A stretch of 48,598 nt of DNA from Lysobacterales bacterium (lineage in GTDB: Bacteria; Pseudomonadota; Gammaproteobacteria; Xanthomonadales; SZUA-36). The stretch is from NCBI GenBank assembly GCA_013002505.1, contig JABDJL010000055.1, positions 1-48,598 on the forward strand. The letters run 5' to 3'. A program made the position numbers and the translations under genes. Below are positions 1 through 48,598 of this stretch, in pieces. Below the pieces are notes generated by a model. That model made no database searches. It worked only from the letters and a program-made list of their open reading frames with translations, and was not told where the DNA came from. How positions within the stretch are numbered: position 1 is the stretch's first letter; every line of letters begins with the position of its first letter.

Positions 1-407
1 ATTTGTTCCAGGAGATTGATGGCCACGCCGACGAAATCCGAGTCGGTCACGATACCGACCAGCTTGCCATTCTCAACCACTGGCAGGCAGCCAAATCGAT
101 GCTTTTCCAGGAACAGCGCCGCCTGGCGCAGACTCGCTTTTTTCTCAACCGTGGCGATCCCGGTGACCATGATGTCCTCTACCGGAAAATCCCTGACCGG
201 CAGCCTGTCGTCCTTTTCACGAAGGAACGAATCCTGGGCTGCAAACAGGTCAGTCTGGGTCACCAGGCCGATCAACTCGCCGGAATCGGATACCACTGGC
301 AGATGCCGGATGCGGTGATCTTTCATCAACAACCTTGCTTTCGCCACCGGGTCTGATGGAGAGACGGAGACCACGTCCGTGGTCATGATGGTTTCAAGTT
401 CAAACAT
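1..407 (-). CDS. CBS-domain pair protein (3' end outside window)
   Basis: The reverse strand reads open from an ATG at 407 to the window edge, giving about 135 residues that begin MFELETIMTTDVVSVSP. Two CBS motifs are visible: residues about 5-60 (a DHRIRHLPVV core, then GLVTQTDL) and about 75-130 (HRFGCLPVV, then GIVTDSDF). CBS pairs bind adenine nucleotides and act as energy or ligand sensors, often in stand-alone regulators of this size. An AAAGG lies about 10 bases upstream of the ATG. The C-terminus lies beyond base 1, so an attached effector domain cannot be excluded. The domain call is firm; the biological role is unknown. Confidence 0.85.
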   Translation of the reverse strand, partial: MFELETIMTTDVVSVSPSDPVAKARLLMKDHRIRHLPVVSDSGELIGLVTQTDLFAAQDSFLREKDDRLPVRDFPVEDIMVTGIATVEKKASLRQAALFLEKHRFGCLPVVENGKLVGIVTDSDFVGVAINLLEQ

Positions 408-693
408 GTTGCATCAACCTTTGTTGTTGATTCCAGTTTAGTGTCAGCAATCAAGTGGGTTTTTGACTTGAAGCAAGCGTTAATGTGGTAACGGGGAAAT
501 GTGGCTGATCAGCTACTCCTGATAGCGGCCCGGGGACCCGTCAAGGTCGGAAGCACCTGGCGACATTTTCTCCGCACGGCATGGAAATGCCCACGGTGTC
601 ATTCAGCGTGTACGGACCATTTGTTGACCAGCTTGTGTATTTCCTGGTGCCCGGCGCCGCGCTAGGCTATACAGACCGCAGTGGAGCACGAAA

Positions 694-1635
694 ATGGGCA
701 GGAACGAGGTTAAAAGGGATGCGCTCGGCGCAATTGGCAATACACCCGTTGTCCGTTTGCAGAAACTGGTCCCGCCAGGTTGTGCCGAAGTACTCGTCAA
801 GCTTGAACTGACCAACCCCACCGGCTCTTACAAAGATCGCATGGCGCTGGCGATGATCGAGGAGGCTGAAAAACGCGGTGATCTGCGCCCCGGAATGACA
901 GTGGTTGAGTATACCGGCGGCAGTACCGGCTCATCACTGGCGTTCGTGTGCGCCGTTAAGGGCTACCGCTTTCGCGTCGTATCCTCCAATGCATTTGCCG
1001 TGGAGAAGCGTCGCACGATGGAAGCGCTGGGTGCGGAACTGGAGCTCGTTTACGAGCCAACAGGTGTCACCACCCCGGACCTGATTCCACGCATGATGGC
1101 AAGGGCCGCTGAACTGTCCGAACCCAGCGACTGCTATTTCACCAACCAGATTCACAATGCCGACATCATTACCGGCTACCGCAAAATTGGTCTTGAGCTG
1201 CTGCAACAGGTGCAACGACCAATCGATGCGTATTGTGGATGCGTGGGTACGGCGGGCACGCTGATGGGTGTTGCGACCGAACTTAAGGCCGCCCATCCCG
1301 CCGTGCGAATCGTCGCGCTGGAGCCCGCCAGCACCGCGGTAATTTCCGGCCAACCGGCAGGCTCACACGATGTTGAGGGCATTGGCATCGGCATGATTCC
1401 GCCGTTGCTCGACGCCGGGCTCTATGATGAGGTGCGTGCCATCGAAGAATCCGACGCCCGGCACATGGCTCGGCGACTGGCGCGCGAGGAAGGCATATTT
1501 GCAGGAACATCAAGCGGTATGAACGTGGCTGCAGCTGTCGAACTGGCGAAGGAACTCGGGGAAGGCAAAACCGTGACCACGGTGGTCGTAGACACGGGCT
1601 TGAAGTATCTCGATTCAGATCTTTTCCACAACTGA
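694..1635 (+). CDS. Cysteine synthase / CBS-like PLP enzyme (fold type II)
   Basis: A 313-residue PLP-dependent enzyme of the O-acetylserine sulfhydrylase / cystathionine beta-synthase family. The PLP lysine is K47 in PTGSYKDR. The phosphate-binding and substrate loops read GIGIGMIPPLL and AGTSSGMN near the C-terminus. The length suits a single catalytic domain without a regulatory domain. GGAG lies 8 bases before the ATG. One oddity is the loop after the lysine, which reads TGGSTGSS (from about residue 74); canonical OASS enzymes have TSGNTG, whose Asn contacts the cofactor. That change makes true cysteine synthase activity uncertain, and another beta-replacement or elimination reaction is possible. 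The gene stands alone and converges on the glycosyltransferase 15 bases downstream. Confidence 0.85.
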   Translation: MGRNEVKRDALGAIGNTPVVRLQKLVPPGCAEVLVKLELTNPTGSYKDRMALAMIEEAEKRGDLRPGMTVVEYTGGSTGSSLAFVCAVKGYRFRVVSSNAFAVEKRRTMEALGAELELVYEPTGVTTPDLIPRMMARAAELSEPSDCYFTNQIHNADIITGYRKIGLELLQQVQRPIDAYCGCVGTAGTLMGVATELKAAHPAVRIVALEPASTAVISGQPAGSHDVEGIGIGMIPPLLDAGLYDEVRAIEESDARHMARRLAREEGIFAGTSSGMNVAAAVELAKELGEGKTVTTVVVDTGLKYLDSDLFHN

Positions 1636-1650
1636 AAGAAGCAAGCTCGG

Positions 1651-2442
1651 CTACCAGATGCGGTCGAAATCTTCCCGTTTTCTGATTTCGGGGTCGCGGT
1701 AAAACTCGATTAGCCTGGCGTACTTTCCGTAACTGCGCAGCGCAATGCCCAGGCACACGGTAAGCCCGTCGAGGCCATCCAGGAACCCAAGCTTAAATAT
1801 ATAGTGTTTCAAAAATGCCGAACCGCCGTGTAAGGCCGGCGACAGCGGGTTTACCTTTTTACCTTTCAAATACAATATCTTAGCTGCACGGCTGTGGTAG
1901 TCGCGACCGGGCTTGGCAAAAACCTCGCTGACGTTTTCGTGGGTCAGGTGGGTGATGGCCTGCTCTAACTTGAAAATGTTGCGCGTCGGCAGGTCAGAGG
2001 CATGGGATTTGCCGTCTCCGTGCCGGGTCCGCATACGGTGGTAAAGACGCACAACATAATCGGGGTACCAGCCGCAATGCCGGACCCAGCGGCTGCCGAT
2101 ATAGTTGCGCCGCTTCATCGCGTAGGCATCGAACGGCGAGTTAGCCAGGTCAAGCGCCCTGATTTCCGTAGCGAGTTCCGGCGTCATCCGCTCATCTGCA
2201 TCCAGTGACATGATCCAGTCATGACTGGCATCATCGAGCAACAAATTACGTTGTGGTCCGTCGCCAAGGTATTGATGCTCAATAATCCGCGCCCCATGGG
2301 CACGAGCCAGGGCGACGGTATCATCGGTACTCAACGAGTCGATGACAAAAATCTCGTCACAAATCAGCTTCAGCGACTCGATGCAGGCAACGATGTTGCG
2401 CGATTCGTTGTAGGTAATGATGCTGCCAGTGATCACGGTCAT
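1651..2442 (-). CDS. Family 2 glycosyltransferase, WaaE/KdtX-like
   Basis: A GT-A fold glycosyltransferase of about 263 residues. The N-terminus has the typical SIITYNESRNI nucleotide-sugar strand. A DxD-type motif sits in MSLDADERM, and the C-terminal half is basic and rich in aromatic residues (RNYIGSRWVRHCGWYPD). Length and motif order resemble the WaaE/KdtX branch that adds a hexose to the LPS inner core. The substrate is inferred only from that resemblance. The frame stays open upstream to 2511, but the ATG at 2442 puts the first beta strand three residues in, as usual for the family, so I chose it. No acceptor-specific neighbours are present; the gene appears monocistronic. Confidence 0.82.
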   Translation of the reverse strand: MTVITGSIITYNESRNIVACIESLKLICDEIFVIDSLSTDDTVALARAHGARIIEHQYLGDGPQRNLLLDDASHDWIMSLDADERMTPELATEIRALDLANSPFDAYAMKRRNYIGSRWVRHCGWYPDYVVRLYHRMRTRHGDGKSHASDLPTRNIFKLEQAITHLTHENVSEVFAKPGRDYHSRAAKILYLKGKKVNPLSPALHGGSAFLKHYIFKLGFLDGLDGLTVCLGIALRSYGKYARLIEFYRDPEIRKREDFDRIW

Positions 2443-2611
2443 TTCGACCCTGTTCGAACTAAATTTGGCAAAGCATAGCCTAGTTTCAGGCCGTGTTTCA
2501 GGTCCCGTCAATCGATGCTATGGTGATTCGGTTTCCAGATAACTCGTGGTGCTGGTGTGTTGACCAGCAACAATGTTTACTTCCAGGAGCAATAATTCAC
2601 CGGGCTCGCGC

Positions 2612-3040
2612 ATGTATTGGATACTCGCTCTGATATCAGGCTGCCTGCTGGCCGTCATGATCTTTCTTAATGGCGCCCTGGCGGCTGCCATCGGGCCGGT
2701 TGAGGGTTCACTGGTCGTGCACGGTGTCGGCCTGCTGGTGGCCTCGGCACTGGTGTTCCTGATCCGGGAGACTTCTGCCACCCCGGGCCTGAAAGCACCG
2801 TGGTGGGCCTACCTGGGTGGCGCTTTTGGCGCTGTGCTGGTGATCATTTCGGGAATTACCGTCAACAGTGAAATTGGCGTTGCCGGCACCATTTCCATGT
2901 TGTTGCTCGGGCAGGTTCTGGCCGGCATGCTGACCGACCAGTTCGGGTGGTTCGGGCTGCCACGGCGGCGCGTGACGCTACTGGATCTTGCACAGGTGGT
3001 ACTGGTGCTGGGCGGGAGCGGGTTACTGCTTTATGGTTGA
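2612..3040 (+). CDS. Half-size DMT transporter, YdcZ/DUF606 type, first partner
   Basis: A small integral membrane protein of about 142 residues with five predicted helices and the family signature PWWAYLGGAFGAVLV in the middle. Basic residues fall in the loop after helix 2 (RETSATPGLK) and the loop after helix 4 (GLPRRRVT), while the other loops lack them. The positive-inside rule therefore predicts N-terminus in, C-terminus out. An in-frame start at 2573 (14 codons earlier) is possible; neither has a clear ribosome site. The stop overlaps the next gene by 8 bases, which suggests translational coupling and complex formation. Substrate unknown. Confidence 0.78.
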   Translation: MYWILALISGCLLAVMIFLNGALAAAIGPVEGSLVVHGVGLLVASALVFLIRETSATPGLKAPWWAYLGGAFGAVLVIISGITVNSEIGVAGTISMLLLGQVLAGMLTDQFGWFGLPRRRVTLLDLAQVVLVLGGSGLLLYG

Positions 3041-3476
3041 GATGACCCTGTTCGCTCTGCTCGGCGGGTTCCTGCTGGCGCTGAACCGAATCCTGATTTC
3101 CAGGCTGGGCATGAGCATCGGTGCGTTCCGCAGCAGTTGGTGGAATCACGTAGTCGGCTTTGTGCTGCTGGTGCCGATCGTACTGCTGGTTTTGGCTCCA
3201 CGCACCACGGCCCTGTCTGACGCGCCGTGGTGGGCTTACATGGGCGGCGCCATCGGTGCGCTGTTCGTGGCGTTGAGCAGCATTGTCATTCCCAGGATTG
3301 GCGCGACCACCGCGCTGGCCCTGATGATTACCGGTCAGATGACAATCAGCACCCTGATTGACTTCCGGCTCGGCAAAATCGATTCCCCTGAAATTGCTTT
3401 GCTGGGGCTGGCGCTGATCATAGCTGGCGCGTTTATCCCCAAGGCAAGACGCGTGATTCAGGAAGACACGCGCTGA
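3033..3476 (+). CDS. Half-size DMT transporter, YdcZ/DUF606 type, second partner
   Basis: A 147-residue membrane protein homologous to the gene just upstream, sharing the APWWAY(L/M)GGA(F/I)GA signature and five predicted helices. Here the basic residues are in the loop after helix 1 (NRILISRLG, then GAFRSS), after helix 3 (VIPRIG) and in the C-tail (KARRVIQEDTR), the opposite pattern to the first partner. The predicted topology is N-out, C-in. The ATG at 3033 lies inside the last codons of the upstream gene (ATGGTTGA), so the two are almost certainly co-translated. By analogy with paired small multidrug-resistance proteins they may form an antiparallel heterodimer. The substrate is not deducible. 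Confidence 0.78.
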   Translation: MVEMTLFALLGGFLLALNRILISRLGMSIGAFRSSWWNHVVGFVLLVPIVLLVLAPRTTALSDAPWWAYMGGAIGALFVALSSIVIPRIGATTALALMITGQMTISTLIDFRLGKIDSPEIALLGLALIIAGAFIPKARRVIQEDTR

Positions 3477-3488
3477 ATTCCAGTCAAC

Positions 3489-4949
3489 TCAATCGCGACG
3501 GTCTGAGATTACCGCCCGCGCTTCAATTTCCACCAGGTATTCATCGCCGACCAGCCGCGCCTCCACCAGCGTGTTGGCCGGTTTGATGTGGCCGAACCGC
3601 TCGCCGTGAGCCCGCGCGACACGCTCCCAGTCGTTCATGTTCTTGATGAACACGCGTGTACGCACGACATCCTCAAGGCTACCACCCAGCGACTCGATGG
3701 CGCCGAGGATCTTGTCGATGACGAAATGGGTCTGCGCCGCAGGGTCGATACCACCAATGATGCGGCTGCCCTGGGTAGCAGTCGTGCCAGACACCTCGAT
3801 CGTGTTGCCGTGGCGGATCGCACGGCAATAACCGGCGAAATCTTCCCACGAGGTGCCGCTGAACACGCGCTGTGTGCCGTTGTCATCCTTTTCGGGTACG
3901 AACGCCGGGGGAATCGAATCGTAGTGATCGCTCAGGTCGCCTGCGGCGGTCAGGAACGGCGGTTTTCGGTATTCGTCACCGCAGCCACCCGGAATCGGCT
4001 CCAGGCTGCTGATCGCTTCCTGCAACTCCCGGCGGTCGCGGTCTTCGAGTTTCAGCTTGAAAATCGCCCGGTTTTCATTGATGTGATCATTTTGGCCAAG
4101 CCTGGCGCCTAGGATGACGCCGCACACGGCCGGTTGATCGAGCACGTGGCGGCTGGCCACCGCGGCGATTGTGACATCGTGCCTTGCGGCAACCGATGCA
4201 ACCACCCTCAGCAGGCTCTGGAACCGGTCCCAGCCGCCCGCCGCGTCAATGAAACGCTTGTATTTCATTTGTGACCACGTGGACAGCTCGGTGGGCTCGG
4301 GCTGGCCGAGCCATTGCTCGCTAAGAAACCCGCCGGCCAGTGTGCCGTAGGCAAGCAGGCGCACGCGGTACTTTTTACACACCTCGGTCATGGCGCCTGC
4401 TGCGCGTTGGTCGAGCAAAGAGAAACTGACCTGGTTGGTGATGATCGGAATACCGCTGGCCACCGCCACGCGTACATGCGCAGCGTCAAAATTGGTCACG
4501 CCGAGGTGGGCGATCAGGCCTTCGTCACGAAGGTCGCGCAACCAGAACAGGCTGTCCAGCCAGTTAGGGTCCGCGTAATTCCAGGCGTGATACTGCAGCA
4601 AGTCGAGGCGCTCGGTTTCGAGCCGCTGCAATGCGCGCTCAACGCCTTCGCGAACCTCTTCGCGGGTCACCGGCCCTGGCTTGGGTACCCACTTGGTCAA
4701 CATCTGGGCGTGGCGGCCGGCCGCTTCCGCATTTTTAAAATGGCCGGCAATGACTTCTGCGGAACCATAATGATCCGCCATGTCGAAAGTGGTAAACCCC
4801 GCCTCGACATAAGGAATCATGTGCTTGGCGGCAGCGATCGGATCAAGCGTATTTCCGTCTTTCTCAAGATCAGCGACCTGCCACATACCCGTGAGTACCC
4901 TGGAAATCCTGAATCCGGGCGCCAGTTCTGAATATTCGATCTTCGACAT
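3489..4949 (-). CDS. Aldo/keto reductase fused to a RidA-like domain
   Basis: A 486-residue fusion. Residues about 1-335 form an aldo/keto reductase barrel with the full catalytic tetrad visible: D56 and Y61 (FDMADHYG), K86 (LTKW), H121 (QYHAW). Residues about 356-486 form a YjgF/YER057c/UK114 (RidA) domain (EVSGTTATQG, then VVRTRVFIKN, then VEIEA). Aligned to E. coli RidA without gaps, Arg105, which holds the substrate carboxylate, becomes N459, while Glu120 is kept as E476. This fits the Rid branches without imine deaminase activity. The frame stays open upstream into the permease gene, but the ATG at 4949 has GGAG 7 bases before it and begins the reductase fold. It lies 2 bases after the permease stop, so the two genes form one unit. 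Confidence 0.88.
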   Translation of the reverse strand: MSKIEYSELAPGFRISRVLTGMWQVADLEKDGNTLDPIAAAKHMIPYVEAGFTTFDMADHYGSAEVIAGHFKNAEAAGRHAQMLTKWVPKPGPVTREEVREGVERALQRLETERLDLLQYHAWNYADPNWLDSLFWLRDLRDEGLIAHLGVTNFDAAHVRVAVASGIPIITNQVSFSLLDQRAAGAMTEVCKKYRVRLLAYGTLAGGFLSEQWLGQPEPTELSTWSQMKYKRFIDAAGGWDRFQSLLRVVASVAARHDVTIAAVASRHVLDQPAVCGVILGARLGQNDHINENRAIFKLKLEDRDRRELQEAISSLEPIPGGCGDEYRKPPFLTAAGDLSDHYDSIPPAFVPEKDDNGTQRVFSGTSWEDFAGYCRAIRHGNTIEVSGTTATQGSRIIGGIDPAAQTHFVIDKILGAIESLGGSLEDVVRTRVFIKNMNDWERVARAHGERFGHIKPANTLVEARLVGDEYLVEIEARAVISDRRD

Positions 4950-4951
4950 AG

Positions 4952-6442
4952 TTACTCCGGCAAGCTTTTGAACAGTTGTACGGTATCTACGCCCCTGCCC
5001 TTCAGCGACGCAAACTTGACCAGGAACACTACCGATCCCATCGCCATGACCAGCAGCCAGACCAGCGTCGAGTGGAAATACCAGGCCGACACATCGCTGC
5101 TCATGTCCTTCCACACATGGACGACCAGGAAACCGCATAACAGCAGTGCACCTGTCCAGCCCAGCAGTGCCTGTAAGCGCGTGCTTTTGAAAACGGCAAT
5201 GCGCCCGGCCATGTCCGGGTTGACCCGTCGTATGCAGACCAGCGTGACACACATCAGCAGAAAATTGACCATCATCGCGGTCACCATGATGTCGATACCG
5301 AGAAAGAAATCCCCGGCAAAATGGCTGCCCAGAACGCCTATGCTGGCGATGACACCGCTGGCGGCCAGCGCGAGGTGCGGTGTGTGAAAGCGCGGGTGAA
5401 CGCGGGCAATGCCGGCCGGGAAAATGCCATCCTCGGCCCACGCGAACATCAGACGGGACACCGCGAGCAACATGGCCGGCAGGTCGTTGATCAAGGCGAT
5501 AGCCGCGCCGGCCAGGATCGCCACTGACAGGCCGGCGGGCAGCAAGTAGGCCATCATGCCCGGCGCCGAGACGTCACGAGCCAGCGCCTCTTCGGCGACA
5601 AATGGCCACGGCACGGCATGGTAAACCGCCGATGCGAACAGGAAATAGAATCCACCGACCGTGACAATTGCCAGGCCAATGGCCAGCGGAAGATTGCGTG
5701 ACGGGTTGCGTGCCTCGCCGCCCGCCTGGGCGATCGAGTCGAAGCCAATAAAACTGGAAAACATGATCGCCGCGGCGGACAGGAACACCACCCAGTCAAA
5801 AGCGCCAGCCTCGGCCGTCGGTGGCGCCCTGCCCTCGGCAGCCTGTAATGCGGCAGCAAAATCCGCATGATCGAACAGGAACCCGGCCACGATAACAATC
5901 GAGCCTAACGCGAACATCAGGAACATCATCGGCAGCAGCGTGCGCTCGTAAGCCTTGACGCCGCGGATATTGATACCCACGAACAACCAGATCATGGCCA
6001 GCGCCAACGACACGCGCACCGCGCCGTTTTCAAGCCAGCCCGCCAGCATGACCCACTGCAGGCCAAGCGCGATATCACGCAAAAATGGCACGATCACGTA
6101 TGCAATCACACCGATGACGATGGACAGGCCAAACCACTGCGAGAAGCTGGCGATGAAGCCCAGGTAGGGACTGAGACCACGGCTGGCATAAATATAGCTG
6201 CCGCCGGCGCGCGGCATCGCGGAAGCCAGGATGCCATAGGCCATTGCGGCCGCCAGCGCCGGTAATGCGGCGAACAGGAAGGCTGGCAGCACGTATTCGC
6301 CGATGCCCGGCACGCTGCGCTGGATCATGAACGGCACCACATAAATCGACGCGCCGAACATCGCGCAGATGCCGGTCGCGGTCAGGCCAAGCAGGCCAAG
6401 CTGCCGGGAAAGATGGGGTTCAGGTTTGTGATCGTGTCCCAT
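4952..6442 (-). CDS. APC-superfamily amino acid/polyamine permease
   Basis: A 496-residue, about 12-helix transporter. The first helix carries the broken-helix substrate-site motif (TGICAMFGASIYVVP, compare GxxIGSGIF in the family), followed by PRAGGSYIYASRGLSP at the helix 2-3 boundary and FSSFIGFDSIAQAGGEARNP around helix 6, all typical of APC antiporters and symporters. It sits in the inner membrane and probably imports an amino acid or amine with protons. The start has no obvious Shine-Dalgarno sequence. The downstream AKR-RidA gene starts 2 bases after the stop, with its ribosome site inside this gene's end, so import and reductive or imine chemistry are probably linked. The exact substrate cannot be read from the sequence. 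Confidence 0.88.
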   Translation of the reverse strand: MGHDHKPEPHLSRQLGLLGLTATGICAMFGASIYVVPFMIQRSVPGIGEYVLPAFLFAALPALAAAMAYGILASAMPRAGGSYIYASRGLSPYLGFIASFSQWFGLSIVIGVIAYVIVPFLRDIALGLQWVMLAGWLENGAVRVSLALAMIWLFVGINIRGVKAYERTLLPMMFLMFALGSIVIVAGFLFDHADFAAALQAAEGRAPPTAEAGAFDWVVFLSAAAIMFSSFIGFDSIAQAGGEARNPSRNLPLAIGLAIVTVGGFYFLFASAVYHAVPWPFVAEEALARDVSAPGMMAYLLPAGLSVAILAGAAIALINDLPAMLLAVSRLMFAWAEDGIFPAGIARVHPRFHTPHLALAASGVIASIGVLGSHFAGDFFLGIDIMVTAMMVNFLLMCVTLVCIRRVNPDMAGRIAVFKSTRLQALLGWTGALLLCGFLVVHVWKDMSSDVSAWYFHSTLVWLLVMAMGSVVFLVKFASLKGRGVDTVQLFKSLPE

Positions 6443-6635
6443 GGAACATTGTCATTATATTTATCGTGGTTTGCGGGCCCAGGCCGGTCCACTTATGTGA
6501 CCAATATGCCTTCAACTTGCTACAGGTACAACACCGGCCGCTGAAACGCGAAAAGCCGCGATTGAATCGCGTGGCCCGAAAGGCACGAAGGGCACTGGAC
6601 CGGAACTGCCCCGGCCCAGTACTTCTTCAGGTGTT

Positions 6636-9600
6636 TCAGAACACCACGCTTACAAAATCCGAACAAACGCTGGTGCCACCGGTTTCACAAACCCGGTATT
6701 CGTAGGTCGCGCCGCCCTTGGCGCCAATATTGTCCGTGTAATTGCTGCCAGAAACACCTGATGCAACGGGGCTGCCGCCATCCCGGTAGATATCCACGTT
6801 GCCTGATGCACCACTCCAGTCCAGGTCCACGGTGTGGCGACCCTTGACCTTGTAGCCGTTGGCTGCAAGGCTGATCGGCGACCCGGCAACCGTGGTGGCC
6901 GACGCGGTGTTGCTCCAGGCTGATTCACCGTGACCATTGAAGGCGCGGATGCGGTAGAAATACTCGGTCAGCGGCGCAAGGCCGGTGTCGGTGTGGCTGG
7001 TTTCATCCTGGCCGGCATTGGCCGCGCTGCCCCAGGAGGCGCCATCCGTAGAGCGCTCTATCTCGAAGCCGCTTTCCTCGGGGTCTGGCGCGTTTGAATT
7101 GTCGTTCCAGCTCAGATCAATCCCGCCATCGGGGCGCGCTACAGCCTGCAGGTTAGATGGTGCTGCAGGCGGGTCGCCCGGCCCTGAAACGGTGCGGATG
7201 ATCAGCTGGTCAACCAATACCGTGTCGAGCGCACGGTTGCCCTGGCCCTGGTCGGTGTCGGTGACGCGGATATAGACATTGCCAGACAGGTTCGACGGCA
7301 GCAAAACGCTGGCGCTGTTGGCCGGATCCGTTGATGCAATCACGAAGGCCTCGGTCCAGTTGCTATTGTCGCTGGAATATTCAAACCTGAATTGGTCACC
7401 ATCGCTGGAACCGCTGCTCCAGGCGTTGGTCATCAGCGTGGCCGAATCGGCCGGCGTGATGTTGAACTGCCAGCGGTGCTCAAGGAAACTGTGGCGATTA
7501 TTCTTCTTGCCGCCGCTTTCGCGTTCGCGGATAGATTGCCAGATATCGTCGTCTTCGCCGGTGCTGGCAAAGGTGCCAGTGACCGTACCGGCGCCCGGGA
7601 TATCGGCGATCGCCTGATGGTCGGTCTCCACGGTCGGGTTGGACGGATTCACGATGATGCCAATCGATACTTGCGTGGTGTCACCGTCGTCATCCGTGGC
7701 ATCGGCGCGCAGCGTGTAGTTACCCGGAGCCATGCCGGCAAATACCGGATCCTGGGTCGGGTTCCACTGGTAAGGATCGACATTCTCCTGGCGCACGAAG
7801 TTGCCGTCCAGGTAGAGACGTACATTGCTGACCGAGCCGTCCGAATCCGAAGCCGAAACTTCAACGAACAGATCGACACCCTCGTCGAACTGCTGGCCAT
7901 CGGTCGGGGTCAGGAAACTGGCCGAGGTCGGGGAATTCGGTCCTTCAATGTTGATCGTGATGCTGCTGGTGGCAAAGCCGCCGTCATTGTCTTCGGCATA
8001 GGCATCCAGCACGTGCGGACCGACGGCAAGGTTCTGCAATTCCGGCTGGCTGCCATCCCAGGCATAAGGCGCGGTGCTGTCGCTGCTGACCAACACGGAG
8101 TCCACGTACAGTTCCACGAAGCTGACGCTGCCATCAGGATCTGATGCGCTCACTTCCACTGGAATGGTCGCGCCGGGCAGGAAACTCTGGCCATGGCTGG
8201 GCGTGACGAAATTGACTGTTGGCGACTGGTTGCCGGCCAACCGGAACAGGGCGACCCAGTCTTCGTCAACGCTTGATGGCGGGCTGCCCAACGCCACGCT
8301 GGGGCCGTTAACCTGGACCTGGCTGCCCTCGAACGCGCCGCTGCGCGGGTTGAACCAGTCAAAATCAAAGGTGCTGCCGGGCAGCGTCAAGGTGCCGCTG
8401 GGGTTGCCGTCCGGCAGGTATACGGCGTACACCTCGCCGGGCTTGTAGAACACCTGGCCGCCGCCAAGAGCGCCGTCCTCGCCACTGAGCAATGAATCGC
8501 CCGGCTGCATGTCCCAAAACGGCAGGTTATCGTGCATGAACTGCCGCGCCGTGGCCATGTAGCCGTACATTGCAGAGCGGGTCGTGAAATCTTCGGTGCG
8601 CATGTCACCACCCAGCGGCAGCGCGTGGTAGCCGAAATACCACTCGATGTTGCCGCCCGAGAAATACACGTCATACAAGACCCGCTTGCGCAGGTCGGTG
8701 GCGTTGGTGTCGGTCAGGCCGGTTCCAGCGGGTGAATTCTCATCCATGTCAATCACCAATGGGCGACCGGATGCATCGGTATCGGTAATCAGGGATTCGA
8801 CAAAACTATTGGCATTATCGGGCGCGTACTGCACGGCCGTGGTATCGAAGCGTGCATCACCCAGGTGGGGTGCGTACTGACTGATGTTGTTGTGATGGGT
8901 ATGGAATGTCAGCTGGTGACCAGCCCAGTCGAGCGCCGAGATGTAATCGGCAAATGCCCGCACTTCAGCGTCTGAAAAGTCATTTTCTTCGCTGAGGTTC
9001 CACTTCACCGCCAACAGGTAAGCAAAGCGTGCGATTAGCTCGCGATAGTACAGCTTGCGCTGGGTGCCCAGTGTGCCGCTATCGAGCCAGTTTTCATTTC
9101 CGGACTCCGTTTCCGCCAGCACAAAATGCAGCGCGATGCCCTGCTCCTGCGCATGGTTGAGCACCTGGTTCCACTGGTGCAGCTTGGAGATGTCGTAGTG
9201 GGTATTGGCATCCGCCGTGCCGGCCGGCGATATGAACGGGTAGGTTTCCCGGCCGTCGCCACCGAGGTTCATGGGCAGAAAGTAGATCGAGTTAACCTGT
9301 TGACTTGACAGGTAATTAAGGGCGCCAATGATGCCTTTGCTGTCGTAGCCCGTGTCTGCACTGGTGAACAAGGGGTCGCCTGGGTTCCAGTCCGCCACGT
9401 GCCCGGGATAACGATGTACGCCGTTTTCCAGGCCAGTCGTGGAGGCCCCGTTGGGTTGGTCCACGGTGTTGTCAAAACCCTTGTAACCGAGGAAATTCTC
9501 CGGGCTGTCCACGCCGCCTTTCAGCCAGTAATCGCCATCACGAAACTTGAGGTGATGCTTGCCGACATATTCAAGCCGGCCCCATTTCAGGAATCCTGGC

Positions 9601-10055
9601 GCAGCCGGGTCAGGGGCCGTAATCGTAAAGTTGCCATTTTCCCCGTCAAAGCCTGTCGGCGTGCCCGCAGATGGGGAAAGGTCAATCGCGATATTGCTAG
9701 CGCTGCGAAAAGATGCCGAGTAGCTCCAGGATCCGGCCTCATCCGGCGCGAACCTGACCCGCCACGTGTCGCCGCTTCCACCGCCATTGCCGTCGCCATC
9801 GAAGAAGCCGGGTACAACATATTGTTGCGCACCGGGTCCTGTAAACGTGACCTGCAGCCTGTAGTCGAGGAAGGGATTGGGTGAACCGTCCGACTCATCA
9901 GCGGTCGGCCCATTGAAGCTGATGGTAAGCGGGTGCCATTTGATCAGGCTACCGTCAACCGTCGCCGCAAACGCTGCAGATGAATAAACCAGCCCCGCCG
10001 CCAGAAAAGATAACCATTTGTATTTATTAAGTATATTTCCTGGCTTCCGTGTCAT
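6636..10055 (-). CDS. Secreted multidomain glycoside-hydrolase-like protein (DUF5060 type)
   Basis: About 1139 residues. Order: Sec signal peptide (cut after AFA, residue 30); an N-terminal beta domain of DUF5060 type (about 35-120, WHPLTISF, DTWRVRFAPDE); a TIM-barrel-like region (about 150-530) with candidate acids in VLAETESGNENW and VIDMDENSPAG; a beta domain like the putative collagen-binding domain that ends such hydrolases (about 535-620, YAVYLPDG, WFNPRSG); two bacterial Ig-like repeats (about 625-810, VEVSASDxDGSV in each); a beta-sandwich region (about 815-960); and two fibronectin III-like domains to the end. The substrate is probably an extracellular glycan. An in-frame TTG exists at 10067, but the ATG at 10055 has GGAG 7 bases before it. 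It has its own promoter. Confidence 0.82.
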   Translation of the reverse strand: MTRKPGNILNKYKWLSFLAAGLVYSSAAFAATVDGSLIKWHPLTISFNGPTADESDGSPNPFLDYRLQVTFTGPGAQQYVVPGFFDGDGNGGGSGDTWRVRFAPDEAGSWSYSASFRSASNIAIDLSPSAGTPTGFDGENGNFTITAPDPAAPGFLKWGRLEYVGKHHLKFRDGDYWLKGGVDSPENFLGYKGFDNTVDQPNGASTTGLENGVHRYPGHVADWNPGDPLFTSADTGYDSKGIIGALNYLSSQQVNSIYFLPMNLGGDGRETYPFISPAGTADANTHYDISKLHQWNQVLNHAQEQGIALHFVLAETESGNENWLDSGTLGTQRKLYYRELIARFAYLLAVKWNLSEENDFSDAEVRAFADYISALDWAGHQLTFHTHHNNISQYAPHLGDARFDTTAVQYAPDNANSFVESLITDTDASGRPLVIDMDENSPAGTGLTDTNATDLRKRVLYDVYFSGGNIEWYFGYHALPLGGDMRTEDFTTRSAMYGYMATARQFMHDNLPFWDMQPGDSLLSGEDGALGGGQVFYKPGEVYAVYLPDGNPSGTLTLPGSTFDFDWFNPRSGAFEGSQVQVNGPSVALGSPPSSVDEDWVALFRLAGNQSPTVNFVTPSHGQSFLPGATIPVEVSASDPDGSVSFVELYVDSVLVSSDSTAPYAWDGSQPELQNLAVGPHVLDAYAEDNDGGFATSSITINIEGPNSPTSASFLTPTDGQQFDEGVDLFVEVSASDSDGSVSNVRLYLDGNFVRQENVDPYQWNPTQDPVFAGMAPGNYTLRADATDDDGDTTQVSIGIIVNPSNPTVETDHQAIADIPGAGTVTGTFASTGEDDDIWQSIRERESGGKKNNRHSFLEHRWQFNITPADSATLMTNAWSSGSSDGDQFRFEYSSDNSNWTEAFVIASTDPANSASVLLPSNLSGNVYIRVTDTDQGQGNRALDTVLVDQLIIRTVSGPGDPPAAPSNLQAVARPDGGIDLSWNDNSNAPDPEESGFEIERSTDGASWGSAANAGQDETSHTDTGLAPLTEYFYRIRAFNGHGESAWSNTASATTVAGSPISLAANGYKVKGRHTVDLDWSGASGNVDIYRDGGSPVASGVSGSNYTDNIGAKGGATYEYRVCETGGTSVCSDFVSVVF

Positions 10056-10088
10056 GATTGGCTCCAAAAATCCATTTCCTTGGCTCTG

Positions 10089-10097
10089 ATTATAGCA
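10089..10097 (-). promoter_or_regulatory. Extended -10 promoter for the glycosidase gene
   Basis: The reverse strand reads TGCTATAAT, a perfect TATAAT with the TGn extension. It lies 34 bases before the ATG at 10055, which predicts a leader of about 27 bases. No good -35 is seen at 17 bases, as is common for extended -10 promoters. Confidence 0.6.
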
Positions 10098-10403
10098 GCA
10101 GGGTCACTCTGGTCTGTTACAAAACGACACCCGAATCACCGAGCTGCCGCAGTACTAAATTCAGCCACCGGGCACTGCGGAAAAGGCGCAGCCTGCACTC
10201 GGTAATGCAGCACTGTAGGACGGTCAACCAGAACGGGTTGAATCCACCATCGGCGCTGCAAAACTGGATGAAATTTTGGATAAAGGACGCGGATAAGCAG
10301 ACGAGCGGGCAGTCGTGGTGGCGTACATTCCTTGCCGCCAGTGATTGGGCGGCGCATACTTTTGGGGCGCAACATCCTGGTAGAAGGCTCGGAGCCATTT
10401 GAT
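10098..10403. other. Intergenic region between two divergent genes
   Basis: About 300 bases between the glycosidase promoter and the next forward gene. Several frames are open here on both strands but none has a ribosome site, family motif or plausible composition. I see no convincing RNA gene or repeat; it presumably carries the promoter of the forward pair at 10404-11941. Confidence 0.5.
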
Positions 10404-11024
10404 ATGGGCAATTGGATCAAGAACAACCTGGTACTGGTATCCGGTATCGTTTTACCCGTGCTGCTGGTGGCCGGTTTCCTCGTCCTGTCCCATGCGCCAC
10501 GCGTGCTGACTGACCCTCCGGAATATGACTTCGTCATGGTGGCCTATCGTTACGACTACCAGCATCCGCGCGAATACTCACTGAATTTCGAAGTGCGCCA
10601 GGGCAAGTTATACGGCAAGGCGGTACCGCTGGAGAATGCCAATACCTACACTAATCGCCAGCACGCAGGTATTTTCCGCTACCGGGCTGCTGAAGGTTCA
10701 TTCGAAGAAATTGTTTACGAGCTTCCCGAATCCCTCGACGACATCGAAGAAACGGTCACCTTTCCGGTTCAGGAGGCCGCGGACCTTGATCTCGACAAGC
10801 GCGCCAAGTCGCCGGATGGTTACACCTTCGAGTACCTGGGCTACCGTGGCCGCGGCGGCCTGCTCGGTGAAATGTTCGGCATGGGCAGGCGCTATGACAG
10901 CAACTACGTATTGAGCAAAGGCGGCGCGAACATCGACCTGCCCAAGCCCACCAGCAACCCGAATTACTATGGCCATGACCTGCACTTCATGGGCTGGGTG
11001 AGCGAAGGAAGCCCGGGATCATGA
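10404..11024 (+). CDS. Uncharacterised membrane-anchored protein
   Basis: About 206 residues that I do not recognise. One hydrophobic helix near the N-terminus (about residues 8-30, LVLVSGIVLPVLLVAGFLVL) is followed by a soluble domain starting HAPRVLTDPPEYDFV, probably periplasmic, rich in Tyr, Asp and Glu. A glycine-rich stretch (GYRGRGGLLGEMFGMGRRYD) sits near residue 150. The frame is open from 10332, but the ATG at 10404 has GGAG about 10 bases upstream and starts just before the helix. The stop overlaps the next gene by ATGA, so the two membrane proteins are translationally coupled and probably work together. Confidence 0.7.
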   Translation: MGNWIKNNLVLVSGIVLPVLLVAGFLVLSHAPRVLTDPPEYDFVMVAYRYDYQHPREYSLNFEVRQGKLYGKAVPLENANTYTNRQHAGIFRYRAAEGSFEEIVYELPESLDDIEETVTFPVQEAADLDLDKRAKSPDGYTFEYLGYRGRGGLLGEMFGMGRRYDSNYVLSKGGANIDLPKPTSNPNYYGHDLHFMGWVSEGSPGS

Positions 11025-11941
11025 ATGAACAGGCGGATGCGCTACGGCAAATTGCCGATATCGCGGCACGCCATGACCTGACTGCTGAACAGGTCGCCAC
11101 TGCACTGCAACCGTCACCCCCACCCGACCAACGCCAGCGCTCTTCCAGCGTGCTTGCAAAAGTACTGGCCTACCTGGGTGGCGTCTTCGTACTGGCCGGA
11201 ATCGCACTGTTCATCGGTATGCAATGGGACAGTTTCAACTCGGCGGTGCGCGTACTGGTCACCCTCGGAACGGGCTTTGCGATTTACCTGTTTGCGCTGA
11301 TGACCATTACCGACGCCCGATTTTCCGGCGTCACCACGCCCATGTTCCTGGTATCAGCGCTGCTGCAGCCAACCGGAATTGTGGTCATGCTGAATGAATA
11401 CTCGCGCGGCGGCGATCCCGAGCACGGCCTGTTGTTTATGTGCGCGGTGATATTTATCCAGCAGATTCTGACTTTCCTGGCCAAGCAGCGCACGGTGTTG
11501 CTGTTCACATCGCTGTTTTTCGGTTCTGCCGGGTTTGGCACCCTGTGCCAGATTCTCGATATTGACTTCGAGATCGTGGCGCTGGCGCTGGGCGTGGGCC
11601 TGACCAGCGTGAGCTACGCCATCGACAAGACGCGTCACGCCGCCATTACCCCTTTCTGGTATTTCGCCGGCGCGGTATTTTTCCTTTTTGGCGCTTTTGA
11701 TGTCATCGAAAGCACCATGTTTGAAATTCTGTACTTCGGAATTGCGTCCGGCTTCATGTATCTGGGCACCGTGCTGCGCAGCCGTACGCTGTTGTTCGTT
11801 GCCGTTATTGCCTTGACCAGCTTCACCGGCTATTTCTTCCGCGAAAGCCTGGTCAATGCCTTCGGCCTTATTTTCATGGGCTTCCTGTTGATCGGGCTCA
11901 GCGCTTTTGCGATGAAACTGAGCAAAAAGTTCAGGCTTTAA
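11021..11941 (+). CDS. Polytopic membrane protein, DUF2157-like
   Basis: 306 residues. A soluble N-terminal stretch (residues 1-45, NEQADALRQIADIAARHDLTAEQVATAL) resembles the short helical segment in DUF2157-type proteins. About nine hydrophobic helices follow, the first being LAYLGGVFVLAGIALFIGMQWD. The family assignment is by general pattern only. No catalytic motif is seen. The ATG lies inside the upstream stop (ATGA). The next gene is convergent, 58 bases away, with no strong terminator visible between them. Function unknown; an envelope role with its partner is the simplest guess. Confidence 0.72.
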   Translation: MNEQADALRQIADIAARHDLTAEQVATALQPSPPPDQRQRSSSVLAKVLAYLGGVFVLAGIALFIGMQWDSFNSAVRVLVTLGTGFAIYLFALMTITDARFSGVTTPMFLVSALLQPTGIVVMLNEYSRGGDPEHGLLFMCAVIFIQQILTFLAKQRTVLLFTSLFFGSAGFGTLCQILDIDFEIVALALGVGLTSVSYAIDKTRHAAITPFWYFAGAVFFLFGAFDVIESTMFEILYFGIASGFMYLGTVLRSRTLLFVAVIALTSFTGYFFRESLVNAFGLIFMGFLLIGLSAFAMKLSKKFRL

Positions 11942-11999
11942 GGGCCTGATTGTCCAAAAACACGAAGGCAATCAGGAAGACCTGGCCGTGATGCCAGAC

Positions 12000-13424
12000 T
12001 CAGTTTGTCCCGGCCATGTGCGCGCGGATCGCTTCCATCGCAGGGTCTATACCGTTCACGAAATCCTCAAAAGTCAGCGGCGCCGGAATATCCGGATCGA
12101 GGTTTTCGATGGCCAGGTCTACGAACATCACGCCCCAGTGGCACTTTTTCCAGTCTCTGCAGGGTTGTGCCAGGTCGTGCATTCCGGTGCTGAACTTGAT
12201 TTCAATTTCCGAGTTGGGCAATCGTAACAGGTTGTCTTCAGCCCAATTCCGCAAGGCATCACCAACCGGTTCACCCACGAGCACCGCTTTTGCTCCCGCG
12301 CCTTGTTTGAGAAAGGCGGCACTGTAGATACCGGCCGAAAATGTGGCACCGCCGATGATGATGTACGCATGTCCTGAACTTGGGACGCTTTGGCCGAAAG
12401 CTCTCATGCAATCCTTGATCAGACTCAAATTACCGCCGCCATTGAACCGTTGATCAACAATGACGTGCCGGGTCGGATTTTTACGGTACGCCTCGAGTGC
12501 CTCTTCACAGAAATCACCAATCTTGGTGCTGCCGACATTACTATTGGTCCAGAACTGCATGTACATGGCATCCAGGCCGGGTATCTCCCTCATCTGCATA
12601 TGGTTCTCTGGAAAATCGAGGTACGGCGGGGTCGACTCCGGTTCGGTCACCGCCAATGGTGCCCAATCGGGTTGTGAATTGGCATAAACCTGCCGGGTCA
12701 ACAGGTAATGTGACCGTGCAATCTGGTCCGCGGCGTCGGGATACGGGGCCTCGAAAACCACTGGCTTCAGCGGCTCCTCCGTTTCAGCGCGACGGTCTTC
12801 CAGCGTAACCTGCATGCGTTCGGGCGATGCGGTGATCCCGGCCGCATGCATCAATTCGGGCGACTCGAGAAGGTATGGGATGTATTTTTTCAAGGTGCCT
12901 TCGGGGCCAGCGATATACTGGCTCAGTATCCGGAAAACCTCGGCAAGGGGAACGCCTTCGACGTCCACCCACCTGTGTCCCAGCAGGGATTCATACCCTT
13001 TATAGGCACGTACAACGTGGTATCCGTCCGCGAACCAATGGCCGCGCACCGGCACACGGTTGTATCGTGGCGTGCGGCTATACTCGCGAACCTTGGTGTG
13101 GGCATTTTCGGCCAACGCTACGATCCTCGCTACCGCAAGTTCAAATTCGGCATCACTCAGTGTTTCGGCAATGTCCTCGAGTACCTGATACTCGGCCTTC
13201 GCAGCAGCCAGCGTTGCTGAGGTCCAGCTTCGCTCATGGTCGAAGAACAGGCCCAGATGCCGGACATCCTGCCGCCGTGCCTCGGCGGCGTGCGCCGGTG
13301 CCGGAAAGTTCGCCTCCGGTGCGTCGGAATTGAATCTCCAGTCTTTCAACAGGTGATACCCGCCGAAAGACGAACCAGCGAGCACAAGCGCAATGGCTGG
13401 CCATTTCAGTGCTTTCCAGGTCAT
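12000..13424 (-). CDS. Membrane-anchored S41-type peptidase-like protein
   Basis: 474 residues. An uncleaved signal anchor lies at about 5-25 (WPAIALVLAGSSFGGYHLL). The long middle part has no PDZ domain that I can see. The C-terminal part (about 280-440) carries the S41/CtpA core: strand VIVDQRFNGGGN (about 321-332) and the nucleophile loop GGATFSAG with candidate serine S363. The usual CtpA lysine is not where expected (VGEPVGDA), so the serine may pair differently or activity may be altered. It probably acts in the periplasm on peptides. It is divergent from the LytTR regulator at 13560, and the 135-base gap holds candidate regulator sites, so it is a likely target. Confidence 0.75.
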   Translation of the reverse strand: MTWKALKWPAIALVLAGSSFGGYHLLKDWRFNSDAPEANFPAPAHAAEARRQDVRHLGLFFDHERSWTSATLAAAKAEYQVLEDIAETLSDAEFELAVARIVALAENAHTKVREYSRTPRYNRVPVRGHWFADGYHVVRAYKGYESLLGHRWVDVEGVPLAEVFRILSQYIAGPEGTLKKYIPYLLESPELMHAAGITASPERMQVTLEDRRAETEEPLKPVVFEAPYPDAADQIARSHYLLTRQVYANSQPDWAPLAVTEPESTPPYLDFPENHMQMREIPGLDAMYMQFWTNSNVGSTKIGDFCEEALEAYRKNPTRHVIVDQRFNGGGNLSLIKDCMRAFGQSVPSSGHAYIIIGGATFSAGIYSAAFLKQGAGAKAVLVGEPVGDALRNWAEDNLLRLPNSEIEIKFSTGMHDLAQPCRDWKKCHWGVMFVDLAIENLDPDIPAPLTFEDFVNGIDPAMEAIRAHMAGTN

Positions 13425-13505
13425 CGGTGTATCCTTTTGTCAATTTGCTCCGTCGAACCAGGCGGAAGTGTCGTATACGCTGTATTCACCTCCGGGTCCG
13501 ATAAA

Positions 13506-13537
13506 ACCATGAATATTGACCGGATGCACCATAAGAA
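13506..13537 (+). promoter_or_regulatory. Candidate LytTR direct-repeat operator
   Basis: Two similar 10-mers, ACCATGAATA (13506-13515) and ACCATAAGAA (13528-13537), match at 7 of 10 positions and start 22 bases apart, two helical turns. LytTR proteins bind direct repeats of about 9-10 bases with this spacing. The site lies between the S41 gene and the LytTR gene. This is an inference; no binding data. Confidence 0.35.
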
Positions 13538-13559
13538 TGATCAATAGCTCAGGCAAGAC

Positions 13560-15080
13560 ATGAACGCCTCACAAGCCACGGACACCGCTGGTCTCGTCGT
13601 AAAGCGTGCACACCCGCGCGCTCAGTTGGCGGTGCTGCTTTTCATTATGGTAGTGGCACTGATTAGCAGCCACTACCAGGTCTACCAGCCGAATCCGGTC
13701 TGGATGGCATCCAAGGTTGAAACGGCCCCGCGCAGCGCTCACCAGTCACGCGCTGACGCGCTTTCCGAATCGCAATCCTGGACCCAGGCTTCGATTGCCG
13801 ATATAGGGGTCGTTGAGGGCATCGCGGTGATTCGCATGATGGTTGCGTTACCCGCTGGAACAGGACCCATTCCACCCTACGCATTGTTTCTGGCCGGACC
13901 ATTCTCTGCAGAAGCTTACTGGGACGGAACACGCCTGGGTAACAAGGGCCATGTCGGGGCCAGCCGCGCGGAAGAGATTCCGGGACCGATTGATGCGGTG
14001 ATCCATATTCCGGAGTCTTTGTCCCAGCCGGGGGAGCACGAATTGGTGCTGGTAGTTTCAAGTCAGAATATTGGCTACCGCGCTCAAGAGCTTTTTCATA
14101 ACCTGTATATCAGTCGCTATCAGCATGACCCCAGGCGCCAGTTGCGTTTTTACGCCTTGCCACTGGTTTTGTGCGGTTGCCTGGTTCTTTTCGCGCTGCA
14201 TTTCGCCAGGGTTTATGCATCGAGTGGAAGTCGCTCCGCCTTGTTACTCAGTTTGATGTCCGCACTGTTGCTGGTCCAGATGGCCCTGGAAGTGAGTCGT
14301 TCGCTGGTGGCATACCCCTATGACTGGCACCTGTTTCGTAGTGCAGGCATCTGGATTTGTGCGTTCAGCCTGGGACTGGTCTTGACGCGGTTGTCGCTGC
14401 ACCGCCTGGGGCGGGAAAGTCCTGGATGGGTGCTGCTGGTAGCGTCGATTGCGCTCGTTGCCAGCTATTTTGTGAACGGCTTTGATAACAAGACCGCCTG
14501 TGCATTGCTGGTAGGTGCCACGCTGCCCCTGTGGGTGGGTCTTGCAAGCTGGCGCTCTCGAAATATGGATTTGTTACTGGCTCTGGGCACTGCGCTGGCC
14601 GCCAGCTGGCTGGTCTCGGCAATGATTTCTGTGACCACCCTGCTGGACCGTTCTGTTTATTTCACGACCGTAGCTTACCTGGGGCTGACCTGGTTGTGGA
14701 CCTCACAAGGGCGCGAGACCCTGGACTCAAAATCCAACCCGGAAAATCGCCCCAGTCATTTTGTGGTGAAACATACCGGCCGCACGGAACGCATCAACGC
14801 GGACTCCGTCATCATGATCGCTGCTGCCGGTAATTTCGCAGAACTGGTTTGTGCGGACGGCCGAACCATACTTCATCACTTGAGGCTGGGACAGATCATG
14901 GAAAACCCACCTGTCAATTTCGTTCGGGTGCACCGTTCATTCGCCGTCAACCTGGACAAGGTACGGTCATTGAAGAGCCACGAAGGTAGTCGCTATAGCG
15001 CTGCACTCGAAAACGGTCGGGAAATTCCTGTCAGCCGCTACCAGGTTGCAAGGCTGCGCGAGCGGTTGTCGGCATCCTGA
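13560..15080 (+). CDS. Multi-TM sensor with C-terminal LytTR DNA-binding domain
   Basis: 506 residues. A first helix lies at about 21-37. A predicted periplasmic beta-rich domain (about 45-190) follows, then about seven helices (194-380). The cytoplasmic LytTR domain occupies about 399-504 (HFVVKHTGRTERINADSV, then FVRVHRSFAVNLDKV, then REIPVSRYQVARLRERL), with all hallmark positions of the family. The layout resembles the 7TMR-DISM plan with a DNA-binding output instead of a kinase, so the protein may sense an envelope or carbohydrate signal and bind DNA from the membrane, without a separate histidine kinase. It is divergent from the S41 peptidase gene and converges on the RND operon 17 bases downstream. 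No cognate kinase is nearby. Confidence 0.85.
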   Translation: MNASQATDTAGLVVKRAHPRAQLAVLLFIMVVALISSHYQVYQPNPVWMASKVETAPRSAHQSRADALSESQSWTQASIADIGVVEGIAVIRMMVALPAGTGPIPPYALFLAGPFSAEAYWDGTRLGNKGHVGASRAEEIPGPIDAVIHIPESLSQPGEHELVLVVSSQNIGYRAQELFHNLYISRYQHDPRRQLRFYALPLVLCGCLVLFALHFARVYASSGSRSALLLSLMSALLLVQMALEVSRSLVAYPYDWHLFRSAGIWICAFSLGLVLTRLSLHRLGRESPGWVLLVASIALVASYFVNGFDNKTACALLVGATLPLWVGLASWRSRNMDLLLALGTALAASWLVSAMISVTTLLDRSVYFTTVAYLGLTWLWTSQGRETLDSKSNPENRPSHFVVKHTGRTERINADSVIMIAAAGNFAELVCADGRTILHHLRLGQIMENPPVNFVRVHRSFAVNLDKVRSLKSHEGSRYSAALENGREIPVSRYQVARLRERLSAS

Positions 15081-15097
15081 ATCGACTGGAAACGGGA

Positions 15098-18000
15098 TCA
15101 GGACTCGACATTCTTGGCCACCGTCACTGGATCGCCGCCCGTGTTCCTCAAACGCTCGATGACCCGGGAAACATGCTGCGGCGAAGAGGTTTTACGCGCA
15201 AACAGCACATACAGAGCCGGCACGACAAATAAGGTCAGGATTGCCGAAATGGTGACCCCGTAAACGACCACGATGCCGATGGGCTGGCGCGATTCCGCGC
15301 CGGCGCCGGTGCCTAGCAACAGCGGCAGTGCACCGAATGTTGTGCAGGCGCTGGTCATCAGGATTGGACGCAGGCGCACGGCCGCGGCCTCGACCACGGC
15401 CTCTTTGAATTTCATGCCCCGGTCACGCAACTGGTTGGCAAACTCCACGATCAGGACACCGTTCTTGGCCGACAATCCAATCAATAAAATCGCGCCAATC
15501 TGGCTGAATACGTTGATGCTGCCGCCATAGGCCCACAAGCCCAGCAATGCGCCGGTCAGCCCTAACGGCACCGTTACGAGGATGATTACCGGGTTGATAA
15601 AGCTCTCGAACTGCGCGGCAAGCACCAGGAACACGATGACCAGCGCCAGGCCAAAGGTCAGGTACAGCGAACTGCCGGAATCGAGGTACTCCTGGCTTTC
15701 TCCATCCCAGCCAATTCGGGCGCTGGCAGGCAATGTCTGCTGTGCCGTGTCATAGAGCTTGTCGATGGCCTCACCCAGGCGCACACCCGGCGCCAGCGAT
15801 GCGGTCATCGTGATTGAACGCATACGGTCAAAGCGCCTGAGCTCCGATGGCCCAGCCATTTCAGTCACGACCACGAGGTTCGAAAGTGGCACCAGGTCAC
15901 CTGTCTGGGAAGACCGCACGTAAAGGTTGGTCAGGTCGTCCGGGCTGGAACGGTCGGCGTCTTCACCGAGCAACACGACGTTGTATTCCCGCCCGCGATC
16001 AACGTATGTGGTGACGATTCGCGAACCCAGCATGGTTTCAAGGGTTCGCCCGACGTTGGACAGGGACACGCCCAGCACGGCAGCCCGGTCGCGATCCACC
16101 GATATTTTCATTTGCGGCTTGCGTTCCTGGTAGTCACTGTCCACCTCGGTCAATTCCGGCATGGCTTCCATGGCAGCCTGCATCTGGTCGCGCCATTGCT
16201 TCAACTGATCATAATCAGGGCCGCCAAGGACCATCTCGACCGGGATTCCGCTACCCCGGATGCCCAGTGCGCGGGGCGTGCGGGCAAATATGCGAGCGCC
16301 GGGAATCTCGTCAAAACGGCTGTTTAACTGGTTCGCGAGATCGCGGTCCTTGATATCCCGTTCATCCCAGTGACTCATCAGTGCGATGATGGTGGCGTTG
16401 TTGACAGCCGCACTGCCCCACCCGGGCAGGCGCGTCAGGTAGCGGATAAGGGGCTTTCCATCACCTGTCTCGGACCGCAGAATTTCCTCCAACTGGCGCG
16501 TGGACCGGTCGGTAAATTCGAGCGTCGCTCCTTCGGGCGCTCTCAGCGATATAAAAAACGCGCCACGGTCTTCGTTGGGTGCATATTCAGTGGGCAGGCT
16601 GCGTAACAGGAACCCTGCGAAAAGCGTGATGCCCGCCACCCCGGCCAGTACCAGCCACGGCCACTGGATTACTCTCTGCAGGCTTGCACGATAATGCTGG
16701 CGCAACCATTTGAAAAAACGATCAACGTGCAGGGCGAGGCCTTTGCGTGTCTGCGCGCCCGAAAGCATCTTGGAACACAACATCGGGGTTAATGTCAGCG
16801 CCACCAGGCTCGAAAAGAGCACGGCGGCCGCCAGGGTGATGCCAAACTCACGGAACAGCCTGCCGACATCCCCCTCAATGAATGACAGGGGCACGAAAAC
16901 CGCGACCAGCACGAGCGTCGTTGCGATGACCGCAAAGCCGATTTCCTGGGAACCATCGAGGGCCGACAGCAGCGGCTTCTCGCCTTTCTCAATACGACGG
17001 TATATGTTTTCGAGCACCACGATAGCGTCGTCGACCACCAGGCCAATAGCGAGCACCAGTCCGAGCAGGGTCAGCACGTTAATCGTGTAACCCATCGCAC
17101 CCATGACAATGAAGGTGGCAATCACCGACACCGGAACGACTATGGCCGGGATCAGGGTCACCCTCAACGACCCGAGAAATACGTAAATGACCACCAGCAC
17201 CAGCACCAGGGCGACGCCCAGCGCCTTGTACACTTCGAACATGGAGGCCTCGATAAATTCGGCGCGGTCGTAGTTGACGCCCAGCGTCATTCCCTCGGGC
17301 AGTTCCGGCGCAATGTTGTTGACTTCTTCGCGCACTGCCCTGGACACCAGCACGCTGTTGGCCTTGGACAGTTGTTCGATAGCCAGCGATACTGCCGGCT
17401 CTCCATTGGCCCGCGCGAGGCTGCGCTCGTTCTCAGCGCCAACCCGCACATTGGCAACGTCACCAAGCCGGACCACCTGTCCATCCATGCCACGCCCAAT
17501 GACCAGTTCTTTGAAATCCTGCTCCGTATTGAACCCGGTGTCGGTGCGCAAAGTGAATTCACGGGATGTGGATTCGATACGCCCTGCAGGCAGTTCCACG
17601 TTCTCTGATCGCAGGGCACTTTCAACATCGCTGACGGTAATGCCACGGGCGGCGAGGCTTTCGCGCGACAGCCAGACCCTCATGGCATAGCGCCTCGCGC
17701 CGGATATCCTGACCCGCGCCACGCCCGCAACTGTCGAGAACCGGTCAACCAGGAAGCGGTCCGCATAGTCCGTGATCTCCAGTCCGCTCATGCGGTCGGA
17801 AGTCAGGTTCAGGTACATCACTGCCTGGGAGGTGTTGTCCGCCTTGGAGATCTCGGGTGGGTCGGCCTCGGTCGGCAACTGGTCCAGCACGCGTGAAACG
17901 CGGTCGCGAATATCGTTTGCCGCACCATCGATGTCACGATCGAGATTGAACTCGACTCGGATATCGCTGCGCTCATCACGACTGCTTGATGTGAGCTTGG

Positions 18001-18232
18001 TGATGCCCTCGATCCCGGCGATGCGCTCCTCGATGACCTGGGTCACCTTGGTCTCGACGACCTCGGCAGAGGCTCCGCGATAGCTGGTTTCAATAGACAC
18101 CACCGGTGAGTCGACATCCGGATACTGACGCACCGGCAGGTTCATCATCGCCGCGAGGCCGAGGATGACGAGCAGCATCGAAATCACCGTGGCGAAGACC
18201 GGGCGACGGACCGACTGGTCAGACAGAATCAC
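15098..18232 (-). CDS. RND efflux transporter, HAE1 family inner-membrane pump
   Basis: 1044 residues, the standard length for AcrB/MexB-type pumps. Helix 4 holds the proton-relay aspartates (GLVVDDAIVVLENIYRR), and helix 10 holds the lysine (LIGLSAKNGVLIVEFANQ). The N-terminus (SDQSVRRPVFATVISMLL) and the FLGSLRVTLIPAIVVPVSV stretch are typical. It exports drugs, detergents or similar small molecules using the proton gradient, with the adaptor encoded just upstream. The start is GTG, overlapping the adaptor's stop as GTGA (4 bases), so they are co-translated. No outer-membrane factor gene lies nearby, so a shared TolC-like channel must be supplied from elsewhere. The 3' end stops 17 bases short of the convergent LytTR gene. 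Confidence 0.95.
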   Translation of the reverse strand: MILSDQSVRRPVFATVISMLLVILGLAAMMNLPVRQYPDVDSPVVSIETSYRGASAEVVETKVTQVIEERIAGIEGITKLTSSSRDERSDIRVEFNLDRDIDGAANDIRDRVSRVLDQLPTEADPPEISKADNTSQAVMYLNLTSDRMSGLEITDYADRFLVDRFSTVAGVARVRISGARRYAMRVWLSRESLAARGITVSDVESALRSENVELPAGRIESTSREFTLRTDTGFNTEQDFKELVIGRGMDGQVVRLGDVANVRVGAENERSLARANGEPAVSLAIEQLSKANSVLVSRAVREEVNNIAPELPEGMTLGVNYDRAEFIEASMFEVYKALGVALVLVLVVIYVFLGSLRVTLIPAIVVPVSVIATFIVMGAMGYTINVLTLLGLVLAIGLVVDDAIVVLENIYRRIEKGEKPLLSALDGSQEIGFAVIATTLVLVAVFVPLSFIEGDVGRLFREFGITLAAAVLFSSLVALTLTPMLCSKMLSGAQTRKGLALHVDRFFKWLRQHYRASLQRVIQWPWLVLAGVAGITLFAGFLLRSLPTEYAPNEDRGAFFISLRAPEGATLEFTDRSTRQLEEILRSETGDGKPLIRYLTRLPGWGSAAVNNATIIALMSHWDERDIKDRDLANQLNSRFDEIPGARIFARTPRALGIRGSGIPVEMVLGGPDYDQLKQWRDQMQAAMEAMPELTEVDSDYQERKPQMKISVDRDRAAVLGVSLSNVGRTLETMLGSRIVTTYVDRGREYNVVLLGEDADRSSPDDLTNLYVRSSQTGDLVPLSNLVVVTEMAGPSELRRFDRMRSITMTASLAPGVRLGEAIDKLYDTAQQTLPASARIGWDGESQEYLDSGSSLYLTFGLALVIVFLVLAAQFESFINPVIILVTVPLGLTGALLGLWAYGGSINVFSQIGAILLIGLSAKNGVLIVEFANQLRDRGMKFKEAVVEAAAVRLRPILMTSACTTFGALPLLLGTGAGAESRQPIGIVVVYGVTISAILTLFVVPALYVLFARKTSSPQHVSRVIERLRNTGGDPVTVAKNVES

Positions 18233-19254
18233 TGTTCAGGGTCCAGCGTGCTGAGAATGGTGACCGGTTGGCCATCGCGCGCTTTTTGCGTGCCTTCGAC
18301 AATCACCTGTTCGCCTTCTGCCAGGCCGTCAATGATTTCGATCTCGCCCGGACGACGGCGGCCGGTTGACACGAGGCGCTGCTCGACAATGCCACCTGGC
18401 CCGACCACGAAAACCGACTGCGTGCTTCGTTCGGGCACCAGCGATTGCTCCGGGACCATCAGTGCCACAACGTTTTCTTTCAGAAGACTGACCGTCAGGA
18501 ACATGCCGGCGCGCAGCCTGCCCTCGTCGTTTGGAATGATGGAACGGATGGTGACCGTTCGGCTGATGGGATCTACCCTCGAATCAATCGAAGAAACGGT
18601 GCCAATAAACTCGATGTTTGGCCACGCGGCGCTGCGGGCACGGATCACCAGGCCTTTTTCGATACGTGAAATAAAAATTTCCGGAACGTCGAAATCCAGC
18701 TTGATGAAACGTGTGTCATCGAGCGTAGTAATGACCGTGGAAGGAGAAACCAGGCTTCCGACACTGACCCGACGCAGGCCGAGCCTGCCGGAGAACGGCG
18801 CCTTGATGACGGTATCCGAAACGCGCGCTTCTGCGGCCGCGACCGCCGCGCGATCCGCCTCGCGCTGGGCTTCCAGCTGTTGCAGTTGTGACTGCGAAAC
18901 TGCCTGGCTGCGGAACAGCTCGCGGGATCTCTGGAACTGGCTTTCAGAATCCACAAGGTTGGCCCGTGCAGCGGCCAGATCGGCCAATGGCTCAACATCC
19001 TCCAGGCGGGCCAGTATCGTGTCGGCCTCGACCTCCTGCCCTTCCTCAAATCTAATTTCAGTGAGTGCAGCAGTGATTTGCGGGCGTATTTCTATGGCTT
19101 CATTCGCCGAAGCATTGCCCAGCGCTTCCACGGACAATGGAAACAACCTGGATTGGGCCTCGGCCACGATGACCCCGGGCGGTGCACGGTCCTGGCCCAC
19201 CACGACATGCACGGGCAGCCATGCCAATATCAACACGATTACTAGTCTTTTCAT
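18229..19254 (-). CDS. RND efflux periplasmic adaptor (membrane fusion protein)
   Basis: About 341 residues. A signal peptide (MKRLVIVLILAWLPVHVVVG) is followed by the lipoyl/barrel-sandwich halves around EIRPQITAALTEIRFEEGQEV and VIKAPFSGRLGLRRVSVGS, with a coiled hairpin between them (about 90-150, rich in Ala, Arg, Gln). The C-terminal beta barrel and membrane-proximal domain end at VEGTQKARDGQPV. This is a member of the AcrA/MexA/HlyD group that bridges pump and channel. The frame is open up to 19356, but the ATG at 19254 begins a normal signal peptide, so I chose it. It is first in the two-gene pump operon; a secreted CotH-like gene lies 99 bases upstream on the same strand. Confidence 0.93.
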   Translation of the reverse strand: MKRLVIVLILAWLPVHVVVGQDRAPPGVIVAEAQSRLFPLSVEALGNASANEAIEIRPQITAALTEIRFEEGQEVEADTILARLEDVEPLADLAAARANLVDSESQFQRSRELFRSQAVSQSQLQQLEAQREADRAAVAAAEARVSDTVIKAPFSGRLGLRRVSVGSLVSPSTVITTLDDTRFIKLDFDVPEIFISRIEKGLVIRARSAAWPNIEFIGTVSSIDSRVDPISRTVTIRSIIPNDEGRLRAGMFLTVSLLKENVVALMVPEQSLVPERSTQSVFVVGPGGIVEQRLVSTGRRRPGEIEIIDGLAEGEQVIVEGTQKARDGQPVTILSTLDPEQ

Positions 19255-19352
19255 CCGGTGCCCGTCGTCTCCCTGCGGGAAATAGTCTGATCGCTCATGA
19301 GAACTGTAAAGCAGGCTGTTTATTTCATGCCTCTGCAGAAAACGTGAAAACC

Positions 19353-20456
19353 TCAATCAGCGCCGGGTAAGGCACGGCATGCATCGACAATTTTGGCCTG
19401 GCGCTTTCTGTCCGACCTGAGAATTTCAAAAAACGTTTCCAGGTACACGCCGGCACGGCGGCGCTCACCGCGATTCAGGAAGGGCATGGTCGCGATGGTC
19501 TGCATGAATTCGGGGTGCAGGTCCCAGAACTTTGTAAACAGCTCATCCCAGGCGTTGCCGTCATGGCAATAACCCAGGTAATAACGCTGGCGCACTGTCT
19601 TGATCGGCAGTTCGGGCGCCGGCCTGGCATAGTGGGCGCTGACCAGTCCAGACATGTCGAGGTCGTAGAGCACCGGCACCACGCTGCCATCAGTCCTTCG
19701 CAGCAGCAGAATATTTTCCTGCTCTTCGATCGACCAGTCGGTATTTCCGACCATGAAATTGAACAGAGCCAGTTGATCTGTTGACCCGATATCCAGGCTG
19801 GCGAAATCAAACTCCCCGTTCACCAGTTCAGCGCCATGACGCCTGGCAAGCGATTCGAAGTGCTCGGTAAAAAAGGCGTAGTGGGTAAAATCACGTCGTG
19901 GATTTTCCGGATCGGCGTAATTGATGCGCACGGCCCGCGCACGCAAGCTGTATTCGGTCACCAGGTTATACAAGCGGTAGCCCAGGTACTCGGTGATCAC
20001 GTAACTTTCGAAATCATCCGGCAGCCTGCGGGAAGGCACGTTTGCCGGCAGGTAACCCTTTCCGCAATGCGAAGTCAGGGCCAGTGATGTCTGCCCTTCA
20101 AACGGCGTGCCCTGGGTGTCCTCTCCGGAAAACCGCACGAACAAGGTTGGCACCTGGCAATTGGTTTGCTGGGCGCGCCACCCGTCCCGTCGGCGTACGC
20201 TGATCGGCACGGTGCGGTCATTACCGCTGGCATCGACAAACTGGAAAACTGTTGGCGTGTAGTCGCAGTTAGGGTCTGTACTCGGTCTGCACAGCGCATC
20301 GAACCGGATTGGCATGGTCAGTTCGAGTACCTTGTCGGCTTCAAACAGCAGCGGATCCTGCGCTTGTGCTTGCGCAGGAACAGCATACAACATCAACACC
20401 GTGATGATGATAAGTATTTGAATACAAGTGATTTTTGAAAGATTTTTTATAAACAT
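19353..20456 (-). CDS. Secreted CotH-like (kinase-fold) protein
   Basis: About 367 residues. The signal peptide runs from the ATG at 20456 (hydrophobic ILIIITVLMLYAVPAQA). The central and C-terminal part has the pattern seen in CotH proteins and HipA/PI3K-like kinase folds: FNFMVGNTDWSIEEQENILL (catalytic-loop-like Asp and Asn) followed by VPVLYDLDMSG (metal-binding DxD-like strand). CotH proteins phosphorylate spore or extracellular proteins in other bacteria and fungi. That activity here is an inference from motif order. Six or so Cys residues suggest disulfides in the periplasm. The frame is open upstream to a TTG at 20543, rejected because it would bury the signal peptide. No ribosome site is evident. 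Confidence 0.6.
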   Translation of the reverse strand: MFIKNLSKITCIQILIIITVLMLYAVPAQAQAQDPLLFEADKVLELTMPIRFDALCRPSTDPNCDYTPTVFQFVDASGNDRTVPISVRRRDGWRAQQTNCQVPTLFVRFSGEDTQGTPFEGQTSLALTSHCGKGYLPANVPSRRLPDDFESYVITEYLGYRLYNLVTEYSLRARAVRINYADPENPRRDFTHYAFFTEHFESLARRHGAELVNGEFDFASLDIGSTDQLALFNFMVGNTDWSIEEQENILLLRRTDGSVVPVLYDLDMSGLVSAHYARPAPELPIKTVRQRYYLGYCHDGNAWDELFTKFWDLHPEFMQTIATMPFLNRGERRRAGVYLETFFEILRSDRKRQAKIVDACRALPGAD

Positions 20457-20664
20457 TGAAAACCGGATTGTTCGAAGTCCGAAATTTCGGACAAACAGCC
20501 TACAGAATCTGTGTAAACCCCTGATGTGGAGTATAAACCACAACCTGTCCGCGCAATTGCCGAAATTGCTTGCGCCATCAAAAACAGCGCCAGCCAGGAC
20601 GACCGGCTGATGCTTGCCTGGGGCGCCTAGATTTCACACGACCTCAACAAAGGCTGGCCTGGAT

Positions 20665-22473
20665 TCACGGCTCATCGAGCATGCCGATAATCGCTGTCGC
20701 CTGTTCTGCTTCTTTGAGCTGCGGATACTCCCTGAGAAAGCGCTGCAGCCTCGAACGGGCCTCGGCTGCCCGGCCAATCCTGAAATAGGTGACGCCCATG
20801 GCGTAATCGCGCATCGAACTGTCGCGGCGAAGATCAAACAAACGGTCAATTTCGGAGAGATTCAGGTCCACCAGGTCTTTACGGCCAAGCTCGAAAGCAC
20901 CAAAAAGCCATTGCAACCTGACAGACTGTTCCTGTTCGACTGCCGCATCGGCCGCACTCTCAAAATGCAGCTTGCTTGCCCGAAGTTGCATTCTTTTCCA
21001 TTCCGCAACCGCCTGGTCGGGCCGGCCTCGTGCCATGTAAATGGAACTTGCCGTGAAATAGCTGGGCGGGTGCAGCATAAAAAAGGCACTTTCCCGCAAT
21101 GCCTGAACAGGGATTGCAATTTGCTGAGTGACAATGATGCCTGCAAGCACGACGCCGGGTGCGGCGGCCTGGCGAAAACGCCGTGCGATGACCCAACTCC
21201 AGATTTGCCATACCGCCCAGCCTGCGTATACAAAAAAGAACGCGGAAATCGCGAGCCGATAACGCCCCAGCACGAGGTTGATCATCAGTGCCAGCAGCAT
21301 CGACGCGCCGAACAGGAGCATCAAGCCATGCGCTGATCCGGCATTGCCTCTTTTCAGTGCAAGTACCACGCCCAGAATGCCCAGCGGAAGCAGCCAGCCA
21401 AAATCAGGCATGAATGTCATTATTGGTGAAACCTCCTGGCCGTACAGGTAGGAAAGGTTGTTGGGTATTTCAAAAGGATCGACCAATCCGCGAAATTTCT
21501 CCCACATCAGTGAACCGAACCCAAGCCAGTCACCATCGAAAGTTCTGACAGATTCGATTGCCGCAATTGCGGCGCTGCCCTGCGATTTCTCGAGTATGCC
21601 GGGCAACGACTGCGTAATCGTCATTCCAAGCGGATTGCTGTCCGCAGCAATTCCCGAAACGATACCTTCCGGCAGGCGGTTCGAGATGCTGAAGGGCGAA
21701 ACCCCCAGGTATAAATTGCGCGCCAGCAGCGGCATAAACCCGATCACCAGGCCAGCCGTTGCGGCACCCATCCTGATTGACATTTGCCGCAACGAGTTCC
21801 GGCTGACCCAGACAAGCCACAATAGCATTGCGGGAAGAAATAACAGGATTGTCGAGTACGTCATCAACGTGAAGCCCAGCACCAATCCCGGCCAGAACCA
21901 TTGACCGCCGCGGCTGGAGGCTTGGGCGCGCAATAACATCGCGAGCACAATCGAAGCGAGCAGCGGTGCCGTCCAGTCACGCAGAAGAGCGCCCTGGTTT
22001 AACAACAAGGGTCCGTAAGTGGCGGCAAATAATGCTGAAACCAAGGCAGGGCCGTCTTCGCGAAACACCAGCCGGGTCAGGAAAAACGTTGCCAGCGGCT
22101 GTAAAGCGCCAAGCAGCAACTGCAACAGGATTATTCCTGTCAGGGACAGCCCGATGGTTCTGCCAAGGGCAATCAGGTACGGGTAAACTGGTTCCTGTTG
22201 AAAAACCCTGGGGTCGCCCCACCAACGAGACCACTCCTCGGGGCTTGCCAGTTGCGCCATCCATTCGAACTCCGGATGCCAGGTATCCTTCCCGAGCCAG
22301 TCTCCCGCGATGATCGAATCTGACCATTCCCAGTATCCGTGCATGTCCATTTCGCTGGCAAACAGGGGAAACTCGATAAATGCAGCCTGGCTGATCGCGC
22401 TAAAGTGGACCGCCCGAATCACCAATCCGACCAATATAATCAGTATGAGTATTTTGAGCGTTCTCGTTGACAT
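20665..22473 (-). CDS. GT-C type membrane glycosyltransferase with C-terminal TPR-like tail
   Basis: 602 residues. A first helix lies at about 8-26, and a large periplasmic loop follows with acidic and aromatic residues (SEMDMHGYWEW, QQEPVYPYLIALG), as in PMT/ArnT (GT39) enzymes that use polyprenyl-phosphate sugars. About ten more helices run to residue about 460. The last 120 residues are soluble and helical (GRPDQAVAEWKRM, YFRIGRAAEARSRLQRFL), resembling TPR repeats that might dock a partner protein. Sugar donor and acceptor are unknown. The gene is monocistronic, divergent from the EamA transporter. A membrane glycosyltransferase of the same broad class but different sequence is at 43449-45161. 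Confidence 0.75.
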   Translation of the reverse strand: MSTRTLKILILIILVGLVIRAVHFSAISQAAFIEFPLFASEMDMHGYWEWSDSIIAGDWLGKDTWHPEFEWMAQLASPEEWSRWWGDPRVFQQEPVYPYLIALGRTIGLSLTGIILLQLLLGALQPLATFFLTRLVFREDGPALVSALFAATYGPLLLNQGALLRDWTAPLLASIVLAMLLRAQASSRGGQWFWPGLVLGFTLMTYSTILLFLPAMLLWLVWVSRNSLRQMSIRMGAATAGLVIGFMPLLARNLYLGVSPFSISNRLPEGIVSGIAADSNPLGMTITQSLPGILEKSQGSAAIAAIESVRTFDGDWLGFGSLMWEKFRGLVDPFEIPNNLSYLYGQEVSPIMTFMPDFGWLLPLGILGVVLALKRGNAGSAHGLMLLFGASMLLALMINLVLGRYRLAISAFFFVYAGWAVWQIWSWVIARRFRQAAAPGVVLAGIIVTQQIAIPVQALRESAFFMLHPPSYFTASSIYMARGRPDQAVAEWKRMQLRASKLHFESAADAAVEQEQSVRLQWLFGAFELGRKDLVDLNLSEIDRLFDLRRDSSMRDYAMGVTYFRIGRAAEARSRLQRFLREYPQLKEAEQATAIIGMLDEP

Positions 22474-22514
22474 GGATTGCTGCCAGAATTCGTGAACCCG
22501 GAAGGGTCACCGTC

Positions 22515-22542
22515 TTGGAAGTGAAAGCTCAGAATATATAAA
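22515..22542 (+). promoter_or_regulatory. Candidate sigma70 promoter for the EamA transporter
   Basis: TTGGAA (22515-22520) and TATAAA (22537-22542) are separated by 16 bases, about 80 bases before the ATG at 22625, in the divergent gap. The match is fair only. Confidence 0.4.
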
Positions 22543-22624
22543 ACAGCGAAAGGCAGCCACATCAATATCGAAAGCACTTTATGCTATCCCGGTGCAAAGA
22601 CAAAAATAGCAGTTTCAAATCATC

Positions 22625-23545
22625 ATGAAAGAGAAAAGTACTGCCCTGACACACAATGAGCATGTTGTGCGGGGAATGAGCGCTGCGCTGGGCGCTTTTT
22701 TCATGTTCACGGTCATGAATGTGTTTGCCAAGCTGTTGAGCACAAACCACTCGGTCATTGAAATCGCTTTTTACCGCAACCTGATCGCCAGTCTCCCGTT
22801 TCTGCTGATGGTTTTTGCTTTCGGCCGCCGCGAAATCCTGGTTTTGCGCAGTAAGCCGGTACTGGTCGGAGTGCGCGCCGTGGTCGGCACACTGAGCCTG
22901 ATCACCACGTTCGCGGCGTTTTCACTGATGCCGATGGCAGACACGACGGCACTGCTGTTCACTTCTTCGCTGTTCATTCCCGTGCTGGGCGTGTTTTTCC
23001 TCAAGGAATCTGTCGGGCCCTGGCGCTGGTCCGCCGTGGCGATCGGGTTTCTTGGCGTCATCATCATGGCACGCCCTTCAGGGCACGTTTACTCAATAGG
23101 CGTCCTGGTGGCTCTAAGCGCTGCGCTGATGCATGCCACGTTGCAGATCATTCTCCGCTACCTGGGCCGCTACGAGAGCCCAGAAACCATCAGTCTTTAC
23201 TTTTTCATTGTCGGAACCGTTGTCACTGCCCTGCCCTTGCCATTTATCGCCGTCAAACCCCTTGCTGCCGAAATCCCGCTGTTGTTCGGCGTTGGCCTGT
23301 CCGGGGCTGCAGCACAATGGCTGCTGTCCGTGGCCTATCGTAATTCCAAGGCCGCGATCGTTACCGTGTTCAATTACAGCGGTATCGTCTGGGCGACGCT
23401 TTTTGGCTGGCTGATCTGGAATGAGTGGCCGCTGCCCAATGTCATGGCCGGGGCCGCCGTCGTCATTGCCTCGAACATGTTGATGATCTGGCGCGAGGCG
23501 CGGATCGGGCGAATTACCGAGGCCCGGATCAGGGCGAAGCTCTAG
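22625..23545 (+). CDS. DMT-superfamily transporter, EamA family
   Basis: 306 residues with ten predicted helices in two EamA repeats. Repeat one begins GMSAALGAFFMFTVMNVFAKLL and ends around FLGVIIMARP; repeat two starts at about residue 160 and ends near ASNMLMIWREA. The motif AFYRNLIASLPFLL is typical of the family. It acts in the inner membrane as an exporter or importer of small metabolites; the substrate is not deducible. No clear ribosome site precedes the ATG. The hydantoinase gene follows after 112 bases on the same strand, so transport of a cyclic amide or a product is possible but unproven. Confidence 0.88.
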   Translation: MKEKSTALTHNEHVVRGMSAALGAFFMFTVMNVFAKLLSTNHSVIEIAFYRNLIASLPFLLMVFAFGRREILVLRSKPVLVGVRAVVGTLSLITTFAAFSLMPMADTTALLFTSSLFIPVLGVFFLKESVGPWRWSAVAIGFLGVIIMARPSGHVYSIGVLVALSAALMHATLQIILRYLGRYESPETISLYFFIVGTVVTALPLPFIAVKPLAAEIPLLFGVGLSGAAAQWLLSVAYRNSKAAIVTVFNYSGIVWATLFGWLIWNEWPLPNVMAGAAVVIASNMLMIWREARIGRITEARIRAKL

Positions 23546-23657
23546 GCCGTTACCTGATATTGATCACTGAACCCGCGCTCCAGGCGCCTTGCGCGCGCCC
23601 TGTGGCCACATTTTCTGCTAATGTTTTGCGAACCATGAAAATTCGGGAGTACCGGCC

Positions 23658-25052
<1,395 letters not shown>

Positions 25053-25066
25053 GCTGGAGTGAATTA

Positions 25067-25744
25067 ATGAAAATACTGATGGTGCTGACCTCCCACGATC
25101 AACTGGGCGACAGCGGCGAGAAAACCGGGTTTTGGCTGGAGGAATTCGCGGCACCCTACTACGTGTTCAAAGATGCCGGTGCGGACATAACGCTGGCCTC
25201 ACCGAAGGGAGGACAGCCTCCCCTGGATCCAAAAAGCGATGCCGCAGATGCCCAGACGGATGCAACGCGGCGATTCAGCGACGACCCCGGGGCCCAGTCA
25301 CACCTGGCCAACACGGTACAACTCGGTGGCGTCAGTTCAGCAGGCTTCGATGCGGTTTTTTATCCCGGGGGACACGGCCCGCTGTGGGACCTGGCCGATG
25401 ACCCCGACTCGATCGCACTGATCGAAGCATTCTATGCCGCAGGCAAACCCGTGGGCGCGGTTTGCCACGCACCGGCCGTACTCAGAAACACCAGGCGGCA
25501 GGACGGTTTGCCACTGGTTCATGGCAAGCAGGTGACCGGATTCAGCAACTCCGAGGAAGCTGCCGTGCAACTAACCGATATTGTGCCGTTCCTGCTCGAA
25601 GATGAACTCAAATCCAAGGGCGCCGAGTATTCACGCGCCCAGGACTGGCAGTCGCACGTGGTACAGGATGAAAACCTGGTCACCGGTCAGAATCCGGCCT
25701 CATCTGAAGCTGCAGCCCTGGCATTAATGAAGCAAGTCAGCTAG
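25067..25744 (+). CDS. DJ-1/PfpI-superfamily protein, Hsp31-like
   Basis: 225 residues of class I glutamine amidotransferase-like fold. The nucleophile elbow is AVCHAPAVL, giving C133 with neighbouring H134, and a conserved acid near the N-terminus is E25 or E26 (KTGFWLEEFAAPYY). The insert between strands (residues about 50-90) matches the Hsp31/ThiJ subgroup with reported glyoxalase or deglycase-like activity. It lies 14 bases after the hydantoinase stop, so it is probably co-transcribed. A link to repair of carbonyl damage or to handling a hydantoinase-pathway product is speculative. The following intergenic gap of 190 bases separates it from the FKBP gene. Confidence 0.88.
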   Translation: MKILMVLTSHDQLGDSGEKTGFWLEEFAAPYYVFKDAGADITLASPKGGQPPLDPKSDAADAQTDATRRFSDDPGAQSHLANTVQLGGVSSAGFDAVFYPGGHGPLWDLADDPDSIALIEAFYAAGKPVGAVCHAPAVLRNTRRQDGLPLVHGKQVTGFSNSEEAAVQLTDIVPFLLEDELKSKGAEYSRAQDWQSHVVQDENLVTGQNPASSEAAALALMKQVS

Positions 25745-25934
25745 GCGGTGCCGGGAGCCATTAGCGGAACCGCGAAATTTGGCAATCGTCGAAGCGGTTT
25801 GGTATGGTTCTCCTTCCCTTCGAGTCAGCTGCGTCATAATTTTATTCAACTAATGAAATGCCAACCCTGTTCAGGGTTTATGTCCTGTTATGGCAAGCTG
25901 GCGTGAAGGTTTTTTAATGACACAGGAGTGATTG

Positions 25935-26363
25935 ATGAGCGAGGCAAAATCAGGCGATAAGGTCAAGATTCACTACACCGGCACACTGGATGACGGCACC
26001 CAGTTCGATAGTTCAGCGGGCCGCGACCCACTGGAGTTCGAGGTTGGGTCAGGCCAGGTCATCCCCGGGTTCGACAAGGCCGTGGAAGGCATGGCCGTCG
26101 GAGAGTCGAGGAAAGTCAATATTGCGGCAGAAGACGCTTACGGCCCCAGGCACGAGCAGATGGTCCAGGAAGTTCCCAGGACGCAGCTACCGGAGGGCCT
26201 GGAGCCTGCCGAGGGCATGACGCTGCAGGCACAAAACCAGCAGGGCCAGGCCATGCAGCTAACGGTGACCGCGGTGTCGAAAGAAACCATCACGGTTGAC
26301 GGCAACCATCCGCTGGCTGGCAAGGCGCTGAATTTCGATATCGAACTGGTGGACATCGCCTGA
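25935..26363 (+). CDS. FKBP-type peptidyl-prolyl isomerase, SlyD/SlpA-like
   Basis: 142 residues. The FKBP part is split around an insert-in-flap domain: DKVKIHYTGTLDDGTQFDSS, then FEVGSGQVIPGFDKAVEGM, then the insert (about 68-125, EDAYGPRHEQMVQEVPR), then HPLAGKALNFDIELV. This is the SlyD plan, a folding catalyst and chaperone in the cytoplasm. The His/Cys-rich metal-binding tail of E. coli SlyD is missing. The ATG at 25935 has GGAG 7 bases before it; a TTG codon directly before it is unlikely. A fair promoter (TTGGCA-18-TATGGT, 25779-25808) lies upstream. The gene ends at a strong terminator. Confidence 0.93.
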   Translation: MSEAKSGDKVKIHYTGTLDDGTQFDSSAGRDPLEFEVGSGQVIPGFDKAVEGMAVGESRKVNIAAEDAYGPRHEQMVQEVPRTQLPEGLEPAEGMTLQAQNQQGQAMQLTVTAVSKETITVDGNHPLAGKALNFDIELVDIA

Positions 26364-26382
26364 ACCCCACCAGGACGTCAAT

Positions 26383-26412
26383 AAAAAACCCCGCCTTGCA
26401 GCGGGGTTTTTT
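26383..26412. terminator. Bidirectional rho-independent terminator
   Basis: AAAAAACCCCGC, a 6-base loop and GCGGGGTTTTTT form a perfect 12-base stem flanked by an A run and a T run, so it ends transcription on both strands. It serves the FKBP gene and the convergent M16 operon, whose last stop is at 26435. Confidence 0.93.
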
Positions 26413-26434
26413 GTAGCTTTGATTCAGCCGGGAC

Positions 26435-27994
26435 TTACCTGAAGGTATCCTTCGAATCGACGATGGTCACTTTTCTTACGTTCAGAGGATAAGTCGCCAC
26501 GGCATCGTCTTCATCCAGCACTTCCTGGGGCAAGCCGGATTTGACCAGGTCCGAATAACTCATCGGCGATGGCGCGTTACCGATCAGGCTTCCGGCCAAC
26601 CCTTGCGCCTCGCTGACATCGGTAACAATGGTGACGAACATGTTATCGGTCTGCCAGTGCTTGCGAATCGCCGCGTTGACATCCTCCAGCGTGGCACTGG
26701 CAAGCAATGAATCGAGCTCCGACAGCCAGTCCTCGCGCCCGTAGAATCGTGAATCCATCAGCCAGCCCAGCTGCTGTTCGGGGCTTTGCGCATATAGCTT
26801 GGTGTAACTGCGCAAAAAAGTACGGGTGGCCTCGAAGTCCTCTTTGCCGAGGCCGTTTTCAATCAACAGGTCGAACTCCCTGATGGCCAGCCGCAACGCG
26901 AAATGGGCGTGCCCGATGGCAATGTCGGCCAGCTCCGGGTACTGGGCCTTGAGCTGGTTGGCAATCTGTACAGGCCGTATCCAGATCGCCCAGTAATTGG
27001 ATGAACGCGGCACACCTGAAGGCGGCAACTGGAACAGGCCGCCATTGCTGTACCACTCGATATAAGAGTAATCGCCGTAATTCATCGAGCGGGTTTCGCG
27101 AATTTTCTGGTACAGGCGTGAATACGATTTACGATGCTCGCCCATCCAGGAATTGGCAATCATCAACGCAGCGAACTCGTCGTCACGGCGCGTAATGCCC
27201 AGTGGGGCGCCGGTAAAGATCGCCGAACCAAAAGCCCCCTCCTTGGCGATGATCTCGACCTCTATACCTTCCGGAGTATTCGCTTTTGAAGGTTGCGGAA
27301 GCGCGAATTCCGTATCCGGCAATTCGCCCATGTCGGTCTTGAACTGCTTCAGCATTTCATCGCTGTAGTTGCCCGCAATACCCAGCTTCACGTTGTTGCG
27401 CGTAAACGCCCGCTGGTAATGCTGCCTGACATCATCCAGTGACATGGCCTGCACCGCTGCCGAGGTACCGGCGGTGAGGTGTGCCATGTTACCGCCGCGA
27501 AACAGCAGGTGTTCCAGCGCAAACTTGCTGTAATCCTCGTCAGAGGAAGCGCGCACCACCTGGTCCACGTAATTTTGCTGCTGTTTCTGAATGCGGCTGA
27601 AATCCTGTTCATCGAAATTCGGCGTCAGCAAAACGCTTTTCACGATTGGGTAGAATTCCGCGGCATAAGCTGCCGGCGCCTGAAACGTGAATGTCACCAC
27701 CTGCTTGTCTACCTGGACGGAGTAATTGGCCGCCCAGGGATAAAGCCGATCCTGGATTGCCGCATAAGACATGCCGCCGGCGCCGCCCTGCGCCATCATC
27801 AGCGCGGTGGCGTAAGTCAGGCCTTGCTGCCCGGCCGGATCGGCGATGGAGCCGTTGCTAAACTGAACTTTGAAAACGATCTTGTTGGAGTTTTGCAGTT
27901 TCAGTTCGACCACTTCCGAAGCCGGTGAAGTGACCGGAATCGATGCCAGCAGCAGGGCCGCCAGCGCAACTATTGTCCTGCTAGGTATTTTCAT
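26435..27994 (-). CDS. M16-family peptidase subunit, catalytically inactive
   Basis: 519 residues with a Sec signal peptide (cut near SPAS, residue 24-26). It aligns with the upstream M16 peptidase around the active-site helix, but HxxEH is replaced: Y61, A64 and L65 stand where H, E and H should be (GQQGLTYATALMM). The C-terminal half keeps the partner's substrate-binding features (KIRETRSMNYGDYSY). In known M16B pairs the inactive subunit supplies these to the active one, like the alpha subunit of mitochondrial processing peptidase. It starts inside the stop of the upstream gene (4-base overlap), so the two are made together and likely form a periplasmic heterodimer. It ends at the bidirectional terminator. 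Confidence 0.88.
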   Translation of the reverse strand: MKIPSRTIVALAALLLASIPVTSPASEVVELKLQNSNKIVFKVQFSNGSIADPAGQQGLTYATALMMAQGGAGGMSYAAIQDRLYPWAANYSVQVDKQVVTFTFQAPAAYAAEFYPIVKSVLLTPNFDEQDFSRIQKQQQNYVDQVVRASSDEDYSKFALEHLLFRGGNMAHLTAGTSAAVQAMSLDDVRQHYQRAFTRNNVKLGIAGNYSDEMLKQFKTDMGELPDTEFALPQPSKANTPEGIEVEIIAKEGAFGSAIFTGAPLGITRRDDEFAALMIANSWMGEHRKSYSRLYQKIRETRSMNYGDYSYIEWYSNGGLFQLPPSGVPRSSNYWAIWIRPVQIANQLKAQYPELADIAIGHAHFALRLAIREFDLLIENGLGKEDFEATRTFLRSYTKLYAQSPEQQLGWLMDSRFYGREDWLSELDSLLASATLEDVNAAIRKHWQTDNMFVTIVTDVSEAQGLAGSLIGNAPSPMSYSDLVKSGLPQEVLDEDDAVATYPLNVRKVTIVDSKDTFR

Positions 27995-29337
27995 TCGAAC
28001 GGCCCCTTCTGGTCTTCAGTGATCGTCGCAATGGTCATGCGCTGCGACTGAAAATATTTTTGCGCCATGGCCCGGATGTCGGCTTGTGAAACCTGGTCAT
28101 ACAAGCGGTAAAGGCGATTAATGGACTCCGGGTCACCGGTCAGCTGGATGTAATGGCTCAGTGAACCGGCAATGGCGTCAGGCGTGTCCATGGCCATTGC
28201 AAAGTTGTTTTTCAGGTAAGACTTGGTGCGCTGCAGTTGCGCCTCGTCCACGCCGTCCTGCTGCAATTTTTCGATGGCTTTTTCGATTTCCCCCCTGACG
28301 TAACCAATATCGGCCTTATCGACCATGGAAACCTGGATCGTGAACAGGTTCGGGTCGCGGCTGTCAAAAGCGCCGCCGCCGATGAACCGAACCTTCTGTT
28401 CTTCAAGCACCAGCTTCTTGTACAAATCAGAGGTCGGCGAGAACACGATTGATGACAACACGTCCAGGGCCGGCATATCGATTTCCTCGTCGCTGAACGC
28501 GGGGCCCTTGTAGCTGAGGCTGAAATAGGGCGGGATGCTGCCATCCTGCAGATGTACGAAACGGGTTTCAGTTTGCCCGGGTTCGACCGGAACGACGGAC
28601 TCGTAACTGCCGCGCTGCCAGTCTCCAAAGTATTTTTCGGCCAGCGCGTTGACCTGTTCCGGCGTTACGTCACCCACCACGAGGATGGTGTTGTACTCGG
28701 GACGGTAATAACGATCGAAGAATTTTTTTGAATACTCAAACTGGTTGGGCATATCGACGATATCGTCAAAGTAACCCATGGTAGTGTGCCCGTAGGTGTG
28801 GGTCGTGAAAGCCGTTTCCAGCAGCTTTTCGTTGATGCGGCTGTACGGACTGGCGAAATTCTTGGTGTATTCGCCTTTGACCGCGCCGGCTTCGGTCTTG
28901 AAATCATGCTCTGAATAATTCAGGTTCTGGAAACGGTCGGCTTCCAGTTCAAACATCAACTCCAGTTTCTCTGCGTTACCCGTCATGTGGTACTCGGTAC
29001 GGTCCTGCGACGTGTTGGCATTGGCCGCCGCGCCGGTTGATTTTAGAGCAGCTGCATACTCAGCCTTCGAGTACTGGTCGGTGCCCCGAAACATCATGTG
29101 TTCGAAAAAATGGGCAAAACCGGTCACGCCTTCCTCAACCTCGTTGCGGGCGCCGACACGGGTCACGATATAAAAAGAAGCCAGTCCCGGAGAGTCGAAT
29201 GGCACCGTGACCACGTTCAGGCCATTATCCAGGCGATGCTGATAAATGGGGTATGGCAGTATCTTGTCGCTGTCGGCGAACGCCTGCCCCGGTAACAGGA
29301 GCAGCAGGCCGGCAGCGGCCATTAAAAACTGATTCAT
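27991..29337 (-). CDS. M16-family zinc peptidase, active subunit
   Basis: 448 residues. A signal peptide ends near QAFA (residue 21). The inverted zinc motif HFFEH is complete at H76, E79 and H80, and the third ligand is E156 in GAVKGEYTKN. The family is pitrilysin/MPP-like, degrading peptides in the periplasm; length fits M16B. An AAAGGACGG stretch before the ATG serves as ribosome site. It is the first gene of the two-gene operon and overlaps its inactive partner by 4 bases. The likely substrate is unknown; bacterial homologues process signal or bacteriocin-like peptides. Confidence 0.92.
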   Translation of the reverse strand: MNQFLMAAAGLLLLLPGQAFADSDKILPYPIYQHRLDNGLNVVTVPFDSPGLASFYIVTRVGARNEVEEGVTGFAHFFEHMMFRGTDQYSKAEYAAALKSTGAAANANTSQDRTEYHMTGNAEKLELMFELEADRFQNLNYSEHDFKTEAGAVKGEYTKNFASPYSRINEKLLETAFTTHTYGHTTMGYFDDIVDMPNQFEYSKKFFDRYYRPEYNTILVVGDVTPEQVNALAEKYFGDWQRGSYESVVPVEPGQTETRFVHLQDGSIPPYFSLSYKGPAFSDEEIDMPALDVLSSIVFSPTSDLYKKLVLEEQKVRFIGGGAFDSRDPNLFTIQVSMVDKADIGYVRGEIEKAIEKLQQDGVDEAQLQRTKSYLKNNFAMAMDTPDAIAGSLSHYIQLTGDPESINRLYRLYDQVSQADIRAMAQKYFQSQRMTIATITEDQKGPFE

Positions 29338-29430
29338 AATGAAACCGTCCTTTATTGCTTAATTGATTTGCTCCCGGCCAACGCCAGCTTCGCGTTCCCG
29401 GGACTCAGCCGATCAATGATACCGCAGGCC

Positions 29431-29450
29431 GGGGCTTTGCTGTCAGCCCC
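29431..29450 (-). terminator. Possible terminator hairpin after the alcohol dehydrogenase
   Basis: GGGGCT and AGCCCC form a perfect 6-base stem with an 8-base loop, 16 bases after the dehydrogenase stop on the reverse strand. There is no T run, so it is weak or not an intrinsic terminator. Confidence 0.3.
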
Positions 29451-29465
29451 GAAAGCCATGCTTGA

Positions 29466-30500
29466 TCAAAACCGGTCGACGATACTGACACCGCTACGAT
29501 CAAAACGATCCATGTTGGCCAGCCGTCCGGGCAATTCATCCAGGCCAATGGTCTCGCCAACCAGGACCCATGGTTGCAGGGCGCCGTCGGAAATCATCTT
29601 GATCATAGGAGGGTAGCGATGCGCCTGCATACCATGGCTGCCCAGGATCTGCAGCTCCCGTGCGATGATAACAGCGGTGGGCGCCGCGGCCGTGCAGGCA
29701 GGGTCCAGTATTCCGACCTGGATGTGCCTGCCATGTTTTCTCAGGCATGTTATTGAATTACCGAATATTTCCGGATCGCCCAGGGCATCAATGGAAACAT
29801 GAGCGCCACCGCAGATCTGCATGATTTGCCCGGCAATATCGCTTTCTGACCTGGCATTGATGGATTCAACAGCGCCCAGCTTTCTCGCCAACCGTAACTT
29901 GGAATCCGAAATATCGATTGCGATCGGCTGCGCGCCTGCGGCACGGGCAATCATGATCGCCGAGAGTCCCACGCCGCCGCAGCCGTGTACGGCCACCCAC
30001 TGCCCAGGGCTGACTTTGCCCTGCTCCATAACGGCGCGAAATGCAGTGGCAAAACGGCAACCGAGGCTGGCGGCAGTCACGAAGTCAATAGACTCGGGAA
30101 GGTGAACCAGGTTGACGTCCGCGTAGTCAATCGCGACGTATTCGGCAAATGACCCCCAGTGCGTGAATCCCGGTTGAAACTGGCGATCACAAACCTGCTG
30201 CTGTCCCGCATCGCACTGCGGACAGGCGCCGCACCCACATACAAATGGCACGGTCACGCGGTCACCTGGCTTGCAACTCCTGGCCTTTTGGCCAACCGCT
30301 TCGACGACACCGGCCAGTTCGTGGCCCGGAACATGGGGCAGCGTGATGTCCGGATCATGCCCTTTCCAGCCGTGCCAGTCTGACAGGCACAAACCACTGG
30401 CTTCAACGCGGATCACCACGCCGTGCGGAGCGGGTTCCGGGTCGGCAACTGACTCGATCGTCACCGGGCCTTCAAACTCACTGTAATACGCTGCCCTCAC
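29466..30500 (-). CDS. Zinc-dependent medium-chain alcohol dehydrogenase
   Basis: 344 residues of the MDR superfamily. Catalytic-zinc residues are C38 and H60-E61 ([17 protein letters not shown]). The structural zinc is bound by C90, C93, C96 and C104. The NAD(P)-binding loop is [12 protein letters not shown], and an acid (DISDSKL) closing the second strand suggests NAD preference. The oxidised substrate is not certain; the sequence looks like an ordinary short-alcohol or polyol dehydrogenase. The preceding YciI-like gene is on the same strand with a 57-base gap, so co-transcription is possible. Confidence 0.9.
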
Positions 30501-30557
30501 GCCGGAATTGAAACCACGAGCGGGCTCATTAGGGTAAGCCAGTTTCCACCGGGGCCG

Positions 30558-30923
30558 TCACTTGCTCTCCCGCCAGGGGTAGAACACGTTCATCGGCGCG
30601 ATTTCATAAGTGAATATACCGGCGACGACCCCTGGGTCTTTATCCAGAATTTGCCGGGCCGCATCGATACTCTCGCTGGCAAAAAAAATCATTCCGTATT
30701 CCCCGTAACGAGCGCCGAAGGCGATCTTGCCTTGTTCACGTAAATGACCGAGGTTTGACGAATGTCCCTGGAATCCATCTTGCGCGGTCGGCGGCTGGTC
30801 CTGGTCCCAGTTGGGACCGGTTGTGAAATGCACGACGAACAGCGCTTGTTCGTCGTCGGCGCCAACAGCACTGCAGGTCAATATTGCGATCAAGATAAGG
30901 CACGCTGCGGTGTACTTATTCAT
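30558..30923 (-). CDS. Secreted YciI-like protein
   Basis: 121 residues. A signal peptide (LILIAILTCSAVGA) is followed by a single YciI-like domain with the pattern FVVHFTTGPNWD, then HSSNLGHLREQGKI, GEYGMIFFASESIDAARQIL and the end FTYEIAPMNVFYPW. The His in HSSNLGHL is the usual putative active-site region of the family. YciI proteins are normally cytoplasmic small enzymes or partner domains; export is uncommon. Function unknown. It is transcribed toward the alcohol dehydrogenase and divergent from the SEC-C oxygenase gene. Confidence 0.75.
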   Translation of the reverse strand: MNKYTAACLILIAILTCSAVGADDEQALFVVHFTTGPNWDQDQPPTAQDGFQGHSSNLGHLREQGKIAFGARYGEYGMIFFASESIDAARQILDKDPGVVAGIFTYEIAPMNVFYPWRESK

Positions 30924-31057
30924 CTTCAGGAATCCTGCTCACCATCATTGTTTGAAGCTTAACCCAATTTTACCGGCCATCAAGCGCCGTTCTGCTTGAT
31001 GCGGAGCGGGCCGCTTCGTTAGGCTGGGATCGCAATTCAGCCAGGCAGAAATTAGTG

Positions 31058-31810
31058 ATGCAAACCAGAATTCCCCTTCCATGGTTCAACCCCGCTCCGG
31101 AGCATCCCTGTTTTTGCCGCAGCGGCCGGACTTTTGGCGCCTGTTGCGGACTGGACCGCAAAGACCGTGAGCCCCCTTTCGGGGTCGTTGCAAAACGGGG
31201 TTTCCTTGATCCGACGACTTGCCGGAAATGGGTCTCAAAGCTGCAGTCCCGGCCAATAAAAAAATCTACCGTGCACCGGATCAAACAAGCCGGAAGCGGA
31301 AACCTTTCCACGCGCGGGGATTCCACCCGCGTCTGTACGGAGGTCAAACCGGGAACACTGCGCAAGCAGATCAGCGATCGCGTGGCCGATGCTTTTGAAG
31401 GGGTTGCCGCGCGAACCGGCGACGTGGTCGACTGGTTCGAGTCACCGACCATTTTGCGCTACCAGCCCGGAGGCTATTTCATGGCGCATGCCGACAGTTG
31501 CCTGCTGGATCCGGCCAGCCACAACTGGTTCAGGGTCAAGGACCGCGATTTGAGCCTGTTGATCTATCTCAATGATGACTTCACCGGCGGCAGCATCAAC
31601 TTTGCGAATTTCAATTATCGCTTTCACCCCCAAATGGGTGACCTGCTGGTGTTCCCATCCGATAACCGTTACATCCATGAAGCCGAAAAGGTCAAATCCG
31701 GGATCCGCTACGTTATTGTCAGCTGGGCGACTGTCGTTGGCAGTGCCCGGGTTTCAAATCAACTACCGCCGGGGGCAATCAGGGTTTCACCCAAGGCCTG
31801 GGCACGCTGA
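31058..31810 (+). CDS. SEC-C zinc motif fused to a 2OG-Fe(II) oxygenase (P4H-like)
   Basis: 250 residues. The N-terminus has a SEC-C zinc motif, C18-x-C20-x8-C29-C30 (PCFCRSGRTFGACCG), as at the tail of SecA. The rest is a prolyl-4-hydroxylase-type double-stranded beta helix with the iron ligands H144 and D146 (MAHADS) and H207 (YIHEAEKV), and R217 to hold 2-oxoglutarate (GIRYVIVSW). The GGSINF and LLVFPSDN segments are family typical. Substrates of related enzymes are prolyl or other side chains in proteins. An in-frame GTG directly precedes the ATG; AGG lies 9-12 bases upstream, so the start could be at 31055. It is cytoplasmic, with no signal peptide. Neighbours give no clear clue. Confidence 0.85.
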   Translation: MQTRIPLPWFNPAPEHPCFCRSGRTFGACCGLDRKDREPPFGVVAKRGFLDPTTCRKWVSKLQSRPIKKSTVHRIKQAGSGNLSTRGDSTRVCTEVKPGTLRKQISDRVADAFEGVAARTGDVVDWFESPTILRYQPGGYFMAHADSCLLDPASHNWFRVKDRDLSLLIYLNDDFTGGSINFANFNYRFHPQMGDLLVFPSDNRYIHEAEKVKSGIRYVIVSWATVVGSARVSNQLPPGAIRVSPKAWAR

Positions 31811-31965
31811 TTCATCACGTGGTTTCTGGTCGGCCACGCTGGCATTCTAGATAACTGTTCAAGGCCCCTTTTGTTTCCGCATTTTCAGGCAAAATCCCCC
31901 GCGTTCCCGAATCTGGGCTAAACTTGAAACAGAGGATCTGTTGTCCAGGTCCGGGGCGTAGTCAG

Positions 31966-32799
31966 ATGACCGTTTGCAGATTGATCGTTCTTTGCGCATT
32001 GAGCGTATTCCTGCCTGCCTGTGAAAAATCCGATCACGATGGCCACCAATCCAGCTCTCCGGACGCGGCGCCGGGCGCCACTGTCGCGGCAGCTTCCGGG
32101 TGCAGCCTGGTCATGGGCTGGGATCCGTGGGAACCCTACCAGTACCAGATCGACGGCACGCACGTTTTTGGTCTCGATGTCGACCTGTTAACCGCCGTGG
32201 TTCACAACGCCGATTGCACGCTGGAATTCAAAAAGGGCAGCTGGGCGGAATTGCTGGCCATGCTCAATGAAGGTGAAGTGGATGTGCTGGCAGGCGCGAC
32301 CCAGACATCCGAACGAGAAGAATTTGCGCATTTCACCAGCGCATACCGTGATGAAGAATTCCTGGTCTATGTCCTCGCGGACAGGTTTGAAAGCCTGGCC
32401 GCGGTCACTTTCGAGGAAATGGCCGAGCAGGGCATGAAGATTGGCGTCATTGACGGTTATTTATACGGTGAACCGGTCGCAAGTTACCAGGATGATTCCA
32501 GGTTCGCGCAACAGTTTCACTATTCCCCGATGAGTGAAATCAGTATCTCGCTGCTGCTCGACGGGGAAGTCGACGCCCTGATCGAAGACAAGTATGTCGG
32601 TGCTTCGATCATTCGGCGCAAGAACCTGTCGGATTCGATCAGGCCGCACCCCGTGCGGTTCGACACCGACGACGTACATTTCATGTTCAGCCGTGCTTCG
32701 GTAGATGAAGCGACCTTTGAACGAATCAACCAAAGCCTGGACCGCCTGCTGGAAGACGGGCAAATACAGATTATCCTGGCGCAATATCAAAACCAGTAA
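31966..32799 (+). CDS. Solute-binding lipoprotein, extracellular family 3 (SBP_bac_3)
   Basis: About 277 residues. The signal sequence ends in a lipobox FLPAC, so the mature protein is probably lipid-anchored. The two-lobed binding domain shows FGLDVDLLTAV in lobe one, the hinge region DVLAGATQTSER, and GVIDGYLYGEP and DALIEDKYVG in lobe two. Family members bind amino acids or similar polar ligands and feed an ABC importer or signal protein, but no permease or ATPase gene lies next to it, so this may be an orphan receptor. The frame is open from a TTG at 31924; the ATG at 31966 gives the normal signal sequence. Confidence 0.85.
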   Translation: MTVCRLIVLCALSVFLPACEKSDHDGHQSSSPDAAPGATVAAASGCSLVMGWDPWEPYQYQIDGTHVFGLDVDLLTAVVHNADCTLEFKKGSWAELLAMLNEGEVDVLAGATQTSEREEFAHFTSAYRDEEFLVYVLADRFESLAAVTFEEMAEQGMKIGVIDGYLYGEPVASYQDDSRFAQQFHYSPMSEISISLLLDGEVDALIEDKYVGASIIRRKNLSDSIRPHPVRFDTDDVHFMFSRASVDEATFERINQSLDRLLEDGQIQIILAQYQNQ

Positions 32800-32846
32800 A
32801 CAGCGCGGCGCGCTGTCGACGCCAGGCCCTGCTGATCGTGAAACGG

Positions 32847-33119
32847 CTACCGACGGTCCGGGGAGTCCGGCTGTTTTCGTTTTCTGAGCATTGCCCACGT
32901 CAACAGGCCGATGCCGCCCATCAGGCTGAACAAGCCTATAAAAAGGATTGGCAGGTACCAGAACAATAGTGACTGGTCTGCTTCGCCCAGGCGCCGGATT
33001 ACGGCTTCGACGACATACATCGCACAAAGACCGATACCTGCCAGGATCAGCAGGGCGCCACCTGTGAATGCAAACCAGGTAATGGCCCTGGCTGACTTAG
33101 TGGTGATGTGCTGATCCAT
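32847..33119 (-). CDS. Small two-helix membrane protein
   Basis: 90 residues with two hydrophobic helices (about 13-37 and 50-77) and a basic tail (MLRKRKQPDSPDRR). A short charged linker (RRLGEADQS) joins them. I recognise no family. It lies head-to-tail before no other gene, converging on the solute-binding protein gene with a 47-base gap. Both ends of this ORF look natural, but confidence is limited by its size. Confidence 0.55.
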   Translation of the reverse strand: MDQHITTKSARAITWFAFTGGALLILAGIGLCAMYVVEAVIRRLGEADQSLLFWYLPILFIGLFSLMGGIGLLTWAMLRKRKQPDSPDRR

Positions 33120-33174
33120 AACTGGCCGGCCAATAAGAGTTTCAAGAATAACCCGCGACGGCTATTTCCACTGC

Positions 33175-33612
33175 TCAGTCTCTCAGAACGCCTTTGCCGG
33201 ACATGGCACGCGCATAGAAATACAGGAACAATGCGACGGCCCATATCAAGACGGTAAACAACACCGCCCCCTGCCCCATGATTTCAGCGCCATTGCTGAG
33301 CACGAAATTGTAAACAGTGCTCACGGCCACGCCGGCCAGGGCGACGGCGAACAACCAGACGGCCCAGGCTTTGCGCAGCAGCAAGGCTACCGAACCCAGG
33401 AGTGATGCCCAGATGGCAATGGCCCATGCTGCGACCATCCAAACCGGAAAGGCATAAAAGTAGTCCAGTTGTTGCGGCGAAAACTGGCTCATGTAGGACT
33501 CCATTTTGGTCTGCGTGGCGATGTAGTCAAAGGCGCCTGCGCTGTTCCAGAGCAACGAGATTATCGCGACAATCCAAAAATGGATCGGCGTCTTGCTGGC
33601 GGATTCATTCAT
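33175..33612 (-). CDS. Four-helix hypothetical membrane protein
   Basis: 145 residues with about four helices (about 10-28, 50-74, 79-99 and 110-131). The motif QLDYFYAFPVWMVAAWA lies at the second helix. GGGGAGG precedes the ATG at 33612 by 6 bases, a very good ribosome site; an open frame further upstream is ignored. The protein is common in type (small sugar- or pH-related membrane protein) but I cannot name a family. It shares a 139-base divergent gap with the racemase-family gene. Confidence 0.68.
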   Translation of the reverse strand: MNESASKTPIHFWIVAIISLLWNSAGAFDYIATQTKMESYMSQFSPQQLDYFYAFPVWMVAAWAIAIWASLLGSVALLLRKAWAVWLFAVALAGVAVSTVYNFVLSNGAEIMGQGAVLFTVLIWAVALFLYFYARAMSGKGVLRD

Positions 33613-33751
33613 GTTGACCTCCCCTGGTACCCTTATACCAAGCTTAGCAGCGATTGGCCGCCGAATCAGGCTGCCTTGCTGCCCGGGCGATGTGCTGCTT
33701 TCGCCGTGCGTGTAAAATTTTCGGACCACCCAATCGGAAGCTTAAACACGC

Positions 33752-34468
33752 ATGGAAACCGGGTCTCAAGCCAAGGTGAATCACATCGGTATCGTTGCCT
33801 GTTCGGCCGAGGGCGCCGCGTTGTGTTACCGGACCATCTGCAGCGAAGCCCCGGCGTTGCTCGGGGCCCATGCCCACCCGGAAATATCGATACACACGCC
33901 GCCATTCGCCGACTATGTTAAACGGCTGAACGACGATGACTGGCCGGGAGTGGCCGGCTTGATGCTTGAATCGGCCAACAAACTGGCTGCAATCGGCGCT
34001 GATTTCCTGATCTGCCCGGACAACACGATTCACAAGGCCTTGCCACTGATCGAGCGAAGCTCACCCCTGCCGTGGCTGCACATTGCACAGGTGGTGGCCC
34101 GGGAAGCAGCGCAACGAGGCCAAAAGAAGCTGGGATTGACCGGCACCCGCTGGCTGGTGGACAGCGACGTGTATCCCGAAAAGCTGAGCGAACTAGGGAT
34201 AGATTTTTTGCGGCCAGGGGTTGAGGAACGCGACCAAATTGACCGCATCATCATGCAAGAGCTGGTTTATGGCATTTTCAGGCCGGAAAGCGTGGCCTAT
34301 TTCCAGGCAGTTATCGATCAATTGAAATCAGGTGGCTGCGATGCCGTGATCCTGGGCTGCACCGAAATTCCGCTGATCATAAACCAAGACAATTCGCCGC
34401 TACCGGTACTGGATTCCACGCGCTTGCTGGCCAGGGCGGCATTGACAAGGGCGATCGTTGCACCTTAA
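33752..34468 (+). CDS. Aspartate/glutamate racemase-family protein
   Basis: 238 residues. The two catalytic-cysteine motifs of the family are present: C88 in ICPDNTIHK and C203 in ILGCTEIPL. The N-terminus IGIVACSAEGAALCYR is typical, as is the end LPVLDSTRLLARAAL. With both cysteines kept, it is likely a racemase or isomerase of an amino acid or a related acid; the exact substrate is not certain. The MscS gene follows 10 bases after the stop, so the two are probably in one transcript although functionally unrelated. Confidence 0.88.
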   Translation: METGSQAKVNHIGIVACSAEGAALCYRTICSEAPALLGAHAHPEISIHTPPFADYVKRLNDDDWPGVAGLMLESANKLAAIGADFLICPDNTIHKALPLIERSSPLPWLHIAQVVAREAAQRGQKKLGLTGTRWLVDSDVYPEKLSELGIDFLRPGVEERDQIDRIIMQELVYGIFRPESVAYFQAVIDQLKSGGCDAVILGCTEIPLIINQDNSPLPVLDSTRLLARAALTRAIVAP

Positions 34469-34478
34469 ATAACCCGAG

Positions 34479-35345
34479 ATGAATTTCGTCACCGAAAGCC
34501 TCCAGGCAGACTGGCAAGCCTTCCTCAGTTTCTCACCGAGATTGCTGTATGCCGGCCTGCTGTTACTGGTGTTCGCCAGCGTTGCTTCCGCGGTGGGAAA
34601 GCTGATTACCCGCGTTCTTCAGCGTAGTGAGAAACTGCGCTCCAACGTCCGTTTCGTCAGGCGAATCGTGGTCTGGAGCATCCGCGTCGTCGGCATCCTG
34701 CTGGCGCTCGGCGTCATGGGTTTCCAGGGCGTTGCCGCGAGCCTGCTGGCCACCGGCGGGGTCGTTGCCATCGTGCTGGGTTTTGCATTCCGGGAAATCG
34801 GTGAAAACCTGCTGGCGGGTATTTTCCTGACATTCAGCCGCCCTTTTGAACTCGGTGACCTGGTCAAAACGGGCGACCTGACGGGCACCGTTCGAGCCAT
34901 CGATATCCGTTCAGTGCATATTCGCACCGAGGATGCCTGCGATGTCTTTGTACCGAACGCCCAGATTTTTCGTGAAGAGCTGTACAACTACACCCGCGAT
35001 GGCTTGCGACGCCCCGGGTTCAGAATTGGTGTCGCCTACCACGACGATCCCTCGGCGGTCGCCGACCTGCTGCAAACCGCGGTTGCCCGTGTTCCCAATG
35101 TACTGTCCGAACCACAGGCATTTGTCAGTATCGAAAATTTCGCTGACAGTCACGTGGTGTACGGGGTCTATTTCTGGATGGATACCACGAGAAGCCAGCA
35201 AGGCATTGTCAGCGTGTCCAACGCCGTTAAGACTGCGTGCTGGAAAGCGCTGAGCGACGCAGGAATGACGTTCAGTACCGATGTCACGACGGCCCTGGAG
35301 ATCAAATCGGTACCGGAACTAACCGTCAGCCAGGCAAGCAGTTAA
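34479..35345 (+). CDS. Small-conductance mechanosensitive channel, MscS family
   Basis: 288 residues. Three N-terminal helices (about 20-105), the third lining the pore with Gly/Ala packing (GVVAIVLGFAFREIGENLLAG), are followed by the beta domain (PFELGDLVKTGDLTGTVRAIDIRSVHIRTED) and the alpha/beta C-terminal domain. The length is close to E. coli MscS (286). It is an emergency valve releasing solutes on hypo-osmotic shock in the inner membrane. It is downstream of the racemase-family gene with a 10-base gap, and convergent with CorA 20 bases away. No clear intrinsic terminator is visible between them. Confidence 0.93.
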   Translation: MNFVTESLQADWQAFLSFSPRLLYAGLLLLVFASVASAVGKLITRVLQRSEKLRSNVRFVRRIVVWSIRVVGILLALGVMGFQGVAASLLATGGVVAIVLGFAFREIGENLLAGIFLTFSRPFELGDLVKTGDLTGTVRAIDIRSVHIRTEDACDVFVPNAQIFREELYNYTRDGLRRPGFRIGVAYHDDPSAVADLLQTAVARVPNVLSEPQAFVSIENFADSHVVYGVYFWMDTTRSQQGIVSVSNAVKTACWKALSDAGMTFSTDVTTALEIKSVPELTVSQASS

Positions 35346-35365
35346 ACCCCGTCAGGGCACCGCCT

Positions 35366-36475
35366 TCATAACCACTTTTTCTTCCTGAACAGCCACAGCA
35401 TGCCAATTCCGACCGAGGCCATGAACGCCAGCAAGGCCGGATAGGCCCAACGCACACCCAGTTCGGGCATGTACTCGAAATTCATACCGTACAGGCCGGC
35501 AAAAAACGACAGGGGGATAAATATCGTGGCAATGATGGTCAGCACTTTCATGACCTCGTTCATGCGGTTGCTGACGCCCGACATGTGCAGGTCCATCGCG
35601 CCGGACAACACTTCGCGCAGCGATTCGACGGTATCAATGACCTGCACGGCATGATCGTAGGCATCGCGCAGGTACAGCTGGGTACGCTCATCGATATTCG
35701 GAATCTCCCCCCGGTACATCAGGCCGAGCGTCTCACGCAGCGGCCACACGGCGCGCCGCAGCACCAACATCTCACGCCGCAAGTGGTGTATACGGTGCAT
35801 CAACTCAATTGACGGATCCTGCAACACCGCCTCTTCGATCTGCTCGATGCGATCACCTATTTGCTCGAGGATTCGGAAATAGTTATCCACGATGGTGTCG
35901 ATCAGGGCATAGGCGAGGTAGTCCGGACCGAGCGACCTGATACGGCCTTTACCGTGCCGGATGCGCTCGCGAACCGGATCGAACACGTCGCCCTGTCGCT
36001 CCTGGAATGAAAACAGGTAACTGGGACCCACGATCAGGCTGAGCTGCTCAGAAACGACGGACTCGTCTTCAACATCAAAGGAAAGCATCTTGCCGATGAA
36101 CAGGAAGTGGTTTTCATATTCTTCGACCTTGGGGCGCTGCGAGACAGACAGGACATCCTCGAGCGCCAGCCGATGCAGGCCGAACTGCTTGCCTACCGAC
36201 TCGATAACGCTGACATCGTGCAGGCCGTCAATATTGATCCAGCTGACCGGCGGGTCGTCTGCCAGATCGAAACACTCGCTAATGTCGGCCAGCGTTCGTT
36301 CCTGCAGGGAATCGGCATCGTAATCAATCAGGCGAATCAGTACCTCGTCTGCTTTGCGCTGACCCGTGTGCACCAGGGTACCTGGTGAGGCGCCTGCCGC
36401 CTTCGATCCGACACGGCCGACTAATCTGCCCAGCACGCTTGGTGCGGTGAAACCGGTGCGGCGTTTGGTGGCCAT
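35366..36475 (-). CDS. corA: Magnesium/cobalt transporter CorA
   Basis: 369 residues. A large cytoplasmic funnel domain with the long stalk helix is followed by two C-terminal helices, with the signature YGMN in GLYGMNFEYMPELG at the end of the first. The C-terminus is basic (LFRKKKWL), cytoplasmic as expected. It forms pentamers that conduct Mg2+ (and Co2+, Ni2+). The frame is open up to 36532, but the ATG at 36475 has GGAG 8 bases before it. The gene is divergent from the metallo-beta-lactamase-fold protein with a 224-base gap. Assignment to the CorA family is firm; metal preference is inferred. Confidence 0.95.
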   Translation of the reverse strand: MATKRRTGFTAPSVLGRLVGRVGSKAAGASPGTLVHTGQRKADEVLIRLIDYDADSLQERTLADISECFDLADDPPVSWINIDGLHDVSVIESVGKQFGLHRLALEDVLSVSQRPKVEEYENHFLFIGKMLSFDVEDESVVSEQLSLIVGPSYLFSFQERQGDVFDPVRERIRHGKGRIRSLGPDYLAYALIDTIVDNYFRILEQIGDRIEQIEEAVLQDPSIELMHRIHHLRREMLVLRRAVWPLRETLGLMYRGEIPNIDERTQLYLRDAYDHAVQVIDTVESLREVLSGAMDLHMSGVSNRMNEVMKVLTIIATIFIPLSFFAGLYGMNFEYMPELGVRWAYPALLAFMASVGIGMLWLFRKKKWL

Positions 36476-36646
36476 TAAGGGCACTCCGATCGAAAGGACT
36501 GATGGCAGTATAAACCACTCCGGCGCCCTCACAGAATCAGTGGATGCAGACCTGCGATGCAGGTAAATTCGCGCGTGATACAGACTTGCGCGATTGTCGT
36601 TTCTTATCTTTTTGACAGGGCATGCATGTCTTTGCTGGCTATATTT

Positions 36647-36664
36647 CTACGAGAATTATCGTAG
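36647..36664 (+). promoter_or_regulatory. Palindrome, possible operator before the MBL-fold gene
   Basis: CTACGA-GAATTA-TCGTAG is a perfect inverted repeat with 6-base arms, centred about 44 bases before the ATG at 36700. It lies just after TATATT (36640-36645), a possible -10. Such placement suits a repressor site. The regulator is unknown. Confidence 0.4.
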
Positions 36665-36699
36665 CTAATATCCCGTTTACACAGCCAATGGAGACACCC

Positions 36700-38019
36700 A
36701 TGAAAAAGCATCCACTCACTTCCTGGCAGTTAGTGCTTATCCTGGCAACAGGCTTGTTGTGTTGTTTCGATGCCCTGTCCCACTCAGCCCATCACCCGGT
36801 TGACGCATCCAGTAACCAGGTCAGCAAGGCCATACTCGCGGCACGCAGCGCAGCAGCGACGTTCCAGATAAACACGACCGTCAACGACGCATGGGTCACA
36901 CCCGGCATTCCGGGCCAGGGTTTTTTCATCATGGTGTTTCCAGAACTGGGTATCGTGTTCCTGTCCTGGTTCACTTTCGATACCGAACCTCCGGATGGGT
37001 CGATCATGGCGATTCTCGGCAGGCCCGAACACCGTTGGCTGACCGCCGCCGGCCCTTTCGAAGGCGATACGGCCACGCTGCAGGTAGAAGTCACGGGGGG
37101 CGGCGTGTTCAACAGCGCCACGCCTGTTCCAGACCAGGTTTCCGATGGCACGGTCACGATCGAGTTCGCAGACTGCAATAACGCCCTGCTGACTTTCAAC
37201 ATTCCCTCCGCCATGCAACAGGGTGCAATCCCCTTGACACGTGTCGCCGCCGACAACGTCGCGCGCTGCGAGGCGGAACAACCCAGCGACCCGGTCGCTG
37301 TGACCTATATCGGCAACCATGGCGTGATGATTCAGCATGGCGGCCAGGAGGTGATCATTGACGGCGTCTTGCCAAGCCTGTCGGGCTGGGTGTCACCGAC
37401 AGTTACCGATCAGAACAACATTAACGGCGGCAATGCGCCCTATGAAGATGTCGAAGTCGCCGGCCTGACCCACGGACACGGCGATCATGTCAGTTTTACA
37501 GCGGTCAACGCATTCTTGTCCAACCAGGCCAATACCCGCTTCCTGGCCTCCTCTTCTTCCGGTGCCGGCAGCATCAGTGACCAGTCCAAGGTCCAGATCA
37601 TCAATATTCCGCGTGGACAACAACAGCAACTGACGATTAACGGCGTACCCGTTACCGTGATTCATACCCGTCATTTCAACCAGTTCGGTAACGATTTTTC
37701 AGGGGTGACCAATCTCGCCTTCCTGGTCGAGATCGGGGGCAAGAAAATCCTGCACGCCGGTGATTTTGATTACGCGGCGGACAACATCGGATTCCTGGGC
37801 TTGCAGCCCGGCGAACTAGACGCGATCATACTGCCGACATTCAATACCCTTATCAGCCAGGCAAATTTCAACCTGATCAACACCTTGCTGGCGCCCGGGA
37901 AGATCATTGCCGCACATTTTCAAAGTGGCCTGATTGCGTCCGAGCGGACACAGGTACTTAACCTGCTGCCCGATGCGGTGATTTTTGACAGTCCGGGCGA
38001 ACAGCTAACGCTGGAGTAA
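36700..38019 (+). CDS. Secreted metallo-beta-lactamase-fold protein with N-terminal 'GQGFF' domain
   Basis: About 439 residues. A signal peptide (about 1-30) with two Cys near its end could be a normal Sec signal or a weak lipobox. The region about 60-185 is a separate beta-rich domain with the recurring secreted-protein pattern AWVTPGIPGQGFF, then FLSWFTFDT and RWLTAAGPF. The C-terminal MBL domain (about 200-439) carries the metal motif H258-G-H260-G-D262-H263, then H325 (TRHFNQ) and D355 (HAGDFD), like UlaG-type hydrolases. It is probably a secreted or periplasmic metal hydrolase. The ATG at 36700 has GGAG 6 bases before it; an earlier in-frame ATG at 36622 was rejected. Substrate unknown. 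Confidence 0.85.
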   Translation: MKKHPLTSWQLVLILATGLLCCFDALSHSAHHPVDASSNQVSKAILAARSAAATFQINTTVNDAWVTPGIPGQGFFIMVFPELGIVFLSWFTFDTEPPDGSIMAILGRPEHRWLTAAGPFEGDTATLQVEVTGGGVFNSATPVPDQVSDGTVTIEFADCNNALLTFNIPSAMQQGAIPLTRVAADNVARCEAEQPSDPVAVTYIGNHGVMIQHGGQEVIIDGVLPSLSGWVSPTVTDQNNINGGNAPYEDVEVAGLTHGHGDHVSFTAVNAFLSNQANTRFLASSSSGAGSISDQSKVQIINIPRGQQQQLTINGVPVTVIHTRHFNQFGNDFSGVTNLAFLVEIGGKKILHAGDFDYAADNIGFLGLQPGELDAIILPTFNTLISQANFNLINTLLAPGKIIAAHFQSGLIASERTQVLNLLPDAVIFDSPGEQLTLE

Positions 38020-38103
38020 GCGGGCCACTGGCTGGGCGCAAGCCAATCGCCGCGCCGGTCCTGGTACTCCGGCCGATACCCGGACTTTCGGGTCAGGCCA
38101 GGC

Positions 38104-39369
38104 TCAAGCCGCGCGTCGTGAATGGCGCCTGCCGTTACCGCGCCGGCTTGAGCTGTTCCGGGCTGGCTGGCTCCGGCCAGACCGGTTATTCCGCGAGCGC
38201 CTGCCATTGGCGGTTTTTACCGACGGCTTGATCGACGGATCCGGCTCGTAGCCCTCGATAATCTCGCGCCGTAACGGTTTCTTCATTAACTTTTCGATAC
38301 CGCCGAGCAACTCAGCCTCGTCGATACACACCAGCGAAACGGCCTTTCCTTCCTGGCCTGCCCGGCCGGTTCTTCCGATCCGGTGAATGTAGTCTTCTGG
38401 CACATTGGGCAATTCGTAGTTCACGACATGTGGCAGATCCTCTATATCGAGGCCTCGCGCCGCAATGTCGGTGGCGACCAGTGCCCTCACTTCTCCGCGC
38501 TTGAAATCGGCCAGCGCACGCGTCCGGGCACCCTGGCTCTTGTTGCCATGAATGGCGGCAGTCGAAATGCCGTCCATGGCCATTTGCCTGGCGAGGCGGT
38601 TTGCACCATGCTTGGTACGGGTGAACACCAGCACCTGGCGCCAGTTGTTCGAACCGATCATGTGCGACAGCATTTCCCGTTTGCGGGCCTTGTCCACCGG
38701 ATGGACCACGTGCGTAACACCATCAGCGGCCGTGTTGCCGGTTGAAATCGCAATATTGACAGGCCGGTTCAGAAAACTGTCGGCCAGCTTGCGAATCTCC
38801 TTCGAGTAAGTCGCTGAGAACATCAGGTTCTGTCTTGTTTCGGGCATCAGGCTGATAATCCGACGGATGTCATGAACAAAGCCCATGTCGAGCATCCGGT
38901 CGGCCTCGTCCAGCACCAGGCAATCGACGCTGGACAGGTCCAGCGTTTTGCGCGACACGTGGTCGAGCAGGCGCCCCGGTGTTGCCACCAGGATATCGAC
39001 CCCCTGGCTCAGCTTGCGAATCTGAGGGTTGATGTTAACTCCGCCAAATATCACGCTTGACTTGAGGTCCAGGTACTTTGCGTAGCTGCGAACACTTTCA
39101 TGCACCTGTGCCGCCAGTTCCCGCGTGGGTGTCAGGATCAACACGCGTGTCCTTGGCCGGGCCTGCCTCGGAACGCCGATCAGTCCCTGCAAGATGGGCA
39201 GCGTGAAGCCCGCCGTTTTGCCTGTTCCGGTCTGGGCGCCCGCCAATACATCGCGGCCGGCCAGGATTGCAGGAATGGATTCTGCCTGGACTGGCGTAGG
39301 TTCGCTGTAGCCTTGTTCTGACACAGCACGAAGGATTTCGGCCGACAGGCCGAGTGATTCAAATGACAT
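38104..39369 (-). CDS. rhlE: DEAD-box RNA helicase, RhlE-like
   Basis: 421 residues. It has the Q motif region ([14 protein letters not shown]), motif I AQTGTGKT, motif [12 protein letters not shown], motif [11 protein letters not shown], and the C-terminal RecA-like core with [11 protein letters not shown]. The last 50 residues are very basic ([23 protein letters not shown]), typical of RhlE-type RNA-binding tails. It remodels RNA, probably in ribosome assembly or RNA decay. The frame is open to 39516; the ATG at 39369 begins the standard family N-terminus (MSFESLGLS), so I chose it. A 204-base leader with an inverted repeat lies upstream, which may be regulatory. Confidence 0.92.
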
Positions 39370-39397
39370 GATTGTTGTTTCTCTTGATTTGTCCTGA

Positions 39398-39461
39398 TGC
39401 CGGCATTGCTGCCGCCGCGGTCCAGGCCAAACTGGTGATTGTTTATCGAGGAATGCCGGCA
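39398..39461 (-). repeat. Long-range inverted repeat in the helicase leader
   Basis: TGCCGGCATT (39398-39407) and its exact reverse complement AATGCCGGCA (39452-39461) are separated by 44 bases, about 30-90 bases before the helicase ATG. If transcribed, the arms could form a 10-base-pair stem. It may be a regulatory leader structure; RNA structure is not shown. Confidence 0.4.
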
Positions 39462-39573
39462 ACGTGCCGGTGGGACTCGGGGTGCAGACCAACGATGCAC
39501 CGAAGGCGCGCATCATACGCTATGTGGCATGCAATAGCGATAGTCTCAACGGGCCAGGCAAATGAGCCGGGTA

Positions 39574-41364
39574 TCAGTCTCTTCTATGAATGATATCGCC
39601 GCCTTCGTCTGCCGAAGACCCAACTGCCCGGGTTCTGTGGCGCATTCGCTGCGGTATGCGCTGTTCAGCCCGCTGGGCATGGCCTATCGACAGCTTGGCA
39701 CTCGGCGCATCGGCCGTTGCAGCAGGCCCCCGCGCCACTACCCGCGCCGCTTTTTCCAGCGGTGCCGCCTGCCTGAACCATGAAGCGGCGTATCGCCTTT
39801 CATTGGCTCCGTCATAACCCGCCACCAATTGCAGGCGGAAACCCTCCTGGTAGCCTTCTTCAAACGCCTGCTGGAATGCGCTTCCGTCCAGGCCGTGCTT
39901 GCCGATGCCTTCGCCTTTGGGAAGTTCGCTGAAAATCGCAGAAAAATATGCCTGGCCCATGTGACGATAGACATCCAGGAACCTGACATTGCGCCCTGCG
40001 GCCTGGTTCAGTTGCCAGGCCTGCTGGTATTCATCCGCCGTCATGCCGGAACGGGCCCAAAAGGAACCCGCTGCCGCTTTGCGGTACAAAACGGTATGCC
40101 GCCGCTGTCCATTGATGGAAATCACCGATGAGCTTTGCGGCACGAATCCCTGCGCTACCAACTGCTTAAACCCGGCCTGCGCCTGCTCGTCTGTCAGTCC
40201 GAAGCGTAATTCAAAACGCCCCGGCTCATTTTCCCTGTAAATGGCTGCATAGCGGGGCATTCCGCTCCACGTTCCAACATCCGCAAGCACCGGAAAATAG
40301 CGATCCTCGACGGCCTCGTTGAATGTTTCCTGGAAGCGGCCTGCATCGATGCCGACATGCGCCCGCCAGCGGCCCCTGGCCGGTTGCCAGACCATGTTTA
40401 AATAGTCGCCACCGGCGCCGGAAAAAAGATCGATCCAGGTCAACCAGTATCCCGAGTCCGACAGGTGCAGGAACCACTTTTGAAATTGAGCGGCGGGAAA
40501 GCCGTGACGCGCAAAGTGATCGCCCAGCTTGCGCGGCGGCCAGATCAGGTTTGGGCCGGGCGGAATCGACCCGCCCTTGAACGCGGCCCATTGGCCAGGG
40601 TCGGTAACGCTGCCGATGACCGGCGAAGCCAGGCCATGATTGAATACAACGGCCTCGGCCTGCCCGTCACGTTCTACATGGATATGCAGATGTGGGCCGG
40701 TTGAATTTCCGGCGTTGCCGACCAGGCCCAGGTATTGACCGCGCTTGATTTCGACCCGCTCTGCCTCCGCCAGCATGGTCTCAGACTGCTCGTTGAACGG
40801 TTTGTCGAACAACGCCTTGTTTTTTGCACACAAGGCTGCCGGTATCGTGCCGGTGCGAAAATGGGCATACAGCGCCCGCGAGCCATCGGCGTGGTCCACC
40901 CACAGGATGTTGCCGCCGCCAGGCATGAACCCGCTGCGCAATTTCTCGTGCAGGAAATTTGCTTCCTTGTTACCAAACCCCTCATCGGAGCGCGCCGCCT
41001 GCGGGTTTTCAGGTGCGTTGCGCCAGCAAGCGACGATGGTGCCGCTTTCCATCGCATACACGGGCTGTTCATAAACGACGTGCAGATCATTGCGCGGATC
41101 CATGTCGTAGGTCTGCCATGGGACGGAAATCATCGACCATTGAGCCAACTGGCTGTTATACCGCCGGGCAACAAGGTCAAACCCGTATTTTTGTACCGAA
41201 CCGCCGTGCGTGGCCTTGTTCCGAGCGTAATATTCGCGCCAGGAAAGGTTGTTCGCCTTGAAGGGCAGGTCCAGGCTGACTTCGGCCCTGGCAGGCAAGC
41301 CCGTCAGGGCCAGCGCCAGAAGGTGAAATGTAAGCGTAAGTTGAATGGTGTATTTCAAATTCAT
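39574..41364 (-). CDS. Secreted M23 (LytM) peptidase with BTRD-like C-terminal repeats
   Basis: About 596 residues. A signal peptide ends near LPARA. The M23 domain (about 80-235) has YAHFRTGTI, GQYLGLVGNAGNSTGPHLHIHV (the HxH motif) and PVYAMESGTIV. The first zinc motif normally HxxxD looks like D-P-R-N-D here, so the first His may be missing. From about 280 to 555 there are roughly four repeats with the pattern seen in bacterial tandem repeat domain 1: RYAAIYRENEPGRFELRFGL, then TVLYRKAAAGSFWARSGMT and YAASWFR. Peptidoglycan is the likely target, with repeats perhaps binding a surface polymer. It is divergent from YheS. The start choice rests on the signal peptide. Confidence 0.82.
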   Translation of the reverse strand: MNLKYTIQLTLTFHLLALALTGLPARAEVSLDLPFKANNLSWREYYARNKATHGGSVQKYGFDLVARRYNSQLAQWSMISVPWQTYDMDPRNDLHVVYEQPVYAMESGTIVACWRNAPENPQAARSDEGFGNKEANFLHEKLRSGFMPGGGNILWVDHADGSRALYAHFRTGTIPAALCAKNKALFDKPFNEQSETMLAEAERVEIKRGQYLGLVGNAGNSTGPHLHIHVERDGQAEAVVFNHGLASPVIGSVTDPGQWAAFKGGSIPPGPNLIWPPRKLGDHFARHGFPAAQFQKWFLHLSDSGYWLTWIDLFSGAGGDYLNMVWQPARGRWRAHVGIDAGRFQETFNEAVEDRYFPVLADVGTWSGMPRYAAIYRENEPGRFELRFGLTDEQAQAGFKQLVAQGFVPQSSSVISINGQRRHTVLYRKAAAGSFWARSGMTADEYQQAWQLNQAAGRNVRFLDVYRHMGQAYFSAIFSELPKGEGIGKHGLDGSAFQQAFEEGYQEGFRLQLVAGYDGANERRYAASWFRQAAPLEKAARVVARGPAATADAPSAKLSIGHAQRAEQRIPQRMRHRTRAVGSSADEGGDIIHRRD

Positions 41365-41526
41365 GTCCAACGCAGTGTCCTGCGCAGCGTCATCCTCTGG
41401 TTTAACTATAGGCCAGCACATCGCACACGGCGAGTGCGGGCGTGTGATCGGCTACTGGTGTTGCCCTGAACAGGCTGTGAAATTCGGTTAATATCCGCTT
41501 CCTCCACTGATTTCAACCAGGTTTCC

Positions 41527-43448
<1,922 letters not shown>

Positions 43449-43452
<4 letters not shown>

Positions 43453-45161
43453 TTCAGCGCCACGCCGGTGCATTGCACGCCAGCCTCCTCAAGCGCCGAT
43501 ACATAGGCCTGTTTATCGAGCTTGATAACATATGCCAGGGGCGACCCGTCAGCATTGTTCCGGGATAACACGAATTCGGTGATTTCTGAATATTCATCAA
43601 CTAATTCATAAGGTTGTGGAACAAGCTGGCTGTTGATCGGGGACAGGAAGACAAAATCAACATCCTGCAGATGGAAATTACACAATTGTTTTTCGTAGCT
43701 GACCCGGGAGCTCAGCATGACAGCCCGGCGGCCAGCCAGCAGCATAAACGCCTCGTGCTTGACCGCCGCCACGGTGCTCTGCTGCGGGATCACATCGGCG
43801 GACGATTTCATCTGCTGGATGGTGGCCTGCCAAACCATCGGCAGGTTAATGGCAGCGACGCGATCCAGGGACGCGTAATATTCCTGCGCATGCCTGGCCG
43901 CCGGGTAATGGCGCTCCGCTAATTGCTGGAGGCCCAGCAAGCGGTACTGGGCGGCCAGTCCGCCACCAATCAAAATCAACACGATCAACCCAATCAGCAG
44001 CGATCGCCCCGCTCCGCTTGCCCGCAGCGAACCCCGCCCCAGCAACAGGACCGGTTGCAATAAAAGCAACATGACCATCGGGTGCAGGAATCGCATCATT
44101 CCCTGCGTGAATGGCCACAACAGGATGATGGCCAGGTAGGCGCACAGGTAAAGCGCATCGGCCTTCAACTGCAGCGCGCGCAGCGCGGTACTCAGCATCA
44201 CCACGGCAAGCAGCAGGAAAGCGCCAGCGAACAGCAGCGGGTTGTCATGGGTCAGCGTCAGGTAATGAATCCAGGCACGGACCAGGGCCGAAATATTCTG
44301 GTTGATCGAATGCCACAAGAACGCCAGGCCATCGGCCAGCGACTGGTCCTGCCCGGCGAAAATACTGATGAAATATGATTGCTCCCCGGGAATGTCGGCA
44401 GGGGCGCCCAGCATGATCCATGACAGCCAACCAGCGGTTGCCAGCACACTGACCAGGATGACCGCCGGCTTGCCCGGCGCTTTTTGCCCCGGCCCGATGA
44501 GGGCCGCGGTGACCATCGCGGCGACCAGGGCAAGTCCCACGCTGCGGGTCAGAATGGCCAACAGTAAGCAGGCCAGGAGCGCAAGGCGCCAGGTGAATTT
44601 GATCAATGGCTTGCCGTCCGCCCCGCGCAGGACCCTTTCGTACAGCATCAGCGTCACCATCGAGGCCAACAGGTAGAGGTTTTCCGACAGTATGGGCAGG
44701 CTCGAAATCACTGCTCCCGGTAACAGGCAAAAGCCGATTGCAAGACCGATTCCAGCGACCAGGCCGGCGCTGCGGTAAGCGATCCAGCTGCCAACGGCGA
44801 TGCTGAGCAGCAACAAGACGGAAACCAGCAGGTGCGCCCGCAATGTCGACTCGGCAGCACCGCTGATTGCCAGCAACCATGAAAACCCGGGCGCCCGAAC
44901 GTGTTCCGGCAAGGTATTCAAAACATGCGCTTCGGTCCCCGAATAAGGTGACCAAACCAGTGCCTGGCGTATGTAGCTGAAGCTGTCGCTGGAAAGCGTG
45001 GCGAAACCTTCGAATACCGTGAATGAAAACAGGTGAAAGGCGTACGGGAACAAAACCAGCACTAGCAGAATGACGTACACCAGGCCGGGCTTGCCAGCGC
45101 CCCGGGGCGTCACCGGTGCCTGTGATAAATCGCCGGTGCTCGGGGTGCCTGAATCAGCCAC
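43449..45161 (-). CDS. GT-C-like polytopic membrane protein
   Basis: About 570 residues with eleven or twelve predicted helices. The first periplasmic loop has LSSDSFSYIRQALV, an acidic-residue pattern near the end of helix 1 that is typical of GT-C glycosyltransferases (GT39/GT83 group). The last 170 residues are soluble and probably periplasmic (QPYELVDEYSEITEFVL). Donor and acceptor are unknown. I chose the GTG at 45161, preceded by GAGG at 6 bases and located inside the last codons of yceH (8-base overlap, GTGGCTGA); a TTG at 45218 is less likely. Its stop overlaps the stop of yheS in the palindrome CTAG (43449-43452). Confidence 0.72.
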
Positions 45162-45795
45162 CGCCGTCCTCTTCCAGTCGCTGCAGCCTGTCTTCAAGCC
45201 GCGCGAGTTCGGCTTCAAGGGCTTCGATTCTCGCCTCCAGGCCAGCCCTTTCCATGCTGCCGGAATTCGTAACCGGTGCTTGTTTTGGCAGCGCTTCGTC
45301 CAACGGCGGTTCCCCGCACATCAGGTGTGCGAACCGCCCTTCTTTCTGGCCAGGCTGGCGGGGCAATGCCATGACCAGCGGTGGTTCATGGCCCTGCAGC
45401 TTGCCCAGCGCAAACTGGACATCATCGAGGTCATCGAATTCAAACATCCGCTGCGAATGGCTTTTCAGTTCGCCCACGGTTTGCGGCCCACGAAGCATCA
45501 AGGTGCCCAACAGGGCAATGCCCCGTGAATGCAGCTTCAGTGCGCTGCCAACCTGGTGGCGATACTTTGAGACCCGCACCCCCCACTCTTCCCGAACCAG
45601 GCCCAACCCTTCCAATTCGCGCACGGCATGTCCCACCTCGCCCTCGGTGTAATGGGTCACCGGCGATCGCGAAGACTTCTGGTTACAGGCGTTGCGCAAA
45701 GCATTCAGTGTCAGCGGGTACTGATCAGGCGTGGTTTCCTTCTTTTCCATCAGGCAGCCGAGCACGCGGGCCTGTATAGGGCTGAGCTTGTTCAT
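45154..45795 (-). CDS. yceH: YceH/DUF480 family winged-helix protein
   Basis: 213 residues with two winged-helix segments. The N-terminus (LSPIQARVLGCLMEKKETTPDQYPLTLNAL) and middle (ALLGTLMLRGPQTVGELKSHSQRM) are typical of YceH. A C-terminal coiled coil (about 170-210, ARIEALEAELARLEDRLQRL) suggests dimerisation. The family is conserved in gammaproteobacteria with unknown function, perhaps DNA-binding. The membrane gene downstream starts inside its stop, so the two are co-translated. The purpose of that pairing is unclear. Confidence 0.93.
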   Translation of the reverse strand: MNKLSPIQARVLGCLMEKKETTPDQYPLTLNALRNACNQKSSRSPVTHYTEGEVGHAVRELEGLGLVREEWGVRVSKYRHQVGSALKLHSRGIALLGTLMLRGPQTVGELKSHSQRMFEFDDLDDVQFALGKLQGHEPPLVMALPRQPGQKEGRFAHLMCGEPPLDEALPKQAPVTNSGSMERAGLEARIEALEAELARLEDRLQRLEEDGGG

Positions 45796-45908
45796 GGGCG
45801 CCAGAATAGCGTAATCGACGCCAGTCGAGTCAATAGGCTTATGACGCTACTGACATGGCAATAGTAAACTGGGCCAAGCCTGGACAGAAAAATTGCGGAC
45901 CCCGGATC

Positions 45909-46391
45909 ATGACTTCACCGACAGAAGGCCTTAATGGCGATGACATCGAGCACCTCGAAGCGGTCGTGGAGATGGCGATTGAAATTGCCCGAAAAGGCGC
46001 CTCACCGTTTACGGCCAGGCTGGTGCCCGGCAATGGCGGTAGCCACATTGACGCCATCAACACTGTTCGCGAAAGTGGCGATGTTACGGGCCACGCTGAA
46101 ACCAACCTGCTGCGGAAACTCGCCGGGCTGAGCCGCACAGACCTGGCTGCCTCGACCTTGTACGCCAGCTGTGAGCCATGCGCCATGTGTGCGGCCGCCA
46201 TCTGCTGGAGCCATGTCGGGCGGGTGGTCTATGCGCTGTCGCACGAACAGATGCGCCAGCTTCATCCGACGAGTCATCGCGAACCAGGCGTTTCCGGCAC
46301 CGAGTTATTTCAAAATACGAAAGGCGCGCCGCAGGTCGTGGGGCCGGTTCCATCGGTTCGGCCGGATCGGCCATTTCTCCTGGATTCGTAG
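45909..46391 (+). CDS. Cytidine/deoxycytidylate-deaminase-fold nucleoside deaminase
   Basis: About 160 residues. The zinc motif is complete: H62-A-E64 (GHAETNLL) and C91-x-x-C94 (CEPCAMCAA). The pattern fits guanine deaminase/TadA-like proteins, with the N-terminal helix EMAIEIARKG ASPF motif spaced as in this fold. It probably deaminates a free base or nucleoside. The frame is open from 45855, giving 18 more residues; neither start has a strong ribosome site, so the start is uncertain. It is divergent from yceH and convergent with the M14 peptidase gene, 16 bases away. Confidence 0.85.
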   Translation: MTSPTEGLNGDDIEHLEAVVEMAIEIARKGASPFTARLVPGNGGSHIDAINTVRESGDVTGHAETNLLRKLAGLSRTDLAASTLYASCEPCAMCAAAICWSHVGRVVYALSHEQMRQLHPTSHREPGVSGTELFQNTKGAPQVVGPVPSVRPDRPFLLDS

Positions 46392-46407
46392 CCCGGTTGC
46401 CGGTGAC

Positions 46408-47322
46408 TCAGGAAATTTCTTCCAGTCCACCACAAACCGCTGCAACCTGGGCATCCGTGCAATTCTCATCGGTGACCCTCGGACTGTCGGGGTAGACTTC
46501 GGTGGTCGTGACAAAGCGGGCATCGGTCATGCCCATGCACAGGCTGTGTTTGCGCGCATCGTAATTGATGACGCCCTCTTGCTGGAGTTTCTCACCGATG
46601 ATTCCGCCATCGGCATCTGGCGGGGCGATGTGGGTCACCTTCTTAACCGAACGGATGATGGCGCCCTGGAACCCGGGTTCGGGCCGGGCGGAATCGCCGA
46701 CCGTGTAGAACCCGTCCGGAATGTGCCAGTTGTCCATGGTTTTACCGTCGCGAGCGGCCAGTGCCGGCCGGAATTCGTCATTGTCCGAATCGGTGGTCTC
46801 GTGGAGGTCGAAATGCGCGATAAACCGCCAGCCGCCCTGCTCGATAGCCTGCATGATTGATGCAGCCTCCGGTGAGCCGCTGTCGGGGTAAAAAGAACGG
46901 TTGGGATCGACCGCGCCGCGGTTCCAGCGATTGATTGTCTCGTAGCCCCACGGGCTGATACAGGGTGCGCAGACGAAATTGAACTGGCTTTCCAAAGACC
47001 TTGCGCGCGTCTTCATGAAGCGCAGCGCGCCTTGCACACCGCTGGTCTCGTAGCCGTGCACGCCACCGGTGACCAGGACTGTCGGCTTGTCTTCGTCAAA
47101 TTCCCGGCTCAACACCAGGAATAGCGGATAGCGCCCGGTGTCGTAGGGGAGCGCGCCGTATTGCTGCACATCGAAATCTGCCCGCAGCCCGTCTATCCGG
47201 GTGATCACTTCGTCGGCATAGGATCGCTTCACGCGCTGGCGCGCCAGCCATTCGGCTTTTTCGGCATTCCCCCAGGCCTGCCCGGGTGTTCCGATGGGAT
47301 ATGTGCTTACCTGTTGATTCAT
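46408..47322 (-). CDS. M14-family metallocarboxypeptidase
   Basis: 304 residues with no signal peptide. Zinc ligands are H89 and E92 (GGVHGYETSG) and H170 or H174 (IAHFDLHE). The substrate-binding Asn-Arg pair is in VDPNRSFYPDSG (about 138-149). The fold matches the M14 zinc carboxypeptidase / succinylglutamate desuccinylase group, which removes C-terminal or N-acyl amino acids. The length is that of the small cytoplasmic subgroup. The actual substrate is unknown. It sits between the deaminase gene (convergent) and the asparagine synthase gene (upstream on the same strand, 105-base gap). Confidence 0.88.
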   Translation of the reverse strand: MNQQVSTYPIGTPGQAWGNAEKAEWLARQRVKRSYADEVITRIDGLRADFDVQQYGALPYDTGRYPLFLVLSREFDEDKPTVLVTGGVHGYETSGVQGALRFMKTRARSLESQFNFVCAPCISPWGYETINRWNRGAVDPNRSFYPDSGSPEAASIMQAIEQGGWRFIAHFDLHETTDSDNDEFRPALAARDGKTMDNWHIPDGFYTVGDSARPEPGFQGAIIRSVKKVTHIAPPDADGGIIGEKLQQEGVINYDARKHSLCMGMTDARFVTTTEVYPDSPRVTDENCTDAQVAAVCGGLEEIS

Positions 47323-47427
47323 TTGCTACTCCAGGAAAAAGGCTCTCGGGTGCCGGAAACAGTTTACTTTTTTTTCCACCGCAAAATCACAATGCAAAAT
47401 GAAACCGGCAGAATGCGATGCGACCAC

Positions 47428-48598
47428 TCAGGCTTGCTGGCACCGGCGCTCAAATATAGCCGTGCACATGATGTGCAGCAGTTTGCGTGCCTGGGTGTAC
47501 CAGCCCGCATTTCCCGCGGTGGCCTGTGAGCGCAATATCCGCGCCTGTTCACCGAGTGGCGTTCCCGGTGAAAAATAGGGGTATTGCTGTTGGAAGTCCG
47601 GAAATACCCGGTTCAGGATTCCGGCATAGACATGCCTGATCGAACGGTTACCCGGCACGTCTATGAATGGCACCTTGGGCCGGTCGGCCGGGTAAGCCGG
47701 CAGTAGTTCAGGAATCATGGCACGCACGATCTGCTTGTCCCAGAACAATTCGGAATGAAGTGCCGGCGGCACCGACGCTGCAAGTTCCACCAGGCGGTGA
47801 TCCAGGAAGGGCACACGGGCTTCGATGCCGTGCGCCGAACTGGTCCGGTCTTCATGCCACAGGTTGTAGAACTGCAATGACGTCACGTGCATTTGCATGA
47901 TGCGGTGAAACACGGGCCGCTGGCTGTCCGTTGCGACGTCGAATGCCGCTTCCGGAATTGGCCACCTGGCGTTCTTCTTCAAATCGTCAAACGCCGCCAG
48001 GATCGGCAGCGCCGCGTTTTCCACGTATTCAGGCCAGTCGCTGAAACTGTCACCATGTTCATTGGTGTAGCCGCCGCAGAACTCGTCTGCACCCTGCCCG
48101 ATTAATACCACCTTGATTTCCGGAAACCGTGATTTGACGAAGCGGTGCAAACGGTACTTGAAATAGATTTCGAGGCTGAATCGCGGCGAATCCATGGTCC
48201 ACACCATGCGCTCCAGCTCAGCCAGGTCAAATTCCGGATTACCCAGCACCTCATCCTGGTCGAGATCAAGTATGTGCAGGGGGTTACCGAAATGGCCGGC
48301 CACGCGACGGGCCTGGTCCAGGTCTCCACTCATACGCGTGGCCTCTTCGTTGACGGTAAAGCAATGCAACCCGGTTTCCTGGGCAGCAGCCGCAGCGGTA
48401 ATCAGGGCAGAATCCACTCCGCCGGAGAGAAATATCCCGAGCGGCACATCGCTCATTAATTGCCGGCGCACACTGTCTTCGAACAATTCCCGGTAGCGTC
48501 CGTGGAAATCCGCGGCCTGAATGCCGGCGCCATCGGCTGATGAAAAGTGATCATCGATGGACCAGTATCGGGTCACGCGTGGCGGCCCACTGTCATGT
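47428..48598 (-). CDS. Asparagine synthase, C-terminal part (5' end outside window)
   Basis: At least 390 residues; the frame stays open to the window edge (the ORF reads through PPRVTRYWSID before the first GTG), so the N-terminal glutaminase half lies outside. The ATP-pyrophosphatase loop is IFLSGGVDSALI, followed by VVLIGQGADEFCGGYTNE and HGIEARVPFLDHRLVE, typical of AsnB synthetases. It transfers amide nitrogen to an acyl-adenylate. AsnB-like genes often sit in surface polysaccharide or peptide-modification clusters, so the true acceptor may not be aspartate. The neighbours beyond the window would decide. Confidence 0.9.
   Translation of the reverse strand, partial: HDSGPPRVTRYWSIDDHFSSADGAGIQAADFHGRYRELFEDSVRRQLMSDVPLGIFLSGGVDSALITAAAAAQETGLHCFTVNEEATRMSGDLDQARRVAGHFGNPLHILDLDQDEVLGNPEFDLAELERMVWTMDSPRFSLEIYFKYRLHRFVKSRFPEIKVVLIGQGADEFCGGYTNEHGDSFSDWPEYVENAALPILAAFDDLKKNARWPIPEAAFDVATDSQRPVFHRIMQMHVTSLQFYNLWHEDRTSSAHGIEARVPFLDHRLVELAASVPPALHSELFWDKQIVRAMIPELLPAYPADRPKVPFIDVPGNRSIRHVYAGILNRVFPDFQQQYPYFSPGTPLGEQARILRSQATAGNAGWYTQARKLLHIMCTAIFERRCQQA

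Follow-up and report, generated by a model that had tools for sequence, protein, structure and literature searches.

In RidA, arginine 105 is essential, and the residue is a predictor of deaminase activity (PMC4433059, PMC5619798). The Rid4-7 subfamilies, from which it is missing, have no known role, and their function has been termed mysterious; Rid proteins are typically trimers (PMC4433059). Here we describe a Rid-family domain without this arginine that is fused to an aldo/keto reductase (AKR) and encoded beside an amino-acid-type permease. The gene pair lies in a 48,598-nucleotide stretch of DNA from a Lysobacterales bacterium, which was analyzed as a whole and is called the window below. 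The individual domains and the permease superfamily are already known; no matching curated family or paper was found for the fusion, for the linker or for the operons conserved around it, and a literature search that covered articles apart from their supplements returned no description of the fusion.

Results

The gene pair at the locus

The features of the locus are collected in Table 1. The TAA of the permease and the ATG of the fusion lie exactly 2 nt apart, the junction reading GGAG TAA CT ATG, in agreement with the initial annotation, which had placed the permease stop 2 bases ahead of the start of a 486-residue protein. Judging from the sequence, the GGAG is a plausible Shine-Dalgarno element, or ribosome-binding site, for the fusion. 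An alternative GTG start in the fusion frame (reaching 5441) would overlap the permease and is not a conserved start. No sigma-70-like promoter was detected in a scan of window positions 3380 to 6700. Neither gene could be given a curated identity, both scoring far below every NCBIfam equivalog cut-off.

Table 1. Features of the permease-fusion locus (positions in the window)
Feature	Position	Strand	Basis
APC-superfamily (CAT/ApcT-like) amino-acid-type permease, 496 aa	4952..6442	(-)	Pfam AA_permease_2, E 2e-34
AKR-Rid fusion protein, 486 aa	3489..4949	(-)	ORF; at least 80 full-length relatives; AF2 model
Permease stop TAA (4954-4952), overlapped upstream by GGAG (4958-4955): GGAGTAACTATG	4952..4958	(-)	Sequence
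Aldo/keto reductase domain, residues 19-312, tetrad D56 Y61 K86 H121	4014..4895	(-)	Pfam PF00248 Aldo_ket_red, E 1.5e-50
Invariant inter-domain linker, residues 321-342 (GGCGDEYRKPPFLTAAGDLSDH region)	3924..3989	(-)	Conservation across fusions
Rid-family (Ribonuc_L-PSP) domain, residues 372-481, Asn459 at Arg105 site, Glu474 at Glu120 site	3507..3836	(-)	Pfam PF01042, E 5e-22

Two overlapping tandem DMT_YdcZ genes (2573-3476, plus strand), possibly a two-subunit small exporter, converge with the fusion and end 12 nt from its stop codon; the pair was not conserved beside other fusions. Upstream of the permease (6636-10067, minus strand) lies the gene for a secreted-looking protein of 1143 aa with DUF5060, two Big_7 domains and one fn3, which probably acts on glycans outside the cell and has no part in the permease-fusion module. 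The cysteine-synthase-like PALP gene, the YdcZ pair and the GT2 gene of the window were considered as module partners and set aside, since no homologue of any of them was found near other fusions.

The AKR domain and the inter-domain linker

The Aldo_ket_red domain, the barrel fold and the Asp-Tyr-Lys-His tetrad, invariant in 82/82 and 55/55 aligned fusions, place the first half of the protein in the AKR superfamily, and its predicted activity is NAD(P)H-dependent carbonyl reduction. R283, present in 53 of 55 fusions, belongs to the GARLG stretch, where many AKRs bind NADP. An AF2 model of the monomer, built with 45 homologues and leaving plasmid sequences out of the set, reached a pLDDT of 89.9 and a pTM of 0.90. 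The AKR half matched solved AKRs (4xk2, DepB, Tas and Kv-beta) with Z scores of about 27 to 31, in a structural match list that consisted of AKRs only and did not cover the Rid half.

Among the closest fold matches to residues 1 to 313 (window 4011-4949) was Chlamydomonas radial spoke protein 5 (7jrj_H and 7jtk_I; Z about 31 over 307 residues, 2.5 A, 27% identity), which is nearer in sequence to the fusion than most structurally solved bacterial AKRs.

The linker follows the pattern G.CGDEYR.PPFLTA.GDLS.H and is one of the best-conserved segments of the protein, with C323, D325, E326, R328, P330, D338 and H342 invariant in 55/55 fusions, and the CGDEYR linker is missing from AKR-only paralogues. 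Residues 333 to 340 have a pLDDT below 50 in the monomer model, from which we infer that the linker may gain order in an oligomer or with a cofactor or substrate.

The Rid domain

The initial annotation had read the protein as a complete AKR joined to a RidA-like domain. The full tetrad and the Rid-family assignment were borne out, but the likeness to RidA breaks down at the catalytic arginine. In a gap-free stretch of the alignment to 2dyy, the Arg105 position is occupied by N459, whereas the Glu120 position is kept as E474, and both residues are invariant in 55/55 fusions; the best sequence match of the Rid half was 3i7t. The Arg105 equivalent that marks RidA-type proteins (RidA and Rid1-3) is thus absent, and the combination found, a Glu120 equivalent with no Arg105 equivalent, is that of the Arg-lacking Rid4-7 proteins. 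Because of the invariant Asn459, the domain resembles the uncharacterized Rid4-7 class; Rid6 (YjgF_YER057c_UK114_like_6) may be the member that it resembles. For the same reason, the action on imines or binding of carboxylates ascribed to RidA domains, on which the initial annotation had drawn, is not simply transferable to this protein.

Distribution of the fusion

When one genome per species was scanned, some relative was encoded in 581 candidate stretches, and at least 80 full-length fusions, 58 to 71% identical over nearly the whole length, were recovered from at least seven phyla. By record title these were Pseudomonadota, Bacteroidota, Chloroflexota, Calditrichia, KSB1 and Neomarinimicrobiota, together with a Brocadia bin and a Gemmatimonadota bin. 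The fusion occupies a single open frame in at least 80 other assembled loci, so that a frame artefact is ruled out. Separate AKR-only and Rid-only homologues do exist, mostly at 34 to 42% identity; the case envisaged against the initial annotation, in which the two halves would be separate everywhere, does not hold.

Occurrence is patchy: 3/39 genomes of the window's own family, 7/398 of Pseudomonadota, 5/296 of Bacteroidota and 1/201 of Chloroflexota (the centre genome itself). In a quick tree, the sequences from Chloroflexota, KSB1, Brocadia and Neomarinimicrobiota grouped with one proteobacterial bin inside a mostly bacteroidotal part, which, as far as the sequences go, suggests horizontal transfer of the fusion but is no proof of it, because bins may contain foreign contigs. 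The permease-fusion module has probably spread horizontally; the viral contigs gave no match to the patterns used to look for the fusion there.

Linkage of permease and fusion

The permease has the PF13520 profile and the APC fold and thus belongs to the APC superfamily. Its AF2 model matched ApcT with a Z score of 39.7 (414 residues, 2.7 A rmsd), and CAT1, AdiC and LAT1 were matched as well; transport of an amino acid or amine is predicted from sequence and model.

Linkage was studied in 83 loci, namely, the window, two from relatives and 80 from the scan, of which L006 and L028 are one contig. The permease subfamily was present in 78/83, its full-length copies being 60 to 76% identical, and lay directly upstream of the fusion on the same strand in 74/83, with a spacing between -20 and +20 nt in 65/83. 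The initial annotation could have been refuted by the lack of a conserved permease neighbourhood, and these counts speak for the opposite; its proposal to search for AKR-Rid fusions with a neighbouring permease thus led to widespread fusions whose permease neighbourhood is strongly conserved. Among 296 sampled Bacteroidota genomes, fusion and permease occurred in the identical five, were adjacent in 5/5, and the permease subfamily was seen only beside the fusion; if the two were independent, matching sets of four genomes, not counting the chosen centre genome, would arise with a probability of about 3e-9. Fusion and permease distances were correlated (Mantel r of 0.71), a value not taken as evidence of coevolution, because shared ancestry alone can yield it.

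Upstream sequence of about 6 kb was available for three Chloroflexota loci (L050, L052 and L085) and contained no permease, while L053 and L087 stop too soon for this check. The permease subfamily was absent altogether from the genomes of L050, L052, L085 and L087. Four Chloroflexota loci (L050, L052, L053 and L085) had no adjacent same-strand importer of either the APC or the ABC kind described below. At L050 (1-12480), the fusion adjoins hydantoinase A/B (oxoprolinase) genes on the opposite strand, which also encodes proteins that, from their sequences, resemble amidohydrolases and a dipeptide ABC system.

A gene for a DUF885-superfamily protein precedes the permease in 13 loci from two phyla, mostly with a gap of about 25 nt (L034 2771-4468, L027 2795-4468, L026 2852-4516 and 10 other loci). 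Its copies are 23% identical between phyla, and the HExxPGH motif is found in L027 but is absent from the Bacteroidota copies; in L027, an S9 peptidase also precedes the permease. In those lineages, but not beyond them, the DUF885-superfamily protein may point to a substrate derived from peptides. Other Bacteroidota neighbours (an S10-like peptidase, a BNR-repeat protein and a PurU-like protein) were confined to related genera or lay on the opposite strand, and were taken as lineage synteny.

An alternative arrangement with a LIV-type ABC importer

Alphaproteobacterial plasmids yielded 17 records that span 80% or more of the fusion with 52 to 55% identity. A plasmid search with the permease gave no match. 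In the usual cluster, one arm encodes a LIV-type substrate-binding protein, an AKR of about 350 aa, a TIGR04076 protein and a GntR regulator, while the divergent arm encodes two ABC ATPases and two LIV permeases, with the fusion last. This cluster was found in Acuticoccus, Paroceanicella, Thioclava, R. rhizoryzae, Phyllobacterium, Alloyangia, Rhizobium BG4, Neorhizobium and Rhizobium SL42, and in rearranged form in Pannonibacter and Microvirga; the genes flanking the block vary by strain, and both of the regulators profiled were of the GntR/FCD type. In Antarctobacter, the fusion lies between polar-amino-acid and Pot-type ABC systems. Outside the alphaproteobacteria, Neomarinimicrobiota L087 combines the fusion with a LIV/AKR-only set in which TIGR04076 adjoins that AKR.

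TIGR04076 occurred in 4/4 fusion-bearing genomes without the APC permease versus 2/11 with it, so the AKR-only/TIGR04076 pair was rejected as an obligate partner of the fusion. Most APC-type genomes lack the second AKR and TIGR04076, so the two arrangements may use different pathways.

The AKR-only and TIGR04076 pair

This pair was also found without a neighbouring fusion. Contig C51 of the window's own genome and the Bacteroidota genome G589 carry it with an SNF-family Na+ symporter and a DAO-type FAD oxidase, the two symporters being 49% identical. In L130 (4954-9310; about 29953-34309 of C51), an operon-like run encodes an AKR with 37% identity to the fusion, TIGR04076, DUF3291, an SNF symporter and an N-methyltryptophan-oxidase-like FAD oxidase, and the TIGR04076-AKR-SNF-FAD oxidase set recurs in Bacteroidota L169. 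A haloarchaeal plasmid (L139 6584-8026) extends the range of the pair to Archaea, with TIGR04076 and an AKR-only gene near glycine dehydrogenase subunits, a gamma-glutamyltransferase and a dipeptide ABC system. All these contexts are amine or amino acid related.

Discussion

We assign a probability of about 0.55 to the reading that permease and fusion form a self-contained module that imports and converts an amino-acid-like compound and tends to stay together. The adjacency of the two genes is shared across several phyla, and they are therefore probably one small system; where the APC permease has been replaced, the replacement is a LIV-type ABC importer, which again points to an imported amino-acid-like compound. 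Thus, of the scheme put forward in the initial annotation, the module for such a compound gains from the conserved permease and from its LIV-type replacement, whereas the RidA-type imine mechanism finds no support in a domain with Asn459 at this site.

In the mechanism that we propose, the permease, or the ABC system, would import an amino-acid-like compound that bears, or quickly forms, a carbonyl or imine, which the AKR domain would reduce with NADPH, unless it works in the opposite direction as an oxidase of the compound. Without the deaminase arginine, the Rid domain would not be a general 2-aminoacrylate deaminase. It would more likely trimerize the enzyme, homotrimers with an inter-subunit pocket being characteristic of the Rid family, and bind or position the compound handled by the AKR, while the invariant linker would form part of the substrate site. 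Such a module may serve catabolism, detoxification or repair. More tentatively, the Arg105-lacking Rid domain and the AKR may together act as one bifunctional enzyme dedicated to a single imported compound of amino-acid-like type, and so make up an undescribed bacterial pathway unit.

Four other readings were weighed. The Rid domain could be a true imine deaminase whose pocket has changed, imine hydrolysis being coupled to carbonyl reduction, as the earlier idea of an intermediate passed between the domains had it. The Rid fold with its Glu120 equivalent would suit such an enzyme, and in two genomes the sister AKR-only gene lies beside FAD amine oxidases, which make imines; we nevertheless regard this as unlikely, given asparagine in 55/55 fusions at a site both essential and predictive in RidA (PMC4433059, PMC5619798).

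A specific version of the module reading, which we hold to be improbable, is scavenging or repair of damaged amino acids. Oxidized amino acids released from peptides, such as allysine and glutamate semialdehyde with their cyclic imines, would be imported, the Rid domain favouring imine opening and the AKR reducing the aldehyde. From what is known of the families, this chemistry suits an AKR with an imine-binding fold, and the 13 upstream DUF885-superfamily genes and the S9 peptidase of L027 fit a peptide source, but most loci have no DUF885-like gene, and HExxPGH is missing from the copies in Bacteroidota.

There is little probability that the Rid domain is purely structural, serving to trimerize an AKR that is otherwise an ordinary member of a catabolic operon. 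This would explain why the catalytic arginine was lost and would fit the trimeric state typical of Rid proteins (PMC4433059), while the invariant pocket-type residues W368, E369, R376, T390, R430, R432, H448, N459 and E474 exceed what a scaffold needs.

The least probable reading is that the protein attends the transporter in the cytosol, as a regulator or a redox-sensing subunit, much as Kv-beta AKR subunits serve potassium channels. The strict permease linkage and the presence of Kv-beta among the close AKR fold matches are offset by retention of the fusion with an unrelated LIV ABC importer, awkward for a permease-specific complex, and by Kv-beta being just one of many equally close AKRs. 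Persistence of the fusion through a change of transporter speaks for a metabolic connection with import rather than for a complex with a single permease.

If the bifunctional-enzyme reading is right, a Rid4-7-type domain would for the first time have a defined function, and the associated AKR/TIGR04076 clusters would gain a context. Through the fusion, the function of an Arg-less Rid domain becomes accessible to experiment: with its AKR partner and importer, it narrows the search for Rid4-7 function to one enzyme and one transporter. Culturable hosts include Maribacter, Algoriphagus, Cecembia, Rhizobium and Thioclava; the alphaproteobacterial clusters offer an ABC binding protein for ligand fishing, such as that of Thioclava at L133 1959-3215, and would place TIGR04076 in a functional context.

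Compared with known systems, the permease shares over residues 9 to 496 the LeuT-like APC fold and the Pfam AA_permease_2 assignment of ApcT, GkApcT, CAT1 and AdiC, but forms its own subfamily, below all NCBIfam equivalog cut-offs. The fusion has the TIM-barrel AKR and the full catalytic tetrad in common with E. coli Tas, DepB, AKR11 and Kv-beta, from which it differs in sequence (only 17 to 27% identity) and in having exchanged the C-terminal loop for the CGDEYR linker and Rid domain. The AKR-only and TIGR04076 pair likewise has a related AKR (about 35 to 42% identity to the fusion) and an adjacent amino-acid-type importer, but neither the Rid domain nor the CGDEYR linker. With the Arg-lacking Rid4-7 proteins, the fusion shares the Rid fold, the Glu120 equivalent and the absence of the catalytic arginine; while the reported proteins of this kind are small, here the Rid domain is joined through an invariant linker to an AKR.
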